Source of the DNA: Clostridia bacterium
GTDB lineage: Bacteria > Bacillota > Clostridia > UMGS1883 > UMGS1540
Length of the DNA: 64,000 bases
NCBI GenBank assembly: GCA_017450025.1
Contig: JAFSYJ010000027.1
Span: 18,283-82,282, forward strand
Direction: 5' to 3'
Part shown: positions 1 through 64,000 of the stretch, piece by piece
Numbering within the stretch: the stretch's first letter is position 1
Layout: every line of letters begins with the position of its first letter
Notes under the pieces: generated by a model
Told to the model about the DNA's origin: nothing
Databases searched by the model: none
What the model saw: the letters and a program-made list of their open reading frames with translations, nothing else
Translations under genes and position numbers: made by a program

Positions 1-118
1 CTATCTGCTTGGAAATAACGGCTTCTCTTTTGTCTTTAACAAGATGCATTTGTAGCTTTATGATTTTTGCCGCAAATTCTATTGACTTATCAACTAAAAT
101 ATTTTCCTTCATTATCAT
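1..118 (-). CDS. Four-helix-bundle protein, N-terminal fragment (runs off the window)
   Basis: Only the first ~39 residues are in the window. The reading frame on the minus strand begins ATG ATA ATG AAG and gives MIMKENILVDKSIEFAAKII followed by a Lys/Arg-rich helix. The pattern KENILVDKSIEFA is typical of the small four-helix-bundle family related to the 23S rRNA intervening-sequence (S23) and Avd-like proteins, whose exact role is unknown. The start may be 118 or 112; no strong Shine-Dalgarno site is visible for either. The rest of the gene lies left of base 1. The assignment rests on a short motif and is therefore tentative. Confidence 0.5.
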   Translation of the reverse strand, partial: MIMKENILVDKSIEFAAKIIKLQMHLVKDKREAVISKQI

Positions 119-180
119 CACCGAGTGTATTATATCATTTTGTCGCGATATTTGCAATTATTAATTATTCATTAGCGTAG

Positions 181-252
181 CGGATTCATTATTCATTATT
201 CTTTTAGAAAATCCTGTCTATTAAAATGAATAAAGAATAGTGAACAATGAAA
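181..252. repeat. AT-rich imperfect inverted repeat
   Basis: Reiterated ATTCATTATTCATTATTC at about 187-203 is mirrored by GAATAAAGAATAGTG and AATGAAAAATGAAT at about 224-260, so the stretch can fold back on itself. Short Clostridia repeats of this ATTCATT type often lie next to four-helix-bundle genes, but that is a general impression. It is not coding in any frame. Confidence 0.4.
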
Positions 253-269
253 AATGAATATTACAAAAC

Positions 270-296
270 AAAAATCCTATCATACGACAGGATTTT
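270..296 (-). terminator. Rho-independent terminator of tRNA-Pro
   Basis: Read on the minus strand, AAAATCCTGTC pairs with GATAGGATTTT (one G-T pair) around a GTAT loop and is followed by TTTGTTTTG. It lies directly after the 3' CCA end of the tRNA-Pro gene. Confidence 0.75.
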
Positions 297-301
297 CGCT
301 T

Positions 302-378
302 TGGTCTGAGTGGGGAGACTCGAACTCCCGGCCTCTTGAACCCCATTCAAGCACGCTACCAAACTGCGCTACACCCAG
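302..378 (-). tRNA. tRNA-Pro (anticodon GGG)
   Basis: The minus strand folds as a full cloverleaf. Acceptor arms CTGGGTG and CACTCAG pair with one G-T. The anticodon stem CTTGA/TCAAG holds the loop ATGGGGT, giving anticodon GGG. The T-arm is GGGAG-TTCGAGT-CTCCC. The 3' discriminator A and CCA are encoded (302-305). It is driven by the promoter at 394-422 and ended by the terminator at 270-296. Confidence 0.95.
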
Positions 379-393
379 ATATTTAACTTCTTT

Positions 394-422
394 ATTATAA
401 AGCAATTATATTAAAAAGTCAA
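394..422 (-). promoter_or_regulatory. Sigma-A promoter for tRNA-Pro
   Basis: On the minus strand TTGACT (417-422), 17 bp, TATAAT (394-399), ending 15 bp before the tRNA 5' end. Confidence 0.85.
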
Positions 423-466
423 TAACTTTTTTAAAAATAATTAAGCGTTTTTAGGTGCTCTCTCCC

Positions 467-495
467 TTGACTTTTATGGTTTAAAGTAATATAAT
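467..495 (+). promoter_or_regulatory. Sigma-A promoter for the SDR-PHP pair
   Basis: TTGACT (467-472), 17 bp, TATAAT (490-495); about 40 bp upstream of the ATG at 538. Confidence 0.8.
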
Positions 496-537
496 AAATT
501 AAGTAGATTTATAAGATAATTCAGGAGGTATTGCAAA

Positions 538-1416
538 ATGAGTGTAAATATGGACAAATGGTGTGAAATTGCCAAAAAAAACATAGGCAAAAGACCTTCG
601 GGCAACGGCAGGCTCGCAGGCAAAATAACAATAGTTACGGGTGCGGCTCAGGGCTTTGGCAAAGGGATTGCCGAGGAACTCTACAAAGAAGGCGCAACCG
701 TAGTTATTGCCGATATGAACGAACCGCTCGCAAAAGAAGTTGCAGATTCCCTCGGAGAACGCGCCGTTGCGGTTTCTGTAAATGTATCTGACGAAGAAAG
801 CGTTGCAAATATGGTTGCCCGTACTGTTGAATTGTTCGGCGGACTTGACTTGATGCTTTCAAACGCAGGCGTTGTCCGTTCAGGTCCGATTGCCGAAATG
901 GAAAAAAAGGATTTTGAATTTGTAACAAATGTAAACTACACAGGATTTTTCCTTTGTGCAAAATATGCCGCTATCATTATGCAGGCACAGCACGAAGCCG
1001 ACCCAAAAGCAATGTTTGATATAGTAACGCTTAACTCCAAATCAGGGCTTGAAGGCTCTAACAAAAACTTTGCATATGCAGGCTCCAAGTTTGGCGGAAT
1101 AGGACTTACACAGAGCTTTGCGCTTGAGCTTTGCGCTTACAATATTAAGGTCAACGCGGTTTGCCCCGGCAACTACCTTGACGGTCCGCTCTGGATGGAC
1201 CCCGAAAGAGGTCTGTTTGTTCAGTATCTTAATGCGGGCAAAGTCCCCGGCGCTAAAACTGTTGACGATGTACGCCGCTTCTATGAGGCAAAAGTTCCGA
1301 TGAACCGCGGCTGCCTTCCGCTTGATGTCGCACGCGCCGTTATGTACTGCGTAGAGCAAAAGTACGAAACAGGACAGGCGATACCTGTAACCGGCGGTCA
1401 GGTAATGCTCAAATAG
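538..1416 (+). CDS. SDR-family NAD(P)-dependent oxidoreductase
   Basis: A 292-residue classical short-chain dehydrogenase/reductase with an extended N-terminus of ~25 residues. Visible motifs are the Rossmann cofactor loop TGAAQGFGKG (~35-44), SNAG (~109-112), a Ser-containing strand (TLNSKSG) and the catalytic YAGSK (Tyr-x-x-x-Lys, ~180-184). Sorbitol-6-phosphate dehydrogenase-type proteins share this layout, so a sugar or sugar-phosphate alcohol is a plausible substrate, but that is inference. The ATG has an AGGAGG 8 bp upstream. It is followed 12 bp later by a PHP-domain gene and almost certainly co-transcribed with it from the promoter at 467-495. Confidence 0.88.
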   Translation: MSVNMDKWCEIAKKNIGKRPSGNGRLAGKITIVTGAAQGFGKGIAEELYKEGATVVIADMNEPLAKEVADSLGERAVAVSVNVSDEESVANMVARTVELFGGLDLMLSNAGVVRSGPIAEMEKKDFEFVTNVNYTGFFLCAKYAAIIMQAQHEADPKAMFDIVTLNSKSGLEGSNKNFAYAGSKFGGIGLTQSFALELCAYNIKVNAVCPGNYLDGPLWMDPERGLFVQYLNAGKVPGAKTVDDVRRFYEAKVPMNRGCLPLDVARAVMYCVEQKYETGQAIPVTGGQVMLK

Positions 1417-1428
1417 AGGTGTTTTACG

Positions 1429-2598
1429 ATGATAGATATAAATATTTTAAACAAGTTAAATGTACCTGACGCGGAAAAGCGCCTTGCAAATCTCCGCGAG
1501 GAAGTAAAAACGGCGGTTTTCCCCGAAGCCGTTCCCGAGTACATAAATAATCATATCCATACAACATATTCGTTTTCGCCGTATTCACCTACCGCGGCGG
1601 TATATGCCGCCCGTATGGAAGGCTTGTGCACGGCAGGAATTATCGACCACGATTCTATTTCGGGCGCGAGGGAATTTTTGAAGGCTGCCGAAATAATCGA
1701 TATGCCTGTCACTATCGGTATGGAATGCCGCGCGTCAATGGACGGCACAATTCTGGAAGGCAAGCGCACAAACAACCCCGATCAAGTCGGAATAAGCTAT
1801 ATGACAATTCAATCCGTGCCTCACGATAAAATTGACGAGGTTGACGCTTTCTTTAAGCCATACCGTAAAGCAAGAGACATTCGCAACCGCAAAATGATCG
1901 AAAAAATCAATTCTCTCCTTGACGGAATCAAGCTTGATTATGAAAAAGATGTTTTGCCGCTTTCCGAAAGTAAAAACGGCGGCGGAGTGACGGAGAGGCA
2001 TCTTATGTATGCCCTGGCAAAAGCTATGGTAAAAAAGGCGGGAAAAGGACAGAAAATGATTGATTATCTCACAGAAATCGGACTAAATCTGTCAGAAAAG
2101 CAAACAAATCAGATGCTTGATACCGCATATCCGTTCTATGAATACGACCTTTTGGGCATTTTAAAGGGTGCTTTTGTGCCACAAATCTATGTTGACGCTA
2201 CCGACGAATGTCCCAATGTGACCGAGGTTGCGGCACTTTGTGACCGCATCGACGCGCTTTTGTGCTACGCATATCTCGGCGATGTCACATCTTCTGTCAC
2301 CGGAGACAAAAAAGCCCAAAAGTTCGAAGACGACTACCTTGACGATGTTATCAAATGCCTGAAGGATACAGGCATCAAGGCAGTTACATATATGCCCACA
2401 CGCAATACTCCCGAGCAGCTTCAAAGACTGCGCTCGCTGTGCGACGAGAACGGTCTGTTTCAGGTATCGGGCGAGGATATAAATTCCCCCCGTCAGTCGT
2501 TTGTCATAAAGGCGATGGAAAACCCACTCTTCTCAAATCTTATCGACGCTACCTGGAAGCTTATAGAGCACGAAAAAACAGGCAAACCCATAATATAA
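1429..2598 (+). CDS. PHP-domain metal-dependent hydrolase
   Basis: A 389-residue protein with PHP (polymerase and histidinol phosphatase) signatures: NHIHTTYSFSPYSP (His-x-His, ~41-54), IIDHDSISGAREF (~72-84) and IGMECR (~97-102). These supply ligands of a multi-metal phosphoesterase site. A long middle region separates this half from a C-terminal part (GEDINSPRQSF) that may bring the last ligands. It lies 12 bp after the SDR gene and before a strong terminator, so the two form a bicistronic unit. A role in carbohydrate phosphate metabolism is likely but the substrate is not readable from sequence. Confidence 0.8.
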   Translation: MIDINILNKLNVPDAEKRLANLREEVKTAVFPEAVPEYINNHIHTTYSFSPYSPTAAVYAARMEGLCTAGIIDHDSISGAREFLKAAEIIDMPVTIGMECRASMDGTILEGKRTNNPDQVGISYMTIQSVPHDKIDEVDAFFKPYRKARDIRNRKMIEKINSLLDGIKLDYEKDVLPLSESKNGGGVTERHLMYALAKAMVKKAGKGQKMIDYLTEIGLNLSEKQTNQMLDTAYPFYEYDLLGILKGAFVPQIYVDATDECPNVTEVAALCDRIDALLCYAYLGDVTSSVTGDKKAQKFEDDYLDDVIKCLKDTGIKAVTYMPTRNTPEQLQRLRSLCDENGLFQVSGEDINSPRQSFVIKAMENPLFSNLIDATWKLIEHEKTGKPII

Positions 2599-2606
2599 CA
2601 AATCAA

Positions 2607-2640
2607 AAAGTACCTGTCGATACCGGCAGGTACTTTTTTT
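2607..2640 (+). terminator. Terminator after the SDR-PHP unit
   Basis: AAAGTACCTG and CAGGTACTTT pair around a ~10-nt loop and are followed by a run of T. The mirrored A-run also lets it serve the convergent permease gene. Confidence 0.85.
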
Positions 2641-2672
2641 AACTTTTAAATGTCTTTATGCCGTCAAATATT

Positions 2673-3908
2673 TTACATAAATATAATCAGGAACTGTGAC
2701 GCCAAGACGATTGAAATCAGAGCTATCGGATATGTTGCGGCATAAGCCGACGCAACATCGTCTGTTCCTGCAACGCCTATGAGCGCGCCGAGTGCAGGCG
2801 TCGATGTCATACCGCCCGTTATAGAGCCGAGGTTGTTCAAAAGGCTCATCTTAAGAACATATTTTGCAATTATGTAGCCAACAATCATCGGGATTATTGT
2901 CATTACCACTCCGTATATGAAATATATCGGTTGGAAATATTTTAAAAAGCTCATACCGCCTGCAATACCTGCGCCTATCAAAAAGAGCATCAGTCCGAGT
3001 TCGCGGAAGGTCTCAAGCACCTTTTTATTCGGCGTGATATTTATTCTGCCCATTCTTGCGAAGTGCCCGAATATCAGAGATACCAAAAGCGTTCCGCCAG
3101 TTGTTGTAAGAGAGAAAAAGTTAAAGAACTTTACAGAGCCTACTAATATGCCAAGAGTTGCCGCCAATGCAAACGGCATAAAACCAAACGGGTCGATGTT
3201 TATAAGATTTTCTTTTTTTGCTTTTGCCGCGCCTGTATCGACTATCGTTATTTTGTTTCGTTCTTCTTCCATATTTGCGCCTGTGATTTTAGGAATTATC
3301 TGAACAAACAGCACAACGCCTATAACGCCGAAAAGATACGCTATACCGTGACCTACGGTTACCGCGTTTTCATACTGTTCCATAACGGTCGCCTTTGCCG
3401 CGGAAAATGCAGGTGTTGATGTGAGCGAGCCCGAAAGAAGCCCTACGACCATTGCGGTAAGCTCTTTTGAATCAAAGCCCTCTTTGCCGCCTTCAATAAC
3501 GCGACCAATCAAAATACATCCTGCTGCGCTCAACGCTCCCATTATTATAATTACAAGACCTAAAAGCACATAGGATTTAAAGTTGTTTTTAAGATTTTTG
3601 AAAAAGTTCGGTCCTGCAATAAAGCCGACGGAGGTTACAAAAAGAACAAGCCCTATATTTTCTATTATTTTGAGAGCTTCTGACGCATAGCCTACTGTTT
3701 CTTTTGCATTGTTTATCGTCTTGGAAGCAACAATAAGGCTGTTAATATCATTGCTGAAAATCGCACCGTACAAAAGAGCGATAATGAATACGCCTGCCGT
3801 TCCGAGCGACACGCCTTTTATATTTATTCGCCCCAAAAGATAGCCGAGCGCGGCAATAGCGAACACCGATACAGCTATAAACCCAACCGCATTAAGAGAA
3901 AACGCCAT
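2673..3908 (-). CDS. AspT/YidE-type permease without regulatory domains
   Basis: A ~411-residue polytopic membrane protein. It has the internal duplication of the AspT/YidE/YbjL family: GLLSGSLTSTPAFSAAK in the first half and GSITGGMTSTPALGALIG in the second, each with about five hydrophobic segments. Family members such as AspT exchange amino or dicarboxylic acids across the membrane and usually carry two RCK_C domains between the halves. Here only ~35 hydrophilic residues (EEERNKITIVDTGAAKAKK) join them, so it is a short form. The start at 3908 is preferred over 3917 because AGAAAGG lies ~10 bp upstream of it. The substrate is unknown. Its own promoter is at 3960-3988. Confidence 0.8.
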   Translation of the reverse strand: MAFSLNAVGFIAVSVFAIAALGYLLGRINIKGVSLGTAGVFIIALLYGAIFSNDINSLIVASKTINNAKETVGYASEALKIIENIGLVLFVTSVGFIAGPNFFKNLKNNFKSYVLLGLVIIIMGALSAAGCILIGRVIEGGKEGFDSKELTAMVVGLLSGSLTSTPAFSAAKATVMEQYENAVTVGHGIAYLFGVIGVVLFVQIIPKITGANMEEERNKITIVDTGAAKAKKENLINIDPFGFMPFALAATLGILVGSVKFFNFFSLTTTGGTLLVSLIFGHFARMGRINITPNKKVLETFRELGLMLFLIGAGIAGGMSFLKYFQPIYFIYGVVMTIIPMIVGYIIAKYVLKMSLLNNLGSITGGMTSTPALGALIGVAGTDDVASAYAATYPIALISIVLASQFLIIFM

Positions 3909-3959
3909 AAAAATCATACCTTTCTAAATTTGATTTTGGTTATTATAACAACCGGATAT

Positions 3960-3988
3960 ATTTTACTCCTCATTACAATATTTGTCAA
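3960..3988 (-). promoter_or_regulatory. Sigma-A promoter for the permease gene
   Basis: On the minus strand TTGACA (3983-3988), 17 bp, TAAAAT (3960-3965). It is divergent from the promoter at 4038-4066. Confidence 0.7.
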
Positions 3989-4037
3989 TGCGCTACAAAA
4001 AATAACACATAAAAATTTATTTTTTTTTATTACATCA

Positions 4038-4066
4038 TTGACATATTCCGTATTAAATAATACAAT
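4038..4066 (+). promoter_or_regulatory. Sigma-A promoter for the SLH-VWA gene
   Basis: TTGACA (4038-4043), 17 bp, TACAAT (4061-4066), 22 bp before the ATG at 4089. Confidence 0.8.
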
Positions 4067-4088
4067 AAAGAAAAAAGGGGTGCAAGTT

Positions 4089-6197
4089 ATGATTAAAAAA
4101 ATTATTTCAGCCATTATTTCGGTTATGCTGCTTTTGTCATTCAGCGCGGCAAATTGTTTTGCAGACACGGAATCACCGTATGTCAAGATAAACTCCGACC
4201 TTTCTCCCGCAGAGGCGCTTGTTGACGCAGGTGTGCTTGAGGGCTATCAAGACGGAGAACTACATCTTGAAAACTTTTTGACTCGAACAGAGTTTACAAA
4301 GCTTATCATTGCGGCATTTTTGCCAAACGAAAGCGAGACCGCTCCTGTGGAATTTTCGGACATAGCCGATGATTTCTGGGGCAAGCCCTATATAGCGCAG
4401 GCAGTTGCGGCAGGTGTTATAAACGGGTTTGAAGATAACACATTCCGCCCCGACGACAAGGTTACATATGAACAGGCTATAAAAATCGTTATCAGAATGT
4501 TACAGGGCTATGATTATGCAAACTACCCCGTTGATTATATACAGGCTGCAATCGACAAGGGCATAGCAGACGGAATGACATCTGTTATAGGCGAAAGCAT
4601 CACTCGCAATGAGGCTGTTTCGCTTATATACAATGCTCTTGTTTACAGCAAAGAATTTGACGCGTCTGAGGACTATGACTATTACGGTTACGGCTATATG
4701 ACAAAAGGGGCAGGCGGCGTAGCTTTATACGCCAATGCCACAATAGACAGCGGAGCTGTTTATACAGAAGAAGATTTGCCGGAAGTATATAATGAACCTG
4801 ATTGGGATTTTTATGACTTTAATACAGAAGAATATATCCAAAACGAAGAAAATGTATTTAAAAACGCGGTTACCTCACCGCTATCTACATTTTCTATTGA
4901 CGCCGATACGGCTTCATACAGCAATATGAGAAGATTTGCTCTGCAAAGCGGAATACTTCCTCCTGCAGGCTCTGTCCGTACGGAAGAACTGATAAATTAC
5001 TTTAGCTTTGACAATCCTGCTCCGGAAGGCGACGAGCCGTTTTCTGTCACGGCTTCAATGCACAAATGCCCGTGGAACGAAAACAATCTGCTTGCCAAGA
5101 TAGATATTCAGGGTACAGAGGCAGAACAATACGGACCGTCAAACCTTGTATTCCTTATTGATATATCAGGCTCGATGTTTGATTTTAACAAGCTTCCTCT
5201 TGTTAAAAAATCACTTAAAATTCTTTTGGAAAAACTAAGCGATACAGATACTGTCTCAATAGTTACTTATGCGTCGGGAACAAAGGTCGCTCTTGAAAGC
5301 ACACCTGTTTCCGAAAAGGACAAAATTATTTCGGCACTTGATTCGCTACAGGCGGGCGGCGGAACATACGGCGAAGCCGGAATCAACCTTGCATACGAAC
5401 AAGCCGAAAAAAATCTCACAGACGGAAACAACAGAATAATATTGTGCACAGACGGCGATTTTAACATAGGCAACTCGTCTACGGGAGATCTTAAAACGCT
5501 TATAGAAGAAAAGCGCGACAAAGGGATATATCTCACAGTTCTCGGCTTTGGAATGGGAAATTACAAGGACAGCAAAATGGAGACGCTTGCCGATTACGGA
5601 AACGGCAACTATGCGTATATTGACAGCGCGAGAGAGGCAAAAAAGGTATTTGTTGACGAAATGCCAAAGACAATATACACAATCGCAAAAGATGTTAAAA
5701 TACAGGTTGAATTTAATCCTGCTAAGGTAAAGGAATACCGTCTTATAGGTTATGAAAACCGAGTTTTAAACAACGAGGATTTTGAAAACGACAAAAAAGA
5801 CGCCGGCGAGCTTGGCGCAGGCGCAACTGTTACGGCACTTTATGAAATTATACCTGCAAACGGCGAGGTTGAGAACAATCTCAAATATCAGCAAGCTACA
5901 TTGATGGATTCTGAAGAATTTATGACAGTTAAATTAAGATACAAAGACCCTGACGGTTATGAAAGCAAGCTGATAGAATTGCCTGTATCGGAATATGACA
6001 ACAATGCTGACGGCGAATTTTACTTTGCGGCTGCTGTTGCCGAGCTCGGAATGATTTTAAACAATTCCGAATATATGGGTACAAGCACATTTGAGAGCGT
6101 TATCTCGCTTGCAAGAGAAGGCTTGGAAAACGACGAATTCGGATTCCGAACGGAGTTTATCCACCTTGTTGATTTGATGCAGTACCTTGATAAATAA
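4089..6197 (+). CDS. Secreted SLH-domain protein with von Willebrand A (YfbK-like) domain
   Basis: A 702-residue exported protein. Residues 1-25 are a signal peptide (KK, then AIISVMLLLSFSAANCFA). Three S-layer homology repeats follow (~35-78, ~88-138, ~146-185), which in this family hold proteins to pyruvylated wall polymers. After an acidic, Tyr-rich linker comes a YfbK-type N-terminal domain (~255-345), then a VWA domain with an intact metal-binding MIDAS, DISGS at 358-362, and a C-terminal YfbK domain. VWA domains mediate metal-dependent protein binding; the ligand is unknown. The start is the ATG at 4089 with GGGG upstream; an upstream ATG at 3930 is not supported. Monocistronic, closed by a terminator. 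Confidence 0.88.
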   Translation: MIKKIISAIISVMLLLSFSAANCFADTESPYVKINSDLSPAEALVDAGVLEGYQDGELHLENFLTRTEFTKLIIAAFLPNESETAPVEFSDIADDFWGKPYIAQAVAAGVINGFEDNTFRPDDKVTYEQAIKIVIRMLQGYDYANYPVDYIQAAIDKGIADGMTSVIGESITRNEAVSLIYNALVYSKEFDASEDYDYYGYGYMTKGAGGVALYANATIDSGAVYTEEDLPEVYNEPDWDFYDFNTEEYIQNEENVFKNAVTSPLSTFSIDADTASYSNMRRFALQSGILPPAGSVRTEELINYFSFDNPAPEGDEPFSVTASMHKCPWNENNLLAKIDIQGTEAEQYGPSNLVFLIDISGSMFDFNKLPLVKKSLKILLEKLSDTDTVSIVTYASGTKVALESTPVSEKDKIISALDSLQAGGGTYGEAGINLAYEQAEKNLTDGNNRIILCTDGDFNIGNSSTGDLKTLIEEKRDKGIYLTVLGFGMGNYKDSKMETLADYGNGNYAYIDSAREAKKVFVDEMPKTIYTIAKDVKIQVEFNPAKVKEYRLIGYENRVLNNEDFENDKKDAGELGAGATVTALYEIIPANGEVENNLKYQQATLMDSEEFMTVKLRYKDPDGYESKLIELPVSEYDNNADGEFYFAAAVAELGMILNNSEYMGTSTFESVISLAREGLENDEFGFRTEFIHLVDLMQYLDK

Positions 6198-6222
6198 GTC
6201 TTCAGGCTACATTATGTTTTAT

Positions 6223-6255
6223 AAAAAACCTGTGCATTTTTGCATAGGTTTTTTT
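6223..6255 (+). terminator. Terminator after the SLH-VWA gene
   Basis: AAAAACCTGTGCA pairs with TGCATAGGTTTTT (one mismatch) across a TTTT loop and continues into a T run. Confidence 0.85.
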
Positions 6256-6340
6256 AGTGTATGCTTTGTTTATATAAGTGGAAGTAAAATAAACGCAACT
6301 TTAGTTTTAGATGTTGATGAAGTTCGAATAGGAAATAAGT

Positions 6341-6375
6341 AAAAAAAGACAAGCTTCAACAGAAACTTGTCTTTT
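6341..6375 (-). terminator. Terminator of the tRNA-Ser pair
   Basis: On the minus strand AAAAGACAAG pairs with CTTGTCTTTT around a ~12-nt loop and ends in seven T. It follows the tRNA-Ser(GCU) CCA end directly. Confidence 0.8.
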
Positions 6376-6377
6376 GG

Positions 6378-6470
6378 TGGCGGAGAAGGAGAGATTCGAA
6401 CTCTCGCGCCAGTTATCCCGACCTACTCCCTTAGCAGGGGAGCCCCTTCGGCCTACTTGGGTACTTCTCC
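6378..6470 (-). tRNA. tRNA-Ser (anticodon GCU)
   Basis: Minus-strand cloverleaf with acceptor GGAGAAG/CTTCTCC, anticodon stem CTCCC/GGGAG holding loop CTGCTAA (anticodon GCT), a long class II variable arm, T-arm GAGAG-TTCGAAT-CTCTC, discriminator G and encoded CCA (6378-6380). It is the second gene of a two-tRNA transcript. Confidence 0.95.
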
Positions 6471-6570
6471 GAATATTGGTTTTTTAAGTTTTTGTCCTTT
6501 CAGACTTCGAATACCTTTTGCAGATTCAAGTAATATGCTGCAAGAGTTAAACGGCAGTTTTGTTAAGAAT

Positions 6571-6657
6571 TGGCGGAGAAGGTGGGATTCGAACCCACGG
6601 CTCTTACGAGTCACTGGTTTTCAAGACCAGCTCCTTAAACCGCTCGGACACCTCTCC
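6571..6657 (-). tRNA. tRNA-Ser (anticodon UGA)
   Basis: Minus-strand cloverleaf with acceptor GGAGAGG/CTTCTCC (one G-T), anticodon stem CTGGT/ACCAG holding loop CTTGAAA (anticodon TGA), class II variable arm, T-arm GTGGG-TTCGAAT-CCCAC, discriminator G and encoded CCA. Transcribed first, from the promoter at 6681-6709, with tRNA-Ser(GCU) 100 bp downstream. Confidence 0.95.
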
Positions 6658-6680
6658 GCATAACTATTACAGCAACACTT

Positions 6681-6709
6681 ATTATACTAAAACGCCTTTT
6701 ATTTGTCAA
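6681..6709 (-). promoter_or_regulatory. Promoter of the tRNA-Ser pair
   Basis: On the minus strand TTGACA (6704-6709), 17 bp, TATAAT (6681-6686): a full consensus match, as expected for stable RNA genes. Confidence 0.9.
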
Positions 6710-6757
6710 TAGATTTTTTAAAATTATTTATTATTTTTAAAAGATACTTTTAAATTC

Positions 6758-6786
6758 TTGACATACGAGATAAAATATGTTATAAT
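6758..6786 (+). promoter_or_regulatory. Promoter of tRNA-Leu
   Basis: TTGACA (6758-6763), 17 bp, TATAAT (6781-6786): full consensus, 15 bp before the tRNA. Confidence 0.9.
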
Positions 6787-6801
6787 CAATCTCGCGTTAA
6801 T

Positions 6802-6890
6802 GCTCAAGTGGCGGAACTGGCAGACGCCCGGGACTTAAAATCCCGTGAGGTTTACCCCTCGTACCGGTTCGACCCCGGTCTTGAGCACCA
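6802..6890 (+). tRNA. tRNA-Leu (anticodon UAA)
   Basis: Plus-strand class II cloverleaf: acceptor GCTCAAG/CTTGAGC, anticodon stem CGGGA/TCCCG with loop CTTAAAA (anticodon TAA), long variable arm, T-arm CCGG-TTCGACC-CCGG, discriminator A and encoded CCA (6888-6890). Confidence 0.96.
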
Positions 6891-6899
6891 CAGCGGAAG

Positions 6900-6929
6900 C
6901 GGCTTGAAACTTATGTTTTGAGCCGTTTT
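6900..6929 (+). terminator. Probable terminator of tRNA-Leu
   Basis: CGGCTTGAAAC pairs with GTTTTGAGCCG (one G-T) around TTAT; only four T follow, so it is a weak terminator. Confidence 0.6.
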
Positions 6930-6944
6930 GATATATAAAGTGAC

Positions 6945-6985
6945 CGTAGGCTTGAAAAACGGGCGATTCGTGAATCGCCCCTACG
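6945..6985. repeat. REP-like palindrome
   Basis: GGGCGATTC-GT-GAATCGCCC (6961-6980) is a perfect 9-bp hairpin, nested inside CGTAG (6945-6949) and CTACG (6981-6985). GGGCGATT...AATCGCCCCTACG palindromes are dispersed in many bacterial genomes. It sits in the short gap between tRNA-Leu and the convergent parE-like gene. Confidence 0.6.
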
Positions 6986-7032
6986 AAATAATGTTTGAAT
7001 TTGCGGTCTGTGCTTTTTATCAAAGCCCCACA

Positions 7033-8997
7033 TTAGCTTACATCAGTCATTTCAATATACTTTGCGCCGTTGGTGGAGATATAGTCCTTTCGTCCCTGCA
7101 AATTATCGCCAAGAAGCAGGTTGAACATCTCAGCTGTTCTTTCTTCATCATCAGGCATAACCTGTATCAGCCTTCTTGTGTCTGGATTCATTGTGGTTTG
7201 CCACATCATATCGGGGTCGTTTTCACCGAGACCCTTGGAGCGCTGAACTGTGTATTTTGCATCACCGAGATTTGAAATAATATCGGACTTTTCCTTTTCG
7301 TTATATGCAAAGTAGGTGTCTTTTTTTGTCGTGATTTCAAAAAGAGGGGATTCGGCGATATACACCTTGCCTTCTCTTATCAGCGTTGGCATAAGCTTGA
7401 AAATCATTGTCAGAATAAGCGTTCGTATCTGATAGCCGTCAACATCGGCATCTGTGCAGATAATAATTTTATTCCACCTTAAATTATCAAGCGAAAACGC
7501 GCTGAAGTCCTTGTTTTTAATTTCCATACCGCAGCCCAAAACCCTGACAAGATCCATGATAATATCGCTATTGAAAATCTTGTTGAGATCGGACTTGAGG
7601 CAATTTAAGATCTTGCCGCGCACGGGTATTATCGCCTGAAATTCCGCGTCTCTGCCAAGCTTGCACGAGCCGAGCGCGCTATCGCCCTCTACTATATAAA
7701 CCTCGCGGCGCGAAATATCACGCGTGCGGCAATCCACAAACTTTTGAACGCGGTTTGTTATATCTACATTTTTGGCGAGCTTCTTTTTGAGGTTGGCTCT
7801 TGTCTTTTCGGCAGTTTCGCGGCTTCTCTTATTCAGCAAAAGCTGATTTATGATTTTTTCGGCTTCTTCCTTTTTTTCGATAAAATAAACTTCAAGATTA
7901 TGACGCAGGAATTCGGTCATAGCGTCAGCAATAAATTTATTATTTATCGCTTTTTTTGTCTGGTTTTCATAATCCGTATGCGTTGAAAACGAGTTCGACA
8001 CAAGCGCAAGGCTGTCCTGCACATCTGCAAATGTGATTTTTGATTCGTTTTTATTATACTTATTATTTTGGCGTGCGTAGTTATCTATTGCATATACAAA
8101 CGCGTTTTTTACTGCCTTGTCGGGTGAGCCGCCGTGCTCCAAAAAGCTCGAATTATGATAGTATTCTATAAAGCTGTCATCATTTGTAAAGCAAAATGCA
8201 AAGTTCATCAGCACTTTATAATCGGGCTTGTCCTCGCGGTCGCGGCCTGTCCGCTCGCCTGATATTGTCTGTATCGTTGTAAATGCGCTCTTTGAACAGC
8301 GTTCCGCGAGATAGTCACTTATTCCGTTTTTGTAAAAGTACTCGTATTCTTCAAAGCCGTCGGGCGTTTCATCTTTAAGCTTAAAGGTTATTCCGGCATT
8401 TACAACGGCCTGCTTCTTCAAAACCTCCTGATAGTATTCAAGAGGAATGTCAATATCGGTAAAGACTTCTATGTCAGGGCGCCATTTTATCGTTGTCCCT
8501 GTCTTTTTAAAGCGTGTTTCGTACTTATACAGTCCGCCGATATTTTCGCCCTTTTCAAAAAACAGCTCGTGTCTGTATCCATCACGCAAAACGGTGACAT
8601 TCATATATTCCGAGGCGTACTGCGTGGCGCAGGCGCCAAGTCCGTTCAAGCCAAGGCTGTATTCGTAATTCTTGCTTGAATTGTTGTCGTACTTTCCGCC
8701 TGCGTAAAGCTCGCAGAATACAAGCTCCCAATTATAGCGTTCTTCACTCGGATTATAGTCCACGGGGATACCGCGCCCCATATCCGAAACCTCAATCGAC
8801 TTGTCCAAAAAGCGTGTGACTTCGATTATGTTGCCGTAGCCTTCTTTTGCCTCGTCAATGGAATTGGACAAAATCTCAAAAAAGGCGTGTTCGCAGCCGT
8901 CAAGTCCGTTTGAGCCAAATATAACGCCGGGGCGTTCTCTGACCCTTGCCGCGCCTTTCAGGGATTTTATGCTTTCATTATCATAGCTTTTTGACAT
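7033..8997 (-). CDS. parE: DNA topoisomerase IV / gyrase subunit B-like ATPase
   Basis: A 654-residue type IIA topoisomerase B subunit. It has a GHKL ATPase domain (Asn-Asp in LSNSIDEAKEG; DMGRGIP), a transducer region and a Toprim domain with EGDSA and DADVDG metal ligands, then the conserved SKGLGENDP. It hydrolyses ATP to drive strand passage together with an A subunit, most likely the ParC-like protein at 20702-22867. EGDSALGSCKLGRD deviates from the usual EGDSAGGSAKQGRD, so this is a divergent ParE-type paralogue rather than the main GyrB. The start at 8997 has GGAG 6 bp upstream; upstream in-frame ATGs lack one. Confidence 0.85.
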   Translation of the reverse strand: MSKSYDNESIKSLKGAARVRERPGVIFGSNGLDGCEHAFFEILSNSIDEAKEGYGNIIEVTRFLDKSIEVSDMGRGIPVDYNPSEERYNWELVFCELYAGGKYDNNSSKNYEYSLGLNGLGACATQYASEYMNVTVLRDGYRHELFFEKGENIGGLYKYETRFKKTGTTIKWRPDIEVFTDIDIPLEYYQEVLKKQAVVNAGITFKLKDETPDGFEEYEYFYKNGISDYLAERCSKSAFTTIQTISGERTGRDREDKPDYKVLMNFAFCFTNDDSFIEYYHNSSFLEHGGSPDKAVKNAFVYAIDNYARQNNKYNKNESKITFADVQDSLALVSNSFSTHTDYENQTKKAINNKFIADAMTEFLRHNLEVYFIEKKEEAEKIINQLLLNKRSRETAEKTRANLKKKLAKNVDITNRVQKFVDCRTRDISRREVYIVEGDSALGSCKLGRDAEFQAIIPVRGKILNCLKSDLNKIFNSDIIMDLVRVLGCGMEIKNKDFSAFSLDNLRWNKIIICTDADVDGYQIRTLILTMIFKLMPTLIREGKVYIAESPLFEITTKKDTYFAYNEKEKSDIISNLGDAKYTVQRSKGLGENDPDMMWQTTMNPDTRRLIQVMPDDEERTAEMFNLLLGDNLQGRKDYISTNGAKYIEMTDVS

Positions 8998-9039
8998 TTT
9001 AATCTCCATTCCGCCGCTTTGCGTCGGCACAAAAAGTTA

Positions 9040-10191
9040 TTATTGATTAACTCCGTATTTTTGCTGCAAATTTTTGCGTCTTGCAAGGAGCGTATTACAT
9101 ATCCAAAGTACAGATATAATTACGGTTATATCAAGGCTGAGCTGGTGCATAACGAGCCTGCGGCTTATTGAAGCAAGTCCGCCCGTCAGAACGGTGGAGG
9201 CAAAGAATACCGCCGACGATACGGCAAGCAAAATTGCAACATCCGCTAAAGATGGTTCTCTTTTGAGGCTTTTTGCTGCTATTACCAAAACCGCAACGAA
9301 AAATGCTGCCATTACCAAAAGTGAAGATATGGGAATAAATCTTCTGAAATAGCTCCACAGCCCCGGTACTTGTTTAATACCATAGTCCGCGTCAGCCTTG
9401 TTTGGAATATAATCCTGTGAAAGGAACGGCGCGTTTTTAGCCGCCGCATCAAGAGTTTTTAAGGTGGTTTCTTCGGTAATAATTTCCGTTCCGTCATTTT
9501 TGTAATTCGGAGCCGTACCGCAGAGCAATACACTTAATATCAATATTATTACAGCCGCTGCCGCAGGTATAGCTTTAAATTTTTCGGCAAAGCAGAAGCG
9601 AATGGCAATAGCCGCCGCAAGTACAGCCGCCACAATGCCTATACCGCTTAGTGACAGGAGAACGGCTGAGATCACGGTCAAAACGAGGCACGGTATGTTA
9701 TATTTGCCGTTTGAAAGCATAAACATCAGCGAGCCTGCCATAAGAGTGAAAGCACTTATATACAGCGCATCGGTATAAAACGAATTGAAATATCCTATAT
9801 ATCCGATGTCGCAAAGAATTATTGCGGCTAAAACAGAAATTACAAGATGAATATATTTATTATCTGATTTTATTGAGGCTATTATGAGGCATAACCCTGT
9901 GATATACATAGGCGCATACAAAAGCGCAAGCAGGCGAATGTCAAAAATTTCACCCGAAAAGAATTTTGCAATGCTTACAGGGAAAAAGTGTTCGCCCGAA
10001 TCTTCACCGCCGACGCCGAACTGCGTATTAAACACGCCTTCTTTGGAGCCTTCAAGATTATAAATGCCGTTAGAAGTGAATAAATTGTAAAAGCTTCCGT
10101 CATCTGATTTGCCGAAGAACGGCGGCACAAAAAGCGTAAAGATTATCAAAAGAGACGCGATTATCATTATGATCAGTTTTTGGTTTTTCAT
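9040..10191 (-). CDS. Multi-pass membrane protein of unknown function
   Basis: A 383-residue, strongly hydrophobic protein with about ten predicted membrane segments. An N-terminal signal-anchor (LIIMIIASLLIIFTLFVPP) is followed by an outside-type loop rich in Gly/Asp/Phe (GVGGEDSGEHFFPV) and then GYFNSFYTDALY between helices. This topology and the NSFY motif resemble some GT-C-type membrane proteins, but no catalytic motif can be assigned. It lies 14 bp after the VanW gene and 42 bp before parE, so the three are probably co-transcribed. A cell-envelope role is inferred only from the VanW neighbour. Start ATG has GGAG 8 bp upstream. Confidence 0.6.
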   Translation of the reverse strand: MKNQKLIIMIIASLLIIFTLFVPPFFGKSDDGSFYNLFTSNGIYNLEGSKEGVFNTQFGVGGEDSGEHFFPVSIAKFFSGEIFDIRLLALLYAPMYITGLCLIIASIKSDNKYIHLVISVLAAIILCDIGYIGYFNSFYTDALYISAFTLMAGSLMFMLSNGKYNIPCLVLTVISAVLLSLSGIGIVAAVLAAAIAIRFCFAEKFKAIPAAAAVIILILSVLLCGTAPNYKNDGTEIITEETTLKTLDAAAKNAPFLSQDYIPNKADADYGIKQVPGLWSYFRRFIPISSLLVMAAFFVAVLVIAAKSLKREPSLADVAILLAVSSAVFFASTVLTGGLASISRRLVMHQLSLDITVIISVLWICNTLLARRKNLQQKYGVNQ

Positions 10192-10205
10192 AAGAATATC
10201 TCCTG

Positions 10206-11858
10206 TTATTCAACTATAATTTCGCCGCCCAAAACATCTTCTTCCGCAGCGGGCGGTATAATCTCCTGCTGATGGGTATCGGCAGGCTTTTCGGGTTCGG
10301 GCTTTTCAATCTCTTTTGCAGGTCCCGTACCGACGGACATTATCGTTTTGACTGCCGCGTATGTACTTTTTGAAACTAATGTTTTTTCACCGGTCTTTCC
10401 GTTTGAGGTGACTGCCTTGAATGTTTCAACAACGCTGCCGGGCGAACCGGCTTTTTTCTCCTTTTTCTCACCGAGTGGAAGCGTAGGGTCAGGCTCTTCT
10501 TCGATTTTAGGCTCGATTATTCCTGTGCGAATCGGTATGATTTCCACCTTTTCATCTATATCTTTATAGCCCAAAAGCTCTATATAAACTGTTCCGCCGC
10601 CTGCGGATGCAACAATTTTGAGCGGATACGGTGTGTTGTTTTTAAACTTGAAATCTATATTTCCGTAATCTACGGTCGCGTCCTGTCCGAGAGGCACATA
10701 CGATACGGGAAGCTGGTGATTTACTCTTTCCACAACCTCAAGGTTGGCGTACAAAACAGAACAGTAAAGCGTTGATGATACCTGACAAATTCCTCCGCCG
10801 ATTCCGTCAACGACCTCGTTATTCATATAGACATGGGCGATTTTAAAGCCTGCGTCCTCTGTGCGCTCTCCCAGAGTGCCGTTATATGAGAACACATCGC
10901 CGGGCATAAGCACGGTGTTATTAAGAAGCTGTGCCGCAAGTGCGATATTTTCGCTCCTCGATACATCGCCGCTGTTATAATTTGTGCGGTAGCTTGATAG
11001 CTTTTTGGCAAACAGTTTGGCTTGTGCATCTTCTGTTGTGACCTCCGGCGAAGTGATCGTCGCCGGTATGGTATATGTCTGGCCGTAATCTTTATTTTCT
11101 TTTATTATTTTTGCGGCTTCGGTTTTATCAAAATCCACGCCGTAAACCGCAGGGACAACATAAACCTCTTTGCCTTCAAGCTCATAATATGCGTCCTGCG
11201 GCTCGTTATGTACTTCGATATAAAGCTCATTAACATCAATGTCCTTAGGCAGTCTCTCTTGCTTTTCAAAAACAAGCTTTTCGCTGAAATTATAGTTACC
11301 CAAAGTATTTAATATTTCATCCGTAACGGCATCAATATCTGGAATATCACCGGGAGTACCGTTTGTCAGATAAAACTTTGAATCCTTGATTTCGTATGAA
11401 TATTCCGTGACAGGTGTTCCTGTACCTTCCATAAGCTCGGAAAGCTTTGAGGCGAGCTTATGACCGTCATAGTTATATTCCATCGGTATATTATGACCTT
11501 TGAAAAGCGACGATAAAACGCTTGACAGCCGTTTGAAAAAGCCTCCGCTTCTGCCGTATTCGAATGCTTTTTGTGCGGTTTCCGCATTTGAGAACGAAAC
11601 ATCAAAGTCCTTTGTATCTAACGAGCGCGGCTTTGATGCCAATACAAGGCTTAATTCACCGCCCTGCGGCCGTTTGCCGTATGCTTTGTCCAAAGCCTCC
11701 GTTGCTTCTGTAACCGACATACCTCCCAAGTTCACTCCTGCCGCTTTGACTCCGCTGTATATATTTTTGGGGGCATACACGCAAAGTACAAGAGCAATAA
11801 CCAGAGCAAGTATTGCGGCGCCTGTTATGATCAATGTCAGTTTCTTTTTTGGAGACAC
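10206..11858 (-). CDS. VanW-family cell-wall protein with PG-binding and G5-like domains
   Basis: A 550-residue protein anchored by one N-terminal helix (~7-28). Outside the cell it has two peptidoglycan-binding (PG_binding_4-type) regions (~55-170 and ~215-280), a VanW domain (~290-420, including PGDVFSYNGTLGERT and GGGICQVSSTLY), then a Pro/Glu-rich linker, a G5-like stretch and an acidic tail. VanW proteins occur near peptidoglycan cross-linking genes; their biochemical role is unsettled. The start is taken as GTG at 11858, preceded by AAGAGGTG; the upstream ATG at 11888 lacks a ribosome site. Transcribed from the promoter at 11898-11926. Confidence 0.82.
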   Translation of the reverse strand: MSPKKKLTLIITGAAILALVIALVLCVYAPKNIYSGVKAAGVNLGGMSVTEATEALDKAYGKRPQGGELSLVLASKPRSLDTKDFDVSFSNAETAQKAFEYGRSGGFFKRLSSVLSSLFKGHNIPMEYNYDGHKLASKLSELMEGTGTPVTEYSYEIKDSKFYLTNGTPGDIPDIDAVTDEILNTLGNYNFSEKLVFEKQERLPKDIDVNELYIEVHNEPQDAYYELEGKEVYVVPAVYGVDFDKTEAAKIIKENKDYGQTYTIPATITSPEVTTEDAQAKLFAKKLSSYRTNYNSGDVSRSENIALAAQLLNNTVLMPGDVFSYNGTLGERTEDAGFKIAHVYMNNEVVDGIGGGICQVSSTLYCSVLYANLEVVERVNHQLPVSYVPLGQDATVDYGNIDFKFKNNTPYPLKIVASAGGGTVYIELLGYKDIDEKVEIIPIRTGIIEPKIEEEPDPTLPLGEKKEKKAGSPGSVVETFKAVTSNGKTGEKTLVSKSTYAAVKTIMSVGTGPAKEIEKPEPEKPADTHQQEIIPPAAEEDVLGGEIIVE

Positions 11859-11897
11859 AAAATACACCTCTTCGTAATGATAATACATACATATTCT

Positions 11898-11926
11898 ATT
11901 ATATCAGTAAAAATCAGCATAGTAAA
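11898..11926 (-). promoter_or_regulatory. Promoter for the VanW-membrane protein-parE unit
   Basis: On the minus strand TTTACT (11921-11926), 17 bp, TATAAT (11898-11903). Confidence 0.7.
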
Positions 11927-11984
11927 GAAATTTTTCAAAAAAATACAAAAATTTTGATATAAAAATATTTTGATGCCAATATGC

Positions 11985-12013
11985 TTGCAAATTTGACGGA
12001 AATATGGTATAAA
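11985..12013 (+). promoter_or_regulatory. Promoter for the ECF S component-hflX-yigZ unit
   Basis: TTGCAA (11985-11990), 17 bp ending TGG, TATAAA (12008-12013). No riboswitch-like fold is visible in the ~35-nt leader. Confidence 0.6.
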
Positions 12014-12049
12014 TATTTAGAAAATAGCGTTAAAAGGACAGGTTTGTGA

Positions 12050-12562
12050 ATGAAAATAAAAAAGTACATATACATAGGCATACTTATAGTCCTCGCAATA
12101 ATCTTGACGCGGTTTGTTCAAATCCCGCTTGTCTTTATTCCCGGATTTAACGACAGAATAAGTCTCGGATTTTTGCCCGTTGCTTTGGGCGGCTCGCTTT
12201 TCGGTCCGCTCGGCGGCGCATTGGTCGGCGGACTGGAGGACTTAATTCGCGCGCTTATATTTCCGCAGGGCGATATAAATTTGCTTTTTACGCTTAACGC
12301 AGCTCTCAGAGGTGTTATTTACGGACTGCTGCTCAAAAAAATGAATATAAAAAATATAGTGATTGCAAGTATTATAATATTTATTTTGAACAATACTTTA
12401 ATTATGAGCGGAATAATAAGCATTTATTACGGTGTGCCGTTTTGGGCGTCGCTTATCAAAAAGGCAGGTGTAAGCGCCGTAAACTGTGTTATTCAGATAA
12501 TTGTTTTATCTTCCGTCGGAATACCGATTGAAAGGAAGCTTGGTTATGTACGAGAACGGTGA
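12050..12562 (+). CDS. ECF transporter S component, folate-type
   Basis: A 170-residue membrane protein with five to six helices that resembles the substrate-binding (S) subunits of energy-coupling factor vitamin importers. The block ISLGFLPVALGGSLFGPLGG followed by ALVGG and LNAALRGVIYGLLL matches the FolT-like subgroup, so folate is the best guess. The ATPase and T subunits are not in this window, which is normal for group II ECF systems that share one energizing module. It overlaps the start of hflX by 17 bp. Confidence 0.78.
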   Translation: MKIKKYIYIGILIVLAIILTRFVQIPLVFIPGFNDRISLGFLPVALGGSLFGPLGGALVGGLEDLIRALIFPQGDINLLFTLNAALRGVIYGLLLKKMNIKNIVIASIIIFILNNTLIMSGIISIYYGVPFWASLIKKAGVSAVNCVIQIIVLSSVGIPIERKLGYVRER

Positions 12563-13808
12563 AATACAAGAAAAAGCAATTCTTGCCGGAGTACATTGCG
12601 GACTTGCGGACAGCCTTAAAGATACCACAGAGGAATCTATGCGTGAGCTGGAGCTTCTTGCCGCTACGGCAGGAGCGGAGGTCGTTGGAACACTTATACA
12701 AAACCGCGAAGCTCCCGACAAGGCGACTTATGTAGGAGAAGGCAAGCTCGCGGAAATTGCGGCGGCTTGCGAAACTCTTGGGGCAAACCTTGTAATCTTT
12801 GACGATGAGCTGACAGGCTCGCAGCTTAAAAATATCGAAAAGGCGCTTGACGGGATTCGAGTTATCGACCGCAGCGCACTTATATTGGACATATTTGCGC
12901 AGCGCGCGCTTTCGGGCGAAGGCAAGTTACAGGTAGAACTCGCGCAGTACAAATACAATCTGCCGCGTCTTGGCGGCGGCTATACATCGCTTTCAAGACT
13001 CGGCGGCGGAATAGGTACACGAGGGCCGGGTGAAACAAAGCTCGAAACGGACAGGCGTTATATAAGAGGCAGAATAAACGCGCTTGAAAGCGAGATACGC
13101 GCCATAGCAAGACACCGCGAGCTTATTCGTGAGCGCAGAAGAAAAAACGAAACCCCTGTTGCCGCGCTTGTGGGTTACACAAATGCGGGAAAATCCACAA
13201 TACTGAATGCTTTGACAGAGGCAGGCGTTCTGGCTGAAGATATGCTTTTTGCAACGCTTGACCCGACAGCGCGCCGTATTACAATGCCCGACGGCAGAGA
13301 ATCGGTGCTTATCGACACAGTAGGATTCATAAGAAAACTGCCGCATCATTTAATTGAGGCCTTTAAATCCACTCTTGAGGAAGCCGTAACGGCAGATGTA
13401 CTTTTGCATATAATAGATTCGTCAAGCGAGGAGATGGAAAATCAGACGGCGGTTGTTGATGACTTGCTTCGTTCTCTCGGCTGCGAACAGAAGCCTGTTA
13501 TAAGAGTGTACAATAAAATAGATTTAAATAAAAATTTCCTTCCGAAGCCGCCATATACGCAGAAAAGCGTTTTTATTTCGGCAAAGAGCGGAGAGGGGAT
13601 AGATACGCTTATAAAAGAGCTTGATTATTCCCTGCCCGGAAGAAGAACAAAAATGCGTGTTTTAGTTCCATATACAGACGGCGGAGCGACAAATGACATA
13701 CGCCTGCTGGATTCGCTTATTTCAGAGGAATATACTCCCGATGGCGTGATGCTTGAATTTATGGCAGACGAAAAAGCGCGGAGCGCATTTGAAAAATACG
13801 AGGTATAA
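12546..13808 (+). CDS. hflX: GTPase HflX
   Basis: A 420-residue ribosome-associated GTPase that splits stalled or heat-damaged 70S ribosomes. Visible are the HflX N-terminal domain (VGEGKLAEI, LVIFDDELTGSQLKNIE), the family motif GGGIGTRGPGETKLETDRR, and the G domain with P-loop GYTNAGKS, G3 DTVGF and G4 NKID. The chosen ATG lies inside the end of the preceding gene and has AAAGGAAG ~7 bp upstream, indicating translational coupling. A start at 12501 would add 15 residues with no ribosome site. Confidence 0.93.
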   Translation: MYENGEIQEKAILAGVHCGLADSLKDTTEESMRELELLAATAGAEVVGTLIQNREAPDKATYVGEGKLAEIAAACETLGANLVIFDDELTGSQLKNIEKALDGIRVIDRSALILDIFAQRALSGEGKLQVELAQYKYNLPRLGGGYTSLSRLGGGIGTRGPGETKLETDRRYIRGRINALESEIRAIARHRELIRERRRKNETPVAALVGYTNAGKSTILNALTEAGVLAEDMLFATLDPTARRITMPDGRESVLIDTVGFIRKLPHHLIEAFKSTLEEAVTADVLLHIIDSSSEEMENQTAVVDDLLRSLGCEQKPVIRVYNKIDLNKNFLPKPPYTQKSVFISAKSGEGIDTLIKELDYSLPGRRTKMRVLVPYTDGGATNDIRLLDSLISEEYTPDGVMLEFMADEKARSAFEKYEV

Positions 13809-13811
13809 CCT

Positions 13812-14444
13812 ATGAAAGACTACATTACGGTCGAAAATGAAGCGCAAATTGAAACAGAAGTAAAAAAATCGCGGTTTATTGCTTCTGTCAGACATATTGA
13901 AAACGAGGCTGAGGCTTTTGCGTTTATAAATGAAGTCAAATCACAATATAAAGAGGCGTCACACAATGTGTATGCCTTTGTGTGCCGCGATAATAATTCG
14001 GAGCGCTACACAGATGACGGCGAACCTGCAAAAACCGCAGGTATGCCTGTTTTAGATGTACTTCTGAAGGGCAATATAACAGATGCGTGTATTGTTGTGA
14101 CAAGGTATTTCGGCGGAACGCTTCTCGGTACGGGCGGCCTTGTGCGCGCATACGGACAAGCGGCAAAGGACGCTGTCCAAAAAGCAGGCGTTGTAAAGAT
14201 GGTTTACAGTAAAATTTACTCGCTTGCAACAGATTATTCTTACATAGGAAAAATACAGTATGCCGCGGCGGAAAAGGGGTACGAAATAATCGAAACACAG
14301 TTCGGTCAGAATGTTTACATGACACTTGGCGTTGAAGACGCAGGTGCAAGCCGAATGGTAGACGACATAACGCAGATAACAAACGGACAGGCGAAGATTG
14401 AATTTGTTGGGGAACGGTTTGTAAAGACAAAACCGGGGCAGTAG
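13812..14444 (+). CDS. yigZ: YigZ/IMPACT-family protein
   Basis: A 210-residue protein of the UPF0029 (IMPACT N-terminal) family. Diagnostic segments are KKSRFIASVRHIENEAEAF, SHNVYAFVCRD, DDGEPAKTAGMPVLDVL and RYFGGTLLGTGGLVRAYG; a DUF1949-type C-terminal ferredoxin-like domain follows. Bacterial members bind nucleic acid or ribosomes, but the precise role is unknown. It starts 3 bp after hflX, and its stop codon lies inside the stem of the terminator at 14437-14479. Confidence 0.9.
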   Translation: MKDYITVENEAQIETEVKKSRFIASVRHIENEAEAFAFINEVKSQYKEASHNVYAFVCRDNNSERYTDDGEPAKTAGMPVLDVLLKGNITDACIVVTRYFGGTLLGTGGLVRAYGQAAKDAVQKAGVVKMVYSKIYSLATDYSYIGKIQYAAAEKGYEIIETQFGQNVYMTLGVEDAGASRMVDDITQITNGQAKIEFVGERFVKTKPGQ

Positions 14445-14479
14445 TAAAACAGGTTAAAAAGTTTTGCTACTGCCTTTTT
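14437..14479 (+). terminator. Terminator after yigZ
   Basis: GGCAGTAGTAAAAC pairs with GTTTTGCTACTGCC (a 14-bp stem with one wobble) and is followed by TTTTT. The left arm includes the TAG stop of yigZ. Confidence 0.85.
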
Positions 14480-14503
14480 AGGGCGAAGAGAAAATAGTGC
14501 AGA

Positions 14504-14579
14504 ACGGACAAACTGAGCCAAAGCAAAGCTTTGGGGTACCGAAGCTGTATATGTATACAGCGAGGCGAAGTTTGTTCGT
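14504..14579. repeat. Palindromic element able to form a three-way junction
   Basis: Outer arms ACGGACAAACT (14504-14514) and AGTTTGTTCGT (14569-14579) pair with one G-T. Between them lie two independent hairpins: CCAAAGC-AAA-GCTTTGG (14518-14534) and GCTGTATA-TG-TATACAGC (14544-14561). No reading frame runs through it. The design resembles REP-type or other dispersed palindromic elements; no second copy is in the window. Confidence 0.65.
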
Positions 14580-14580
14580 A

Positions 14581-14699
14581 GCATAAAGCATAAAACATAA
14601 AAATTCGCCGGAAAGCGAATTTTTACATTGAGTTTAATATTATTCTATTTAAACTGCTTTTTTAAATGTCAGTTATAATATATTTTTCATGCTTTATGC
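14581..14699. repeat. Inverted repeat flanking the bidirectional terminator
   Basis: GCATAAAGCAT (14581-14591) is perfectly inverted as ATGCTTTATGC (14689-14699), 97 bp apart, around the hairpin at 14599-14624. Confidence 0.5.
14599..14624. terminator. Bidirectional terminator between yigZ and ogg
   Basis: AAAAATTCGC pairs perfectly with GCGAATTTTT around a 6-nt loop; A-run and T-run on either side let it act in both directions. Confidence 0.75.
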
Positions 14700-14725
14700 G
14701 ATCTGTGCATTTTATCAAAGCCCTT

Positions 14726-15577
14726 TTATTGAGCGCGTCTCCAATAAAACAGATATTGCTGCGCTATGCCTGCATTATCACCGAAAATGCGGTAGCCTGT
14801 CTCGCGTGCGTCTTTTTCATCGCATCCGTAAAGCTCTCCCATAACGCGCTTTACCCATACATCGGTGGGGAATACATCAAACTTTCCAAATGAAAACAGC
14901 AGTATGCAGTCGGCAACCTTCGGTCCGACGCCGCTTATTTTGCAAAGTGCCTTTTGTGCATCTGCGGCAGACATCTCTGATATTGCTTTTTGGTCTATTT
15001 CACCGCGCAGGTACGATTTAATAGCGCTGACTATGTATTTTGCTCTGTATCCGCTTTTGAGAGGCGCTAAATCAGACTCTTTGATGCCGTCAAGAGCTTC
15101 GGGCTTCGGGAAAGCATAAAAAACATCACCGTTATATTCAAGCTTTTCACCAAAAAGAGCGGAAAAGCGGTTAATAATTCCTTGTATTCGCGGGATATTA
15201 TTATTCGCCGAGATAATAAATGAAATCAGAGCTTCAAAAAAATCCTGCCTCAAAATCCTGATGCCGCTTCCGTATAAAACTGCGTCTTTTATTATTGGGT
15301 CGGCAGAAAGGCCTTTTTTGATTTTTCCGTAATCGCGTTCCAGGTCAAAATAATTCTTCCAGATTTTTAAATAATCCTGCTCGTTACAGTTATTAAAAAC
15401 AATATTTTTGCCCCGTTTTTCAACATTAAGGACTTTGCCGTGGGCAACGCCCGTAAAGCTGCCGTTTGGCTGTTCGTACCAGCGGAAGCACTGTCCGCAG
15501 GTAAAAATCTGTTCGGGGTCAAAATAGTCCGCAGATATTATTTCTACCGAATTTGATGAGGTTTTATATTCGCACAT
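14726..15577 (-). CDS. ogg: 8-oxoguanine DNA glycosylase
   Basis: A 283-residue bifunctional glycosylase/AP lyase that removes 8-oxoguanine from DNA. The N-terminal OGG_N domain includes FTCGQCFRWYEQPNGSFTG. The helix-hairpin-helix-GPD motif is ISGVGPKVADCILLFSFG, which contains the catalytic Lys (GPKVADC), followed by the catalytic Asp in FPTDVWVKRVM. It is the third gene of the cdaA-cdaR-ogg transcript, 9 bp after cdaR. ATG preceded by AAGGTG. Confidence 0.92.
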   Translation of the reverse strand: MCEYKTSSNSVEIISADYFDPEQIFTCGQCFRWYEQPNGSFTGVAHGKVLNVEKRGKNIVFNNCNEQDYLKIWKNYFDLERDYGKIKKGLSADPIIKDAVLYGSGIRILRQDFFEALISFIISANNNIPRIQGIINRFSALFGEKLEYNGDVFYAFPKPEALDGIKESDLAPLKSGYRAKYIVSAIKSYLRGEIDQKAISEMSAADAQKALCKISGVGPKVADCILLFSFGKFDVFPTDVWVKRVMGELYGCDEKDARETGYRIFGDNAGIAQQYLFYWRRAQ

Positions 15578-15586
15578 TTTTTCACC

Positions 15587-16516
15587 TTACTGCAATATGA
15601 CTTCTATTTCTGCTTTGGCTTCTGACTGTGTTGTAATATTTTTTGGAATAACAAGCTGTGCAGAATACTTGCTTTGGGAATTTATGATCTCAAACGGCTC
15701 TGTTGAAACTTCACTCAAATCCTCCAGCGCGTCTTTTGTGCCGGTCACCTTAACTTTGTCGGGAGATACCTGTATCTCTTTAATGTTAAAATCTCCTAAA
15801 TTTGTAATATTGGCTTTGACGGGAACGGTCTTTGTGTTTAAAACGGTCAGGGTTACATCTGTATAAGTATCTGACAAGACAACATCATGGTTGTCGGTAA
15901 CAGTACCGTCTGCAAGCTTTAACTGCAATTTGACAGGAATCTTGCGGTTTGCCGTGATTTTGCTTATATCAAGCCGTGCAACGCACGATGCGATATTTTT
16001 AACTATTGATTCAGGTCCGCTTACCGTAACTTTTGTGACAGAAAGAGAGCTGCTTTCTACGGAAACATTGTCTGCGGCAGAGCCTTCATATTCCAGCTCG
16101 ACGGGTTTTTCCTCCGTTAGCAGTTTTTCGGTCTTGACTGATATGTTATACGGGTTTCTGTCAACGGCTTTGAGTCCCTGAGAAGGAAATTTTATACTGA
16201 CTGCAAGAGAATGTGCAGAATCGTTTGTAATTCCGCTCAAATCGGCAACGGCTGTTATATCGTGCGACGAAAGTGCAAAAAGTGCGTTTCGTGAGCCTTT
16301 TACCTTGACGGAAATAGTTGATGCTTCGTCATCTGTGATACGGACAAGACCCTTTTCGGCAAGAGCGTCATCGCCCTCATAAACAACGGTTACGCCATTA
16401 AACCATACCTCGATATCCGGATTTTCAACATACGCCACATAAAACCAAACTCCTATGGCGATCGCGAGGGATAAAAGTTTAAACAAAAAATCGTTGTTTT
16501 TTAATTTTTGAACCAT
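15587..16516 (-). CDS. cdaR: YbbR-domain regulator of diadenylate cyclase
   Basis: A 309-residue protein with one N-terminal membrane helix (FLFKLLSLAIAIGVWFYVAY, ~10-29) followed by YbbR repeats in the extracytoplasmic part. The repeated feature is a beta-strand pattern such as VKVKGSRNAL, VTVSGPESIV and VKVTGTKDAL, indicating three or more repeats. In other Bacillota CdaR binds CdaA and modulates c-di-AMP synthesis. Its start overlaps the end of cdaA by 16 bp, so the two are translationally coupled. Confidence 0.88.
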   Translation of the reverse strand: MVQKLKNNDFLFKLLSLAIAIGVWFYVAYVENPDIEVWFNGVTVVYEGDDALAEKGLVRITDDEASTISVKVKGSRNALFALSSHDITAVADLSGITNDSAHSLAVSIKFPSQGLKAVDRNPYNISVKTEKLLTEEKPVELEYEGSAADNVSVESSSLSVTKVTVSGPESIVKNIASCVARLDISKITANRKIPVKLQLKLADGTVTDNHDVVLSDTYTDVTLTVLNTKTVPVKANITNLGDFNIKEIQVSPDKVKVTGTKDALEDLSEVSTEPFEIINSQSKYSAQLVIPKNITTQSEAKAEIEVILQ

Positions 16517-17352
16517 TTTATTTTATCCCTCCAATTCTTGAGACCTTCTTTGGAATTTATTGTATCGTTTGTAAGAAGCTTTGTCAAAAGCCGCTTAAGT
16601 GAATCCGGAGTAAGGTTGCGCGTCATTGCACCGTCACAGGCAATAGAGATCTTGCCTGTTTCTTCACTTACGATAATAACAGCACAGTCGGAATTTTCTG
16701 TAACCCCGAGAGCGGCTCTGTGGCGTGTGCCGAGTTCGCGGCTTAATGTGTCGTTTTGCGTCAGCGGAAGTATGCATGCCGCAGAAATGATTTTGCCGTT
16801 ACGCACAACAACAGCTCCGTCATGAAGCGGAGTGTTCGGTATAAATATATTTACAAGCAGAGATGATGTAAGGTCAGCGTTAAGAGGCGTTCCCGTGTTT
16901 ATAATATCGCCGAGCTTTGTGCCGCGCTCACATACGATAAGCGCACCGATTTTTTCACGGGACATATATGCCGCCGCGTCTGTAATTTCATAAATTTCAC
17001 GCTCTACATCTTCAGAATTATCTATAAAAAGAGTGCCGATACTGCTTCTGCCAACCTTTTCAAGCGCGCGGCGGAGTTCGGGCTGGAACACAACAAGAAG
17101 CGCAACAAGTCCTACCTGCATCGTGTTGCGCAGAATATAGCTCATCGTATTAAATTTTAGCCAATGGCAGATAATAGTTGTCAGAAGAAGAATAACTATA
17201 CCCTTGACAAGCTGACCTGCGCGCGTTTCGCGCACAAGCTTGATGCCCTTATAAAATATAAATGCGACTAAAATGATGTCAAGAAAATCCGAGATTCTAA
17301 AAATGGAAAAAAACTTTTTGATACCCTCAAATATTTCGTTTAAATACGGCAA
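16501..17352 (-). CDS. cdaA: Membrane diadenylate cyclase CdaA
   Basis: A 283-residue protein with three N-terminal membrane helices and a DisA_N (DAC) domain that joins two ATP into c-di-AMP, a messenger for potassium and wall homeostasis. The catalytic motifs DGA (HDGAVVV) and RHR (GTRHRAALG) are intact. The start is a TTG at 17352 with AAAGGA 10 bp upstream. The ATG that overlaps this site is in another frame and runs into a stop after 11 codons. First gene of cdaA-cdaR-ogg. Confidence 0.92.
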   Translation of the reverse strand: MPYLNEIFEGIKKFFSIFRISDFLDIILVAFIFYKGIKLVRETRAGQLVKGIVILLLTTIICHWLKFNTMSYILRNTMQVGLVALLVVFQPELRRALEKVGRSSIGTLFIDNSEDVEREIYEITDAAAYMSREKIGALIVCERGTKLGDIINTGTPLNADLTSSLLVNIFIPNTPLHDGAVVVRNGKIISAACILPLTQNDTLSRELGTRHRAALGVTENSDCAVIIVSEETGKISIACDGAMTRNLTPDSLKRLLTKLLTNDTINSKEGLKNWRDKIKWFKN

Positions 17353-17478
17353 TAAGTATCATTCCTTTATGTAAATTTAACTAAATTATACTACAATTCT
17401 ATTATACAACAAAATGTATATAAAAATAAAGGGCATTTTTGCAAAAAAATATTAAAAATTTGTTACAAACAAAGAGTA

Positions 17479-17507
17479 TTGACAAAAACACAAAAAAACT
17501 ATAAAAT
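17479..17507 (+). promoter_or_regulatory. Promoter for the thiI-containing operon
   Basis: TTGACA (17479-17484), 17 bp, TAAAAT (17502-17507); 26 bp before the ATG at 17534. Confidence 0.7.
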
Positions 17508-17533
17508 GTATTGTGCAGAAAGGAGTACATCTT

Positions 17534-17893
17534 ATGGACCGGGACAAATTGACAAAGCGTCAGGCAATTGAACAGGAAATAAGCGAAATCGTACTTTCCG
17601 ACAGAAAAGCTATCTTAAAAGATAATTTGCTCCGTCGCCGCGCAAGGCTCGGTCATCTGCAAAAGGGAGACCGTATTTTGCTATATGAGTTTTTTAAAAA
17701 CCGTAAAAAAGAGCATAATGACGACGATGACTTTCTTTACCGCATAGTTGAAGGAAAAATAATTCAGGTCACGCGAAGCGGTTTTTTTATTGAAGGGCGT
17801 ACAAGCAGAGGAAATTCCGTTTGTGAATATGTCAACAAAGCACACATCATAAACGGTACGGTACGCCTCGTAGCAAAAGAAAAGAAGGACTGA
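17534..17893 (+). CDS. Uncharacterised 119-residue cytoplasmic protein
   Basis: I do not recognise this protein. The N-terminal ~50 residues form a charged helix (KLTKRQAIEQEISEIVLSDR), then comes a KKEHNDDDD loop and a C-terminal beta-rich segment (RIVEGKIIQVTRSGFFIEG... NKAHIINGTVRLVA) that could be a small barrel. It has no membrane segment, no signal peptide and no Cys cluster. Start ATG has GAAAGGAG 9 bp upstream. It is the first gene of an operon with cysteine desulfurase, thiI and pncC, starting 5 bp before the desulfurase, so a link to tRNA thiolation or Fe-S supply is conceivable but unproven. Confidence 0.75.
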   Translation: MDRDKLTKRQAIEQEISEIVLSDRKAILKDNLLRRRARLGHLQKGDRILLYEFFKNRKKEHNDDDDFLYRIVEGKIIQVTRSGFFIEGRTSRGNSVCEYVNKAHIINGTVRLVAKEKKD

Positions 17894-17898
17894 TTTTT

Positions 17899-19023
17899 TT
17901 GATATATTTTGACAATGCCGCTACAACCATGCCGTGCGATGCGGCGGTTTCGGCTGCGATGACGGGGCTTTGCACTTTTTTTGCCAATCCCGCGTCGCGC
18001 CACGCAGAAGGCGTAAGGGCATCTGCAGAGCTTAAAAAGGCACGAGAAGCAACGGCAAAAGCCTTGCATACAGAGCCTGAAAATATAATTTTTACAAACA
18101 GCGGAACGCAGGCGGACAATATTGCCGTTCTGGGCGGTGCAAAAAAGGGCGTAGGTAAGCACGCTGTCACAACAGCCATCGAGCATCCCGCGGTATTGAA
18201 CTGCTTTAAGGCGCTTGAAGAAAAAGGCTTTGATGTAACATATATAACACCCGAAAAAGACGGCAGAATAACAGAAGAATCCATACGCAGCGCGTTGAGA
18301 AGCGACACATCGTTTGTCAGCATTATGGCAATAAATAACGAAACGGGCGCTGTAATGCCGGTAGAACATATAAAAAGGCACATAAGCTCAATTTGTCCGC
18401 GCGCGCTTTTTCATACAGACGCTGTTCAGGCATTCGGCAAAAAGGAACTTTTTCCCGAAGAATGGGGAGTTGATTTACTCAGCATAAGCGGTCATAAGAT
18501 ACACGCACCTAAAGGCGTGGGGGCTTTGTATATAAGAAAAGGAGTGTCGCTCGGGCAGGTGATGTACGGCGGCGGTCAGGAGCGAGGAATTTATTCAGGC
18601 ACGCACGATTTGGCAGCTATTATGGGACTTGCGGCAGCGTGCGGAGAAATCAAATACGACTGTGAAAATGTTTCCGAGATAAACCGTTATATCAGGCATG
18701 AAGCGGCTCAAATCGACGGAGCGGTTATAAACAGTCCAACTGACGCGTCGGATTATGTTTTAAACATCTCGTTTGGCAATATCCCGTCAGAGGTAATATT
18801 GAACGCTTTGTCCGACAGAGGGATCTGCGTTTCGTCAGGCTCTGCCTGCGCTTCCAATATGAGCGGCGAAAGTCATGTATTAAAAGCTGCGGGACAGAAT
18901 TACAAAAGTGCGATACGCTTTAGCTTTTCAAGATACAATACTATTGAAGAAGCAAAATGTCTGATAGGCGTACTTAAAGAGGTTATACCTATCCTTAATT
19001 TTGCGGTCAGAGGTAAAAAATGA
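17899..19023 (+). CDS. Cysteine desulfurase (NifS/IscS family)
   Basis: A 374-residue PLP enzyme that takes sulfur from cysteine as a persulfide. It has YFDNAATT at the N-terminus, HTDAVQAFGK, the PLP-binding Lys in SGHKIHAPKG, and the catalytic Cys in SSGSACAS. The loop around this Cys is of the longer, group I (IscS/NifS) type. Start is TTG at 17899 with AAGGA ~9 bp upstream. Its stop overlaps the ATG of thiI, so it is the likely sulfur donor dedicated to ThiI, as with NifZ in Bacillus. Confidence 0.9.
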   Translation: MIYFDNAATTMPCDAAVSAAMTGLCTFFANPASRHAEGVRASAELKKAREATAKALHTEPENIIFTNSGTQADNIAVLGGAKKGVGKHAVTTAIEHPAVLNCFKALEEKGFDVTYITPEKDGRITEESIRSALRSDTSFVSIMAINNETGAVMPVEHIKRHISSICPRALFHTDAVQAFGKKELFPEEWGVDLLSISGHKIHAPKGVGALYIRKGVSLGQVMYGGGQERGIYSGTHDLAAIMGLAAACGEIKYDCENVSEINRYIRHEAAQIDGAVINSPTDASDYVLNISFGNIPSEVILNALSDRGICVSSGSACASNMSGESHVLKAAGQNYKSAIRFSFSRYNTIEEAKCLIGVLKEVIPILNFAVRGKK

Positions 19024-20195
19024 ATGAAATTATACTTATAAAATACGGTGAAATTATTTTAAAAGGTCTGAACAGGCATATTTTTGAAGACAAGCTCGTA
19101 AACAATATCAAAAATGTTGCCGGAGACAGCGCAAAGGTTTACAAATCACGCGCAACGCTTTATGCCGAGCCCTTTGAGGGCAGCAATATTGAACTTATCG
19201 TAAGCAGGATACGGAAGGTCTTTGGCGTTGTCAGCGTTACAAGAGCGGCTGTCAGTGGCAGAGAGTTAGACGATATAGCTCAAAATGCGTGTGCATATCT
19301 TGAAAAGACTTTAACTGACGCAAAAACATTTAAGGTTGAGACAAAAAGAGCCGACAAATCATATCCCATAAAGTCGCCCGAAATAAGCCGTGAAATAGGC
19401 GGCGCTATTTTGTCCGCTTATCCGCATCTTAAGGTAGATGTTATAAATCCGCAGGTGCAGGTCAATATAGAAGTCAGGGAAAACGGTGCGTATATTTATG
19501 CCGATTCTGAAAAATTGAGCGGTCCGGGCGGGTTGCCCACAGGAAGCAGTGCAAAGGCTTTGCTTTTACTGTCAGGCGGTATCGACAGCCCCGTCGCAGG
19601 CTATATGATAGGCAAAAGAGGCGCTGTTATTGAGGGTATTCACTTTTTCTCGCCTCCTTTTACAAGCGATGCGGCAAAGCAAAAGGTGCTTGATTTGGCG
19701 CAGATATTAACAGGATATACAGGCGCGATGAAGGTCCATATAGTGCCATTTACAAAGCCGCAGCTTAAAATGAGAGAAAATTGCCCCGAGGAGCATCTAA
19801 CACTTATAATGCGCCGTATGATGATGAAGATTTCGAGCATCATTGCAAAGCGTGAAAACGCGGCGTGCCTTGTGACGGGAGAATCACTTGGGCAGGTCGC
19901 AAGCCAAACGATAGAGGCACTCGGCGTTACAGATGACGCGGCCGACAGGCTTTGTTTAAGGCCGCTTATCGGTATGGACAAAGAGGAAATAGTTGCCATT
20001 GCAAAAAACATCGGGACATTCGATACTTCGATTTTGCCGTATGAGGACTGCTGTACGGTGTTTGTTCCGCGCCACCCTACTACAAGACCGAAGCTTGAAT
20101 CAATAAAGCAGAGCGAATCAAATCTGGATTTTGACGCACTTGTCAAAGAAGCAATAGATGGAACAGAAACAGTAATTATAGAGCCGAAAAGGTGA
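19020..20195 (+). CDS. thiI: tRNA 4-thiouridine synthase ThiI
   Basis: A 391-residue protein that adenylates tRNA uridine-8 and replaces oxygen by sulfur; it may also serve thiazole synthesis. It has a ferredoxin-like/THUMP N-terminal region (~1-165) and a PP-loop ATP pyrophosphatase (LLLLSGGIDSPVAGYM, ~181-196). CLVTGESLGQVASQT and EDCCTVFVPRHP are also typical. The C-terminal rhodanese domain found in enterobacterial ThiI is absent, the normal short form in Bacillota. ATGA overlap with the desulfurase gene. Confidence 0.93.
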   Translation: MNEIILIKYGEIILKGLNRHIFEDKLVNNIKNVAGDSAKVYKSRATLYAEPFEGSNIELIVSRIRKVFGVVSVTRAAVSGRELDDIAQNACAYLEKTLTDAKTFKVETKRADKSYPIKSPEISREIGGAILSAYPHLKVDVINPQVQVNIEVRENGAYIYADSEKLSGPGGLPTGSSAKALLLLSGGIDSPVAGYMIGKRGAVIEGIHFFSPPFTSDAAKQKVLDLAQILTGYTGAMKVHIVPFTKPQLKMRENCPEEHLTLIMRRMMMKISSIIAKRENAACLVTGESLGQVASQTIEALGVTDDAADRLCLRPLIGMDKEEIVAIAKNIGTFDTSILPYEDCCTVFVPRHPTTRPKLESIKQSESNLDFDALVKEAIDGTETVIIEPKR

Positions 20196-20199
20196 AAAT

Positions 20200-20661
20200 A
20201 TGAACATAGTTGAAAAACTTTCCGAAAAAGGATTGACGCTTTCAGTTGTTGAGTCTTGTACGGGCGGCAAGGTTGCGGCGTATATTACGGACTTTGCAGG
20301 CTCGTCAGAGGTCTTTACCGAAGGCGTTGTGACCTACGCCAATGAAGCAAAGGTGCGCCTGGGCGTGCCTGAAGATATTATAAATAAATACGGTGCGGTA
20401 AGCGCCGAATGTGCAAAAGAAATGGCAAGCGCCGTAAAGCGCAGAACAGGCAGCAATATTGCCGTATCGACAACGGGCATAGCAGGGCCCGGCGGCGGAA
20501 CTGACGAAAAGCCCGTAGGACTTGTTTATTCGTGTATTCTGACTGACAAAAGCGAGAAAATTTATAAATTTAATTTTGACGGCAGCCGTTCTGATGTCAG
20601 AAACAAAACTGTAGAAGCAGTAGTCAATAATATTATGGATACCGTTGAAAGAGATTATTAA
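20200..20661 (+). CDS. pncC: Nicotinamide-nucleotide amidohydrolase (CinA C-terminal domain)
   Basis: A 153-residue stand-alone CinA C-terminal domain, which deamidates nicotinamide mononucleotide to nicotinate mononucleotide in NAD recycling. Key segments are VESCTGGKVAAYITD, GSSEVFTEGVVTYANEAK and STTGIAGPGGGTDEKPVGLVY. The N-terminal ADP-ribose pyrophosphatase (COG1058) domain of full-length CinA is missing. Four bp after thiI; last gene of the operon. Confidence 0.88.
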   Translation: MNIVEKLSEKGLTLSVVESCTGGKVAAYITDFAGSSEVFTEGVVTYANEAKVRLGVPEDIINKYGAVSAECAKEMASAVKRRTGSNIAVSTTGIAGPGGGTDEKPVGLVYSCILTDKSEKIYKFNFDGSRSDVRNKTVEAVVNNIMDTVERDY

Positions 20662-20701
20662 ATTTTAAAGACGATAAATTCCGTGTAAAGGAGCAGAAAA
20701 T

Positions 20702-22867
20702 ATGGACAATCCGCCAATTAAACAAAATATAACGGCAACGCTTGAAGAAAACTATATGCCGTATGCTATGAGCGTCATAATTTCACGCGCAATTCCCGAA
20801 ATTGACGGATTTAAGCCGTCGCACAGAAAGCTTCTTTATACAATGTATAAAATGGGGCTTTTAAACGGCGCAAAAACAAAGTCCGCAAATGTTGTCGGGC
20901 AGACAATGAAGTTAAACCCGCACGGAGATATGGCAATTTACGAAACTATGGTGAGAATGACGCGCGCAAACGGCGCACTTTTGTATCCGTATGTTGATTC
21001 AAAAGGTAACTTCGGTAAGCAGTATTCGCGCGATATGGCTTTTGCGGCAGCGAGATATACCGAGGTCAAGCTTGAGGATATTTGCCGCGTTGTGTTTACA
21101 GATATTGACAAGGACACCGTTGAATTCCAAGACAACTACGACGCCACAATGAAAGAGCCTGTTATGCTGCCTGTTGCGTTCCCTGCTATTTTGGCAAATC
21201 CAAATCAGGGTATTGCCGTAGGTATGGCAAGCAATATTTGCAGCTTTAATATGGGCGAGCTTTGCGAGACCGCGTCGCAGCTTATCAAAGACCCTAATAC
21301 TGATATTATGGAAACCTTGAAGGCACCTGACTTCCCAACAGGCGGTTATATAATTTACAACCGTGATGAAATGAGACAGATTTACGAGACGGGGCGTGGA
21401 AGCTTTAAAATCAGGTCAAAATACAAATACGACAAAAAAAATAATTGTATTGAGGTCTATGAAATTCCATATACTACTACTTGTGAGGCGATTATCGACA
21501 AGCTTATTGAGCTTATAAAAGCAGGCAAGGTAAAAGAAATCGCAGATATACGCGACGAAACTGACTTGAACGGACTTAAGCTTACGCTTGACCTTAAAAA
21601 GGGCGTTGACCCCGAAAAGCTCATGACAAAGCTCTACAAAGTAACTCCGTTTGAGGATTCTTTCGGCTGTAATTTCAATATTTTGATAAACGGTGTTCCG
21701 AGAGTTATGGGCATTAAAGAAATTCTGAACGAATGGACATTGTTCAGAGCAGAATGTGTTAAGCGGGGGATAGCTTTTGATATAAAGAAAAAGAGTGAGA
21801 AGCTTCACCTTTTGCTCGGACTTAAAAAAATTCTGCTTGATATTGACAAAGCAATTCGAATTATAAGAAACACCGAAGATGACGATATGGTTGTACCAAA
21901 TCTTATGTCGGGATTCGGTATAGACGAGTTGCAGGCAGAATTCGTGGCGGAAATAAAGCTCCGCAACTTAAATAAGCAGTATATAATTAAAAGGACAGAT
22001 GAAGTAGATTCCCTGACCGAAGAAATTAAAAAGCTCGAGGATATTTATAAGAGCGACAGAAAGGTGCGCTCTCTTATAGTCAAGGAGCTTGGCGAAATAT
22101 CAAAAAAATACGGCTCGGAAAGAAAATCCGAAATAATAAGCGGCGGAGAGCTTGAGGACTACAAAGAAGAACAGTTTATCGAAGACTACAACTTAAAGGT
22201 ACTCCTGACAAAGGACAATTATTTCAAAAAAATCTCACTTGTTTCATTAAGAAGCGCCTCGGAACAAAAAATTAAAGAAGGCGACAAGATAATTGCCGAA
22301 TTTGACAGCGTGAACAGGGCAGATCTGATACTATTTACCGACAGGCAAAATGTATATAAGGCAAGATTATTTGAAATGAACGACTGCAAAGCAAGCTCAT
22401 GGGGTGAATATCTGCCAAATGTTTTATCAATGGAGCCTGACGAAAAGGTATTGTATATGGTGCCTACGGAAAACTACAAGGGCAATATGATTTTTGCATT
22501 TGAAAACGGCAAAATCGCAAAGGTTCCGCTTGAAGCATATATGACAAAGCAAAACCGCAAAAAGCTTATGAATGCGTTCAGCGACAAGTCGCCAATTGCA
22601 GGGATTTTATATACGGAGACGGAAACCGATATTGTAACATACAGCAACGCGGGAAAGAGACTTGTGTTAAATACCGATAAAATACCGCTTAAAACAACGC
22701 GTAACACGCAGGGCGTATTTATTATGAAGCTTAAAAAAGGCAGCGTAATGAACGGCGCGAAGCTGCTTTCCGAATCGGGACTTGAAAACCCCGAAAGCTA
22801 CCGCGCGCGCAATTTGCCGTCGAGCGGTTACTATGACAAAGAGGAGTCACAAATTTCAATATTTTGA
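20702..22867 (+). CDS. parC: DNA topoisomerase IV / gyrase subunit A-like protein
   Basis: A 721-residue type IIA topoisomerase A subunit. The N-terminal breakage-reunion domain includes YAMSVIISRAIPEIDGFKPS and the active-site Tyr in FAAARYTEVKLED; then a tower and coiled coil (~395-480, NLNKQYIIKRTDEVDSLTEE) and a degenerate C-terminal beta-pinwheel. GyrA-box-like motifs are not evident, which points to ParC-type relaxing/decatenating activity rather than supercoiling. Its B subunit is probably the ParE-like protein at 7033-8997, encoded 11.7 kb away on the other strand. AAGGAG lies 8 bp before ATG. Confidence 0.85.
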   Translation: MDNPPIKQNITATLEENYMPYAMSVIISRAIPEIDGFKPSHRKLLYTMYKMGLLNGAKTKSANVVGQTMKLNPHGDMAIYETMVRMTRANGALLYPYVDSKGNFGKQYSRDMAFAAARYTEVKLEDICRVVFTDIDKDTVEFQDNYDATMKEPVMLPVAFPAILANPNQGIAVGMASNICSFNMGELCETASQLIKDPNTDIMETLKAPDFPTGGYIIYNRDEMRQIYETGRGSFKIRSKYKYDKKNNCIEVYEIPYTTTCEAIIDKLIELIKAGKVKEIADIRDETDLNGLKLTLDLKKGVDPEKLMTKLYKVTPFEDSFGCNFNILINGVPRVMGIKEILNEWTLFRAECVKRGIAFDIKKKSEKLHLLLGLKKILLDIDKAIRIIRNTEDDDMVVPNLMSGFGIDELQAEFVAEIKLRNLNKQYIIKRTDEVDSLTEEIKKLEDIYKSDRKVRSLIVKELGEISKKYGSERKSEIISGGELEDYKEEQFIEDYNLKVLLTKDNYFKKISLVSLRSASEQKIKEGDKIIAEFDSVNRADLILFTDRQNVYKARLFEMNDCKASSWGEYLPNVLSMEPDEKVLYMVPTENYKGNMIFAFENGKIAKVPLEAYMTKQNRKKLMNAFSDKSPIAGILYTETETDIVTYSNAGKRLVLNTDKIPLKTTRNTQGVFIMKLKKGSVMNGAKLLSESGLENPESYRARNLPSSGYYDKEESQISIF

Positions 22868-22885
22868 TTGAGGGAGTGAGTAAAT

Positions 22886-23323
22886 ATGAGTGAAATTATG
22901 ATTTTCTGGCTGGCACTTGCAGTTGTGGCGCTTGTTATTGAAATGGCGACAGTTAATCTTGTTTCGATATGGTTTGTAGCCGGCGCTGTTGCGGCGTTTG
23001 TCGCGGCACTTTTCGGGGCTGCATTGAGCGTACAGATCGGAATTTTTGTGCTGGTGACGGCTATCCTGCTTATTTTTACTATGCCTGCCGCAAGAAGGCT
23101 GCTTCAAAATTCCAAACAGGCTACAAATTCCGACAGAATAATCGGACAGGAGGCTGTTGTGACAGAAGAAATCGACAATATAAAAGGTACAGGGCAGGTA
23201 AAGGTTTTGGGAAATATTTGGTCGGCAACATCTTTTGATAACACCGTGATCCCAAAAGGAAGCAAAGTAACGGTAGATTCAATAAGCGGCGTTAAGGCCG
23301 TTGTAAAAATTGATAAGGAGTGA
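22886..23323 (+). CDS. NfeD-like membrane protein
   Basis: A 145-residue protein with two or three membrane helices (~5-75) and a C-terminal OB-fold (~85-145; GQEAVVTEEIDNIKGTGQVKVLG and SKVTVDSISGVKAVV). This is the short NfeD1b form that is almost always encoded next to an SPFH protein. The pair is thought to organise membrane microdomains. It ends 5 bp before the ATG of the SPFH gene. Confidence 0.88.
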   Translation: MSEIMIFWLALAVVALVIEMATVNLVSIWFVAGAVAAFVAALFGAALSVQIGIFVLVTAILLIFTMPAARRLLQNSKQATNSDRIIGQEAVVTEEIDNIKGTGQVKVLGNIWSATSFDNTVIPKGSKVTVDSISGVKAVVKIDKE

Positions 23324-23328
23324 GTTTT

Positions 23329-24219
23329 ATGTTGGCATTGTATATTTTGATTATCTTGGCTATTCTTGTAATAGTTGCAAACATTAAGATCGTACCGCAG
23401 GCATATGCATTTATTATTGAACGCTTTGGTGCATATCATGTAACATGGAATGTGGGTCTGCATTTTAAAGTGCCGGTTTTGGAAAAGGTCGCAAAAAAGG
23501 TGAATCTTAAGGAACAGGTCGTTGACTTTGAACCGCAGGGCGTTATCACAAAGGATAATGTAACTATGCAGATCGATACAGTCGTATTCTTTCAGATAAC
23601 AGACCCGAAGCTTTTTGCTTACGGTGTTGAACGCCCGATGATGGCAATTGAAAACCTGACGGCGACAACTCTGCGTAATATCATAGGCGATATGGAGCTT
23701 GATGAAACGCTTACATCAAGGGATATTGTAAATACGCGTATGCGTTCTATTCTTGACGAGGCGACTGACCCGTGGGGTATTAAGATAAACCGCGTCGAGC
23801 TGAAAAATATTATTCCTCCGCGTGAGATACAGGATTCGATGGAACGCCAGATGAAGGCGGAGCGTGAACGCCGCGAGGCTATTTTAAGAGCGGAGGGTGA
23901 GAAAAAGTCCGCTATCCTGGTAGCTGAGGGCGAAAAGGAATCGGCAATTTTAAGAGCAGAAGCCGCAAGAGAGTCTGCCATAAGACAGGCAGAGGGTGAA
24001 GCTGAAGCTATAATTAAGGTTCAGACGGCTATTGCAGAGGGAATAAAGCTTGTAAACGAAGCAAACCCGAGCAAGGGTACGCTTACACTGCGCAGCTTTG
24101 AAGCACTTGAAAAGGTTTCCGAGGGCAAGGCTACGAAGCTGATTATTCCTTCGGAAATACAGAGCCTTGCAGGGCTTGCAGGAGCGCTTAAAGAAACAGT
24201 AACAGAAGATAAAAAGTAA
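23329..24219 (+). CDS. SPFH/band 7 (paraslipin-type) protein
   Basis: A 296-residue membrane-anchored protein: one N-terminal helix (~3-22, LYILIILAILVIVANI), an SPFH domain (~25-190; PQAYAFIIERFG, VDFEPQGVITKDNV) and a long Ala/Glu coiled coil (AEGEKKSAILVAEGEKESAI, ~190-250). Members oligomerise on membranes and partner with NfeD proteins. The ATG at 23329 has AAGGAG 8 bp upstream; a GTG at 23320 overlaps that site and is unlikely. Confidence 0.9.
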   Translation: MLALYILIILAILVIVANIKIVPQAYAFIIERFGAYHVTWNVGLHFKVPVLEKVAKKVNLKEQVVDFEPQGVITKDNVTMQIDTVVFFQITDPKLFAYGVERPMMAIENLTATTLRNIIGDMELDETLTSRDIVNTRMRSILDEATDPWGIKINRVELKNIIPPREIQDSMERQMKAERERREAILRAEGEKKSAILVAEGEKESAILRAEAARESAIRQAEGEAEAIIKVQTAIAEGIKLVNEANPSKGTLTLRSFEALEKVSEGKATKLIIPSEIQSLAGLAGALKETVTEDKK

Positions 24220-24228
24220 TTATACAGA

Positions 24229-24258
24229 TAACCCCCGATTTTAATAAATCGGGGGTTA
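24229..24258. terminator. Bidirectional terminator
   Basis: TAACCCCCGATTT and AATCGGGGGTTA pair across a short AT loop, between the convergent SPFH and HAD genes; T-rich on the plus side (ATATTTTGT). Confidence 0.8.
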
Positions 24259-24272
24259 ATATTTTGTATAAA

Positions 24273-25091
24273 TTACAGCAATTTAATTCTATCAATTTCT
24301 TCAAGCATTTCCGGCAAAATGCCTTGATTATTACTGCTTTTCAGTGTGATGTCCGCGGCCTTTTTAGCTGCATCTTCCGCATTTGACGGCGCAAAGCTCA
24401 AAGCAGGCGACAAAAGCATTTCAATATCGTTGTCGTTATCTCCGGCTACAATAATGTTTTTGTAATCAAGCTTCAGCAATTCACAGAATTTTGCAAGTGC
24501 AACGCCTTTTGATGTTGTTTTGTTTACAGCCTCATAAAAAATATTGTATGAGCGTATAAGCTTGTATTCGTGATAAAAATCACTTTTTTCCATAAAAGTC
24601 TTGAATTCATCGATGTTTTCAGGATAATCGGCAAAAACGATTTTGAGCCACGGTGAGGTTATATTGCGGTAATCCTCCCTTTCAACAAACAAATCCTCGT
24701 TTTGCTGATGAAGATATGTACCATAGCTTTCACGATAATAATATATGTGATGCGGAGTTATTATTTCTATTCCCATTTCGGGGAATTTTTCTTCAACAAA
24801 TGCAATAAGATTTTCAGCTTCTTTGGGAAGCGGATCTACCCATATGTATTTTCCGGTTGCCGTGTCGTAAATGGCACTGCCGTTTTGGCATATTATCGGA
24901 ATATCCGCCTTTATGCGTTCGAGATAGAAATTTGCGCCCTGAAGCGTGCGGCCCGTACAAACGGAAAAAGTTCCGCCCTCTCTGCGGAAATATTCAAGCG
25001 CGTCAAGATTTGCGCGCGGTATCTTCATATCAGTATCTATAAATGTTCCGTCTATATCACATAATAAGACAATTCCGGAGTATTTACCCAT
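24273..25091 (-). CDS. Cof-type HAD-superfamily phosphatase
   Basis: A 272-residue haloacid-dehalogenase family hydrolase. Motif I is LCDIDGTFID (nucleophile Asp in DxD), motif II SVCTGR, motif III Lys in TSKGVALAKF and motif IV AGDNDNDIEML. The C2B cap lies between motifs II and III. Such enzymes dephosphorylate small phosphorylated metabolites with overlapping specificities. It is single-gene, convergent with the SPFH gene, and lies 32 bp downstream of the S24 repressor gene on the same strand, so read-through from the repressor promoter is possible. Confidence 0.88.
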   Translation of the reverse strand: MGKYSGIVLLCDIDGTFIDTDMKIPRANLDALEYFRREGGTFSVCTGRTLQGANFYLERIKADIPIICQNGSAIYDTATGKYIWVDPLPKEAENLIAFVEEKFPEMGIEIITPHHIYYYRESYGTYLHQQNEDLFVEREDYRNITSPWLKIVFADYPENIDEFKTFMEKSDFYHEYKLIRSYNIFYEAVNKTTSKGVALAKFCELLKLDYKNIIVAGDNDNDIEMLLSPALSFAPSNAEDAAKKAADITLKSSNNQGILPEMLEEIDRIKLL

Positions 25092-25123
25092 TTTATGTTA
25101 AAGCAATCCTTTCGGTGTGTATT

Positions 25124-25825
25124 TTAATCAGCAATTTCCCGTATAAGCAGCTTGGGTATGCCGAGAATTTTAAAATTTTCTGCGTTGGCGTTTTCAATAC
25201 GGCGGACAGGGTATGCAGGATTTACGGACACTATCCTTATCCATTCTTCGCCTTCTTTGAACTCAATTTTTTTAAGCGAGGCGTGATCATCGCTATCACA
25301 CAGTACAACGCCTGTCTGACCGCTGTAATCCACGGAGGACTTTCGCAGCACAAGCACCTTGTCGCCGTCTTTATAATCCGGATACATACTGTCACCCTTA
25401 ACGCGCATAACAAAAAAATCGTCGCGGCTGTGACCGCTCAAAGCAGAAAACGGAACATCGACCGTTTCGCCCGTTTGGGTGTGAACATTAAAATCAGACA
25501 CATCATTCAAAACAGAATATGTTGCATAGCCGCCTTTTAAGCTTGTGTCATTATATGAGGAATTCAAATAACCGCTGTCATTGGAAGGCTCAGAAATAGG
25601 GAGGTTGTTCTGAAAAAGTCCGGAATCGTTCCACCCCATAAGATATGCCGGAGTAACATCAAGAGCGTTTGCAATTTTAGATATTTTATCGAGCGGAATA
25701 TTAGTCACAATCCCGTTTTCATATTTAAAAACGGTTTGAATGGCACAGCCTACTCTTTTAGCGACATCTGACTGTGTCAGCCCTAATTTTTCGCGTTCTT
25801 GTTTTATTCTTTCTCCAATCGTCAT
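25124..25825 (-). CDS. Phage-like XRE/S24 repressor
   Basis: A 233-residue repressor: a helix-turn-helix XRE domain (~4-58, KLGLTQSDVAKRVGCAIQTV), a Ser/Asn-rich linker, and an S24 (LexA/CI-type) peptidase domain with Ser146 in KGDSMYPDYKDGD and Lys185 or Lys186 in ASLKKIEF. No clear Ala-Gly or Cys-Gly cleavage site is seen before the Ser, so RecA-triggered self-cleavage is uncertain. ATG at 25825 has GGAGGT ~7 bp upstream; an ATG at 25855 lies before that site. It faces the peptidase gene at 26111 across five palindromes and overlapping promoters, and very probably controls both directions. Confidence 0.88.
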   Translation of the reverse strand: MTIGERIKQEREKLGLTQSDVAKRVGCAIQTVFKYENGIVTNIPLDKISKIANALDVTPAYLMGWNDSGLFQNNLPISEPSNDSGYLNSSYNDTSLKGGYATYSVLNDVSDFNVHTQTGETVDVPFSALSGHSRDDFFVMRVKGDSMYPDYKDGDKVLVLRKSSVDYSGQTGVVLCDSDDHASLKKIEFKEGEEWIRIVSVNPAYPVRRIENANAENFKILGIPKLLIREIAD

Positions 25826-25845
25826 CTGCTTTACCTCCAGAAAAT

Positions 25846-25874
25846 ATGTTAACATACTAAGTTAAAAAAGTCAA
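25846..25874 (-). promoter_or_regulatory. Promoter of the S24 repressor gene
   Basis: On the minus strand TTGACT (25869-25874), 17 bp, TAACAT (25846-25851). The palindrome at 25849-25865 covers the -10 and most of the spacer, implying autorepression. Confidence 0.75.
25849..25865. promoter_or_regulatory. Operator-like palindrome 1
   Basis: TTAACATACTAAGTTAA: half-sites TTAACATA and TAAGTTAA around one central base; one mismatch from the consensus TTAACTTA-N-TAAGTTAA. Overlaps the repressor promoter. Confidence 0.65.
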
Positions 25875-25895
25875 GAAATTAAAAAAAATAAAAAA

Positions 25896-25912
25896 ATAAC
25901 TTGACAAGTCAC
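25896..25912. promoter_or_regulatory. Operator-like palindrome 2
   Basis: ATAACTTGACAAGTCAC: core ACTTG-A-CAAGT is a perfect palindrome and shares AACTT/AAGT with the other sites. It covers the -35 TTGACA of the rightward promoter. Confidence 0.5.
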
Positions 25913-25929
25913 CACAAATGTTGTATTAT
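25901..25929 (+). promoter_or_regulatory. Promoter of the zinc-peptidase/polyvalent gene
   Basis: TTGACA (25901-25906), 17 bp, TATTAT (25924-25929). The -35 lies in palindrome 2 and the expected start point in palindrome 3, so occupation of either would block it. It leaves a leader of about 175 nt. Confidence 0.75.
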
Positions 25930-25945
25930 TGACTTAAGGAGTTAA
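25929..25945. promoter_or_regulatory. Operator-like palindrome 3
   Basis: TTGACTTAAGGAGTTAA: half-sites TTGACTTA and GGAGTTAA, located at the predicted transcription start of the rightward promoter. Confidence 0.6.
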
Positions 25946-25948
25946 TAA

Positions 25949-25967
25949 TTTGTCGAAATTTGTAGAA
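25949..25967 (+). promoter_or_regulatory. Tandem Spo0A-box-like element
   Basis: TTTGTCGAA (25949-25957, exact match to the Spo0A box consensus) and TTTGTAGAA (25959-25967), 10 bp start to start. Tandem boxes one helical turn apart fit the known head-to-tail binding of Spo0A dimers. It lies just downstream of the rightward start site. The same design recurs at 63807-63825. Confidence 0.55.
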
Positions 25968-26031
25968 AAAGCTCAAAAATGAACGCATAGAAAATCTAAA
26001 TAATCATAAATCAAATTTTTTTGCAATGCGT

Positions 26032-26048
26032 TTAACTTAATAAGTTAA
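26032..26048. promoter_or_regulatory. Operator-like palindrome 4 (best match)
   Basis: TTAACTTAATAAGTTAA: perfect palindrome apart from the central base, in the leader of the peptidase gene. Confidence 0.65.
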
Positions 26049-26050
26049 TT

Positions 26051-26067
26051 TAAACTTAAAAAGTTAT
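26051..26067. promoter_or_regulatory. Operator-like palindrome 5
   Basis: TAAACTTAAAAAGTTAT: 19 bp after palindrome 4, with the AACTTA/AAGTTA core retained. Confidence 0.5.
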
Positions 26068-26110
26068 TTCAGTTGCGTCGGTTTTATGATAAAAAAGGAG
26101 ATATAATACT

Positions 26111-28369
26111 ATGATTAATTTGGCAGAAGGCAATGTTATGACAGATATTTATACTGATACGAAAGATATAATTAAAAAAGCGGAGATTGTTCATAAAAAT
26201 AGAGGCAGATATACATACAGCGGCAAAGATTTAAGTTTACAAAGGATACTGACGGGCGATGGGGAGGTTATATTCCGTAAAATAAAAGCCAGAGCGTTCC
26301 GTCGCGACAAAAAGATGAGGGCAATTAAGGAGTACAACAGAAAACGCGGAATAAAAACTGTATTTATAAGCGGTTATGCGATAAACGGCGACAGCATTGT
26401 GAGAGGGTTTGCACATAAGGGGACAGCATATATAATGTATGACCACCCTTATTATACGCCCGAACAGATAAACCATCACGAAATGGTGCATCTTAAAGCC
26501 AATGACGCCGCTTATAAGAAGTTTTACAGCAGCGTGTTTTGCAAGCTGACCACAGATGAAAAATCCAAAATTCTTATGGCGTTAAATAAAAAATACGCTC
26601 CGCAATTTATAAAAAGCTTTTTGAGAGCAAATCCCGATGCAACAAGCAGGCAGACGATTCAGGCATTAATTTTATATTTGTCAGAGGAAGCTATGGCTGA
26701 CCTGAACGGCGGAATGGATGAAATGGCAGAGCATTCCGCAAGATTTGCCGACGAAATATTGACATTCAGAGCTGCGGCTGACAGTGCCGTCAGAGATACA
26801 AATTTTACGGAAGAAAAATGTGTTATGAGCAGCGAATTAAGACTCAGCGTGGAATACAGCGGCTCACCAAATGAGCCGCAAAACAAAAAATGCGTAGCGA
26901 TTCATAATGTGTCGGCGGAAAACTTTTTGCGAATGTATAACAAAGGGTACGGCGGTATGCCGGGAATATCTGCCGCAATATTATATTACACAAGCTGTTT
27001 TACAGATTACGGAGCATTGTCGTTTGTACTTAAGCCTGACTCAATAAATCCGCAAAATCAAAATAATTTGATATTCAGCTCTGACGCGTGGTCGTCAATG
27101 TTTCCGTCTGTTGTTATGAAGCCAAATAAAAAGGCGGTCGAAAAACTTGCCAAAAGGCTTGGGGCTTCTGCGTTACAGATTATGAATAATTATTTTGAAA
27201 ACAAAAGCGAAGCGACAGCATTACAGTATTTGTCGGAAGAAAAGGCGATAAAGGAGCTTTTTATAAAAGAGAAGGGAGGACTCCGCAAAAGTGCGTTTGA
27301 AGAGCTTGACGAGTGGGACTCGGAGTTTGCAGAAGAGCTTACGCCAATGATAAAAAGGGGAGTTACTGCAGACGACATAATATACAAAGATGAGCTTACA
27401 AGTGAGTTTTTTGACAAGCTCGGTTTTGTTATTGACAGAATGGGGGAGTACGATTTTGGCAGACCGAACAAAAGGCTTTTGGCGTTTGCGCGTGACGGCA
27501 ACAAGGAAGCGCAAAATCTGTTCAGAAAGGACTGGCTTAAATATACAAAAGGTTCGGTTGAAGGGTATATCCTAAATCATCAAAGAGAGTTTAATAAATT
27601 TGTCAAAAATATTATTTCAGATGTCAGTCAGGGGGAAGTCCTTAAAGACAGGGAGGGCAATATTTATGACGACAATGTTGATAATATTCTGAAGATAATG
27701 TTTGAGATTGATAAATACCAATTTGCAAATTATGAAAGCATAGATAACCTGACAGCAAAATTGGCAAAGAAATACACCTCGCTCAATGAGCTTCGCGCCG
27801 ACACGGACAAGCTGCTGCCGTTATCAGATGACATCAGGCAGTCGGTTGCCGACAAGCTCAATAACAGGCTTTCAGGTATTATTGATAAAATAGCAACGCC
27901 TGATGAATTCGGTGACAGCATAAAGAATACAGGCAATATTTTGCTCAGGGCTATCAATGGCAACGGCGGGTATTCTGAGGAGTCCGTTATACAGAGCTTT
28001 AAGAAAGAAAACATTGAAGTAAATGAAAATACCGCAAATGAAATAATAACCCTTTTTGATAACATAAAAACCGCACCTGTGAAATTTTTTGAAGCAAAGC
28101 TTAACAGGCTTCTCAAATGGAATGAAGTCGGAGCCGCGGTTATTCCCGACAATACAGATGCGGAAGTTGCCTATGCTTTATTTGATTTGGGAATAAAAGT
28201 CGTAAAATACGAATTTGAAAACAATGACAGCCGTTTAAAAGCTGTAGAGCAATTTCCCGAAATGAGATTCAGCAGGGAAGAATATCTTAAAAATCAAACA
28301 GGAGATGAAAGTCACGCAGTAATTGCTTGCATTATTTTTTTTGACTTTTTTTTGACGGAAAACGGCTAA
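26111..28369 (+). CDS. Zinc-peptidase-like protein with phage polyvalent-protein domains
   Basis: A 752-residue protein. The N-terminal part (~75-215) carries a zincin motif HEMVH (123-127) after YTPEQINH, and a candidate third ligand in SEEAMADL (192-197). The middle (~262-335: VAIHNVSAENFLRM, GMPGISAAI, FSSDAWSSMFP) and the C-terminal segment (GAAVIPDNTDAEVAYALFDL ... EMRFSREE) resemble conserved parts of the very large polyvalent proteins of Clostridia phages and conjugative elements; this is family recall, not a search. The two outer parts are joined by ~350 helix-rich residues. No signal peptide. AAGGAG is 10 bp before ATG. Repressor-controlled and embedded between housekeeping genes. 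Substrate unknown. Confidence 0.75.
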   Translation: MINLAEGNVMTDIYTDTKDIIKKAEIVHKNRGRYTYSGKDLSLQRILTGDGEVIFRKIKARAFRRDKKMRAIKEYNRKRGIKTVFISGYAINGDSIVRGFAHKGTAYIMYDHPYYTPEQINHHEMVHLKANDAAYKKFYSSVFCKLTTDEKSKILMALNKKYAPQFIKSFLRANPDATSRQTIQALILYLSEEAMADLNGGMDEMAEHSARFADEILTFRAAADSAVRDTNFTEEKCVMSSELRLSVEYSGSPNEPQNKKCVAIHNVSAENFLRMYNKGYGGMPGISAAILYYTSCFTDYGALSFVLKPDSINPQNQNNLIFSSDAWSSMFPSVVMKPNKKAVEKLAKRLGASALQIMNNYFENKSEATALQYLSEEKAIKELFIKEKGGLRKSAFEELDEWDSEFAEELTPMIKRGVTADDIIYKDELTSEFFDKLGFVIDRMGEYDFGRPNKRLLAFARDGNKEAQNLFRKDWLKYTKGSVEGYILNHQREFNKFVKNIISDVSQGEVLKDREGNIYDDNVDNILKIMFEIDKYQFANYESIDNLTAKLAKKYTSLNELRADTDKLLPLSDDIRQSVADKLNNRLSGIIDKIATPDEFGDSIKNTGNILLRAINGNGGYSEESVIQSFKKENIEVNENTANEIITLFDNIKTAPVKFFEAKLNRLLKWNEVGAAVIPDNTDAEVAYALFDLGIKVVKYEFENNDSRLKAVEQFPEMRFSREEYLKNQTGDESHAVIACIIFFDFFLTENG

Positions 28370-28399
28370 AACAAGCCCCCTGAGAGTATCTCAGGGGGC
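28366..28399 (-). terminator. Terminator of the flavoprotein gene
   Basis: GCCCCCTGAGA and TCTCAGGGGGC form a perfect 11-bp stem (28375-28399); on the minus strand it is followed by TTGTTTTA. It could also stop plus-strand transcription from the peptidase gene. Confidence 0.8.
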
Positions 28400-28405
28400 A
28401 CCGGA

Positions 28406-29023
28406 TCATCTTATAAAGCTTGTGAACACACGCTTTTCGGTTTCGGGAAGCCCGAATTTTTCTTTTCCGAGAGCGATGGACTTGATTAAAAATGTCATAT
28501 TTCTTGCAAGTACGCGCATTATTTGCAAGCCTTCTTCATCTTGCGCAGCCTCGCCCTGCTCTCTGCCGTGTGCGCTGTTCCAATACTGGCTTGGCGCAAT
28601 AGGCATATTTGAAATGGTAAAATACTTATTAAGCCTGTCAAATGTTGCCGTTGTACCGCCGCGGCGCGCAACGCATACTGCTGCACCGACCTTCATGGTT
28701 TTATCAAAATGCGTGCTGAAAAACAAGCGGTCTAAAAAAGCTGTAACGGTGGCGTTTGGACCTGCAAAATAAACAGGGGAGCCTATAACGATACCGTCGC
28801 AGGCTTCGAACTTCGGAGCGGCTTCATTTACGGCATCTTCAAATACACATTTGCCTTGTTCAGAGCATTTTCTGCAAGCGATACAGCCGCGAATTGCTTT
28901 GTTTCCTATATGTATTGTTTCTGTTTCAACGCCGTTTTCCGCAAAAATCTTTTCCATTTCCGCAAGCGCAATAGCTGTGTTGCCGTTAGCGTTGGGACTT
29001 CCGTTTACAAGTAAAACTTTCAT
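28406..29023 (-). CDS. Iron-sulfur flavoprotein / NADPH-dependent FMN reductase family
   Basis: A 205-residue flavodoxin-fold protein. The FMN phosphate loop is NGSPNANGNTA (~6-16) and the second flavin loop SPVYFAGPNA. The compact cysteine motif GCIACRKCSEQGKC (CX2CX2CX5C, ~46-59) matches the [4Fe-4S] ligand pattern of the Isf family, which passes electrons from reduced ferredoxin to small oxidants such as O2 or peroxide in anaerobes. ATG at 29023 has GGAG 6 bp upstream. It has its own terminator and lies downstream of clpX on the same strand (50 bp gap). Confidence 0.85.
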   Translation of the reverse strand: MKVLLVNGSPNANGNTAIALAEMEKIFAENGVETETIHIGNKAIRGCIACRKCSEQGKCVFEDAVNEAAPKFEACDGIVIGSPVYFAGPNATVTAFLDRLFFSTHFDKTMKVGAAVCVARRGGTTATFDRLNKYFTISNMPIAPSQYWNSAHGREQGEAAQDEEGLQIMRVLARNMTFLIKSIALGKEKFGLPETEKRVFTSFIR

Positions 29024-29073
29024 AATAAACTCCATTCTTAAAAGATGACCGCTACCAATGGCAGCGGTGTAAT

Positions 29074-30360
29074 TTATGACGCAGAACTGCGCTTTGTCCT
29101 TTTGGCTTGCGTTAATTTAACGGCACGCTCGGAATTGCGTGCAACTTCAGGCTTCTTTTTACCGTTAACGGCGTCTTTGGTGAGCGTAACGGCTTCAACG
29201 GTTTCGTCGGAGGGAACTTCAAACATTGTATCAATAAGCGCCTCTTCCATAATCGCGCGCAAGCCGCGTGCACCTGTCTTTCTGTCAAACGCCTTTTGTG
29301 CAATCGCTTCAAGAGCGTCGTCATTGATTTTGAACTCTACATTATCATAAGCAAAAAGCTCGTGATACTGCTTTGCAAGCGCGTTTTTCGGCTGAACTAT
29401 GATACTTTTTAGTGCTTCTATATCAAGCAAATCAAGCGTTACAAGTACAGGCATTCTGCCTACAAATTCGGGTATAAGTCCAAACTTGAGAAGATCCTCG
29501 GGCTCAACCATTTTGAGAAGTTCGCTGTTTGACTTATCACGCGCGCCTGTAATATCCGCACCGAAACCGACCTGTTTTTTGCCAATGCGGTTTTTGATTA
29601 TTTTATCAAGACCGTCGAACGCTCCGCCTGCAATAAACAAAATATTAGAAGTGTCAATTTGAATAAACTCTTGATGTGGGTGCTTTCTGCCGCCCTGCGG
29701 GGGAACGGACGCAACCGTGCCTTCCAAAATCTTCAAAAGTGCCTGCTGAACGCCTTCGCCGCTGACATCGCGAGTTATAGAAGGGTTTTCACTTTTTCGC
29801 GCTATTTTATCGATTTCATCAATATATATTATACCGCGCGATGCACGGTCAATATCGTAATCAGCCGCCTGAATAAGCCGGAGAAGGATATTTTCAACAT
29901 CTTCACCTACATAGCCGGCTTCGGTAAGAGTTGTCGCATCAGCAATAGCAAACGGAACATCAAGGATTTTTGCAAGCGTTTGCGCCAAAAAGGTTTTGCC
30001 GCTTCCCGTAGGTCCCATAATCAGGATGTTGCTTTTCTGAATTTCAACGCCATCGCTCTTATAGTTAGAGTCAAGGCGCTTATAATGGTTGTAAACCGCA
30101 ACGGAAAGAGCCTTTTTTGCCTCGTCCTGCCCTATAACATAATCATCAAGAATCCGTTTGATCTCGACGGGCTTAAGCGTATTTTGTACAATTTGCGCGT
30201 GAGAAGGTTCTGCTTCTGTCTGTTCTTCTATAATTTCGGAGCATAGGCTTATGCACTCATCGCAGATATATACACCGGGACCTGCAACAAGCCTTTTTAC
30301 CTGATCCTGATTTCTGCCGCAAAAAGAGCATATAAGCTTGTCGTCATCATGCTTTGCCAT
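29074..30360 (-). CDS. clpX: ATP-dependent unfoldase ClpX
   Basis: A 428-residue AAA+ unfoldase that feeds proteins to ClpP. The N-terminal zinc finger ([14 protein letters not shown] ... YICDECI) is present, followed by Walker A GPTGSGKT, Walker [11 protein letters not shown], the pore loop GYVGED and the ClpP-docking IGF-like segment in [15 protein letters not shown]. Encoded 3 bp after clpP. Confidence 0.96.
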
Positions 30361-30363
30361 TAT

Positions 30364-30945
30364 TTACCTCGCTACAATAATTTTATCAATAAGACCGTAA
30401 TCAAGAGCTTCCTGAGAGGACATAAAGTTATCTCTCTCGGTGTCGCGCTCAATTACTTCAAGCGGTTTGCCTGTGTTTTTGCTGAGAATTTCATTCAAAG
30501 TCTTGCGGATTCTGATAATTCTGTCAGCGTGAATCTTAATATCTGTTGCCTGCCCCTGTGTGCCGCCGAGCGGTTGGTGTATCATAATTTCGCTGTTTGG
30601 AAGCGCAAAGCGCTTTCCTTTTGCGCCGCATGAAAGCAAAAACGCACCCATGCTTGCCGCCATACCTATACAAATAGTTGAGACATCGCACTTTATATAA
30701 TTCATTGTGTCATAGATAGCCATACCTGCGGTTATTGAACCGCCGGGGCTGTTTATATAAAGGCTTATGTCTTTGTCAGGGTCTTCGCTTTCCAAAAATA
30801 AAAGCTGTGCAACAGTTAAACTTGCAGTAACATCGTTTACTTCATCGGATAAAAATATTATTCTGTCTTTAAGCAGTCTTGAATAGATGTCGTATGAACG
30901 CTCGCCTCTATTCGTCTGCTCCACTACTACCGGTACCAGACTCAT
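30364..30945 (-). CDS. clpP: ClpP protease subunit
   Basis: A 193-residue serine peptidase that forms the tetradecameric chamber of ClpXP. The catalytic triad is visible as Ser in [11 protein letters not shown], His in IMIHQPLGG and Asp in [11 protein letters not shown]. Its ATG lies inside the end of tig (38-bp overlap) with GGAG 9 bp upstream. The order tig-clpP-clpX is the usual one. Confidence 0.97.
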
Positions 30946-32257
30946 TTTCTGTCACTCCTTTTTTCTTGGTAGTCTTTTTGGTTATTGATTTATCAACTAA
31001 AAACTCAAGGGTCTTGTTTATAACGATTTCTGACTTCATATTTTCAATAGAGCCTGCCATAATCTTCTTTATTTTATCAAGCTCCATTCCGTATGTATCT
31101 GCCATCTTTTGAAGTTCTTTTTCTATATCTTCATCAGAAGCTTCAATATTTTCTGCTTTAGCAATTTTTTCTAAAATAAGGCTTCCTTTAACACGCTTTT
31201 CTGCGCTGTCGTGGAACTGCTCGTGAAGAGAATCTGTTGTGATGCCTGTAAACTGTGCATACTGTTCAAGAGTAAGTCCCTGCTGCGAAAGATTGTAGGA
31301 AAATTCCTGAATCATTCTGTCGATTTGGTCGTGTATCATAACATCGGGTATGTCTATTTCAGTTTTGTCTGCGATAATTTCAAGGATCTTATCCTCTTTT
31401 TCGCGCTGTGTTTTGATCTTTGCGGCTTCTTCCAGCTTAGCTTTTACATCAGCCTCAAGCTCTGCTAGAGTATCAAATTCGCTGACATCTTTTGCAAATT
31501 CATCGTCCTTTGCAGGAAGCTCTTTTTTCTTGATCGAGTTGATTTTTACTTTAAATACGGCAGGCTTGCCCTTGAGATCTTCAGCGTGGTAATCCTCAGG
31601 GAAGGTTACATTTATCTCAAATTCTTCGCCGGCCTTTTTGCCTATAAGTTGATCCTCAAAGCCCGGAATGAACTGTCCGGAGCCGATTTCAAGGCTGTGG
31701 TTTTCGCCCTTGCCGCCCTCAAATGCTTCGCCATCGACAAAGCCTTCGTAATCAATATCCGTAATATCACCTTTTTTAACGGCTCTTTTTTCAACGGTGA
31801 CTATTCTTGCGTTCTGATTGCGCATTCTGTCAATCTCTGCTGTAACATCAGCCTTTAAAACTTTATTTTCAATTTTATCCAATTTTACACCCTTGTATTC
31901 AGGAAGTTCAAATTCAGGCTTGCAAACAACCTTTGCGCTGAATACAAAATCTTCGCCTTCCTTTATTGATACGATATCAATTTCGGGTCTGTCAACGGGA
32001 TCAAGTGAGTGTTCCTCTATCGCTTTATCATATGCGTCGGGGCAGGCAAAGTTTATTGCATCTTCATAAAAAATGCCTTCGCCGTAGTACTTTTCAATAA
32101 ACTTGCGTGGTGCTTTGCCCTTGCGGAAGCCGGGGAGAGCAATTTTCTTTACATTTTTCTTGTAAGAACGCTCCATTGCCTCGGCAAAGGTTTTCTTATC
32201 AACCGTGATTTCAAGTGTTACGGTGTTTTTTTCCGTATTTGTTATTTTTGAGTTCAT
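30908..32257 (-). CDS. tig: Trigger factor
   Basis: A 449-residue ribosome-bound chaperone. The N-terminal ribosome-docking domain has the signature [17 protein letters not shown]; an FKBP-type prolyl isomerase domain ([20 protein letters not shown]) lies in the middle; the rest is the helical chaperone domain. ATG at 32257 has GGAGG 8 bp upstream; the upstream ATG at 32272 precedes that site. The tail is Lys/Gly-rich. First gene of tig-clpP-clpX, driven from 32335-32363. Confidence 0.96.
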
Positions 32258-32334
32258 TGGTTTTTCCTCCAAACTTTAATATTTCAGTACGAAAAGTGTT
32301 ATATTGCAGAACACACAATATGGCACTATAAGAT

Positions 32335-32363
32335 AGTTTACCATAACAGCATCTTTTTTTCAA
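32335..32363 (-). promoter_or_regulatory. Promoter of tig-clpP-clpX
   Basis: On the minus strand TTGAAA (32358-32363), 17 bp, TAAACT (32335-32340). No CtsR-type heptad repeat is evident nearby. Confidence 0.65.
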
Positions 32364-32489
32364 GTGTAAATTTAATAAAAAATACATTTATAATGAAATT
32401 TTGGAGTTTTGAACAAATTTTTTTATTATTGAGAGTAATTTTATAAAAAAATCCCGAAAAAAAAACCAAATTTATTAACATTTTCGTTA

Positions 32490-32518
32490 TTGACTTTTTT
32501 TTACCCAAATAGTATAAT
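32490..32518 (+). promoter_or_regulatory. Promoter of the first ABC exporter operon
   Basis: TTGACT (32490-32495), 17 bp, TATAAT (32513-32518), leaving a leader of about 85 nt. Confidence 0.8.
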
Positions 32519-32610
32519 TGTAGAAAATTGTATTTTACATTGAAAAGGTTAACTTCGGTGTAATTTTTTTTGTTTTGACCGTTCACTTCACCGGAAGGGG
32601 TGTAATTTTT

Positions 32611-34353
32611 ATGATAAAACGGCTTGCAGGGTCGGTAAGAGAATATAAAAAGCCAACGATACTCACGCTTATTTTTATTATTGCCGAAGCCATAATTGAA
32701 ACTGCAATTCCTTTTATTACAGCTAATTTTGTAAACAATATCAAAAGGGGCATAGAAATAAACGAAATTCTGCGAATGGGTCTTGTCCTTATCCTTTTGG
32801 CAGGCGCATCGCTTGCCTGCGGAGCTGCGGCAGGCTTTACATCTGCAAATGCTTCAACGGGATTTGCAAAAAATCTGCGCGGTGATATTTTCAGAAAAGT
32901 ACAGCAGTACTCGTTTGAAAATATAGACAGGTTTTCGTCATCGTCGCTTGTGACGAGAATGACAACCGATATAACGAATGTTCAGATGTCATATATGATG
33001 CTCACGCGTATTGCTATACGCGCGCCGCTTATGTTTACATTTTCGGTAATTATGGCCTATGTTATGGGCGGAGCTTTGGCGTCGGCTTTTGTTGTGGTGA
33101 TACCGCTTTTGGCATTTGGGCTCACAATGGTTGCCAAAAAAGCAATGCCGGCATTCCGCAGTGTTTTCAAAAAATACGATAAGCTTAACGAATCCATTGA
33201 AGAAAATGTCCGCGCTATGCGTGTTGTAAAAGGCTTCTCACGCGAGGATTACGAAAAAGAAAAATTCGGAGCGGCTGCCGAAAATATACGCCGCGACTTT
33301 ACAAAGGCGGAGAGAATTGTAGCGCTTAATATGCCTCTTATGCAGCTCTGTATGAATATCAATATGGTGTTTGTACTGTTTATAGGCGCTAAAATGGTTA
33401 TACAAAGCGGAGGCTTAACGATTGATGTAGGGCAGATATCCGCAATGCTGACCTACGGTATGCAGATACTTATGTCGCTTATGATGCTTTCTATGATTTT
33501 TGTAATGCTCACAATATCGGCGGAATCGGCAAAGAGAATATGCGAGGTGCTTGACGAAACTCCTACGCTGTCCGAGCCTGAAAATCCTGTTTTTGATGTT
33601 CCCGACGGCTCTGTTGATTTTGTAAATGTCAGCTTTAAGTATTCGGCAAACGCAAAACAGTATGCGCTTTCAAATGTTGATTTACATATAAAATCAGGTA
33701 TGACGGTAGGCATAATTGGCGGCACAGGCTCAAGCAAATCGACGCTTGTTCAGCTTATTCCGCGGCTTTATGATGTGAATGACGGAAAGGTTATGGTAGG
33801 CGGTATAGATGTGCGTGATTACCACATTGATACGCTCCGCTCGGCCGTGGCAATGGTTTTGCAGAAAAATGTGCTGTTTTCCGGCACAATAAAAGAAAAT
33901 CTGCGCTGGGGTAATGAAAATGCAACAGACGATGAAATAAGAGAAGCTTGTTGTCTTGCTCAGGCGGAGGAGTTTATAAATTCATTCCCCAAAGGATATG
34001 AAACTGTAATAGAACAGGGCGGTACAAATGTATCGGGCGGTCAAAAGCAGCGTCTTTGTATAGCGCGCGCACTTCTTAAAAAGCCAAAAATACTGATACT
34101 TGACGACTCCACAAGTGCTGTTGATACTCGCACAGACGCACTTATACGCGAAGGATTCGGCAAGTATATACCCGAAACGACAAAAATCATTATTGCCCAG
34201 CGTATTTCGTCGGTTGAAAATGCCGATATGATCCTTGTTATGGACAACGGCAAAATATCCGATGTCGGCACGCACTCCGAGCTTATGCAGACGAGCAATA
34301 TTTACCGCGAGGTATATATGCAACAAACGGGAGGAGGTGCGGACAGTGAATAA
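32611..34353 (+). CDS. ABC exporter half, degenerate-site subunit
   Basis: A 580-residue type IV ABC exporter half: six membrane helices (~15-300), then the nucleotide-binding domain. Signature VSGGQKQR is intact, but the catalytic Glu after Walker B is Asp (ILILDDSTSAVD) and the H-loop His is Gln (IIIAQRISSV). Both are usual for the degenerate half of heterodimeric exporters such as TM287 or BmrC. In addition the Walker A reads GGTGSSKST, with Ser375 in place of the Gly before the lysine. ATG at 32611 has AAGGGGTG ~7 bp upstream. It overlaps its partner gene by 8 bp. Confidence 0.88.
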   Translation: MIKRLAGSVREYKKPTILTLIFIIAEAIIETAIPFITANFVNNIKRGIEINEILRMGLVLILLAGASLACGAAAGFTSANASTGFAKNLRGDIFRKVQQYSFENIDRFSSSSLVTRMTTDITNVQMSYMMLTRIAIRAPLMFTFSVIMAYVMGGALASAFVVVIPLLAFGLTMVAKKAMPAFRSVFKKYDKLNESIEENVRAMRVVKGFSREDYEKEKFGAAAENIRRDFTKAERIVALNMPLMQLCMNINMVFVLFIGAKMVIQSGGLTIDVGQISAMLTYGMQILMSLMMLSMIFVMLTISAESAKRICEVLDETPTLSEPENPVFDVPDGSVDFVNVSFKYSANAKQYALSNVDLHIKSGMTVGIIGGTGSSKSTLVQLIPRLYDVNDGKVMVGGIDVRDYHIDTLRSAVAMVLQKNVLFSGTIKENLRWGNENATDDEIREACCLAQAEEFINSFPKGYETVIEQGGTNVSGGQKQRLCIARALLKKPKILILDDSTSAVDTRTDALIREGFGKYIPETTKIIIAQRISSVENADMILVMDNGKISDVGTHSELMQTSNIYREVYMQQTGGGADSE

Positions 34354-36247
34354 GCCTAAAAAACCGCGTGCGCGGAAGGGTACATTTTCACGCATAGTCA
34401 AGATGCTTTTTAAATTCTTTCCCGTGCTTGTTCCCGTGACGATTTTTTGTATGCTGTTTTCATCTGTTACCGCCGCAGTACCCGATGTTATGATACAAAA
34501 GATTTTAGCGGTAATTGAAAAATGGTATGTGACACGCGACTGGATTTCCGCAAAAGCAGAGATCGTTCCGCTGATGATATTTCTTGTTGCGATGTATGCT
34601 GTCGCACTTGCTTCTACCACGCTCTATACACAGCTTATGGCATATATTACACAGGGATTTCTCAGCAAAATGCGCTGTTATATGTTTGACGGTATGCAAA
34701 ATCTCCCGATAAAATATTTTGATACCCACAAGCACGGCGACATTATGAGCCATTATACAAACGATATTGACACCCTGCGTCAGCTTGTATCACAGTCGAT
34801 GCCTGCTCTGATACGCGCAGGAACGATTGTCGTGAGCGTGTTTTTCATTATGCTGTACTACAGTATTCCGATGACGGGCATTTTGCTTATCGGTGTTGCC
34901 GCAATGCTGTTTGTTTCCAAAAAAGCAGGTGGAGGGGCTGCAAAGTTCTTTATACGCCAGCAGCAGGCACTCGGAAAAACCGAAGGCTTTGTGCAGGAAA
35001 TGATGAACGGGCAGAAGGTTATTAAGGTATTTTCCCACGAGAATGAATGTATTGAGGACTTTGACAAAATCAACGCGGAGCTTTGCGAAGATTCACGCCG
35101 CGCTCATTCATATGCAAATATTTTAGGACCTATTATCCAAAATATCGGTAATGTGCTGTATGTTATAATGGCTGTTTCGGGCGGAGTTATGTTTTTGTCA
35201 GGTATGAAAAACATAAGCTTTTCGGGGCTTGCTTTCAGTATAAGTATTATTGTTCCGTTTTTGAATATGACAAAACAGTTTACAGGTAATGTAAATCAGC
35301 TTTCACAGCAGATAAATTCCATAGTTATGGGTCTTGCAGGTGCTGACAGAATTTTTACTCTTATTGACGAAAGACCGGAAGAAGACGACGGATATGTAAA
35401 GCTTGTAAATGCTAAAATCGCGCCTGACGGCACGGTTACCGAGACAAAGGAGCGTACAGGTCAGTGGGCGTGGAAGCATCCGCATACTGACGGGACTCTT
35501 ACCTATACGCCGCTGCGCGGAGATGTGCGGCTTAATGATGTCAACTTTGCGTATGAAGAAGGCAAAGAGGTGCTTCACGGAGTTTCGGTTTATGCAGAGC
35601 CGGGACAAAAGGTTGCATTTGTAGGCGCAACGGGAGCAGGTAAAACGACGATTACTAACCTGATAAACCGTTATTATGATATTGCTGACGGAAAAATCCG
35701 ATATGACGGTATCAATATAAACAAAATCAGAAAAAGCGACTTGCGCCGTTCACTCGGTATCGTTCTTCAGGAAACGAATCTGTTTTCGGGGAGTGTTATA
35801 GATAATATAAGATACGGCAAGCTTGACGCAACTGACGAAGAGTGTATTGAGGCGGCAAAGTTAGTCGGAGCAGACGATTTTATTTCGCGCTTGCCTTCGG
35901 GGTATGAAACTGTTCTTTCAAATAACAGCGCAAATCTTTCGCAGGGACAGAGGCAGCTTATCGCGATAGCGCGTGCCGCGGTTGCCGACCCGCCGGTTAT
36001 GATTCTTGACGAAGCAACATCATCAATAGATACGCATACGGAAGCGATAGTTCAGCGCGGTATGGATAAACTGATGGAAGGCAGAACAGTATTTGTTATA
36101 GCGCACCGTCTTTCGACCGTTATGAATTCAGATGTTATAATGGTGCTTGACCACGGCAGAATTATCGAACGCGGAACACACGATATGCTGATTGCGGAAA
36201 AGGGCACATACTACAAGCTTTATACAGGCGCGTTTGAGTTGGATTAA
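34346..36247 (+). CDS. ABC exporter half, canonical-site subunit
   Basis: A 633-residue type IV exporter half, partner of the preceding gene. After an N-terminal basic segment come six membrane helices and a nucleotide-binding domain with Walker A GATGAGKTT, signature LSQGQRQ, Walker B with catalytic Glu (MILDEATSSID) and H-loop VIAHRLSTV. A ~40-residue insertion (KIAPDGTVTETKERTGQWAW...) lies between the membrane part and the NBD. GTG at 34346 is chosen because AGGAGG lies 8 bp upstream. Drug or lipid export is the usual function of such pairs; the substrate cannot be told. Confidence 0.88.
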   Translation: MNKPKKPRARKGTFSRIVKMLFKFFPVLVPVTIFCMLFSSVTAAVPDVMIQKILAVIEKWYVTRDWISAKAEIVPLMIFLVAMYAVALASTTLYTQLMAYITQGFLSKMRCYMFDGMQNLPIKYFDTHKHGDIMSHYTNDIDTLRQLVSQSMPALIRAGTIVVSVFFIMLYYSIPMTGILLIGVAAMLFVSKKAGGGAAKFFIRQQQALGKTEGFVQEMMNGQKVIKVFSHENECIEDFDKINAELCEDSRRAHSYANILGPIIQNIGNVLYVIMAVSGGVMFLSGMKNISFSGLAFSISIIVPFLNMTKQFTGNVNQLSQQINSIVMGLAGADRIFTLIDERPEEDDGYVKLVNAKIAPDGTVTETKERTGQWAWKHPHTDGTLTYTPLRGDVRLNDVNFAYEEGKEVLHGVSVYAEPGQKVAFVGATGAGKTTITNLINRYYDIADGKIRYDGININKIRKSDLRRSLGIVLQETNLFSGSVIDNIRYGKLDATDEECIEAAKLVGADDFISRLPSGYETVLSNNSANLSQGQRQLIAIARAAVADPPVMILDEATSSIDTHTEAIVQRGMDKLMEGRTVFVIAHRLSTVMNSDVIMVLDHGRIIERGTHDMLIAEKGTYYKLYTGAFELD

Positions 36248-36278
36248 AAATTTGATTATATATTTAAAATAATAATTT

Positions 36279-36350
36279 AAACCTCTAAGATGATATTATC
36301 ACAACAGTTTAAAAACGGTTTTAATTGTGAGAATATTAACTTGGAGGTTT
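36279..36350. promoter_or_regulatory. 72-bp hairpin that covers a Shine-Dalgarno site
   Basis: AAACCTCTAAG (36279-36289) pairs with CTTGGAGGTTT (36340-36350), and the next part ATATTATCACAA with TTGTGAGAATAT, giving a ~25-bp imperfect stem. The right arm contains GGAGG, the ribosome site of the 7-codon frame at 36356, so the fold would hide it. The loop includes two CRGTTT copies 11 bp apart. Confidence 0.55.
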
Positions 36351-36355
36351 TATAT

Positions 36356-36379
36356 ATGTCTTTACTTCATAAAAAATAA
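36356..36379 (+). other. Seven-codon open frame (MSLLHKK) with a strong ribosome site
   Basis: ATG with GGAGG 8 bp upstream, followed by TCT TTA CTT CAT AAA AAA and TAA. It may be a leader peptide, a signal peptide precursor too short to be stable, or the remnant of a lost gene. No downstream plus-strand gene follows closely; the XRE gene is on the other strand. Confidence 0.3.
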
Positions 36380-36403
36380 CGCGTTTTATAATATTAGTGC
36401 CTT

Positions 36404-36631
36404 TTAATCTCTGAAATCAAAAAGCTGCGAAGGCGGAATACTTAACGAATCGCATATATTAAAAACAACATCAAGGGAAACAGCACACTCGGCATTTTCA
36501 ATACGGTTCATGTGCGTGCGGCTTATACCTATTATTTCTGCAAACTGAATTTGAGAAAACCCATTTTTTTTACGGTAATAGGCAATATTAAGACCGAGAT
36601 TTTTATACATTTCAATATAATTTTTTTTCAA
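36404..36631 (-). CDS. Small XRE-family DNA-binding protein
   Basis: A 75-residue protein that is essentially one helix-turn-helix domain: LNIAYYRKKNGFSQIQFAEI and GISRTHMNRIENAECAVSLD, ending IPPSQLFDFRD. The start is placed at TTG 36631, with GGGAG 8 bp upstream; GTG at 36640 is an alternative but lies almost on top of the GGAGG. It is divergent from the esterase gene, whose promoter overlaps the inverted repeat TTGTAAC-N7-GTTACAA, a plausible operator for this protein. Confidence 0.85.
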   Translation of the reverse strand: MKKNYIEMYKNLGLNIAYYRKKNGFSQIQFAEIIGISRTHMNRIENAECAVSLDVVFNICDSLSIPPSQLFDFRD

Positions 36632-36700
36632 TCTTATCACTCCCCTCCTTTTTAGTTTAAGTTATTATATGAATCATCACAACAACTTATAATAACAATT

Positions 36701-36721
36701 TTGTAACTTGACATGTTACAA
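36701..36721. promoter_or_regulatory. Inverted repeat TTGTAAC-N7-GTTACAA at the esterase promoter
   Basis: Perfect 7-bp arms around the -35 hexamer TTGACA. It lies between the XRE gene and the esterase gene and would block the rightward promoter if bound. Confidence 0.6.
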
Positions 36722-36736
36722 TTATTATGATATAAT
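36708..36736 (+). promoter_or_regulatory. Promoter of the esterase-LytTR pair
   Basis: TTGACA (36708-36713), 17 bp, TATAAT (36731-36736): full consensus, 28 bp before the start codon. Confidence 0.85.
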
Positions 36737-36764
36737 TTAATAAAAAATTTCGGGAGAAATCAAA

Positions 36765-38243
36765 TTGGTTAAAATTTTTAAATGTATATTGTGCATATTT
36801 TTGCTGGGACTTATAAGCTTTATTTTTGGTTGTTCCGAGAGTAAGGCGGAGTCTCTTAAGGTGTCGCCATTGTTTTCAGATAATATGATTTTACAACAAA
36901 ACGAACCGATAAGAATATGGGGAACATCAGAAAGAGAAGGAGACACAGTAACGGCGGTGATGGGAAATTCTATTGGAAGTTGTACGGTGACGGATGGACA
37001 ATGGGAAATAGAGCTTGCCGCCAGATGCTATTCGGATGAAGCTTTGACTTTGGAAGTTTATGACAATAAGGGCTCATATGAAAGTTTTGAAAATATTATG
37101 ATTGGCGATGTCTGGTGGATATTGGGACAGTCAAATGTTGAATTTACATCATCGGCGACAGATGAATTTGAAGAATTTACAAAAACAATTTCAGGAAATG
37201 AAAAAATAAGAACGGTTTTAATTAAAACAGATTCATTCAAAGAAAATAAAATTATATGGCGCAGTTTTTCGCGGTACAGTACATATGATTCCAGTGCCAT
37301 AGGGACTTTTTTTATAAAAAATATTTCTGATGGGGTAAGCAATGAAATACCCCTTGCCATTATAAATATGGGTTTTGGCGGAAGAGAAATAGCTGACTTT
37401 TTGCCTCGTGGCGAAATTTATGAAAGCGTGCTTTCACACATGGAAAAAATGCCAATAGCCGGAATTATATGGTATCAGGGAGAATCAGATGCAGAAAAGC
37501 ATATTTCTTATGCCAAAAAACTAAAAACCTTTTTGCAGCTTTTGCGTGAAAAAAAGAGCAGTATTTTTCCGGTATACAGTGTAGAACTGCCCCCTTGCTT
37601 TAATAATGCGGGCAATGAAAATTGGCAGTATGCCGATTTTGGACTTGTACGCGGAGAAAGCTGCGGACTGACTGCAGAAGTTTCTGAATTTTATGTTTGC
37701 CCGACGGGAGACCTGTGGAGAAACAAAGAATATGAAAACAATATTCATCCAAACAACAAGACGGTTATTGCACAGCGCCTTGCCGTTATGATACTTTCAA
37801 AAGAATACGGCTTTGGTAACGAGGAGATGTATTTCGGACCGTTAGTAAAAAATATAAGCTATGACGGAGAAAACAGAAAAAAAGTAATAATTGAATTTTC
37901 ATATACGGGGGAAGGTATATGCGGAGAGAAAGAGGGGTTAGAGCTTTTTAATGACAGTTTTATGAAAATTAGGGATTTTACATTTTATATATCTGGTAAA
38001 AACAAAATAATACTCAGCGCAGATGTCGATATAGCGGCCGTGCGGTACGGGACAGATACAGATGCAGTTTTTCCGAAAGACAGAAATCTTGCATCATCTT
38101 ACAACATTCCGGCACCGGCATTTTCATATACGCTGAGCCGTAAAACTACATCAGAGTCATCACGACATATTATATTAACTCTTTGCTTTGCGGCAGTTTT
38201 AATTACTATTCTTGCAGCGGCAATAAAGAAAGGACTGAAGTAG
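36765..38243 (+). CDS. Membrane-anchored sialate O-acetylesterase-like protein
   Basis: A 492-residue exported protein. An N-terminal hydrophobic segment ends in IFGC at Cys23, an imperfect lipobox. The SGNH/SASA hydrolase fold shows LGQSNVEF (nucleophile Ser123), GIIWYQGESD and NIHPNNKTVIAQRLA (catalytic His). The C-terminus has a second membrane helix (IILTLCFAAVLITILAAAI) with a positive KKGLK tail. Relatives remove O-acetyl groups from sialic acids or other glycans. Start is TTG at 36765 with GGGAG 8 bp upstream. It ends 1 bp before the LytTR regulator. Codon use is more AT-rich than the flanking genes. The double anchoring suggests a fixed surface role. Confidence 0.78.
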   Translation: MVKIFKCILCIFLLGLISFIFGCSESKAESLKVSPLFSDNMILQQNEPIRIWGTSEREGDTVTAVMGNSIGSCTVTDGQWEIELAARCYSDEALTLEVYDNKGSYESFENIMIGDVWWILGQSNVEFTSSATDEFEEFTKTISGNEKIRTVLIKTDSFKENKIIWRSFSRYSTYDSSAIGTFFIKNISDGVSNEIPLAIINMGFGGREIADFLPRGEIYESVLSHMEKMPIAGIIWYQGESDAEKHISYAKKLKTFLQLLREKKSSIFPVYSVELPPCFNNAGNENWQYADFGLVRGESCGLTAEVSEFYVCPTGDLWRNKEYENNIHPNNKTVIAQRLAVMILSKEYGFGNEEMYFGPLVKNISYDGENRKKVIIEFSYTGEGICGEKEGLELFNDSFMKIRDFTFYISGKNKIILSADVDIAAVRYGTDTDAVFPKDRNLASSYNIPAPAFSYTLSRKTTSESSRHIILTLCFAAVLITILAAAIKKGLK

Positions 38244-38244
38244 T

Positions 38245-38952
38245 ATGAATATTTATTTTTTTGATGAAGACAGTTTGAATTTAAAACATATATATTCTGT
38301 TGCTATGAAGCTTAAGCGAAGAGGATATGAAGTTTATATAAATATACCCTCCGGCAATATGCTTGGAATCTTAAAGGAAAACGGAGACAATGTTATATTT
38401 ATCGACACGCGTCTTTCGGCAGAAGGCGGAAGTTTTGCCATTGCTCAAGCAATACGAGCCTGCAGCGACAGCACCCATATTATTTTTATGTCGTCACATA
38501 TAGAAGATATGAGCTTTTGCTTTAAAAACCTTATGAGACCATCAGGGTTTTTACTAAAGCCCGTGGACGAAACAGAGGTCAGTGAAATTGTTGATAAAAT
38601 TGTTAATAAAATAAAAAAGAAGAAACGGTTGGAAGACATGCTATATATATCAACCCATGAGTATAAGAGAACGGTAAATATAGACCAGATACTTTATTTT
38701 GCAACATTTGGAAAGAAAATATTATGTAAAACATCAGGAGGAGAAAGCATAGAGTTTTATTCAACAATAAAATCGCTTGAAAAAAGATTTTCCAAGGACT
38801 TTATAAGATGTCACAACGGATTTTTGGCAAACAAAAAAATGATTACGGGACTTAATAAGGGAATGTTGAAAATAAAAAACTGTGAAGAAACAATTCCTGT
38901 ATCAAAAACTTATAAGCAAGCCGTGGAGTTATTTTTAAAAAACGGTGCGTAA
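38245..38952 (+). CDS. LytTR-family response regulator
   Basis: A 235-residue AgrA-type regulator. The receiver domain (~1-118) has the acidic pair in FFDEDS, phosphoacceptor Asp in FIDTRLS and the conserved Lys in FLLKPVDE. The LytTR DNA-binding domain (~132-232) contains DQILYFATFGKKIL, FIRCHNGFLANKKMI and IPVSKTYKQAV. No histidine kinase is encoded in this window. It is co-transcribed with the esterase and lies just upstream of a secreted-protein gene whose promoter region holds a direct repeat, making that gene a likely target. Confidence 0.88.
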   Translation: MNIYFFDEDSLNLKHIYSVAMKLKRRGYEVYINIPSGNMLGILKENGDNVIFIDTRLSAEGGSFAIAQAIRACSDSTHIIFMSSHIEDMSFCFKNLMRPSGFLLKPVDETEVSEIVDKIVNKIKKKKRLEDMLYISTHEYKRTVNIDQILYFATFGKKILCKTSGGESIEFYSTIKSLEKRFSKDFIRCHNGFLANKKMITGLNKGMLKIKNCEETIPVSKTYKQAVELFLKNGA

Positions 38953-38979
38953 TTATCAGAAAAAATGGCAGATTATCAG
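38952..38979 (+). promoter_or_regulatory. Direct repeat ATTATCAG, candidate LytTR site
   Basis: ATTATCAG occurs at 38952-38959 and 38972-38979, 20 bp start to start. LytTR regulators bind ~9-bp direct repeats spaced by about two turns. The second copy is 69 bp upstream of the -35 at 39049. Confidence 0.35.
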
Positions 38980-39048
38980 CATGAAATTTGATATTATATT
39001 CCAAAATGCGTGTATTTAACTGAGAAAAACGCCGTTTGTCATAATCTA

Positions 39049-39077
39049 TTGAATCTCATTTTGCCAGAGACTATAAT
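39049..39077 (+). promoter_or_regulatory. Promoter of the secreted-protein gene
   Basis: TTGAAT (39049-39054), 17 bp, TATAAT (39072-39077); 42 bp before the GTG at 39120. Confidence 0.75.
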
Positions 39078-39119
39078 AATATGTGTCGATTACAAAAAAT
39101 GATAAAGGAGTTGGATTTA

Positions 39120-40772
39120 GTGTTAAAATTCAGAAATTATTTCAAACGCATCGCGGGGGCTGCCGTTTCCGCAGCGGTAGTTCTTTCGACAATGACAACA
39201 TTTGCTGCTGGAAATATAACATGGCAGGTAAAAGACTATGCTTATAACGGGACAGGATTTTCGATCATCTATGAGCAGTATCTCGACGGCGTAGCAACAG
39301 GATATGTTGTAAGCGGTACTGAAGCAGGCAAATATGGGCTTAAGACCACTGCCGATAAAGTAACGAGACCTGTTACATGGTATGATGTAACTTACCCGAA
39401 TTATCAGTACGAGGAAATCTGGGCTGACGGACAGTACACAGGACTTGTTTCACCTACAGGCGCGCGTCTTCCTGAGACTGCTTACAAGAACTTCCGTTAC
39501 ATGTGGGAAGTCGGCGGCACTCATAAGGAAATTGCTGAGACAAGAGCAAAATTTGGCATCAGCGGAGACGATGCTTTGGATTATGTAGGAGGACCCTCTT
39601 ATCCGAAGGTGTACACGGGAACAAACGCAAATGTTAAAGAAGAAAATAAATATTACGGCTTTGATGTATTTGAGGTTTATGCAAGTGATAAAGCTCGCGA
39701 CACAGAGGTAGTTCTCGACAAAACAGGTAATGCGGTTAATACTACAAATACCATTAAGGAAAATTATATGACAAACGCTGCAAACAAAAACGAAGCAGCA
39801 GGCTCAATTACGGGTCTTGTAAATTCGGGAAGCGGCGTTAACAGCGTTCTTTATAAAATCCTTGAAAATGATTTTGCGAACACATATGCAGGACAGCGCG
39901 GTGCAACAGATGTTTTCGGCGTATATCACGAGGTTCCTGTTTTTGATTACACGGGATACGCTGCAAACTATTTCGACAACAAGTTACCGATACAGCATTA
40001 CTTTAATCTTTCCGGTCCGCGCTACGATGCATATGGCAATGTAAAGGCAGGACAGGAATTCGGACTGTCAATTAATGTTTATAATGACTGTGTAACTACT
40101 GCTAAGAGCCAGAACTTTGCAGGACCTTGGAATTATACTGTTAATACACAGAGATATAGCTATTACACAAACAATATTATAACTACACATGCAACAGAAA
40201 AAGCTGTTACAAGATGGGAATATGCAGGCTGGGAGCTTTCTGAACCGTACCGTATGTTTGAATACCTCTCCATTGAGGGCATAACATTTGACGGTGACAT
40301 AGACAATGACGGCGTTTACGATACCCCCGTCATTTTCAGATACCTTACAGGCAATACGGGTGGATTCGCACTTGCAAACCCGAAGGTAGAGTGGAAATAT
40401 GCTTGGGCTGAGGCAAGTTATCCGCATGAAATATATGCACAGAAGTTTGTTGAAGATATGAACGGCAGTATGGTTGCAACAAACGACTTCAGAGGCATGG
40501 GTAAGTATGCAAAAGAGAACATGGGTACGGAAATCAATCCGTCTTCGACAGAACTCCGTGTACCGAGCGGAAGCAAAAACTATCAGATGAGACTTGAATG
40601 GAAAGATAACGGGATCCTCTATGTTACACCGTACTATGATGTCAACGAATATGCAGGGGAATATGTTGAGTTGTCTCAGTCTCCGGATCCCTCTTATATA
40701 GCAGCATATGATTATTCCGCAGGCGCACCGGTATTTTTAAACCCTGATACGGTGGCAAACAGAAATAAATAA
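39120..40772 (+). CDS. Large secreted protein of unknown function
   Basis: A 550-residue exported protein I do not recognise. A signal peptide (FKRIAGAAVSAAVVLSTMTTFAA, cleavage after AFA) is followed by a mature part rich in Tyr, Trp, Asn and Gly, with no Cys cluster and no membrane or wall anchor. DGDIDNDGVYD (~395) looks like an EF-hand or thrombospondin-type calcium loop. The many aromatic residues suggest an all-beta, possibly carbohydrate-binding surface. GTG at 39120 has AAAGGAG 9 bp upstream. Codons are of the highly expressed type (many CGT, CTT, GTA), unlike the AT-rich esterase upstream. Monocistronic with its own promoter and terminator. Confidence 0.75.
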   Translation: MLKFRNYFKRIAGAAVSAAVVLSTMTTFAAGNITWQVKDYAYNGTGFSIIYEQYLDGVATGYVVSGTEAGKYGLKTTADKVTRPVTWYDVTYPNYQYEEIWADGQYTGLVSPTGARLPETAYKNFRYMWEVGGTHKEIAETRAKFGISGDDALDYVGGPSYPKVYTGTNANVKEENKYYGFDVFEVYASDKARDTEVVLDKTGNAVNTTNTIKENYMTNAANKNEAAGSITGLVNSGSGVNSVLYKILENDFANTYAGQRGATDVFGVYHEVPVFDYTGYAANYFDNKLPIQHYFNLSGPRYDAYGNVKAGQEFGLSINVYNDCVTTAKSQNFAGPWNYTVNTQRYSYYTNNIITTHATEKAVTRWEYAGWELSEPYRMFEYLSIEGITFDGDIDNDGVYDTPVIFRYLTGNTGGFALANPKVEWKYAWAEASYPHEIYAQKFVEDMNGSMVATNDFRGMGKYAKENMGTEINPSSTELRVPSGSKNYQMRLEWKDNGILYVTPYYDVNEYAGEYVELSQSPDPSYIAAYDYSAGAPVFLNPDTVANRNK

Positions 40773-40795
40773 TATTACGGACTATGCTTAAACTG

Positions 40796-40820
40796 AAAAC
40801 CCGCCTCTTTGGCGGGTTTT
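40796..40820 (+). terminator. Terminator after the secreted-protein gene
   Basis: AAAACCCGCC and GGCGGGTTTT pair perfectly around TCTTT and lead into TTTTC. Confidence 0.9.
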
Positions 40821-40895
40821 CTATTGCTTAAAAGCTTCAATATAAAGGAAAAACAAAAATCATGTCGAATATATAACAAGAAAGGGGTGTTTACA

Positions 40896-41594
40896 TTGAA
40901 ATATAAGAGAGTTATGATAAAAGTGAGCGGTGAAGCCCTTGCAGGAAGTGCAGGCTTCGGGCTGGATTTTGATACAATTGCGGATATTGCAAAGGTTATA
41001 AAGAAATGTGCCGACAAGGGTGCGCAAATTGCAATGGTTGTAGGCGGCGGCAATTTTTGGCGCGGCAGAAGCGGCAAGGATATGGACCGCACGAGAGCAG
41101 ACCATATGGGAATGCTGGCAACTACCATAAATGCTCTTGCGCTTGCAGACGCTATGGAAGCCGAAGGCGTACCGACCAGAGTACAGACGGGAATAGAGAT
41201 GAGGCAGATTGCCGAGCCGTATATACGCGGCAAGGCAGACAGACATCTCGAAAAGGGCAGGGTAGTAATATTCGGATGCGGAACGGGTAACCCCTACTTT
41301 TCAACAGATACGGCGGCAGCTTTGAGAGCGGCGGAAATAGGCGCGGATATTATTCTTTTGGCAAAGAATGTTGACGGCGTTTACGATAAAGACCCCAACC
41401 TTTATTCTGACGCGGTCAAGTACGATAAGCTTTCGTATATAGATGTTCTTAATCAGGGACTCGGCGTTATGGACTCTACCGCAACATCGCTCTGTATGGA
41501 TAATAAAATACCGATCCGCGTTTTCGGTATCGAAGATCCTGAAAATATATTAAAAGCCATTGAGGGCAAGAATATCGGCACAATAGTCGAATAA
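40896..41594 (+). CDS. pyrH: UMP kinase
   Basis: A 232-residue amino-acid-kinase-fold enzyme phosphorylating UMP to UDP. It has KVSGEALAG at the N-terminus, [10 protein letters not shown], the uridylate kinase motif [19 protein letters not shown] and [17 protein letters not shown]. The start is TTG at 40896 with AAAGGGGTG upstream, giving the usual N-terminus [16 protein letters not shown] methionine at 40917 is a less likely start. Heads a long plus-strand operon with frr, uppS, cdsA, dxr and rseP. Confidence 0.96.
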
Positions 41595-41616
41595 AATGTT
41601 ATAGGAGGATGTTTTT

Positions 41617-42171
41617 ATGAAAAATTCTTATCCCGAATATGAATCAAAAATGCAAAAGACAGTAAAATATATGCTTGACGAATTCAACACAATTCGCGCT
41701 GGACACGCAAGCGCGGCTGTTCTCGACAAAATTACAGTTGAGTATTATGGCACACAAACGCCCATAAATCAGGTCGGAACGATCTCAATACCTGAACCGC
41801 GTATGCTTGTGATACAGCCGTGGGACGCAAATCTTTTAAAGGAAATCGAAAAGGCAATTTTAAAGAGCGACCTCGGCATTACGCCGACAAATGACGGTAA
41901 AATTGTCCGTCTTGCTTTTCCGGCTCTGACAGAGGAACGCAGAAAGGAATTTGCCAAGCTTGCTAACAAAAAGGCAGAAGAAGCGCGCGTGGCGATCCGC
42001 GGAATCAGAAGAGATGCTATGGACTTTATAAAAAAGCAGGAAAAGAACAGCGAGATTACAGAAGACGATTTAAAAATCGCTGAAAAAGACATTCAGGAGC
42101 TAACGGACAAATATATTAAAAATGTAGATGAAGAATTAAAGAAGAAAGAAAAAGAGATTTTGGAAATATGA
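41617..42171 (+). CDS. frr: Ribosome recycling factor
   Basis: A 184-residue protein that, with EF-G, splits post-termination ribosomes. The full-length family pattern is present: [64 protein letters not shown], and the C-terminal helix to [16 protein letters not shown] lies upstream of ATG. Overlaps uppS by 4 bp. Confidence 0.97.
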
Positions 42172-42899
42172 TATTTTCGAAGAAAAATAAAAAGCACGAA
42201 GGCGAAATGCCAAAGCACATAGGAATAATAATGGACGGCAACGGGCGATGGGCGCGCAGGCGCGGCTTGCCGCGCAGCGCAGGTCACGCAGCCGGAGCGG
42301 AAAATTTTAAGCGAATAGTTACCTTTTGCGGTGAAATTGGCATAGCATACCTTACGGTTTATGCCTTTTCAACTGAAAACTGGAACCGCCCGCAAGCCGA
42401 GGTCGACGAGATAATGCGCCTTATGGATATTTATCTTGACGATTCTTATAAGGAGCTTGAAGGCAAAAATGTTGTTGTTAAAATAATCGGAGAGAGAGGT
42501 ATGCTGACCCAAAAACTTCAGGATAAAATCGCGGCGCTTGAAAAGCACACCTCAAAAAACACGGGACTCGTCTTGAATATCGCTCTCAGCTACGGCGGCC
42601 GACAGGAAATAGTTCACGCCGCAAAGGAGTGCGCGCGTCTTGCTGCGGAGGGTAAAATTTCGCCCGACGATATTGATGAAGAAATGGTTTCTTCTCATAT
42701 TTATACCGCAGGACAGCCCGACCCCGACTTTATAATCCGCCCCAGCGGAGAAAAGCGGCTCAGCAATTTCCTGACATGGCAGTCGGCGTATTCAGAGTTT
42801 TGGTTTTCGGATATTATGTGGCCGGCATTTACCAAAAAACACCTTATGGAAGCAATAGAGGAATATCAAAAGAGAAACAGGCGCTTCGGGGCTCTTTAA
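42168..42899 (+). CDS. uppS: Isoprenyl transferase (undecaprenyl diphosphate synthase)
   Basis: A 243-residue cis-prenyltransferase making the C55 lipid carrier for wall synthesis. Conserved segments are [13 protein letters not shown] with catalytic Asp, [38 protein letters not shown] and [19 protein letters not shown]. Starts within the frr stop (ATGATA overlap). Works downstream of ispA, which is encoded 5 kb further on. Confidence 0.96.
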
Positions 42900-42909
42900 A
42901 GAGGTACAT

Positions 42910-43710
42910 ATGTTTATTAAAAGACTTATAACAGCAATAATTTCAATACTGATTCTGGTGGTGATACTTTTTGCAAATATTGCCGTTATCGAAGTAGCGG
43001 TCGGCGCTGTGATAGTTTTGTGTCTGTATGAGATGTACAGGGCATTCGGCTATACAAAGCGCGGCGTTTTGCTTATTTTGGGTATTATACCGCCCGTATT
43101 TATGGCTTTGGCAAATATTTTTAATTTGCCTGTGCTTTTGTATGTTTATATGTTCATACTTTTTGCGGCGCTTGTTGTGTTTCACGATGAGGTTGCCTTC
43201 CGTGATATAGCGTCGGTATTTCTTGTAAGTATATTTGTCACCACTTTTCTTTGGCATATCGTATCTGTCAGAAAGCTTGAAAACGGAGAATACTTGATAT
43301 GGGCTGTTTTCCTTGGAGCTTGTATGACGGATACTTTCGCTTATATTACGGGTTCGCTTATCGGAACGCATAAACTGATTCCGAAGGTCAGCCCCAAAAA
43401 AACCGTTGAAGGTGCAATAGGCGGAATACTCGGTTGTGTTATAAGCTTTTTGATATACGGTCTTATTATGAACAAAGCCTTTGGATTTTATATAAATATC
43501 AACGCGCTTTGGATCTTAGGTGCTTTATGTGCTGTTGCGGCACAAATAGGCGATTTGACCGCGTCTGTTATAAAGAGAGAGTGCGGAATAAAGGACTATG
43601 GAACGCTGTTTCCCGGTCACGGCGGTATGATGGACAGATTTGACAGCATTATGTTTGTTGCACCGCTCGTATATTATTTTGTAAAGATGCTGCCTATAAT
43701 CTGGAGGTAA
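42910..43710 (+). CDS. cdsA: Phosphatidate cytidylyltransferase
   Basis: A 266-residue membrane enzyme with ~7 helices that converts phosphatidic acid and CTP to CDP-diacylglycerol. The C-terminal signature SPKKTVEGAIGGILG and KDYGTLFPGHGGMMDRFDS is complete. Product feeds PgsA, encoded at the right end of the window. Confidence 0.95.
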   Translation: MFIKRLITAIISILILVVILFANIAVIEVAVGAVIVLCLYEMYRAFGYTKRGVLLILGIIPPVFMALANIFNLPVLLYVYMFILFAALVVFHDEVAFRDIASVFLVSIFVTTFLWHIVSVRKLENGEYLIWAVFLGACMTDTFAYITGSLIGTHKLIPKVSPKKTVEGAIGGILGCVISFLIYGLIMNKAFGFYININALWILGALCAVAAQIGDLTASVIKRECGIKDYGTLFPGHGGMMDRFDSIMFVAPLVYYFVKMLPIIWR

Positions 43711-43722
43711 GAAGGGTTACTG

Positions 43723-44862
43723 ATGAAAAATATTGCCGTTTTAGGCTCAACAGGCTCAATAGGGGTACAGACGCTTGATGTTATTGAGCATAGTAAAAAT
43801 ATGCGCGTGACGGCGTTGACCGCAAATAAAAATACCGCCAAGCTGGAAGATCAGATAAGACGGTTTTCTCCTGATATTGCAGTTTTATATGACAGCGAAG
43901 CCGCACGGGATTTAAAAACACGCGTTGCGGACACAAAAACCCGCGTATTGTCGGGTGAAGAAGGTCTTTGCGATGCGGCGGCTTATGAAAAAAACGATAC
44001 GGTTGTTGAAGCCGTAAGCGGCAGCGTGGGTATTAAGCCCGCGATAGCCGCGATACGCAAAAATGTGAGACTTGCGCTCGCAAACAAAGAAGCTATGGTT
44101 TGTGCAGGCGATATAATAAATGAAAAGGTACAGAAGGAAGGGGCGGAAATCGTTCCGATAGACAGCGAACACAGCGCTGTTTTCCAATGCCTTCAGAACA
44201 ACCGCGACAGGCTCAAAAAAATAATTTTAACAGCTTCGGGCGGACCTTTTTTCGGCAAAACAAAAGCGGAGCTCAGCGCCATAACCCCTGCGGAAGCTCT
44301 GCGCCACCCAAATTGGGATATGGGGGCAAAAATTACAATAGATTGCGCTACGCTGGTCAACAAGGGCCTTGAGCTCATAGAGGCTATCCGCTTGTTCGGT
44401 GTTTCCGCAAATCAGATAGAGGTGCTTGTTCACCGCCAAAGCATCATACATTCAATGGTCGAGTTCGTGGATAACAGCGTAATTGCGCAAATCGGTATGC
44501 CTGATATGCGTATCCCTATCTCATACGCTCTGACATATCCCGACAGAACGGAAAACCCGTCGAGCAGCATAGATTTTACAAAGCTTGCGCCGCTTACTTT
44601 TGAAAAACCCGATATGAAAACATTTTACGGGCTGCAGCTTGCTTTTGACGCGATAAACGCAGGCGGCACAATGCCGACTGCATACAACGGCGCAAATGAG
44701 GCGGCTGTCGACTTGTTTTTAAAAGAGAAAATAACTTTTCTCCAGATTCCGGAGCTTATTGAATACGCTATGCATAAGCATAAAGTTGTTTTAAATCCGG
44801 ATCTTGAGAGTATAATAAATACAGATACGGAAGCGCGGCAAAGCGTGTATGAAAGGATTTAG
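43723..44862 (+). CDS. dxr: 1-deoxy-D-xylulose-5-phosphate reductoisomerase
   Basis: A 379-residue NADPH enzyme, second step of the MEP isoprenoid pathway. NADPH loop GSTGSIGVQTLDV; ALANKEAMVCAGD; IDSEHSAVFQCLQ; HPNWDMGAKITIDCATLVNKG; and the C-terminal AFDAINAGGTMPTAYNGANE all fit. GGAGG-like site precedes ATG. Together with ispA and uppS it shows that isoprenoids are made through MEP. Confidence 0.96.
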   Translation: MKNIAVLGSTGSIGVQTLDVIEHSKNMRVTALTANKNTAKLEDQIRRFSPDIAVLYDSEAARDLKTRVADTKTRVLSGEEGLCDAAAYEKNDTVVEAVSGSVGIKPAIAAIRKNVRLALANKEAMVCAGDIINEKVQKEGAEIVPIDSEHSAVFQCLQNNRDRLKKIILTASGGPFFGKTKAELSAITPAEALRHPNWDMGAKITIDCATLVNKGLELIEAIRLFGVSANQIEVLVHRQSIIHSMVEFVDNSVIAQIGMPDMRIPISYALTYPDRTENPSSSIDFTKLAPLTFEKPDMKTFYGLQLAFDAINAGGTMPTAYNGANEAAVDLFLKEKITFLQIPELIEYAMHKHKVVLNPDLESIINTDTEARQSVYERI

Positions 44863-44868
44863 AAGACT

Positions 44869-45870
44869 TTGACGATTATTGCGGCAATTTTAATATTCGG
44901 CGTACTTATATTTGTGCACGAGTTCGGACATTTTACGACGGCAAAATTATTCGGCGTAAAAGTACACGAGTTTGCGATAGGAATGGGACCTGCAATATTT
45001 AAGCGCAAAAAGGGCGAAACCGATTATTCGCTGCGTATTTTACCCATCGGGGGTTATGTTAAGCTTGAGGGAGAGGACTTTGCGTCTGATGACGAGAGAG
45101 CGTTTAACAAGTGCCCTCCGCTGAAGCGCATCATAATTCTTGCATCGGGAGCGTTTATGAATGTCCTGACGGGATTTTTGCTTTTTGTGCTTATTTTCAG
45201 TTTTGCGGCGCAAATTCCGTCAACTGTAATAGAAAAGGTTTACGAAGGTACTCCCGCCGCAGAAGCAGGTATATTGGCGGGCGACCGTATAAGGTCGATA
45301 AACGGCAAAAGAGTCAACATATACAGTGATATTTCATTTACTCTTTTTGAAGACGACGGCAAAGACGCCCAAATAGAGATAGACCGCGGTACAGAGCGTA
45401 TGACATTTAACCTGACGCCCGCAAAAGACGGCGAGCGGAGCATTATAGGGATTTATCCCGTTCTTGAAAGCCCCGGCGTAGGAACGGTTTTGCGTAACGC
45501 CTATTACAACACATTTTTTGTCGTAAGAGTCGTTATTGTGTCGCTTAAAATGCTCATAACAGGACAGGTCGGGGTTTCTGAAATGTCAGGTCCTGTCGGC
45601 ATAGTCGGTGAAATTGGTCAGGCGGCGAAGTCGGGAATTTTAGATGTTTTGAATTTTGCGGCGCTGATAGCCGTAAATTTAGGGGTTATGAATATGCTCC
45701 CGCTGCCTGCACTTGACGGCGGAAGAATATTTTTTATACTGCTTGAACTGATATTCGGAAAACCCGTAAGCCCCAAAATAGAAGGCTATATTCACGCAAT
45801 AGGTCTTGTGATTTTATTGCTTTTGATGTTGGTTATAACTTACTCGGATATAATGAAGTTAGTAACATAG
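44869..45870 (+). CDS. rseP: Site-2 protease, RseP/RasP family
   Basis: A 333-residue intramembrane zinc protease. HEFGH in the first helix gives two ligands, and LPLPALDGGRIFF in the third gives the third. One PDZ domain lies between them (~100-185; VYEGTPAAEAGILAGDRI). It cuts membrane-bound anti-sigma factors or leftover signal peptides. The start is TTG at 44869 with AAAGGA ~11 bp upstream. Confidence 0.92.
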   Translation: MTIIAAILIFGVLIFVHEFGHFTTAKLFGVKVHEFAIGMGPAIFKRKKGETDYSLRILPIGGYVKLEGEDFASDDERAFNKCPPLKRIIILASGAFMNVLTGFLLFVLIFSFAAQIPSTVIEKVYEGTPAAEAGILAGDRIRSINGKRVNIYSDISFTLFEDDGKDAQIEIDRGTERMTFNLTPAKDGERSIIGIYPVLESPGVGTVLRNAYYNTFFVVRVVIVSLKMLITGQVGVSEMSGPVGIVGEIGQAAKSGILDVLNFAALIAVNLGVMNMLPLPALDGGRIFFILLELIFGKPVSPKIEGYIHAIGLVILLLLMLVITYSDIMKLVT

Positions 45871-45879
45871 GAGGTTCTG

Positions 45880-46326
45880 ATGAGCAGAAGATATGCACGC
45901 GAAGATACATTCAGAATAATATTTGAGTCTCTTATAAATAAAATGGAAAAAGACGATTACCTCGCAGATTATTTTGAAAGCGTAGAAAAGCCTGCGGCAG
46001 AAGACGGCGCGTTTTTAAATGGCACTGACGATGCCGATAAAGAATATGTCGAAAGAGCCGTTGAAGGCATTTTGACAAAGCAGGAGGAGCTTGACGGTAT
46101 CATATCGGATAATTTGCGTGGCTGGGAAGTAAGCAGAATTTCAAAGGTCAGCATAGCCGTATTGCGCCTTGCTCTGTTTGAAATAATTTATATGGAAGAT
46201 GTTCCGATGAAGGTCGCGATAAACGAAGCGGTGGAGCTTGCAAAGCGGTATGACGGTAAGGAGTGCGCTTCTTTTGTGAACGGTGCGCTTGCCTCCGCCG
46301 TTAAAAAGCTTAACATTGAGGATTGA
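45880..46326 (+). CDS. nusB: Transcription antitermination factor NusB
   Basis: A 148-residue all-helical NusB-family protein that binds boxA RNA with S10 in rRNA antitermination. It has the N-terminal RRYAREDTFRIIFESL and the C-terminal DVPMKVAINEAVELAKRYDG with FVNGALASAVKKL. The window ends at a putative rRNA operon, its natural target. AGGAGG-like site before ATG. Confidence 0.92.
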   Translation: MSRRYAREDTFRIIFESLINKMEKDDYLADYFESVEKPAAEDGAFLNGTDDADKEYVERAVEGILTKQEELDGIISDNLRGWEVSRISKVSIAVLRLALFEIIYMEDVPMKVAINEAVELAKRYDGKECASFVNGALASAVKKLNIED

Positions 46327-46328
46327 TT

Positions 46329-47534
46329 ATGGACAAATTGGCTACTGTATCACAGATAAACGCCTACATAAAAAACTCATTTGACACAGACGGACTTTTA
46401 AGAGATATTTGGATAGAGGGCGAAATTTCAAATTACAAAGCCCACTATTCGGGGCATTTATATTTGACTCTCAAGGACGAATATTCAGCGATCAAGGCTG
46501 TTATGTTCAAGGGCAATGCCGCATCTTTGGATTTTATCCCCGAAAACGGAATGAGCGTGTTGGCGCACGGCAGAATTTCGGTTTTTGAGCGCGACGGCGC
46601 TTACCAGCTATACATTGACAAAATGCAGCCGCGCGGTGTGGGAAATTTATATGCGGCATTTGAAGAACTTAAGAAAAAGCTCGCAAGAGAAGGCTTGTTT
46701 GATGAAAACTCCAAAAAGCCGATTCCGCAGTTTCCGCGCACGATAGGCGTTATCACAAGTGCATCAGGTGCGGCTGTCAGAGATATAATAAACATTGCAA
46801 CGCGCCGCTCAAAAATGTGTGATATATATGTTTACCCCGTTTTGGTACAAGGCACGGGAGCAGCGGCGGATATTGCAAACGCGATTTCATTTTTCAACAA
46901 AAACAAATGCGCAGATGTTTTGATAGTGGGTCGCGGCGGCGGCTCGATAGAGGATTTGTGGGCATTTAACGAGGAGACTTCTGTAAGAGCTGTCGCTGCT
47001 TCGGAAATACCTGTTATATCCGCAGTTGGGCACGAAACAGATTTTACGCTTTGTGACTTTGCGGCTGATTTGCGCGCGCCAACGCCGTCGGCGGCAGCGG
47101 AGCTCGCAGTTCCCGATACGGTTGAACTGCTCGGCATGCTCGACAGCACAGCTTCAAGGCTTTCCACTTCGTTTTTGAGTATATTGAATTTAAAAGAACA
47201 GCAGCTTAAGAAAACCGAAGCAGAAATCGGAGCGAGAAGATTCTTGAGCGGCTTGGAAGATAAAATTCTTGAGCTTGACCAAAGGTACAACGCTTTAAAA
47301 AAGTGTGAAGAAAATCTTTTTAAAAACCTTGATTTATTGCTTGACAGACACGCGGTATCGCTTGACGCACTCAGCCCGATGAAGGTCTTAAAACGCGGAT
47401 ACAGCGTAACCCTTGATAAAAACGGAAACACTCTGAAAGACGCAAAAAAAACGCGCAAGGGCGATAAGGTATCGGTTATATTAAACAAGGGCAGGCTTGA
47501 GTGTACTGTCGATGGGATAGGAGAAGAAAAATGA
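46329..47534 (+). CDS. xseA: Exodeoxyribonuclease VII large subunit
   Basis: A 401-residue nuclease subunit: N-terminal OB domain (VSQINAYIKNSF, IWIEGEISNYKAHYSGHLYL), catalytic region (GVITSASGAAVRDIINI, IVGRGGGSIEDLWAFN, ISAVGHETDFTLCDFAADLR), then a coiled coil. ATG at 46329 has GAGG 8 bp upstream; a TTG at 46323 is not preferred. ATGA overlap with xseB. Confidence 0.94.
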   Translation: MDKLATVSQINAYIKNSFDTDGLLRDIWIEGEISNYKAHYSGHLYLTLKDEYSAIKAVMFKGNAASLDFIPENGMSVLAHGRISVFERDGAYQLYIDKMQPRGVGNLYAAFEELKKKLAREGLFDENSKKPIPQFPRTIGVITSASGAAVRDIINIATRRSKMCDIYVYPVLVQGTGAAADIANAISFFNKNKCADVLIVGRGGGSIEDLWAFNEETSVRAVAASEIPVISAVGHETDFTLCDFAADLRAPTPSAAAELAVPDTVELLGMLDSTASRLSTSFLSILNLKEQQLKKTEAEIGARRFLSGLEDKILELDQRYNALKKCEENLFKNLDLLLDRHAVSLDALSPMKVLKRGYSVTLDKNGNTLKDAKKTRKGDKVSVILNKGRLECTVDGIGEEK

Positions 47535-47749
47535 AAAAAAGCTTTGAAGAATCAATAGCGGAGCTGGACAATATAGTAGAAGGTCTCGAAGGCAATAAGC
47601 TTTCGCTTGAGGAGTCTATTAAGGAATTTGCACGCGGAATGGAGCTTATTAAGGATTGCCGCGACACATTGACAAAGGCTCGCCAAAAGGTTATGAAGAT
47701 CATGGCTGACGGCGAAGCGGAAGAATTCGGAGAGGCAGCAGATGATTGA
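47531..47749 (+). CDS. xseB: Exodeoxyribonuclease VII small subunit
   Basis: A 72-residue helical protein with the family pattern SFEESIAELDNIVEGLEGNK and LSLEESIKEFARGMEL. Several copies bind the XseA coiled coil. ATG at 47531 has GGAG just upstream and overlaps the xseA stop. Confidence 0.93.
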   Translation: MKKSFEESIAELDNIVEGLEGNKLSLEESIKEFARGMELIKDCRDTLTKARQKVMKIMADGEAEEFGEAADD

Positions 47750-48581
47750 TAAAGAGCTTACAACCCGCTTTGAGGCTTATTTAAAAGACTTGATGGGCAA
47801 AAATGACAATTCAGTATATGACGCTATGAATTACAGCCTTTCGGCAGGCGGAAAGCGGATAAGACCGTATTTGGCAATGCTGGCGTGCAGGGCGCTCGGA
47901 GGCAAAGCCGAAGATGTTTTTCCTTTTGCCACTGCTATTGAAATGGTACATACATATTCGCTTATTCACGATGATTTGCCTGCAATGGATAACGACGATT
48001 TGCGCCGCGGAAAGCCGACAAGCCACAAGGTTTACGGCGAGGCAATGGCAATTCTGGCAGGAGACGCGCTTTTGACAGAAGCGTTTTCTGTTATTGCAGA
48101 AAGCGACCTCTCCGCGGATAAAAAAATACGCGCCGCAGGTGCTCTTTCAAAGCGAGCAGGCGCAAAAGGTATGGTTCTCGGACAGGCTTTGGATATGAAG
48201 GGCTCGGAGAGTTTGGACGGCTTGCTTTTGATGTATGAGCGCAAAACATCGGATTTGCTTGCGGCGGCACTTTCAATGGGCGCTATTGCGGCAGGCGGAA
48301 AAGGTGACGAGTTCGATACATTTGCAAAATACACGGGAATTGCATTTCAGGTTATGGACGATATTCTCGATGTTACTTCGAGCGAGGAAAAGCTCGGTAA
48401 AAACATAAACAGCGACGGCAAAAACGATAAGATAACATCACTGTCATTTATGACGATGGAAGATGCCAAAAATATGCTTGAGGATTACACGGCAAGGGCG
48501 GTTGATTCGCTCGCATTCCTCGGCGATAAGGATAAAGAGCTTAAAGAATTGGCATATTTTCTTATGAAAAGGGATTACTGA
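47742..48581 (+). CDS. ispA: Geranyl/farnesyl diphosphate synthase
   Basis: A 279-residue trans-prenyltransferase. First Asp-rich motif DDLPAMDND (DDxxxxD), second [24 protein letters not shown] and MVLGQALDM are also typical. Supplies FPP to UppS. Its ATG overlaps the xseB stop by 8 bp, the common xseA-xseB-ispA arrangement. Confidence 0.94.
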
Positions 48582-48582
48582 T

Positions 48583-49587
48583 ATGACTATTCGCGAAAGA
48601 ACAGAGCAAATCGAAAAGGAAACGCTTTCTGAATTTGCCACACTTTCTTCAGAGACAAAAGGCCGCGAAAAGCCCGTTGCAAAATGTGAGTTCAGAACGG
48701 AATTTCAGCGTGACCGCGACAGAATTATTCATTCTAAGGCGTTCAGACGCTTAAAGCATAAAACGCAGGTTTTTATATCTCCGGAGGGTGACCACTACCG
48801 CACACGCCTTACGCATACGCTTGAAGTGGCGCAGATTGCGAGGACGATAGCGAGAGCTCTCAGGCTGAACGAGGATTTAACGGAAGCTATGGCACTCGGA
48901 CACGATTTGGGACATACCCCCTTCGGTCACGCGGGCGAAAGGGCATTAAGACAGATCTGCACACGGAGATTTGACCATAACATACAAAGCCTCAGGGTTG
49001 TTGAAAAGCTTGAGGGGGGAAAAGGGCTTAACCTCACATATGAAGTGCGTGACGGCATTGCAAATCACACATGGGGACTGACACCGCACACTTTAGAGGG
49101 CAAAATCCTGCAGTTTGCAGACAGAATTGCTTATATCAACCACGATATTGATGACGCGGTAAGGGGTAAGGTTATTAAATCCGCCGATTTGCCTGAAGAT
49201 TCTTTGCGGATTTTGGGACATTCACATTCAAGCAGGATAAACACCCTGATAAGCGATGTCATTCACAGCAGTATCGGAAAAAACGATATTGTAATGAGCG
49301 ATAAAACGCTGTCGGCTATGCTCGAGCTTCGTGAATTTCTCCGCCGTAATGTTTACAGCGTTTCATCAGCCGCCAAAACTGAAGAAGGCAAGGCTGAGGA
49401 TATAATCAAGATGCTTTTTGAATATTATGCGGAGCATCTAAACGAAATACCGTATTACAATGTTAATAAGGATAAGGGCTACGACGACGAAAGTATCGTA
49501 ACCGACTATATAGCAGGTATGACGGATAGGTATGCCATTTATATTTACAGCGAGCTGTTTCTTCCCAAAGGCTGGTATAAACACTGA
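48583..49587 (+). CDS. dGTPase-like HD-domain phosphohydrolase
   Basis: A 334-residue deoxynucleotide triphosphohydrolase-like protein. It carries [20 protein letters not shown] and the HD metal site [16 protein letters not shown] with [14 protein letters not shown]. Such proteins split dNTP to nucleoside and triphosphate and help control dNTP pools. Located 1 bp after ispA and upstream of dnaG, as in many Clostridia. Confidence 0.92.
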
Positions 49588-49678
49588 TTATCAGCGCATA
49601 AATATACAAATTTTGGATACAATCTAAATAAAGATACTTCGGACTGATTTTAGCGCAAAAAAAAGGAATATTGCTTAC

Positions 49679-49687
49679 TTTGTCGAA
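49679..49687 (+). promoter_or_regulatory. Spo0A-box-like site upstream of dnaG
   Basis: TTTGTCGAA, an exact match to the 0A-box consensus, 34 bp before the dnaG ATG in a 134-bp gap (49588-49721) that otherwise shows no clear promoter. Confidence 0.4.
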
Positions 49688-49721
49688 AAAAGTAGTAGGT
49701 TTGATTTGCAGGAGGAGTTTT

Positions 49722-51464
49722 ATGGCCGAGAGGATCCCTCAAGAACTTTTGGACGAGATAATCGCGGCTAACGACATAGTTGAAATTGTCTCAAAATATG
49801 TGACGCTTAAAAGAAGCGGAAGCTCTTTTGTAGGGTTATGCCCTTTTCACAGAGAAAAAACGCCTTCGTTTTCGGTTGTACCCGATAGGCAGTATTGCCA
49901 TTGCTTTGGCTGCGGCGAGGGCGGTAATGTGATAAGCTTTATAGAAAAAATCGAGCATCTTGACTTTCGCGATGCGGTTGAGATGCTGGCGCAAAACGCC
50001 GGAATAAAGCTTGAGGAAAACGGATTTTCGGAGCAGGACAGAGAGCGGTATGATAAAAAACAGCTCATATACAGAATAAATAAAGAAGCCGCGCTTTTCT
50101 ACCGTAAAATGCTTTTTGAAGATCAGGGCAAAACGGCGCGCGGATATATCCTCGGCAGAGGGTTTTCGCCCGATATGCTCACACTCTTTGCGATGGGGTA
50201 TTCACCGCAGGGCTGGTCACAGCTTTCCGACTATCTTTTGTCAAAAGGGTTTAAAAAAGACGATATTATCCTTGCCGGTCTTGCAAAGAAAAACAAATAC
50301 GGCGGTCTTTACGACTTCTTCCGCGGCAGGCTGATGTTTCCGATTATTGATACGCGCTCAAATGTGCTCGGTTTCAGCGGCAGACTGCTTGATGCGGAGG
50401 CAAAAGAGCGTAAATATGTAAATACGGGCGATACAATAGTTTTTAATAAAAGCCATAATCTTTATAATTTGAATTACGCCAAAAAGTACGCCTCACAGGA
50501 AATTATTCTTGTAGAAGGGCAGATGGACGCAATATCGCTTTATCAGTACGGCTTTAAAAATGCTGTTGCGCCGCTCGGCACGGCGTTTACCGAAGAACAG
50601 TCGCGACTGCTTCTGAGATATGCAAGCAATGTAGTTATATGCTATGACACAGACAACGCAGGGCGCAAAGCAACCGAAAGAGCGATAGAGATTTTTAAAG
50701 GCAAAGATGTTAAGCTTAAGATAATGAACCTGCCCGAGGGCAAGGACCCTGACGAGTTTTTAAAAAAGAACGGCGCAAAAGCGTTTGAAGAACAACTTAA
50801 AGACGCAAAATCCGTTGCGGATTACAGAATTTCAATGCTGGAAAAGCGGTACGACATAAAAACTGCAGACGGCAGAGAAGGCTTTGCAAACGAGGCAGCA
50901 AAAATACTCGCGTCTGTACCAAACGCGATAGAGCGCGATGTACTTACCAAAACCGTAGCAGACAGAACGGGGATTTCGCTCAATTCGATAGTTGCCGAAG
51001 TTAAAAAGGACGCGCGCAGAAATACACGGCGTGAAAAAACCGAAGCCGTCAGCGAATCCATAAAAATAATAAAAAATATCAACCGCAGTCAAAATGCAAG
51101 GCTTATAGATTCGGAACAGACGCTTTTGTCACTTTGTGCAAAGGATAAGAGTATTTTAAATCATCATACTGAGATTCTTAAAGATGACTTTTTCTCGGAC
51201 AGGGTTCATTCGCAGATAGCCCAAATTATTGCAGAAGGCAAGATAGATATACCGCTTATAGCGTTACAGTTTGATGAGGTTGACGCAAAAAAAGTTGCAG
51301 CCGCACTGACAAAAAATACTGATTTTGAAAACCCCGAAAAAGCGGCAACAGACCTGATAAATGTAATAAAGCAGGAAAAGTTAAATCAACTGATAAATAA
51401 AGCCATGAAGGAAGGCAATGCAGAAGAGCTTAACCGCCTGATCATGGCAAAGAATAAACATTAA
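49722..51464 (+). CDS. dnaG: DNA primase
   Basis: A 580-residue primase. The N-terminal CHC2 zinc finger is CPFHREKTPSF ... CHCFGCGEGGNV. The RNA polymerase/Toprim core includes EIILVEGQMDAISLYQYGF and CYDTDNAGRKA. The C-terminal DnaB-binding helical domain follows. ATG at 49722 has GGAGGAG upstream; an earlier start at 49671 is not supported. Followed 18 bp later by rpoD, the classic macromolecular-synthesis pair. Confidence 0.96.
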   Translation: MAERIPQELLDEIIAANDIVEIVSKYVTLKRSGSSFVGLCPFHREKTPSFSVVPDRQYCHCFGCGEGGNVISFIEKIEHLDFRDAVEMLAQNAGIKLEENGFSEQDRERYDKKQLIYRINKEAALFYRKMLFEDQGKTARGYILGRGFSPDMLTLFAMGYSPQGWSQLSDYLLSKGFKKDDIILAGLAKKNKYGGLYDFFRGRLMFPIIDTRSNVLGFSGRLLDAEAKERKYVNTGDTIVFNKSHNLYNLNYAKKYASQEIILVEGQMDAISLYQYGFKNAVAPLGTAFTEEQSRLLLRYASNVVICYDTDNAGRKATERAIEIFKGKDVKLKIMNLPEGKDPDEFLKKNGAKAFEEQLKDAKSVADYRISMLEKRYDIKTADGREGFANEAAKILASVPNAIERDVLTKTVADRTGISLNSIVAEVKKDARRNTRREKTEAVSESIKIIKNINRSQNARLIDSEQTLLSLCAKDKSILNHHTEILKDDFFSDRVHSQIAQIIAEGKIDIPLIALQFDEVDAKKVAAALTKNTDFENPEKAATDLINVIKQEKLNQLINKAMKEGNAEELNRLIMAKNKH

Positions 51465-51482
51465 AGAGAGGAGGGAGCTAAG

Positions 51483-52571
51483 ATGGCGGATTTGGAAAAT
51501 AAAAAGAATGCCATTAAAGAACTTGTAGAGCGTGGTAAGAAAAAGGGAATGTTGACATACAAAGAAATAATTGACGCGCTTGAAGAAATTGACTTAGATC
51601 CCGAACAAATTGAAAAGGTTTATGAGACTATAGAGCAGATAGGCGTTGAGGTTGTCGGCGATATAGATGCAGACCTTAAGGAAATCGAACAGGAGGACAC
51701 ATCGGAGGAGGATATAGAAGACCTTTCCGTTCCCGAAGGGGTAAATGTTGACGACCATGTAAGGATGTACCTTAAGGAGATAGGCAAAGTGCCGCTGCTT
51801 ACGGCAGAAGAAGAGTTTGAACTTGCCAGAGCGATGGCAGAGGGAGATGAAATCGCCAAAAAACGCTTGACAGAAGCCAACCTCAGACTTGTTGTAAGTA
51901 TAGCAAAGCGATATGTCGGCAGAGGTATGCTTTTTCTCGATCTTATACAGGAGGGCAATCTCGGACTTATCAAGGCTGTTGAAAAGTTTGATTACGATAA
52001 GGGATATAAATTCAGTACCTACGCAACCTGGTGGATAAGACAGGCTATTACGCGTGCAATAGCAGATCAGGCAAGAACTATCCGTATTCCCGTTCATATG
52101 GTAGAAACTATAAATAAGCTCATCAGAGTTTCCCGTCAGCTTTTGCAGGAACTCGGACGCGACCCCAGACCCGAAGAAATCGCAAAAGAAATGAATATGT
52201 CCATAGATAAGGTTCGCGAGATTATGAAGATAGCGCAAGAGCCTGTATCTCTTGAAACGCCGATAGGCGAAGAAGAAGACAGCCATCTCGGAGACTTTAT
52301 TCCCGATGATGATGCGCCTGCACCGAGCGAGCTGGCGTCGTTTATGCTTCTTAAAGAACAGCTCATGGGCGTGCTTGATACTTTGACAGCGCGTGAAGAA
52401 AAGGTTTTGCGTCTGCGATTTGGACTTGATGACGGCAGACCGAGAACCTTGGAAGAAGTCGGCAATGTGTTTGGCGTAACAAGAGAGAGAATAAGACAGA
52501 TAGAGGCAAAGGCACTGCGTAAGCTCCGCCACCCGAGCAGAAGCAAAAAGCTCAAGGATTTTCTGGAATAG
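51483..52571 (+). CDS. rpoD: Principal sigma factor, RpoD/SigA
   Basis: A 362-residue housekeeping sigma factor. Region 1.2 ([19 protein letters not shown]), region 2 ([37 protein letters not shown]), region 3 and region 4 ([19 protein letters not shown]) are intact. Acidic region 1.1 is present (~1-75). It recognises the TTGACA-17-TATAAT promoters seen throughout the window. Confidence 0.97.
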
Positions 52572-52572
52572 T

Positions 52573-53229
52573 ATGGAAGGTTATATGACACCGCGTCTTA
52601 TCAAAATCGCGGGATATGTTAACAAGGGCGAGAGGCTCGCGGATATAGGCACAGACCACGCATATATTCCGATTTATCTTGTTCAAAAAGGTATAATAAA
52701 CGAGGCTATCGCGGCCGATATTAACGCTGCACCTTTAAAGACGGCGGCAGAAAACATAAAAAATGCTGGCTTAAGCCGCAATATAAAAACCGTTCTTTCG
52801 GACGGTTTTTTGTGCATTGACAAAAATTCTTTTGATACCGCAGTTGTTGCAGGCATGGGCGGTATGCTTATCGCAGAGATCCTTAAAAATGCTCCGCGCC
52901 AAAAAAAATACATACTTCAGCCGATGAAAAATTTGCCGGAGCTCAAAAGGTTTTTGTCGCAGAACGGCTATAAAATCACGACGGAAGGTCTTGCGGCGGA
53001 AGGCGAAAAAATATATAACATATTGGTTGCCCAAGACGGCAATGAAGTTATAAGCGAATATGAACTGTTTGTAGGCAAGGGCTTGGCAGATGACCCTCTT
53101 TTAACGCTCTATAAGCAAAGCCTTAAAAATAAGTTTGAAAAAATAATAAAAGGCAACAATCAGGCTTTAAATCCCAATGCAAAAACAATTGATTACTATA
53201 AAAATTTGTTGACTATGCTGGAGAAATAA
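52573..53229 (+). CDS. trmK: tRNA (adenine-22-N1) methyltransferase TrmK
   Basis: A 218-residue class I SAM methyltransferase. Motif I is LADIGTDHAYIPIYL, followed by AADINAAPL, VVAGMGGMLIAEIL and LQPMKNLPELKRFL. The C-terminal part is a coiled coil. The start may be 52573 or 52585 (GGAAGG sits between the two). Directly after rpoD, its usual place in Bacillota; the Nif3-like gene that often follows is absent, replaced by an ABC exporter. Confidence 0.9.
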   Translation: MEGYMTPRLIKIAGYVNKGERLADIGTDHAYIPIYLVQKGIINEAIAADINAAPLKTAAENIKNAGLSRNIKTVLSDGFLCIDKNSFDTAVVAGMGGMLIAEILKNAPRQKKYILQPMKNLPELKRFLSQNGYKITTEGLAAEGEKIYNILVAQDGNEVISEYELFVGKGLADDPLLTLYKQSLKNKFEKIIKGNNQALNPNAKTIDYYKNLLTMLEK

Positions 53230-53238
53230 GGTGAGAGT

Positions 53239-54975
53239 GTGCAAAAATATAAAAAATCCGTAAAAAAATATTGGTGGTGCTTTATTTTTGCACCTTTTTT
53301 TATGATTTTAGAGGCTTGCGGCGAATTTATACTGCCTTATGTCAATGCAAATATAATAGATATAGGTGCGGCAAACAAGGATATTCCGTTTATATTGCAA
53401 AACGGTCTTATAATGGCGTCTGTTTCGGTTGCCATGCTTATCACAGGCGTTTTGGGAGCTTTTTTTGCAATTCGCGGCGCGTCATATCTTGCGAGAGATG
53501 TAAGACGTAGCGTTTTCAATAAAATTCAAAGATTTTCTTTTTCAAATATTGATGATTTTACAACAGGTTCACTTATTACCCGTATAACAAATGATATAAC
53601 GCAAATACAGGGCTTTACGCAGACATTGCTGCGCGGAATGTTCCGTAGTCCTGTAATGCTTATTGGTGCGCTGATAATGTCGTTTAGTCTAAATCCGCGC
53701 CTTGCGTGCGTTATTTTTGCAGTTGTGCCGATTTTGGCATTTGCAATTTTTATGATAATCAAAACAGCCTCGCCGCGATATACCGAGATGCAGCACCGTA
53801 TAGATCTGCTTAATTCCAATATAGGAGAAACCGTAACTAATGAGCGAGTTATAAAGTCTTTTGTGCGGGAAGAATACGAAAAGGAAAAGTTCGGGAAGGT
53901 AAATTCAAATTTAATGGATAGGAGCATTTCCGCACTTAAAGTCATGATACTTCTGCAACCTGTTTCGGCATTTGCCGTGAACGCCACGACGCTTGCCGTT
54001 GTGTGGTTTGCGGGAAAGCAGATCACAGTCGGCGATATGACGATCGGAACGCTGACAGCGTTTATTACATATTTAACACAAATCCTGAACGGACTCAATA
54101 TGCTGGCAAATATAATTTTGCAGCTTTCGCGTGCGGCGGCTTCTGACAGGCGTATAAGCGAGGTACTTAATGCAAAAATTGATTTGACAGACGACAATGC
54201 CACCCAAAAAAACAAGGAGGTCACAGGCGGAGAAATTGAATTTAAAAATGTGTGCTTCAGGTATTTTAAAGATAATGAAGAAAATGTGCTCGAAGATATA
54301 AACCTTCATATAGACGGCGGCGAGCTTGTCGGAATTATAGGTTCAACCGGCAGCGGCAAATCGACGCTCGTTTCGCTAATACCGCGCCTTTATGATGCAG
54401 ATAGCGGAGAAGTAAAAATTGACGGCGTGGATGTGCGCGATTTATCGCTTTACAATTTGCGTGAGAGTGTAGCGGTCGTGCTTCAGAACAATACACTTTT
54501 TTCTGGAACGGTAAAAGAAAACCTTAAGTGGGGCAATGAAAACGCATCTGACGAGGAAATATTAAAAGCCGCGCAGATGGCGCAGGCTGATGAGTTTGTC
54601 TCAAACTTTAAAAACGGTTACGATACAGAGCTTGAACAGGGTGGGAAAAACCTGTCTGGCGGTCAGAAGCAACGCCTTTGTATAGCGCGTGCTATTTTGA
54701 AAAAGCCTGAAATTTTGATTTTAGATGATTCCACAAGCGCGGTTGATACAAAAACCGAGGCAAAAATCCGTGCCGCTTTACGCAGCGAACTGGGTGGCGT
54801 TACAAAAATCATTATTGCACAGCGCATAACATCTGTTATAGATGCTGATAAGATAATAGTTCTAAATGACGGCAAAATTGCAGGATGTGGAACACATTCG
54901 CAGCTTATTTCCGATTGTGAAGAATACAAGGAAATTTATTACTCACAAAAGGAGGCTGATGAAAATGGACGCTGA
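53239..54975 (+). CDS. Second ABC exporter, degenerate-site half
   Basis: A 578-residue type IV ABC exporter half with six membrane helices and an NBD. Walker A GSTGSGKST and signature LSGGQKQR are canonical, but the catalytic Glu is Asp (LILDDSTSAVD) and the H-loop His is Gln (IIIAQRITSV), as in the degenerate half of the exporter at 32611. Starts with GTG at 53239 after AAGGTGAG. Overlaps its partner gene by 11 bp. The two exporter loci are clear paralogues. Confidence 0.88.
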   Translation: MQKYKKSVKKYWWCFIFAPFFMILEACGEFILPYVNANIIDIGAANKDIPFILQNGLIMASVSVAMLITGVLGAFFAIRGASYLARDVRRSVFNKIQRFSFSNIDDFTTGSLITRITNDITQIQGFTQTLLRGMFRSPVMLIGALIMSFSLNPRLACVIFAVVPILAFAIFMIIKTASPRYTEMQHRIDLLNSNIGETVTNERVIKSFVREEYEKEKFGKVNSNLMDRSISALKVMILLQPVSAFAVNATTLAVVWFAGKQITVGDMTIGTLTAFITYLTQILNGLNMLANIILQLSRAAASDRRISEVLNAKIDLTDDNATQKNKEVTGGEIEFKNVCFRYFKDNEENVLEDINLHIDGGELVGIIGSTGSGKSTLVSLIPRLYDADSGEVKIDGVDVRDLSLYNLRESVAVVLQNNTLFSGTVKENLKWGNENASDEEILKAAQMAQADEFVSNFKNGYDTELEQGGKNLSGGQKQRLCIARAILKKPEILILDDSTSAVDTKTEAKIRAALRSELGGVTKIIIAQRITSVIDADKIIVLNDGKIAGCGTHSQLISDCEEYKEIYYSQKEADENGR

Positions 54976-56824
54976 AAGAATGGCGCGCCTTGCCGAAAAA
55001 TATAAGGTTACTGCGGAAGCAGGCAGAAAACGCGAGATAAGCGTCATGCACAGGGGGCCTATGCGCGGCGGAGCTATGAGCGCAAAAGGGAAACCGAAAA
55101 ACACGGGCAAAACTATATCGCGCCTTGTTGTGTATCTTGCCGAAGAGCGCCTTATGATAACTGTGGCACTTATTTGTTCAATTATACATACTTTGGGAGC
55201 GTTGGCAGCCGCGTATCTTTTGAGACCTATAATAAATAATATTGCCGAAAACGGTATGCAGGGTTTGGCAGGCAGTCTCGGAGTTATGGCTGTGATATAT
55301 GCGGTCAGCGTTTTGGCACAATGGCTTCAGCAGAGAATTATGCTGTCTGTTTCACAGAGGTCGCTGGCACGGATGCGCCGCGAGCTTTATGCAAAACTGC
55401 AGACGCTTCCGATAAGATTTTTTGACCAAAATGCAACAGGCGATGTTATGAGCCGCTTTACAAACGATGTTGACGCCGTAGGAGAAATGCTGAATACGAC
55501 AATTATTCAGATAATTTCAGGCGCAATAACTCTTGTAGGAACGGTTGTACTTATGATATATACTAATTTGTGGCTCGCGTTGATCACTATAACCGTCAGC
55601 CCTATGCTTGTGTATGTGAGCAAAACAATTATTAAAAGAGGCCGCGCGTCATATTCCAAACAGCAGCGCTCACTTGGAATGTTAAACGGTTTTGCGGAGG
55701 AAACAATAAGCGGGCAGAAGGTTGTTAAAGTATTTAATCACGAAGAAATGGCGCAGGAAGAATTTGAATATTTAAACAACGAACTGTGCCGCGCGCAAAT
55801 TAACGCGCAGTTTCGTGCGGGGATAATGGGACCTGTCACACATCAGCTTTGTAACCTCGTTTATGCCGTGACGGCGTGCGTGGGCGGAGTGCTTGTAGTT
55901 ATGAACGGTTTCGACTTGGGCGGACTTACGATTATTTTAAATTATACCCGTCATTTTAACCGCCCGATAAATGAAATTTCAATGCAAATAAATACTGTTT
56001 TTTCGGCGCTGGCAGGAGCGGAAAGAGTATTCGAGGTTATGGACAAAGAGGGTGAAAAGCAAACCGAAAATGCAGTTGTTCCCGAAAAAATAAAAGGTTT
56101 AGTCGAAATGAAAAATGTTTATTTCGGATATACGCCGCATACACAGGTTTTAAAGGACATTTCTATTTTTGCGGAGCCCGGCAAAAAGATTGCGTTTGTC
56201 GGCTCGACGGGAGCAGGTAAGACGACGGTAACAAACCTTTTGACCCGCTTTTATGATATTGATGAAGGTGTTATCACTGTTGACGGCATTGATATAAAAA
56301 AATTGGACAAAGACTTCTTGCGAAGAAATGTGGCGATAGTTTTGCAGGATACGCACCTTTTCACAGGGACTGTACGCGAAAACATCAGATACGGCAGGCT
56401 TGACGCGACTGACGAGGAAGTAGTGGAGGCCGCAAAAATTGCCTCGGCTCACAGGTTTATAACACGGCTTGAACACGGTTATGATACGCTTTTGACGAAC
56501 GATGGCGCAAATCTTTCGCAGGGGCAGAGACAGCTTTTAAATATTGCACGCGCAGCCGTAAGCCGCGCGCCGATTTTAATTCTTGACGAAGCTACAAGCT
56601 CGGTTGATACGCGTACGGAGAGGAATATAGAACGCGGAATGGACGCTATTATGGAAAACCGCACGACCTTTGTTATAGCCCACCGCCTTTCGACCGTACG
56701 GAAGTCTGATGTTATTATGGTACTTGAACACGGAAGAATTATAGAAAGCGGCTCACACGAGGAGCTTATAAGACAAAACGGCAGATACGCCGATTTGTAT
56801 AACGAAATAGCACAGCTCGAATGA
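54965..56824 (+). CDS. Second ABC exporter, canonical-site half
   Basis: A 619-residue partner subunit. A basic N-terminal stretch (ERMARLAEKYKVTAEAGRKR ...) precedes six membrane helices. The NBD has Walker A GSTGAGKTT, signature LSQGQRQ, Walker B ILDEATSSVD with catalytic Glu, and H-loop VIAHRLSTV. ATG at 54965 has GGAGG 9 bp upstream; an ATG at 54959 is too close to it. It ends before a strong terminator. Confidence 0.88.
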   Translation: MDAERMARLAEKYKVTAEAGRKREISVMHRGPMRGGAMSAKGKPKNTGKTISRLVVYLAEERLMITVALICSIIHTLGALAAAYLLRPIINNIAENGMQGLAGSLGVMAVIYAVSVLAQWLQQRIMLSVSQRSLARMRRELYAKLQTLPIRFFDQNATGDVMSRFTNDVDAVGEMLNTTIIQIISGAITLVGTVVLMIYTNLWLALITITVSPMLVYVSKTIIKRGRASYSKQQRSLGMLNGFAEETISGQKVVKVFNHEEMAQEEFEYLNNELCRAQINAQFRAGIMGPVTHQLCNLVYAVTACVGGVLVVMNGFDLGGLTIILNYTRHFNRPINEISMQINTVFSALAGAERVFEVMDKEGEKQTENAVVPEKIKGLVEMKNVYFGYTPHTQVLKDISIFAEPGKKIAFVGSTGAGKTTVTNLLTRFYDIDEGVITVDGIDIKKLDKDFLRRNVAIVLQDTHLFTGTVRENIRYGRLDATDEEVVEAAKIASAHRFITRLEHGYDTLLTNDGANLSQGQRQLLNIARAAVSRAPILILDEATSSVDTRTERNIERGMDAIMENRTTFVIAHRLSTVRKSDVIMVLEHGRIIESGSHEELIRQNGRYADLYNEIAQLE

Positions 56825-56838
56825 TATCGTAAAACAGT

Positions 56839-56870
56839 AAATCCACGATAAAGATTTATCGTGGATTTTT
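56839..56870 (+). terminator. Terminator after the second ABC exporter
   Basis: AAATCCACGATAAA pairs with TTTATCGTGGATTT around a 2-3-nt loop and ends in T5. Confidence 0.88.
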
Positions 56871-56939
56871 GTATTGCATTTATTTCAAAAATCTGTTATT
56901 ATATAAATATGTATGTTTGCACGAAAGGATTGATTATCA

Positions 56940-58652
56940 ATGAGATTATCAGGATTACTTATGCCGACTTTGAGGGAGGTACCTGCCGAGGCGGAAATAA
57001 CAAGCCACAGACTTATGCTCCGCGCAGGACTTATCAGAAAGCTCGCGGCAGGTATTTATTCATATATGCCAATGGGCTTGCGCTCGCTCAGAAAGGTTGA
57101 AGATATAATACGCGAAGAAATGGACAGAGCAGGCGCAAACGAAGTTTTAATGAGTGCGCTCCTGCCTGCGGAGGCTTATCAGCCGTCAGGCAGATGGGAT
57201 GTTTTCGGCCCTGAAATGTTCAGACTGCGCGACAGACACGACCGCGACTTTTGCCTCGGGCCGACGCACGAAGAAATTTTTACCGAAACGGTTAAAAACG
57301 AAGTTAAATCGTACAAGCAGCTTCCGCTGACGCTTTATCAGGTCGGAACAAAATACCGCGATGAACGCCGTCCGCGTTTCGGCGTTATGCGCAGCCGCGA
57401 ATTTATTATGAAAGACGCTTACAGCTTTGACCTTGACGAAAAGGGACTTGATGAGTCATACAAAAAAATGTATGAAGCATACTGCCGCATCTTTACGCGT
57501 TTGGGGCTTAAATTTACAATAGTTGATGCGGATTCAGGGGCAATGGGCGGCAGCGGCTCTCAGGAATTTATGGTTTTGTCCGAAGTCGGAGAAGACATAA
57601 TAGCGCATTGCGAAGCTTGCGGTTACTGTGCAAACGAGGAAAAAGCCGAGTGTATTCCCGACGGCAAAAAATTTGAGGCAAACGGCAAAGAAATCGAAAA
57701 AATACTCACGCCCGATGTGCATACAATAGCTCAGCTGACAGATTTTCTCGGCGTACCCGAGTATATGTTTGTTAAGACTATTATTTATAAGGCTGACGAT
57801 AAGTTTGTTGCAGTTCTTGTACGCGGCGACAGGGAAATAAACGAAGTAAAACTGCAAAACCTGCTTGGCGCGGGCGAAGTTGAACTTGCGGCTCCCGCAG
57901 ATGTGCGCGCAATAACAAAAGCAGAAGTCGGATTTGCAGGACCGATGAATCTCGGTATTGAAGTTTATGCCGACAACGAAATCAAAAATATGCACAGCTT
58001 TGTTACGGGCGCAAACGAGACAGGCTATCATTTTGTAAATGTTGAGACTGGCAGAGATTTTGAAGTTACAAAATATGCAGATTTGCGTCAGATTACAAAC
58101 GGCGATATTTGCCCGAAATGCGGCAAGGAAATCAATACATTTAACGGCATAGAGGTAGGTCATATTTTTAAGCTTGGCACAAAGTATTCCAAAGCTCTTG
58201 ATCTCACATTTATAAACGAAGCAGGAGAAAGTGTTCCTGTTATCATGGGGTGCTACGGCATAGGCGTCAACCGCTGCCTTGCGGCTGTAATCGAACAACA
58301 CAGCGATGAAAACGGCATTATATGGCCTGTTTCAATTGCTCCTTACCATGTCAGCGTAATCCCCGTAAATGTAAACAATCAGGCACAGAAGGAGCTCGCA
58401 GAAAAAATATATAACACCTTGCTTGAAAACGGCATAGAGGCAATTATAGACGACCGCGACGAAAGACCGGGCGTAAAATTCAAGGACTCGGAGCTTGTCG
58501 GTATTCCGCTTAGAATTACAGTAGGCAAGAAGGCGGAAGAAAATATCGTTGAATACAAGATAAGAGGCAGTGAAGGTTTTGAAGAAAAAACAGCCGATGA
58601 TGCGATAAAGGCGGCTATTGAATATATTAAAGAAGGAATTAAATCAATATAG
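56940..58652 (+). CDS. proS: Prolyl-tRNA synthetase, bacterial type
   Basis: A 570-residue class II synthetase. It has [20 protein letters not shown], the motif 2 region [29 protein letters not shown], the INS editing domain (~235-385, YbaK-like) that clears Ala-tRNA-Pro, motif 3 CYGIGVNR and the anticodon-binding domain at the C-terminus. AAAGGA ~10 bp before ATG. The 115-bp leader is too short for a T-box. The cognate tRNA-Pro is encoded at the left end of the window. Confidence 0.95.
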
Positions 58653-58664
58653 GAGGATTCCGTC

Positions 58665-60464
58665 TTGGCAGATAAATCACTGATAAGAAATTTTTGTATT
58701 ATCGCCCATATCGACCACGGCAAGTCAACGCTTGCGGACAGGCTTTTGGAGCTGACAGGCGTTGTCAGTGAGAGAGATATGGAAGAACAGCTCCTCGACA
58801 ATATGGAGCTCGAAAGAGAGCGCGGAATTACGATAAAAGCGCGTGCGGTAAGGCTTATTTACAATAAAGACGGCAAGGAATATATTTTAAATCTTATCGA
58901 CACACCGGGGCACGTTGACTTTAACTATGAGGTGTCGCGTTCTCTCGCAGCGTGCGAGGGAGCGTTACTTGTCGTTGACGCTTCGCAGGGAATCGAGGCG
59001 CAGACCTTGGCAAACACATACCTTGCGCTGGAACATAACCTTGAGATTCTTCCGGTCATAAACAAGATAGATTTGCCGAGCGCAAGACCTGACGCTGCTA
59101 AAGAAGAGATAGAAAATATAATCGGTATCGTTGCCGAGGACGCGCCGTGCATAAGCGCAAAGCAGGGCATAAATATTGAAGCCGTACTTGACAAAATCGT
59201 TGACGGGATCCCTGCACCCGAGGGCGATGACAACGAGCCTTTAAAGGCGCTTATTTTTGATTCGTACTACGACAGCTACAAGGGCGTTATAGTTTATGTC
59301 CGCGTGGTTGACGGTAAGGTTTCACCGGGCGATACAATAAGATTTATGGCAACGGGCAAGGAGTATGAGGTCGTTGAAGCAGGCTATCTCAAGCCCGACG
59401 GCATGGCGCCTTCAAACGAACTTTCCGCAGGCGAGGTAGGCTTTATTGCAGCAAGTATTAAAAATATTTCCGATGTTAATGTCGGCGATACGGTAACGCG
59501 CGCCGACAAACCTGCAAAAGAGCCGCTCCCCGGATACAAAAAAGTCAATCCGATGGTTTTCTGCGGTATATATCCTGCAGACGGCGCAAAATACGACGAT
59601 TTGCGCGAGGCGCTGGAAAAGCTTAAGCTAAACGACGCGGCGCTTATGTTTGAGCCTGAAACCTCAATAGCGCTCGGCTTTGGATTCCGCTGCGGCTTTT
59701 TGGGGCTTTTGCATATGGAAATCATTCAGGAACGCCTTGAACGCGAATATAATCTTGATTTGGTAACGACAGCTCCGGGCGTTATTTATAAAATTATAAT
59801 GAAGTCGGGAGAGACTTTGTTTATTGATAACCCGACAAATATGCCCGACACTTCGGCAATAGAATATATGGAAGAGCCTTTTGTAAAGGCGGATATTTTT
59901 GTGCCGTCGGAATATGTCGGCAGTATTATGGAACTTTGTCAGGAGCGGCGCGGCATATACAAGGACATGAAGTTTATCGACGAGGGCAGGGCGTCTCTGC
60001 ATTACGAAATGCCGCTTAATGAAATAATATACGACTTTTTTGACGCGCTTAAATCACGGACAAAGGGGTATGCGTCGTTTGACTATGAGCTTTCGGGATA
60101 TGTAAAGAGCGACCTTGTCAAACTTGATGTGCTTTTAAACGGTGAGATGGTTGACGCGCTCAGCTTTATCGTTCATTCGTCAAAGGCTTATGCGCGTGGC
60201 AGAAAAATTACCGAAAAATTAAAAGAGGCGATTCCTCGCCAGCTTTTTGAAGTGCCGATTCAGGCGGCAATCGGCGGCAAAATCATAGCCCGTGAAACAG
60301 TCAAGGCATTGAGAAAAGATGTTTTGGCAAAGTGCTACGGCGGCGATATTACAAGAAAGAAAAAACTGCTCGAAAAGCAGAAGGAAGGAAAGAAGCGCAT
60401 GAGGCAGGTCGGCTCCGTTGAGGTTCCGCAGGAGGCCTTTATGTCGGTTCTTAAGCTCGACTGA
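58665..60464 (+). CDS. lepA: Elongation factor 4 (LepA)
   Basis: A 599-residue translational GTPase. G1 [10 protein letters not shown]2-G3 [11 protein letters not shown] and DTPGHVDF, G4 NKIDLPSA; then EF-G-like domains and the unique C-terminal domain ([19 protein letters not shown]). Start is TTG at 58665 with AGGAGG 8 bp upstream. TGATG overlap with hemW. Confidence 0.96.
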
Positions 60465-61519
60465 TGGCAGGGCTGTATGTTCATATTCCTTTTTGCGCGC
60501 AAAAGTGCATTTACTGTGCGTTTAACTCGTATGCAGGCAAAAATGAATTGATTGCAGAATATACCAAGCGTGTCGTTTCCGAACTTTACGAATATAAGCC
60601 TTTTGATGTTGAAACCGTATATTTCGGCGGCGGAACACCGACCTATATCCCTGAAGGTTATATTATAAATATTCTTGACAGTGTTTTTCGGTACTGCAAT
60701 GTTTCATCTGATGCCGAAGTAACAATCGAGGCAAATCCCGGCACGGTAACGCTTAATAAGCTGAAAAAACTGAAAAACGCAGGCTTTAACAGAATAAGCA
60801 TCGGCTTTCAATCGTTTGATAACAGCGAACTTCGCACTCTGTCGCGTATTCACACGGCAAAGCAGGGTGTAGAGGCTGTAAATTTGGCGCGTGAGGCTGG
60901 GTTTTCCAATATTTCGGGCGACATTATGACAGCTTTGCCAAACCAAACGCTTGAGGCACTCGATAAAACAATAGATAAAATCCTCGACCTTGAGCTTGAG
61001 CATATTTCGGCATATTCCCTGACGGTTGAAGAAGGAACGCCGCTTTACAGCAGCAATTTAAAAGAAATGTTGCCTGACGAGGACACGGAAAGAAAAATGT
61101 ATCATTATGTCGTCGAAAGGCTTAAAAACGCTGGCTATGGGCATTATGAAATCTCAAACTTTGCAAAAAAAGGCTTTGAATCGCGGCATAATTCGTCGTA
61201 TTGGACAGGTAAAGAATATGTGGGGCTTGGCGCGGGGGCACATTCGTATTACGGCGGCAAAAGATACTCAAATGCCGAAAAACCGGAGCTTTATATAAAT
61301 AATGCCCCGCGCGAAAACATATATATAGTTGATGAAGAAGAAAAACGGAAAGAGCATATTTTTCTCGGACTCCGAATGATGCGCGGCATCAGGTACGAAC
61401 AAAACCCGAAAACCGATAAAATGATTGCCGCAGGGCTTTTAAAGCTTGAAAATGGCTATATTTCACTTACGGACAGGGGTATAGATATTTCAAATTATGT
61501 TTTTTCGGAGCTGATTTAA
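60464..61519 (+). CDS. hemW: Radical SAM protein HemW
   Basis: A 351-residue radical SAM protein, once called oxygen-independent coproporphyrinogen oxidase but now seen as a heme chaperone. The cluster motif is CAQKCIYC (CX3CX2C), followed by AFNSYAGK; VYFGGGTPTYI and SIGFQSFDNSELRTL RIH-type motifs follow. lepA-hemW is a common pair. Confidence 0.92.
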   Translation: MAGLYVHIPFCAQKCIYCAFNSYAGKNELIAEYTKRVVSELYEYKPFDVETVYFGGGTPTYIPEGYIINILDSVFRYCNVSSDAEVTIEANPGTVTLNKLKKLKNAGFNRISIGFQSFDNSELRTLSRIHTAKQGVEAVNLAREAGFSNISGDIMTALPNQTLEALDKTIDKILDLELEHISAYSLTVEEGTPLYSSNLKEMLPDEDTERKMYHYVVERLKNAGYGHYEISNFAKKGFESRHNSSYWTGKEYVGLGAGAHSYYGGKRYSNAEKPELYINNAPRENIYIVDEEEKRKEHIFLGLRMMRGIRYEQNPKTDKMIAAGLLKLENGYISLTDRGIDISNYVFSELI

Positions 61520-61520
61520 A

Positions 61521-61949
61521 ATGAATGATAAGATTCGTGAAGAAGTACTTAACATCGCACTTTTATCAAGGCGTACCGAAAAGCAAATCATAGAAAAGCT
61601 CGTCAAAAAAGGGTACGATGAAGAGAAAGTGCGCGAGGCAACTGAATACTACCGTGACCTTGGCTACATTGACCACGCGGACTATGCACGCAGATTTGTG
61701 TCGGACTCTGTCAAATTAAAGGGCTACGGGCCGGAAAGAATAAAAAGGGAGCTCATAATGCGCGGAGTTGAAGCCGAAATCGCGGAAAACGCGCTTGACG
61801 GCATCGAGTATGATTTGCCAGCTTTGGTGCGGAAAAAGTTTAAAAGCTGTTCCGATGAAAAGGAAAGGCAAAAAATCATAAATTACTTTATAAGGCGCGG
61901 ATTTTCTTATTACGAAACGGCAGACGCCGTGAAAGAAGTGTTTGAATGA
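61521..61949 (+). CDS. recX: RecX-family regulatory protein
   Basis: A 142-residue helical protein with three RecX repeats: LLSRRTEKQIIEKLVKKGYD, YIDHADYARRFVSDS and KGYGPERIKRELIMRGV, then FIRRGFSYYETADAV. RecX restrains RecA filaments. recA itself is not in the window. Overlaps rimO by 4 bp. Confidence 0.88.
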   Translation: MNDKIREEVLNIALLSRRTEKQIIEKLVKKGYDEEKVREATEYYRDLGYIDHADYARRFVSDSVKLKGYGPERIKRELIMRGVEAEIAENALDGIEYDLPALVRKKFKSCSDEKERQKIINYFIRRGFSYYETADAVKEVFE

Positions 61950-63262
61950 ATATAGGTTTTATATCACTTGGCTGTAACAAAAATCTCGTAGATACCGAGA
62001 TTATGATAGGTCTCAGCAAGCAAAACGGATATAATATCGTAGATGACGAATCGCAGGCAGATGTTATTGTGGTCAATACCTGCGCGTTTATAGAGGACGC
62101 AAAGAGCGAAGCAATAGGCGAAATTTTGCGCGCTGCGCAGTATAAATCTGGCAGACTGAAAAAGCTTATCGTAACAGGCTGCCTTGCCCAGCGTTACAGC
62201 GAAGAAATCCTGACCGAGCTGCCCGAGGTTGACGCTGTCGTGGGGGTCGGCAGATTTGAGGATATTGTAAACATAATAAAAAGCGATGAAAAGCTTTTCA
62301 CAGATAAGCGTGAAGCACTTTATCCCGAATACGCACCCAGAGTTTTGGCGACGCCGCCGTATACGGCGTATCTTAAAATTGCGGAGGGCTGCGACAACAG
62401 ATGCACCTACTGCGCGATACCGATGATACGCGGACGGCTTCGCAGCAGGGAAGTAAGCGACATCGTGGCAGAAGCAAAAAGGCTTGCCGACGGTGGAGTG
62501 CGTGAAATAAATGTAGTCGCGCAGGACACAACGCGCTACGGTACGGATATTTACGGAGAGCCGCGGCTCAACCGCCTGTTGACAGAGCTTGAAAAGGTCG
62601 ATAATTTAAAGTGGATACGGGTTTTTTATACATATCCCGAAATGATATCCGATGAGCTTTTGGAAATTATTAATAAATCAAAAAAAATTGCAAGCTATTT
62701 TGATATTCCTATCCAGCATATATCTGACCCGATTTTAAAAAAGATGAACAGAAAAAGCAACTCGGAGCAAATATATAAGCTTATCGAAAAAATAAAAACA
62801 AGCGTAGAAGACCCCGTCTTGAGAACATCTCTCATTGTGGGCTTTCCGGGGGAAACTTCTGCGGATTTTGAAGAGCTTTGCGATTTTGTGAGGTTTGCCG
62901 AATTTGACAGACTCGGTGTTTTCAGATATTCGAGGGAAGAAGGCACGCCGGCGTATAAACTGCCCGATCAGGTAAATGAAGATGTAAAGGCAATGCGCGA
63001 GGGAACTGTGATGCAGATCCAAAAAGAAATTTCCAAACGCAAGCTTGCTGAAAAGGTCGGCATCACTTTTGAAGTTTTAAAAGAAGGCAATACCGGAAGC
63101 AAATGCGTTGGTCGCACAATGGGTGACGCTCCCGAGATAGACGGAAGGGTTATCTTTAGCGCAGCGCGTAAAATAGAGAACGGTGAATTCGTAAATGTAA
63201 AAATTACCGGTTCAAAAAGCTATGACTTGATAGGAGAGATGAACGATGAACCTGCCAAATAA
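61946..63262 (+). CDS. rimO: Ribosomal protein S12 methylthiotransferase RimO
   Basis: A 438-residue methylthiotransferase. The N-terminal UPF0004 domain begins IGFISLGCNKNLVDTE with cluster Cys, and has further Cys in VVNTCAFIEDA and VTGCLAQRY. Radical SAM motif CDNRCTYCAIPMIRG (CX3CX2C), and a C-terminal TRAM domain. SLGCNKN identifies RimO rather than MiaB. Overlaps pgsA by 17 bp. Confidence 0.94.
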   Translation: MNIGFISLGCNKNLVDTEIMIGLSKQNGYNIVDDESQADVIVVNTCAFIEDAKSEAIGEILRAAQYKSGRLKKLIVTGCLAQRYSEEILTELPEVDAVVGVGRFEDIVNIIKSDEKLFTDKREALYPEYAPRVLATPPYTAYLKIAEGCDNRCTYCAIPMIRGRLRSREVSDIVAEAKRLADGGVREINVVAQDTTRYGTDIYGEPRLNRLLTELEKVDNLKWIRVFYTYPEMISDELLEIINKSKKIASYFDIPIQHISDPILKKMNRKSNSEQIYKLIEKIKTSVEDPVLRTSLIVGFPGETSADFEELCDFVRFAEFDRLGVFRYSREEGTPAYKLPDQVNEDVKAMREGTVMQIQKEISKRKLAEKVGITFEVLKEGNTGSKCVGRTMGDAPEIDGRVIFSAARKIENGEFVNVKITGSKSYDLIGEMNDEPAK

Positions 63263-63803
63263 ACTAACGGTATTCAGAGTTATACTGATACCTGTTTTTA
63301 TGATTTTGTACCTTGTGCCGTCTGACACGGTAATTGCGACGGGCAGCTTTGAGATAACACTTAACTGCCTCCTTGCGGCAATCGTTTTTGTTATCGCTTC
63401 CGCCACTGATTTTCTTGACGGACATATTGCACGCAAAAATAATATTGTTACAAACTTCGGTAAATTTATGGATCCGCTTGCAGATAAACTGCTTGTCACC
63501 GCTGCGATTTGCTGTATGCTTGAAAAGGGCATTTGCGCGTCGTGGGTCGTCGTTATCATTTTGGCGCGTGAGTTTATTGTAACGGGAATGAGGCTTATCG
63601 CGGCTTCAGAAGGTATAGTTATCGCGGCGGGTAAGCTCGGCAAAATCAAAACTGTTATTCAGCTTATTACTATTATTGTAGCGCTCATTTTTGGCAAAAA
63701 TATTGTCGTGGACATATTGTTTTATGTAAGCGCTTTTATCACCGCACTTTCAGGAGCGGTCTATATTGTAAACAACAAAAACCTGTTTAAAATGGGCGAA
63801 TAA
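63246..63803 (+). CDS. pgsA: CDP-diacylglycerol-glycerol-3-phosphate 3-phosphatidyltransferase
   Basis: A 185-residue membrane enzyme with ~5 helices making phosphatidylglycerophosphate. N-terminus NLPNKLTVFRVILIPVF and the CDP-alcohol phosphotransferase motif DFLDGHIAR ... NFGKFMDPLADK (DGX2ARX8GX3DX3D) are intact. Uses the CDP-diacylglycerol from CdsA. Last gene before the rRNA-type promoters; no terminator is evident after it. Confidence 0.95.
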   Translation: MNLPNKLTVFRVILIPVFMILYLVPSDTVIATGSFEITLNCLLAAIVFVIASATDFLDGHIARKNNIVTNFGKFMDPLADKLLVTAAICCMLEKGICASWVVVIILAREFIVTGMRLIAASEGIVIAAGKLGKIKTVIQLITIIVALIFGKNIVVDILFYVSAFITALSGAVYIVNNKNLFKMGE

Positions 63804-63806
63804 AAA

Positions 63807-63825
63807 TTTGTGGAAATTTGTCGAA
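63807..63825 (+). promoter_or_regulatory. Tandem Spo0A-box-like element upstream of rRNA-type promoters
   Basis: TTTGTGGAA (63807-63815) and TTTGTCGAA (63817-63825), 10 bp start to start, ending 18 bp before the -35 at 63844. The surrounding 32 bp match the element at 25948 except at four positions. Confidence 0.5.
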
Positions 63826-63843
63826 AAAATTCAAAAAAACCCC

Positions 63844-63872
63844 TTGACAAGGAGCAGATAGTGTGGTAATAT
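63844..63872 (+). promoter_or_regulatory. Putative rRNA operon promoter P1
   Basis: TTGACA (63844-63849), 17 bp, TAATAT (63867-63872), followed by TATAATATC-like sequence. Confidence 0.7.
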
Positions 63873-63926
63873 AATATCTGTTGCGCCGAGGGTGCTATAT
63901 TTTTTGTCAAAAGGCGAAAAAAGTTC

Positions 63927-63955
63927 TTGACAAAAAAAGGCAGCTGTGGTACAAT
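63927..63955 (+). promoter_or_regulatory. Putative rRNA operon promoter P2 and leader
   Basis: TTGACA (63927-63932), 17 bp, TACAAT (63950-63955). Downstream, GACCTTGAAAATTAGATAGC at the window end resembles the antiterminator/boxC-type leader found before 16S rRNA in Bacillota, so a 16S gene probably begins just beyond base 64000. Confidence 0.75.
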
Positions 63956-64000
63956 AAAATTCCATCGAAAGATGGAGACGGACCTTGAAAATTAGATAGC

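What the first reader, a model, noticed from the sequence alone, without database searches (positions are those of the whole stretch)
25124..28369. Divergent S24 repressor and zinc-peptidase/polyvalent-protein pair: candidate undescribed switch system
Seen: a phage-type XRE/S24 repressor faces a 752-residue gene that fuses an HEMVH zincin motif (with a candidate third ligand in EEAMAD) to two segments typical of phage and conjugative-element polyvalent proteins. The pair stands alone between a HAD phosphatase and an iron-sulfur flavoprotein gene, with no capsid, portal, integrase or conjugation gene nearby. Known: in ImmR/ImmA elements a metallopeptidase cleaves the repressor. Inference: here the peptidase is itself under the repressor; if it cleaves the repressor, the circuit would be a self-reinforcing bistable switch. 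It could serve defence, element control or a differentiation event. Usually such domains sit in proteins several thousand residues long, so a compact, privately regulated version is unusual.
Basis: partly seen in the sequence, partly recalled or inferred. Interest (0 to 1): 0.85.

Follow-up and report, generated by a model that had tools for sequence, protein, structure and literature searches.

The report
Phage protease-nuclease gene with private repressor
Alone among what look like housekeeping genes, a bacterium carries one intact gene, apparently of phage origin, that joins a predicted protein-cutting domain to a predicted RNA-cutting domain; it is likely held off by its own phage-style repressor, which would release it when the cell's DNA is damaged.

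Summary
A CI-type XRE/S24 repressor faces an intact 752-residue gene. Its parts are a zincin-like domain (HEMVH, EEAMAD), a PBECR5 nuclease-like domain (Pfam, 74.9 bits, cut-off 25) and a C-terminal segment shared with large phage proteins. Between the genes lie four copies of a 17-bp palindrome (1 of 1,000 shuffles gave three, none four) on two divergent promoter-like sites. Within two mismatches, one further place in the held genome matches.

The central inference, that the zincin cuts the repressor, gains no support. The repressor keeps its own Ser-Lys self-cleavage dyad, and no repressor-like sequence was found at nine other places that carry related domains.

Host-acquired solitary polyvalent proteins are already described (Iyer 2017). 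New here is the private CI operator switch on one of them. In rabbit-gut Monoglobus, solitary genes with a related zincin show dN/dS 0.09-0.12 over the zincin, which argues against debris. Against function, about half of the conserved PBECR5 columns are lost and the C-terminus may be truncated. I read the locus as a host-kept phage effector, probably released by DNA damage. Activity, trigger and target are untested. New variant of a known kind.

The parts
25124..25825 (-). CI-type XRE/S24 repressor, 233 aa from the likely start at 25825 (ORF listed to 25855)
   Evidence: HTH_3 and Peptidase_S24; phrog_4 and others; 31%, 27% and 33% identity to the CI of Javan116, HK75 and phi575, catalytic Ser and Lys kept
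25846..25874 (-). promoter-like site for the repressor (TTGACT-17-TAACAT, TG before the -10)
   Evidence: consensus match only
25849..25865 (.). operator copy, 1 mismatch to TTAACTTA-N-TAAGTTAA, over part of the -10 and the spacer of the repressor promoter
25897..25909 (.). weaker operator-like 13-mer over the -35 of the forward promoter
   Evidence: 85% identical to the matching part of the 26032 copy
25901..25929 (+). promoter-like site towards the 752-aa gene (TTGACA-17-TATTAT, 11 of 12)
   Evidence: consensus match
25929..25945 (.). operator copy, 3 mismatches, from the last base of the -10 over the start region
26032..26048 (.). operator copy, perfect 17-bp palindrome
26051..26067 (.). 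operator copy, 3 mismatches, 19 bp start-to-start from the previous one
26111..28369 (+). compact polyvalent gene, 752 aa, AAGGAG at 26095-26100
26288..26710 (+). zincin-like metallopeptidase domain, about residues 60-200
26477..26491 (+). HEMVH, residues 123-127
   Evidence: invariant HExxH columns
26684..26701 (+). EEAMAD, residues 192-197, likely third zinc ligand
   Evidence: aligned with EEFVCD and EELMAD in relatives; on helix 179-199 of the model
26864..27358 (+). PBECR5 nuclease-like domain, residues 252-416
   Evidence: PF18814, E 1.1e-20
27653..28279 (+). C-terminal segment shared with large phage proteins, residues 515-723
   Evidence: phrog_22978; tblastn to L002, L015, L016 and L055

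Best explanation
An intact 752-residue gene joining a predicted zincin peptidase, a PBECR5 nuclease-like domain and a C-terminal segment shared with large phage proteins faces a CI/S24-type repressor across a gap with four copies of a 17-bp palindrome, and it is likely a host-kept phage effector that would be switched on when the repressor, as predicted, cuts itself after DNA damage. Inferred chain: (1) the repressor would bind the palindromes, which sit on both promoter-like sites, shutting the effector off and limiting its own level; (2) RecA filaments on single-stranded DNA would trigger self-cleavage through the conserved Ser-Lys dyad, probably at a Gly-Gly where two phage relatives have Ala-Gly; (3) the effector would be made; (4) the zincin would cut the fused chain, or host or phage proteins, freeing the nuclease part; (5) the nuclease part would cut RNA and stop growth or an incoming element. 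Shown: the domain matches, the palindrome array, the presence of the same domains in phage proteins, and no phage gene recognised by eye nearby. Inferred: every step of the action, the phage-to-host history, and repressor binding.
For: Domain content. Intact ORF with a ribosome-binding site. Palindrome array on both promoter-like sites, significant by shuffling. Within 2 mismatches the pattern has two places here and one elsewhere in the held genome (C25:8786), against two per strand for the reversed control, which points to a private regulon. S24 Ser and Lys conserved. Zincin model topology: helix 67-78, strands 82-91, 99-102 and 105-109, HExxH helix 117-129, glutamate helix 179-199, which fits the MPTase description in PMC5512222 (passage). 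The two viral models at E 0.001 or less are large phage proteins, one named EF-hand domain-containing (E 3.5e-6), one named large polyvalent (E 5.0e-4). An HEDYH zincin (by eye), PBECR5 and the C-terminal segment occur in the same order in phage contigs L015 (two adjacent ORFs) and L055. Zincin parts of solitary polyvalent genes in Monoglobus have dN/dS 0.088, 0.119 and 0.094. PMC5512222 interprets solitary polyvalents as host-acquired and possibly defensive (passage).
Against: No full-length relative, so no selection test on this gene itself. The nuclease part is diverged: 25 of 52 columns identical in three relatives are kept, and a His in their GHS motif is Phe here, so it may be inactive. 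The scissile Ala-Gly is Gly-Gly here. The 3' end abuts the flavoprotein terminator and two phage relatives continue further, so the gene may be truncated. Promoter-like sites are no more frequent than in shuffles (8 found, mean 10.0). The full-length structure model failed (pLDDT 42). No LexA was found in the 87.5%-complete genome, RecA was not searched, and DNA damage as the trigger is from knowledge of CI/LexA proteins. The pairing was not seen elsewhere.
Confidence: 0.45

Rival explanations
1. Prophage debris: deletion fused a repressor-operator region to a leftover polyvalent gene piece; the ORF is open by recent origin and does nothing useful.
For: Phage-type parts; the 3' end looks cut where two phage relatives continue; nuclease part diverged (25 of 52 conserved columns kept); full-length relatives not found; repressor pairing not seen elsewhere.
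Against: 752 codons open with a good ribosome-binding site; repressor with catalytic residues; intact palindrome array; no other phage gene recognised by eye in 64 kb; no flanking direct repeat beyond chance (best 11 bp; 82 of 200 control pairs reach 11 or more); zincin of solitary relatives under purifying selection.
Confidence: 0.28
2. One reading: the zincin cuts the S24 repressor, so that any expression reinforces itself.
Against: The repressor carries its own S24 dyad; no ImmA/IrrE family match; no repressor-like sequence at 9 places with related domains; zincins in polyvalent proteins are mainly thought to process their own chain, though host targets are also proposed (PMC5512222, passage).
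Confidence: 0.1
3. Superinfection immunity: the repressor is the useful part, silencing related incoming phages, and the polyvalent gene is a passenger.
For: CI-type repressor with its own palindrome array; 27-33% identity to three phage CI proteins.
Against: Does not explain an open 752-codon gene behind the same palindromes.
Confidence: 0.1

Closest known systems
Polyvalent proteins, context iii (host-acquired, solitary), Iyer et al. 2017
   Same: Zincin plus PBECR plus a segment of large phage proteins, no mobile-element neighbours; a defensive role was suggested there (PMC5512222, passages).
   Different: A dedicated CI/S24 repressor with an operator-like array; I read passages only and saw no such pairing there ('repressor' occurs 0 times in the main text).
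ImmR/ImmA of ICEBs1-type elements
   Same: XRE repressor next to a zinc peptidase domain (abstract starts in the listing; passages of PMC11318856).
   Different: Here the peptidase is fused to a nuclease-like domain, is divergent from the repressor and matches no ImmA/IrrE family; the repressor has its own S24 peptidase domain.
CapH/CapP and PprI/DdrO
   Same: Repressor plus zincin logic with DNA-damage derepression (PMC10904395, PMC13373217, passages).
   Different: No separate CapP-like peptidase recognised; the repressor matches capH over residues 1-69 only.
CI repressors of lambdoid and Gram-positive phages (HK75, phi575, Javan116)
   Same: HTH plus S24 architecture and catalytic residues; HK75 also has annotated operators in its divergent control region.
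   Different: Appears to control a single effector gene instead of a lytic programme.

Membership tests
Polyvalent protein (Iyer 2017) | two or more unrelated phage-conflict domains in one polypeptide | tested here: met
   PBECR5 by Pfam, zincin by relatives and model, C-terminal segment by phrog_22978
Polyvalent protein (Iyer 2017) | phage or conjugative neighbourhood, or the solitary context with the same architecture | tested here: met
   solitary in 64 kb by eye; same domain order in phage contigs L015 and L055
Zincin-like MPTase | HExxH helix after a three-stranded sheet, glutamate on a later helix | tested here: met
PBECR5 nuclease | profile score over the Pfam cut-off | tested here: met
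   74.9 bits against 25
PBECR5 nuclease | active-site His and Thr/Ser | tested here: inconclusive
   H265 kept, T328 is Ser, H297 is Phe; which His is catalytic in PBECR5 was not established
S24 self-cleaving repressor (CI/LexA type) | HTH plus S24 domain with catalytic Ser and Lys | tested here: met
S24 self-cleaving repressor (CI/LexA type) | scissile Ala-Gly (or Cys-Gly) bond (recalled) | tested here: inconclusive
   Gly-Gly aligned to Ala-Gly of HK75 and phi575; Javan116 is not clearly aligned there
S24 self-cleaving repressor (CI/LexA type) | RecA-stimulated self-cleavage | not testable with these tools
   needs an experiment
ImmR/ImmA | peptidase of the ImmA/IrrE (M78) family | tested here: not met
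   no Pfam match other than PBECR5 at E up to 1
ImmR/ImmA | peptidase gene beside the repressor and transcribed with it | tested here: not met
   genes are divergent; feature from PMC11318856, passage
Prophage or satellite | integrase, packaging or structural genes | tested here: not met
   none recognised by eye in the window
Known defence system (PADLOC) | effector matches a PADLOC model | tested here: not met
   0 families for the 752-aa protein at E up to 0.1

The most novel reading that the evidence does not exclude
A self-contained two-gene stress switch: bacteria have taken a phage's injected protease-nuclease, cut it down to one chain and placed it under a private CI repressor, so that DNA damage releases a growth-stopping or anti-phage enzyme without a prophage, an antitoxin or the LexA network.
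Probability: 0.22. Interest if true: 0.72.

Novelty: new variant of a known kind. Interest (0 to 1): 0.45.

Why it matters
It would show how phage-injected effectors can be taken over by bacteria together with a phage-type genetic switch, giving a damage-triggered effector in two genes. It also offers a small, testable example of a zincin-PBECR5 protein, a combination seen here otherwise only inside large phage-type proteins.

Tried and rejected
Full-length relatives: three searches of 5.8 billion proteins returned only the protein itself (2 members, 5 contigs): 7,996 candidates scored, capped; 2,061 candidates; 7,998, capped. These consider only proteins of 0.55 to 1.75 times the query's length (about 413-1,316 aa), so giants were out of reach. 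Plasmids: 0 of 72,556 records. Phages: 2 of 50,697 records. Viral contigs: no stretch matched the whole protein's patterns; 0 of 67 stretches confirmed for the zincin; 1 of 41 for the PBECR5 module. Six viral contigs with repressors 27-32% identical to this one were found and not examined further.

Empty-site test: SPFH, HAD, flavoprotein and clpX relatives lie on different contigs or tens of kb apart in the relatives' hit lists, and the stretches of G003 and G004 that I fetched hold no two sides of this site together, so no empty site could be read. Flanking direct repeats: best 11 bp; 82 of 200 control pairs reach 11 or more. Rfam: 0 matches at the gathering score in 24000-29500.

Print search: searches listed 20 of 37, 10 of 1,426, 12 of 70, 8 of 8,644, 2 of 2 and 8 of 63 papers; no listed title or abstract start describes an S24-repressor/polyvalent pair. 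I looked at passages of PMC5512222, PMC10904395, PMC13373217, PMC11980606, PMC11318856 and PMC9403866 only. Most subscription papers are not held.

First alignment of zincin pieces to the whole protein was misaligned and dropped.
Full report
WHAT IS THERE. The window holds a repressor ORF at 25124-25855 (-) and a 752-codon ORF at 26111-28369 (+), running away from a shared gap. The repressor's ribosome-binding site and the start of homology put its start at 25825, giving 233 aa: an XRE helix-turn-helix and an S24 peptidase domain, like phage CI (215 of 50,697 phage records match, all under 60% identity). The big protein has three parts. Residues of about 60-200 form a zincin-like domain with HEMVH (123-127) and EEAMAD (192-197). 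Residues 252-416 are PBECR5. Residues 515-723 match phrog_22978, a family with a 3,513-position profile.

THE CONTROL REGION. Between the genes, a 17-bp palindrome TTAACTTA-N-TAAGTTAA occurs four times (26032, 25849, 25929 and 26051; 0, 1, 3 and 3 mismatches), with a fifth weaker 13-mer at 25897. The rest of the window has one match within three mismatches, at 36264. The consensus was taken from these sites, so I also ran an unguided test: for any near-palindromic 17-mer in the region, how many copies (itself included) lie within three mismatches. The region gives 4; of 1,000 dinucleotide shuffles 612 gave 0, 359 gave 1, 28 gave 2 and 1 gave 3; of 664 other blocks of the window none gave 2 or more. 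The copies sit on a forward promoter-like site (TTGACA-17-TATTAT, 25901-25929) and a reverse one (25874-25846). The number of promoter-like sites in that scan (8) is no higher than in shuffles (mean 10.0), so the promoters are plausible only by place and quality. Within two mismatches the pattern occurs at two places here and one elsewhere (C25:8786) in the held genome, three per strand; the reversed control gives two per strand. The regulon is therefore probably this locus alone.

THE PROTEIN'S RELATIVES. The zincin domain was found in 4 of 391 genomes of the class, one of them this genome. A motif scan of the 84,980-species collection found 145 stretches, of which 5 encode a relative: Clostridia RGIG4103 (roe deer caecum), three uncultured Monoglobus (isolates named Lapin, that is rabbit) and an Oscillospiraceae ORF of at least 2,424 aa. 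Three of these five are the same places as the G-handle hits, judged by equal contig lengths. PBECR5 was found in 2 of 98 relatives (own included) and in 1 of 398 of the phylum (own only). PBECR5 with the same C-terminal segment occurs in an unverified phage record from human faeces (L015, there in two adjacent ORFs) and an IMG/VR contig (L055), each also with an HEDYH zincin, recognised by eye, upstream of the PBECR5, and in an open frame of 2,971 aa in G016 (L002). A protein of about 2,840 aa of Acinetobacter phage Ab9, encoded after two internal virion protein genes and an endolysin, shares the C-terminal segment only. Our gene thus looks like a compact version of a phage virion-region protein. 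L015 and L055 run on past its C-terminus, and its last codons abut the flavoprotein gene's terminator, so the C-terminus may be a truncation.

DEBRIS OR FUNCTION. No strain set was available for a selection test on the gene itself. The nearest test is on solitary relatives. In two Monoglobus species a zincin polyvalent gene lies downstream of spoVT, with hemW and lepA beyond it where the contig continues (names by eye); a third lies elsewhere. Their zincin parts have dN/dS 0.088 (176 codons, L008-L009), 0.119 (193, L008-L018) and 0.094 (183, L009-L018); the part after the zincin has 0.121 (84 codons, L008-L018), the ORF upstream 0.389 (198, L009-L018); spoVT and thrS (L008-L009) have 0 and 0.011 (my own Nei-Gojobori script). 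So this zincin clade is kept in solitary chromosomal settings, under weaker constraint than housekeeping genes. The solitary genes carry other partners: PBECR3 and LPD3 in L008; ART-PolyVal and LPD3 in L010. Against function of the nuclease part: between residues 250 and 345, 25 of 52 columns identical in three relatives are kept, with H265 kept, T328 to Ser, H297 to Phe.

THE SWITCH. The S24 Ser and Lys are conserved, and the segment aligned to Ala-Gly of HK75 and phi575 (the expected cleavage site, from knowledge of CI proteins) reads Gly-Gly. This makes self-cleavage the simplest release route, and removes the need for a zincin that cuts the repressor. No repressor-like sequence was found in 12 loci (9 distinct places) with a related zincin, PBECR5 or C-terminal segment; these are 3.6-24.7 kb long and some end inside the gene. 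One S24 protein, this one, was found in the held genome (87.5% complete), and LexA was not found there, while 38 of the 40 genomes searched (this one among the two misses) have a match. Whether the strain truly lacks LexA is open; RecA was not searched.

WHAT IS KNOWN. Iyer et al. 2017 define polyvalent proteins, PBECR domains and a solitary host-acquired context that 'might be deployed defensively', and say over 75% of these proteins have two or three domains (PMC5512222, passages). Repressor-cutting zincins triggered by single-stranded DNA are known in PprI-DdrO and CapP-CapH (PMC10904395, PMC13373217, passages). In Clostridium clostridioforme prophages, large polyvalent-type ORFs and CI/Cro or ImmR/ImmA switches are described, but the passages I saw show no direct pairing (PMC11318856). 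I found no description of a polyvalent gene under a private CI-type repressor in the listings.

VERDICT. Real, intact and apparently privately regulated; a new variant of the host-acquired polyvalent protein. The mechanism (damage-released effector) is likely but untested; the repressor-cutting loop is unsupported.

Noticed in passing
G000 (own genome): No LexA match and only one S24 protein in the held 1.3-Mb genome (87.5% complete), while 38 of 40 genomes searched have a LexA-type match (this genome and G032 do not); all five same-family genomes match, three of them below the curated cut-off.
   Followed up: partly
L008 7482-9857 and L009 7486-9008: Solitary polyvalent genes at the same place (after spoVT, named by eye) in two Monoglobus species, with a related zincin under purifying selection; one ORF in L008, split in L009 and L018.
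   Followed up: partly
L010 8815-11688: RGIG4103 solitary gene with ART-PolyVal, LPD3 and a related zincin, interrupted by a TAG, next to a gene that looks by eye like a REP-type transposase.
   Followed up: no
window 25092-25123: Only 32 bp separate the repressor's stop from the start of a co-oriented HAD phosphatase gene (named by eye), which may therefore be co-transcribed with it.
   Followed up: no
window 36404-36640: A small XRE-like regulator ORF (78 aa, by eye) in an AT-rich stretch (36-39 kb, GC 0.34-0.37).
   Followed up: no
L015 6917: The stop of the PBECR5-bearing ORF overlaps the start of a second ORF carrying the C-terminal segment, suggesting gene fission or a frameshift.
   Followed up: no
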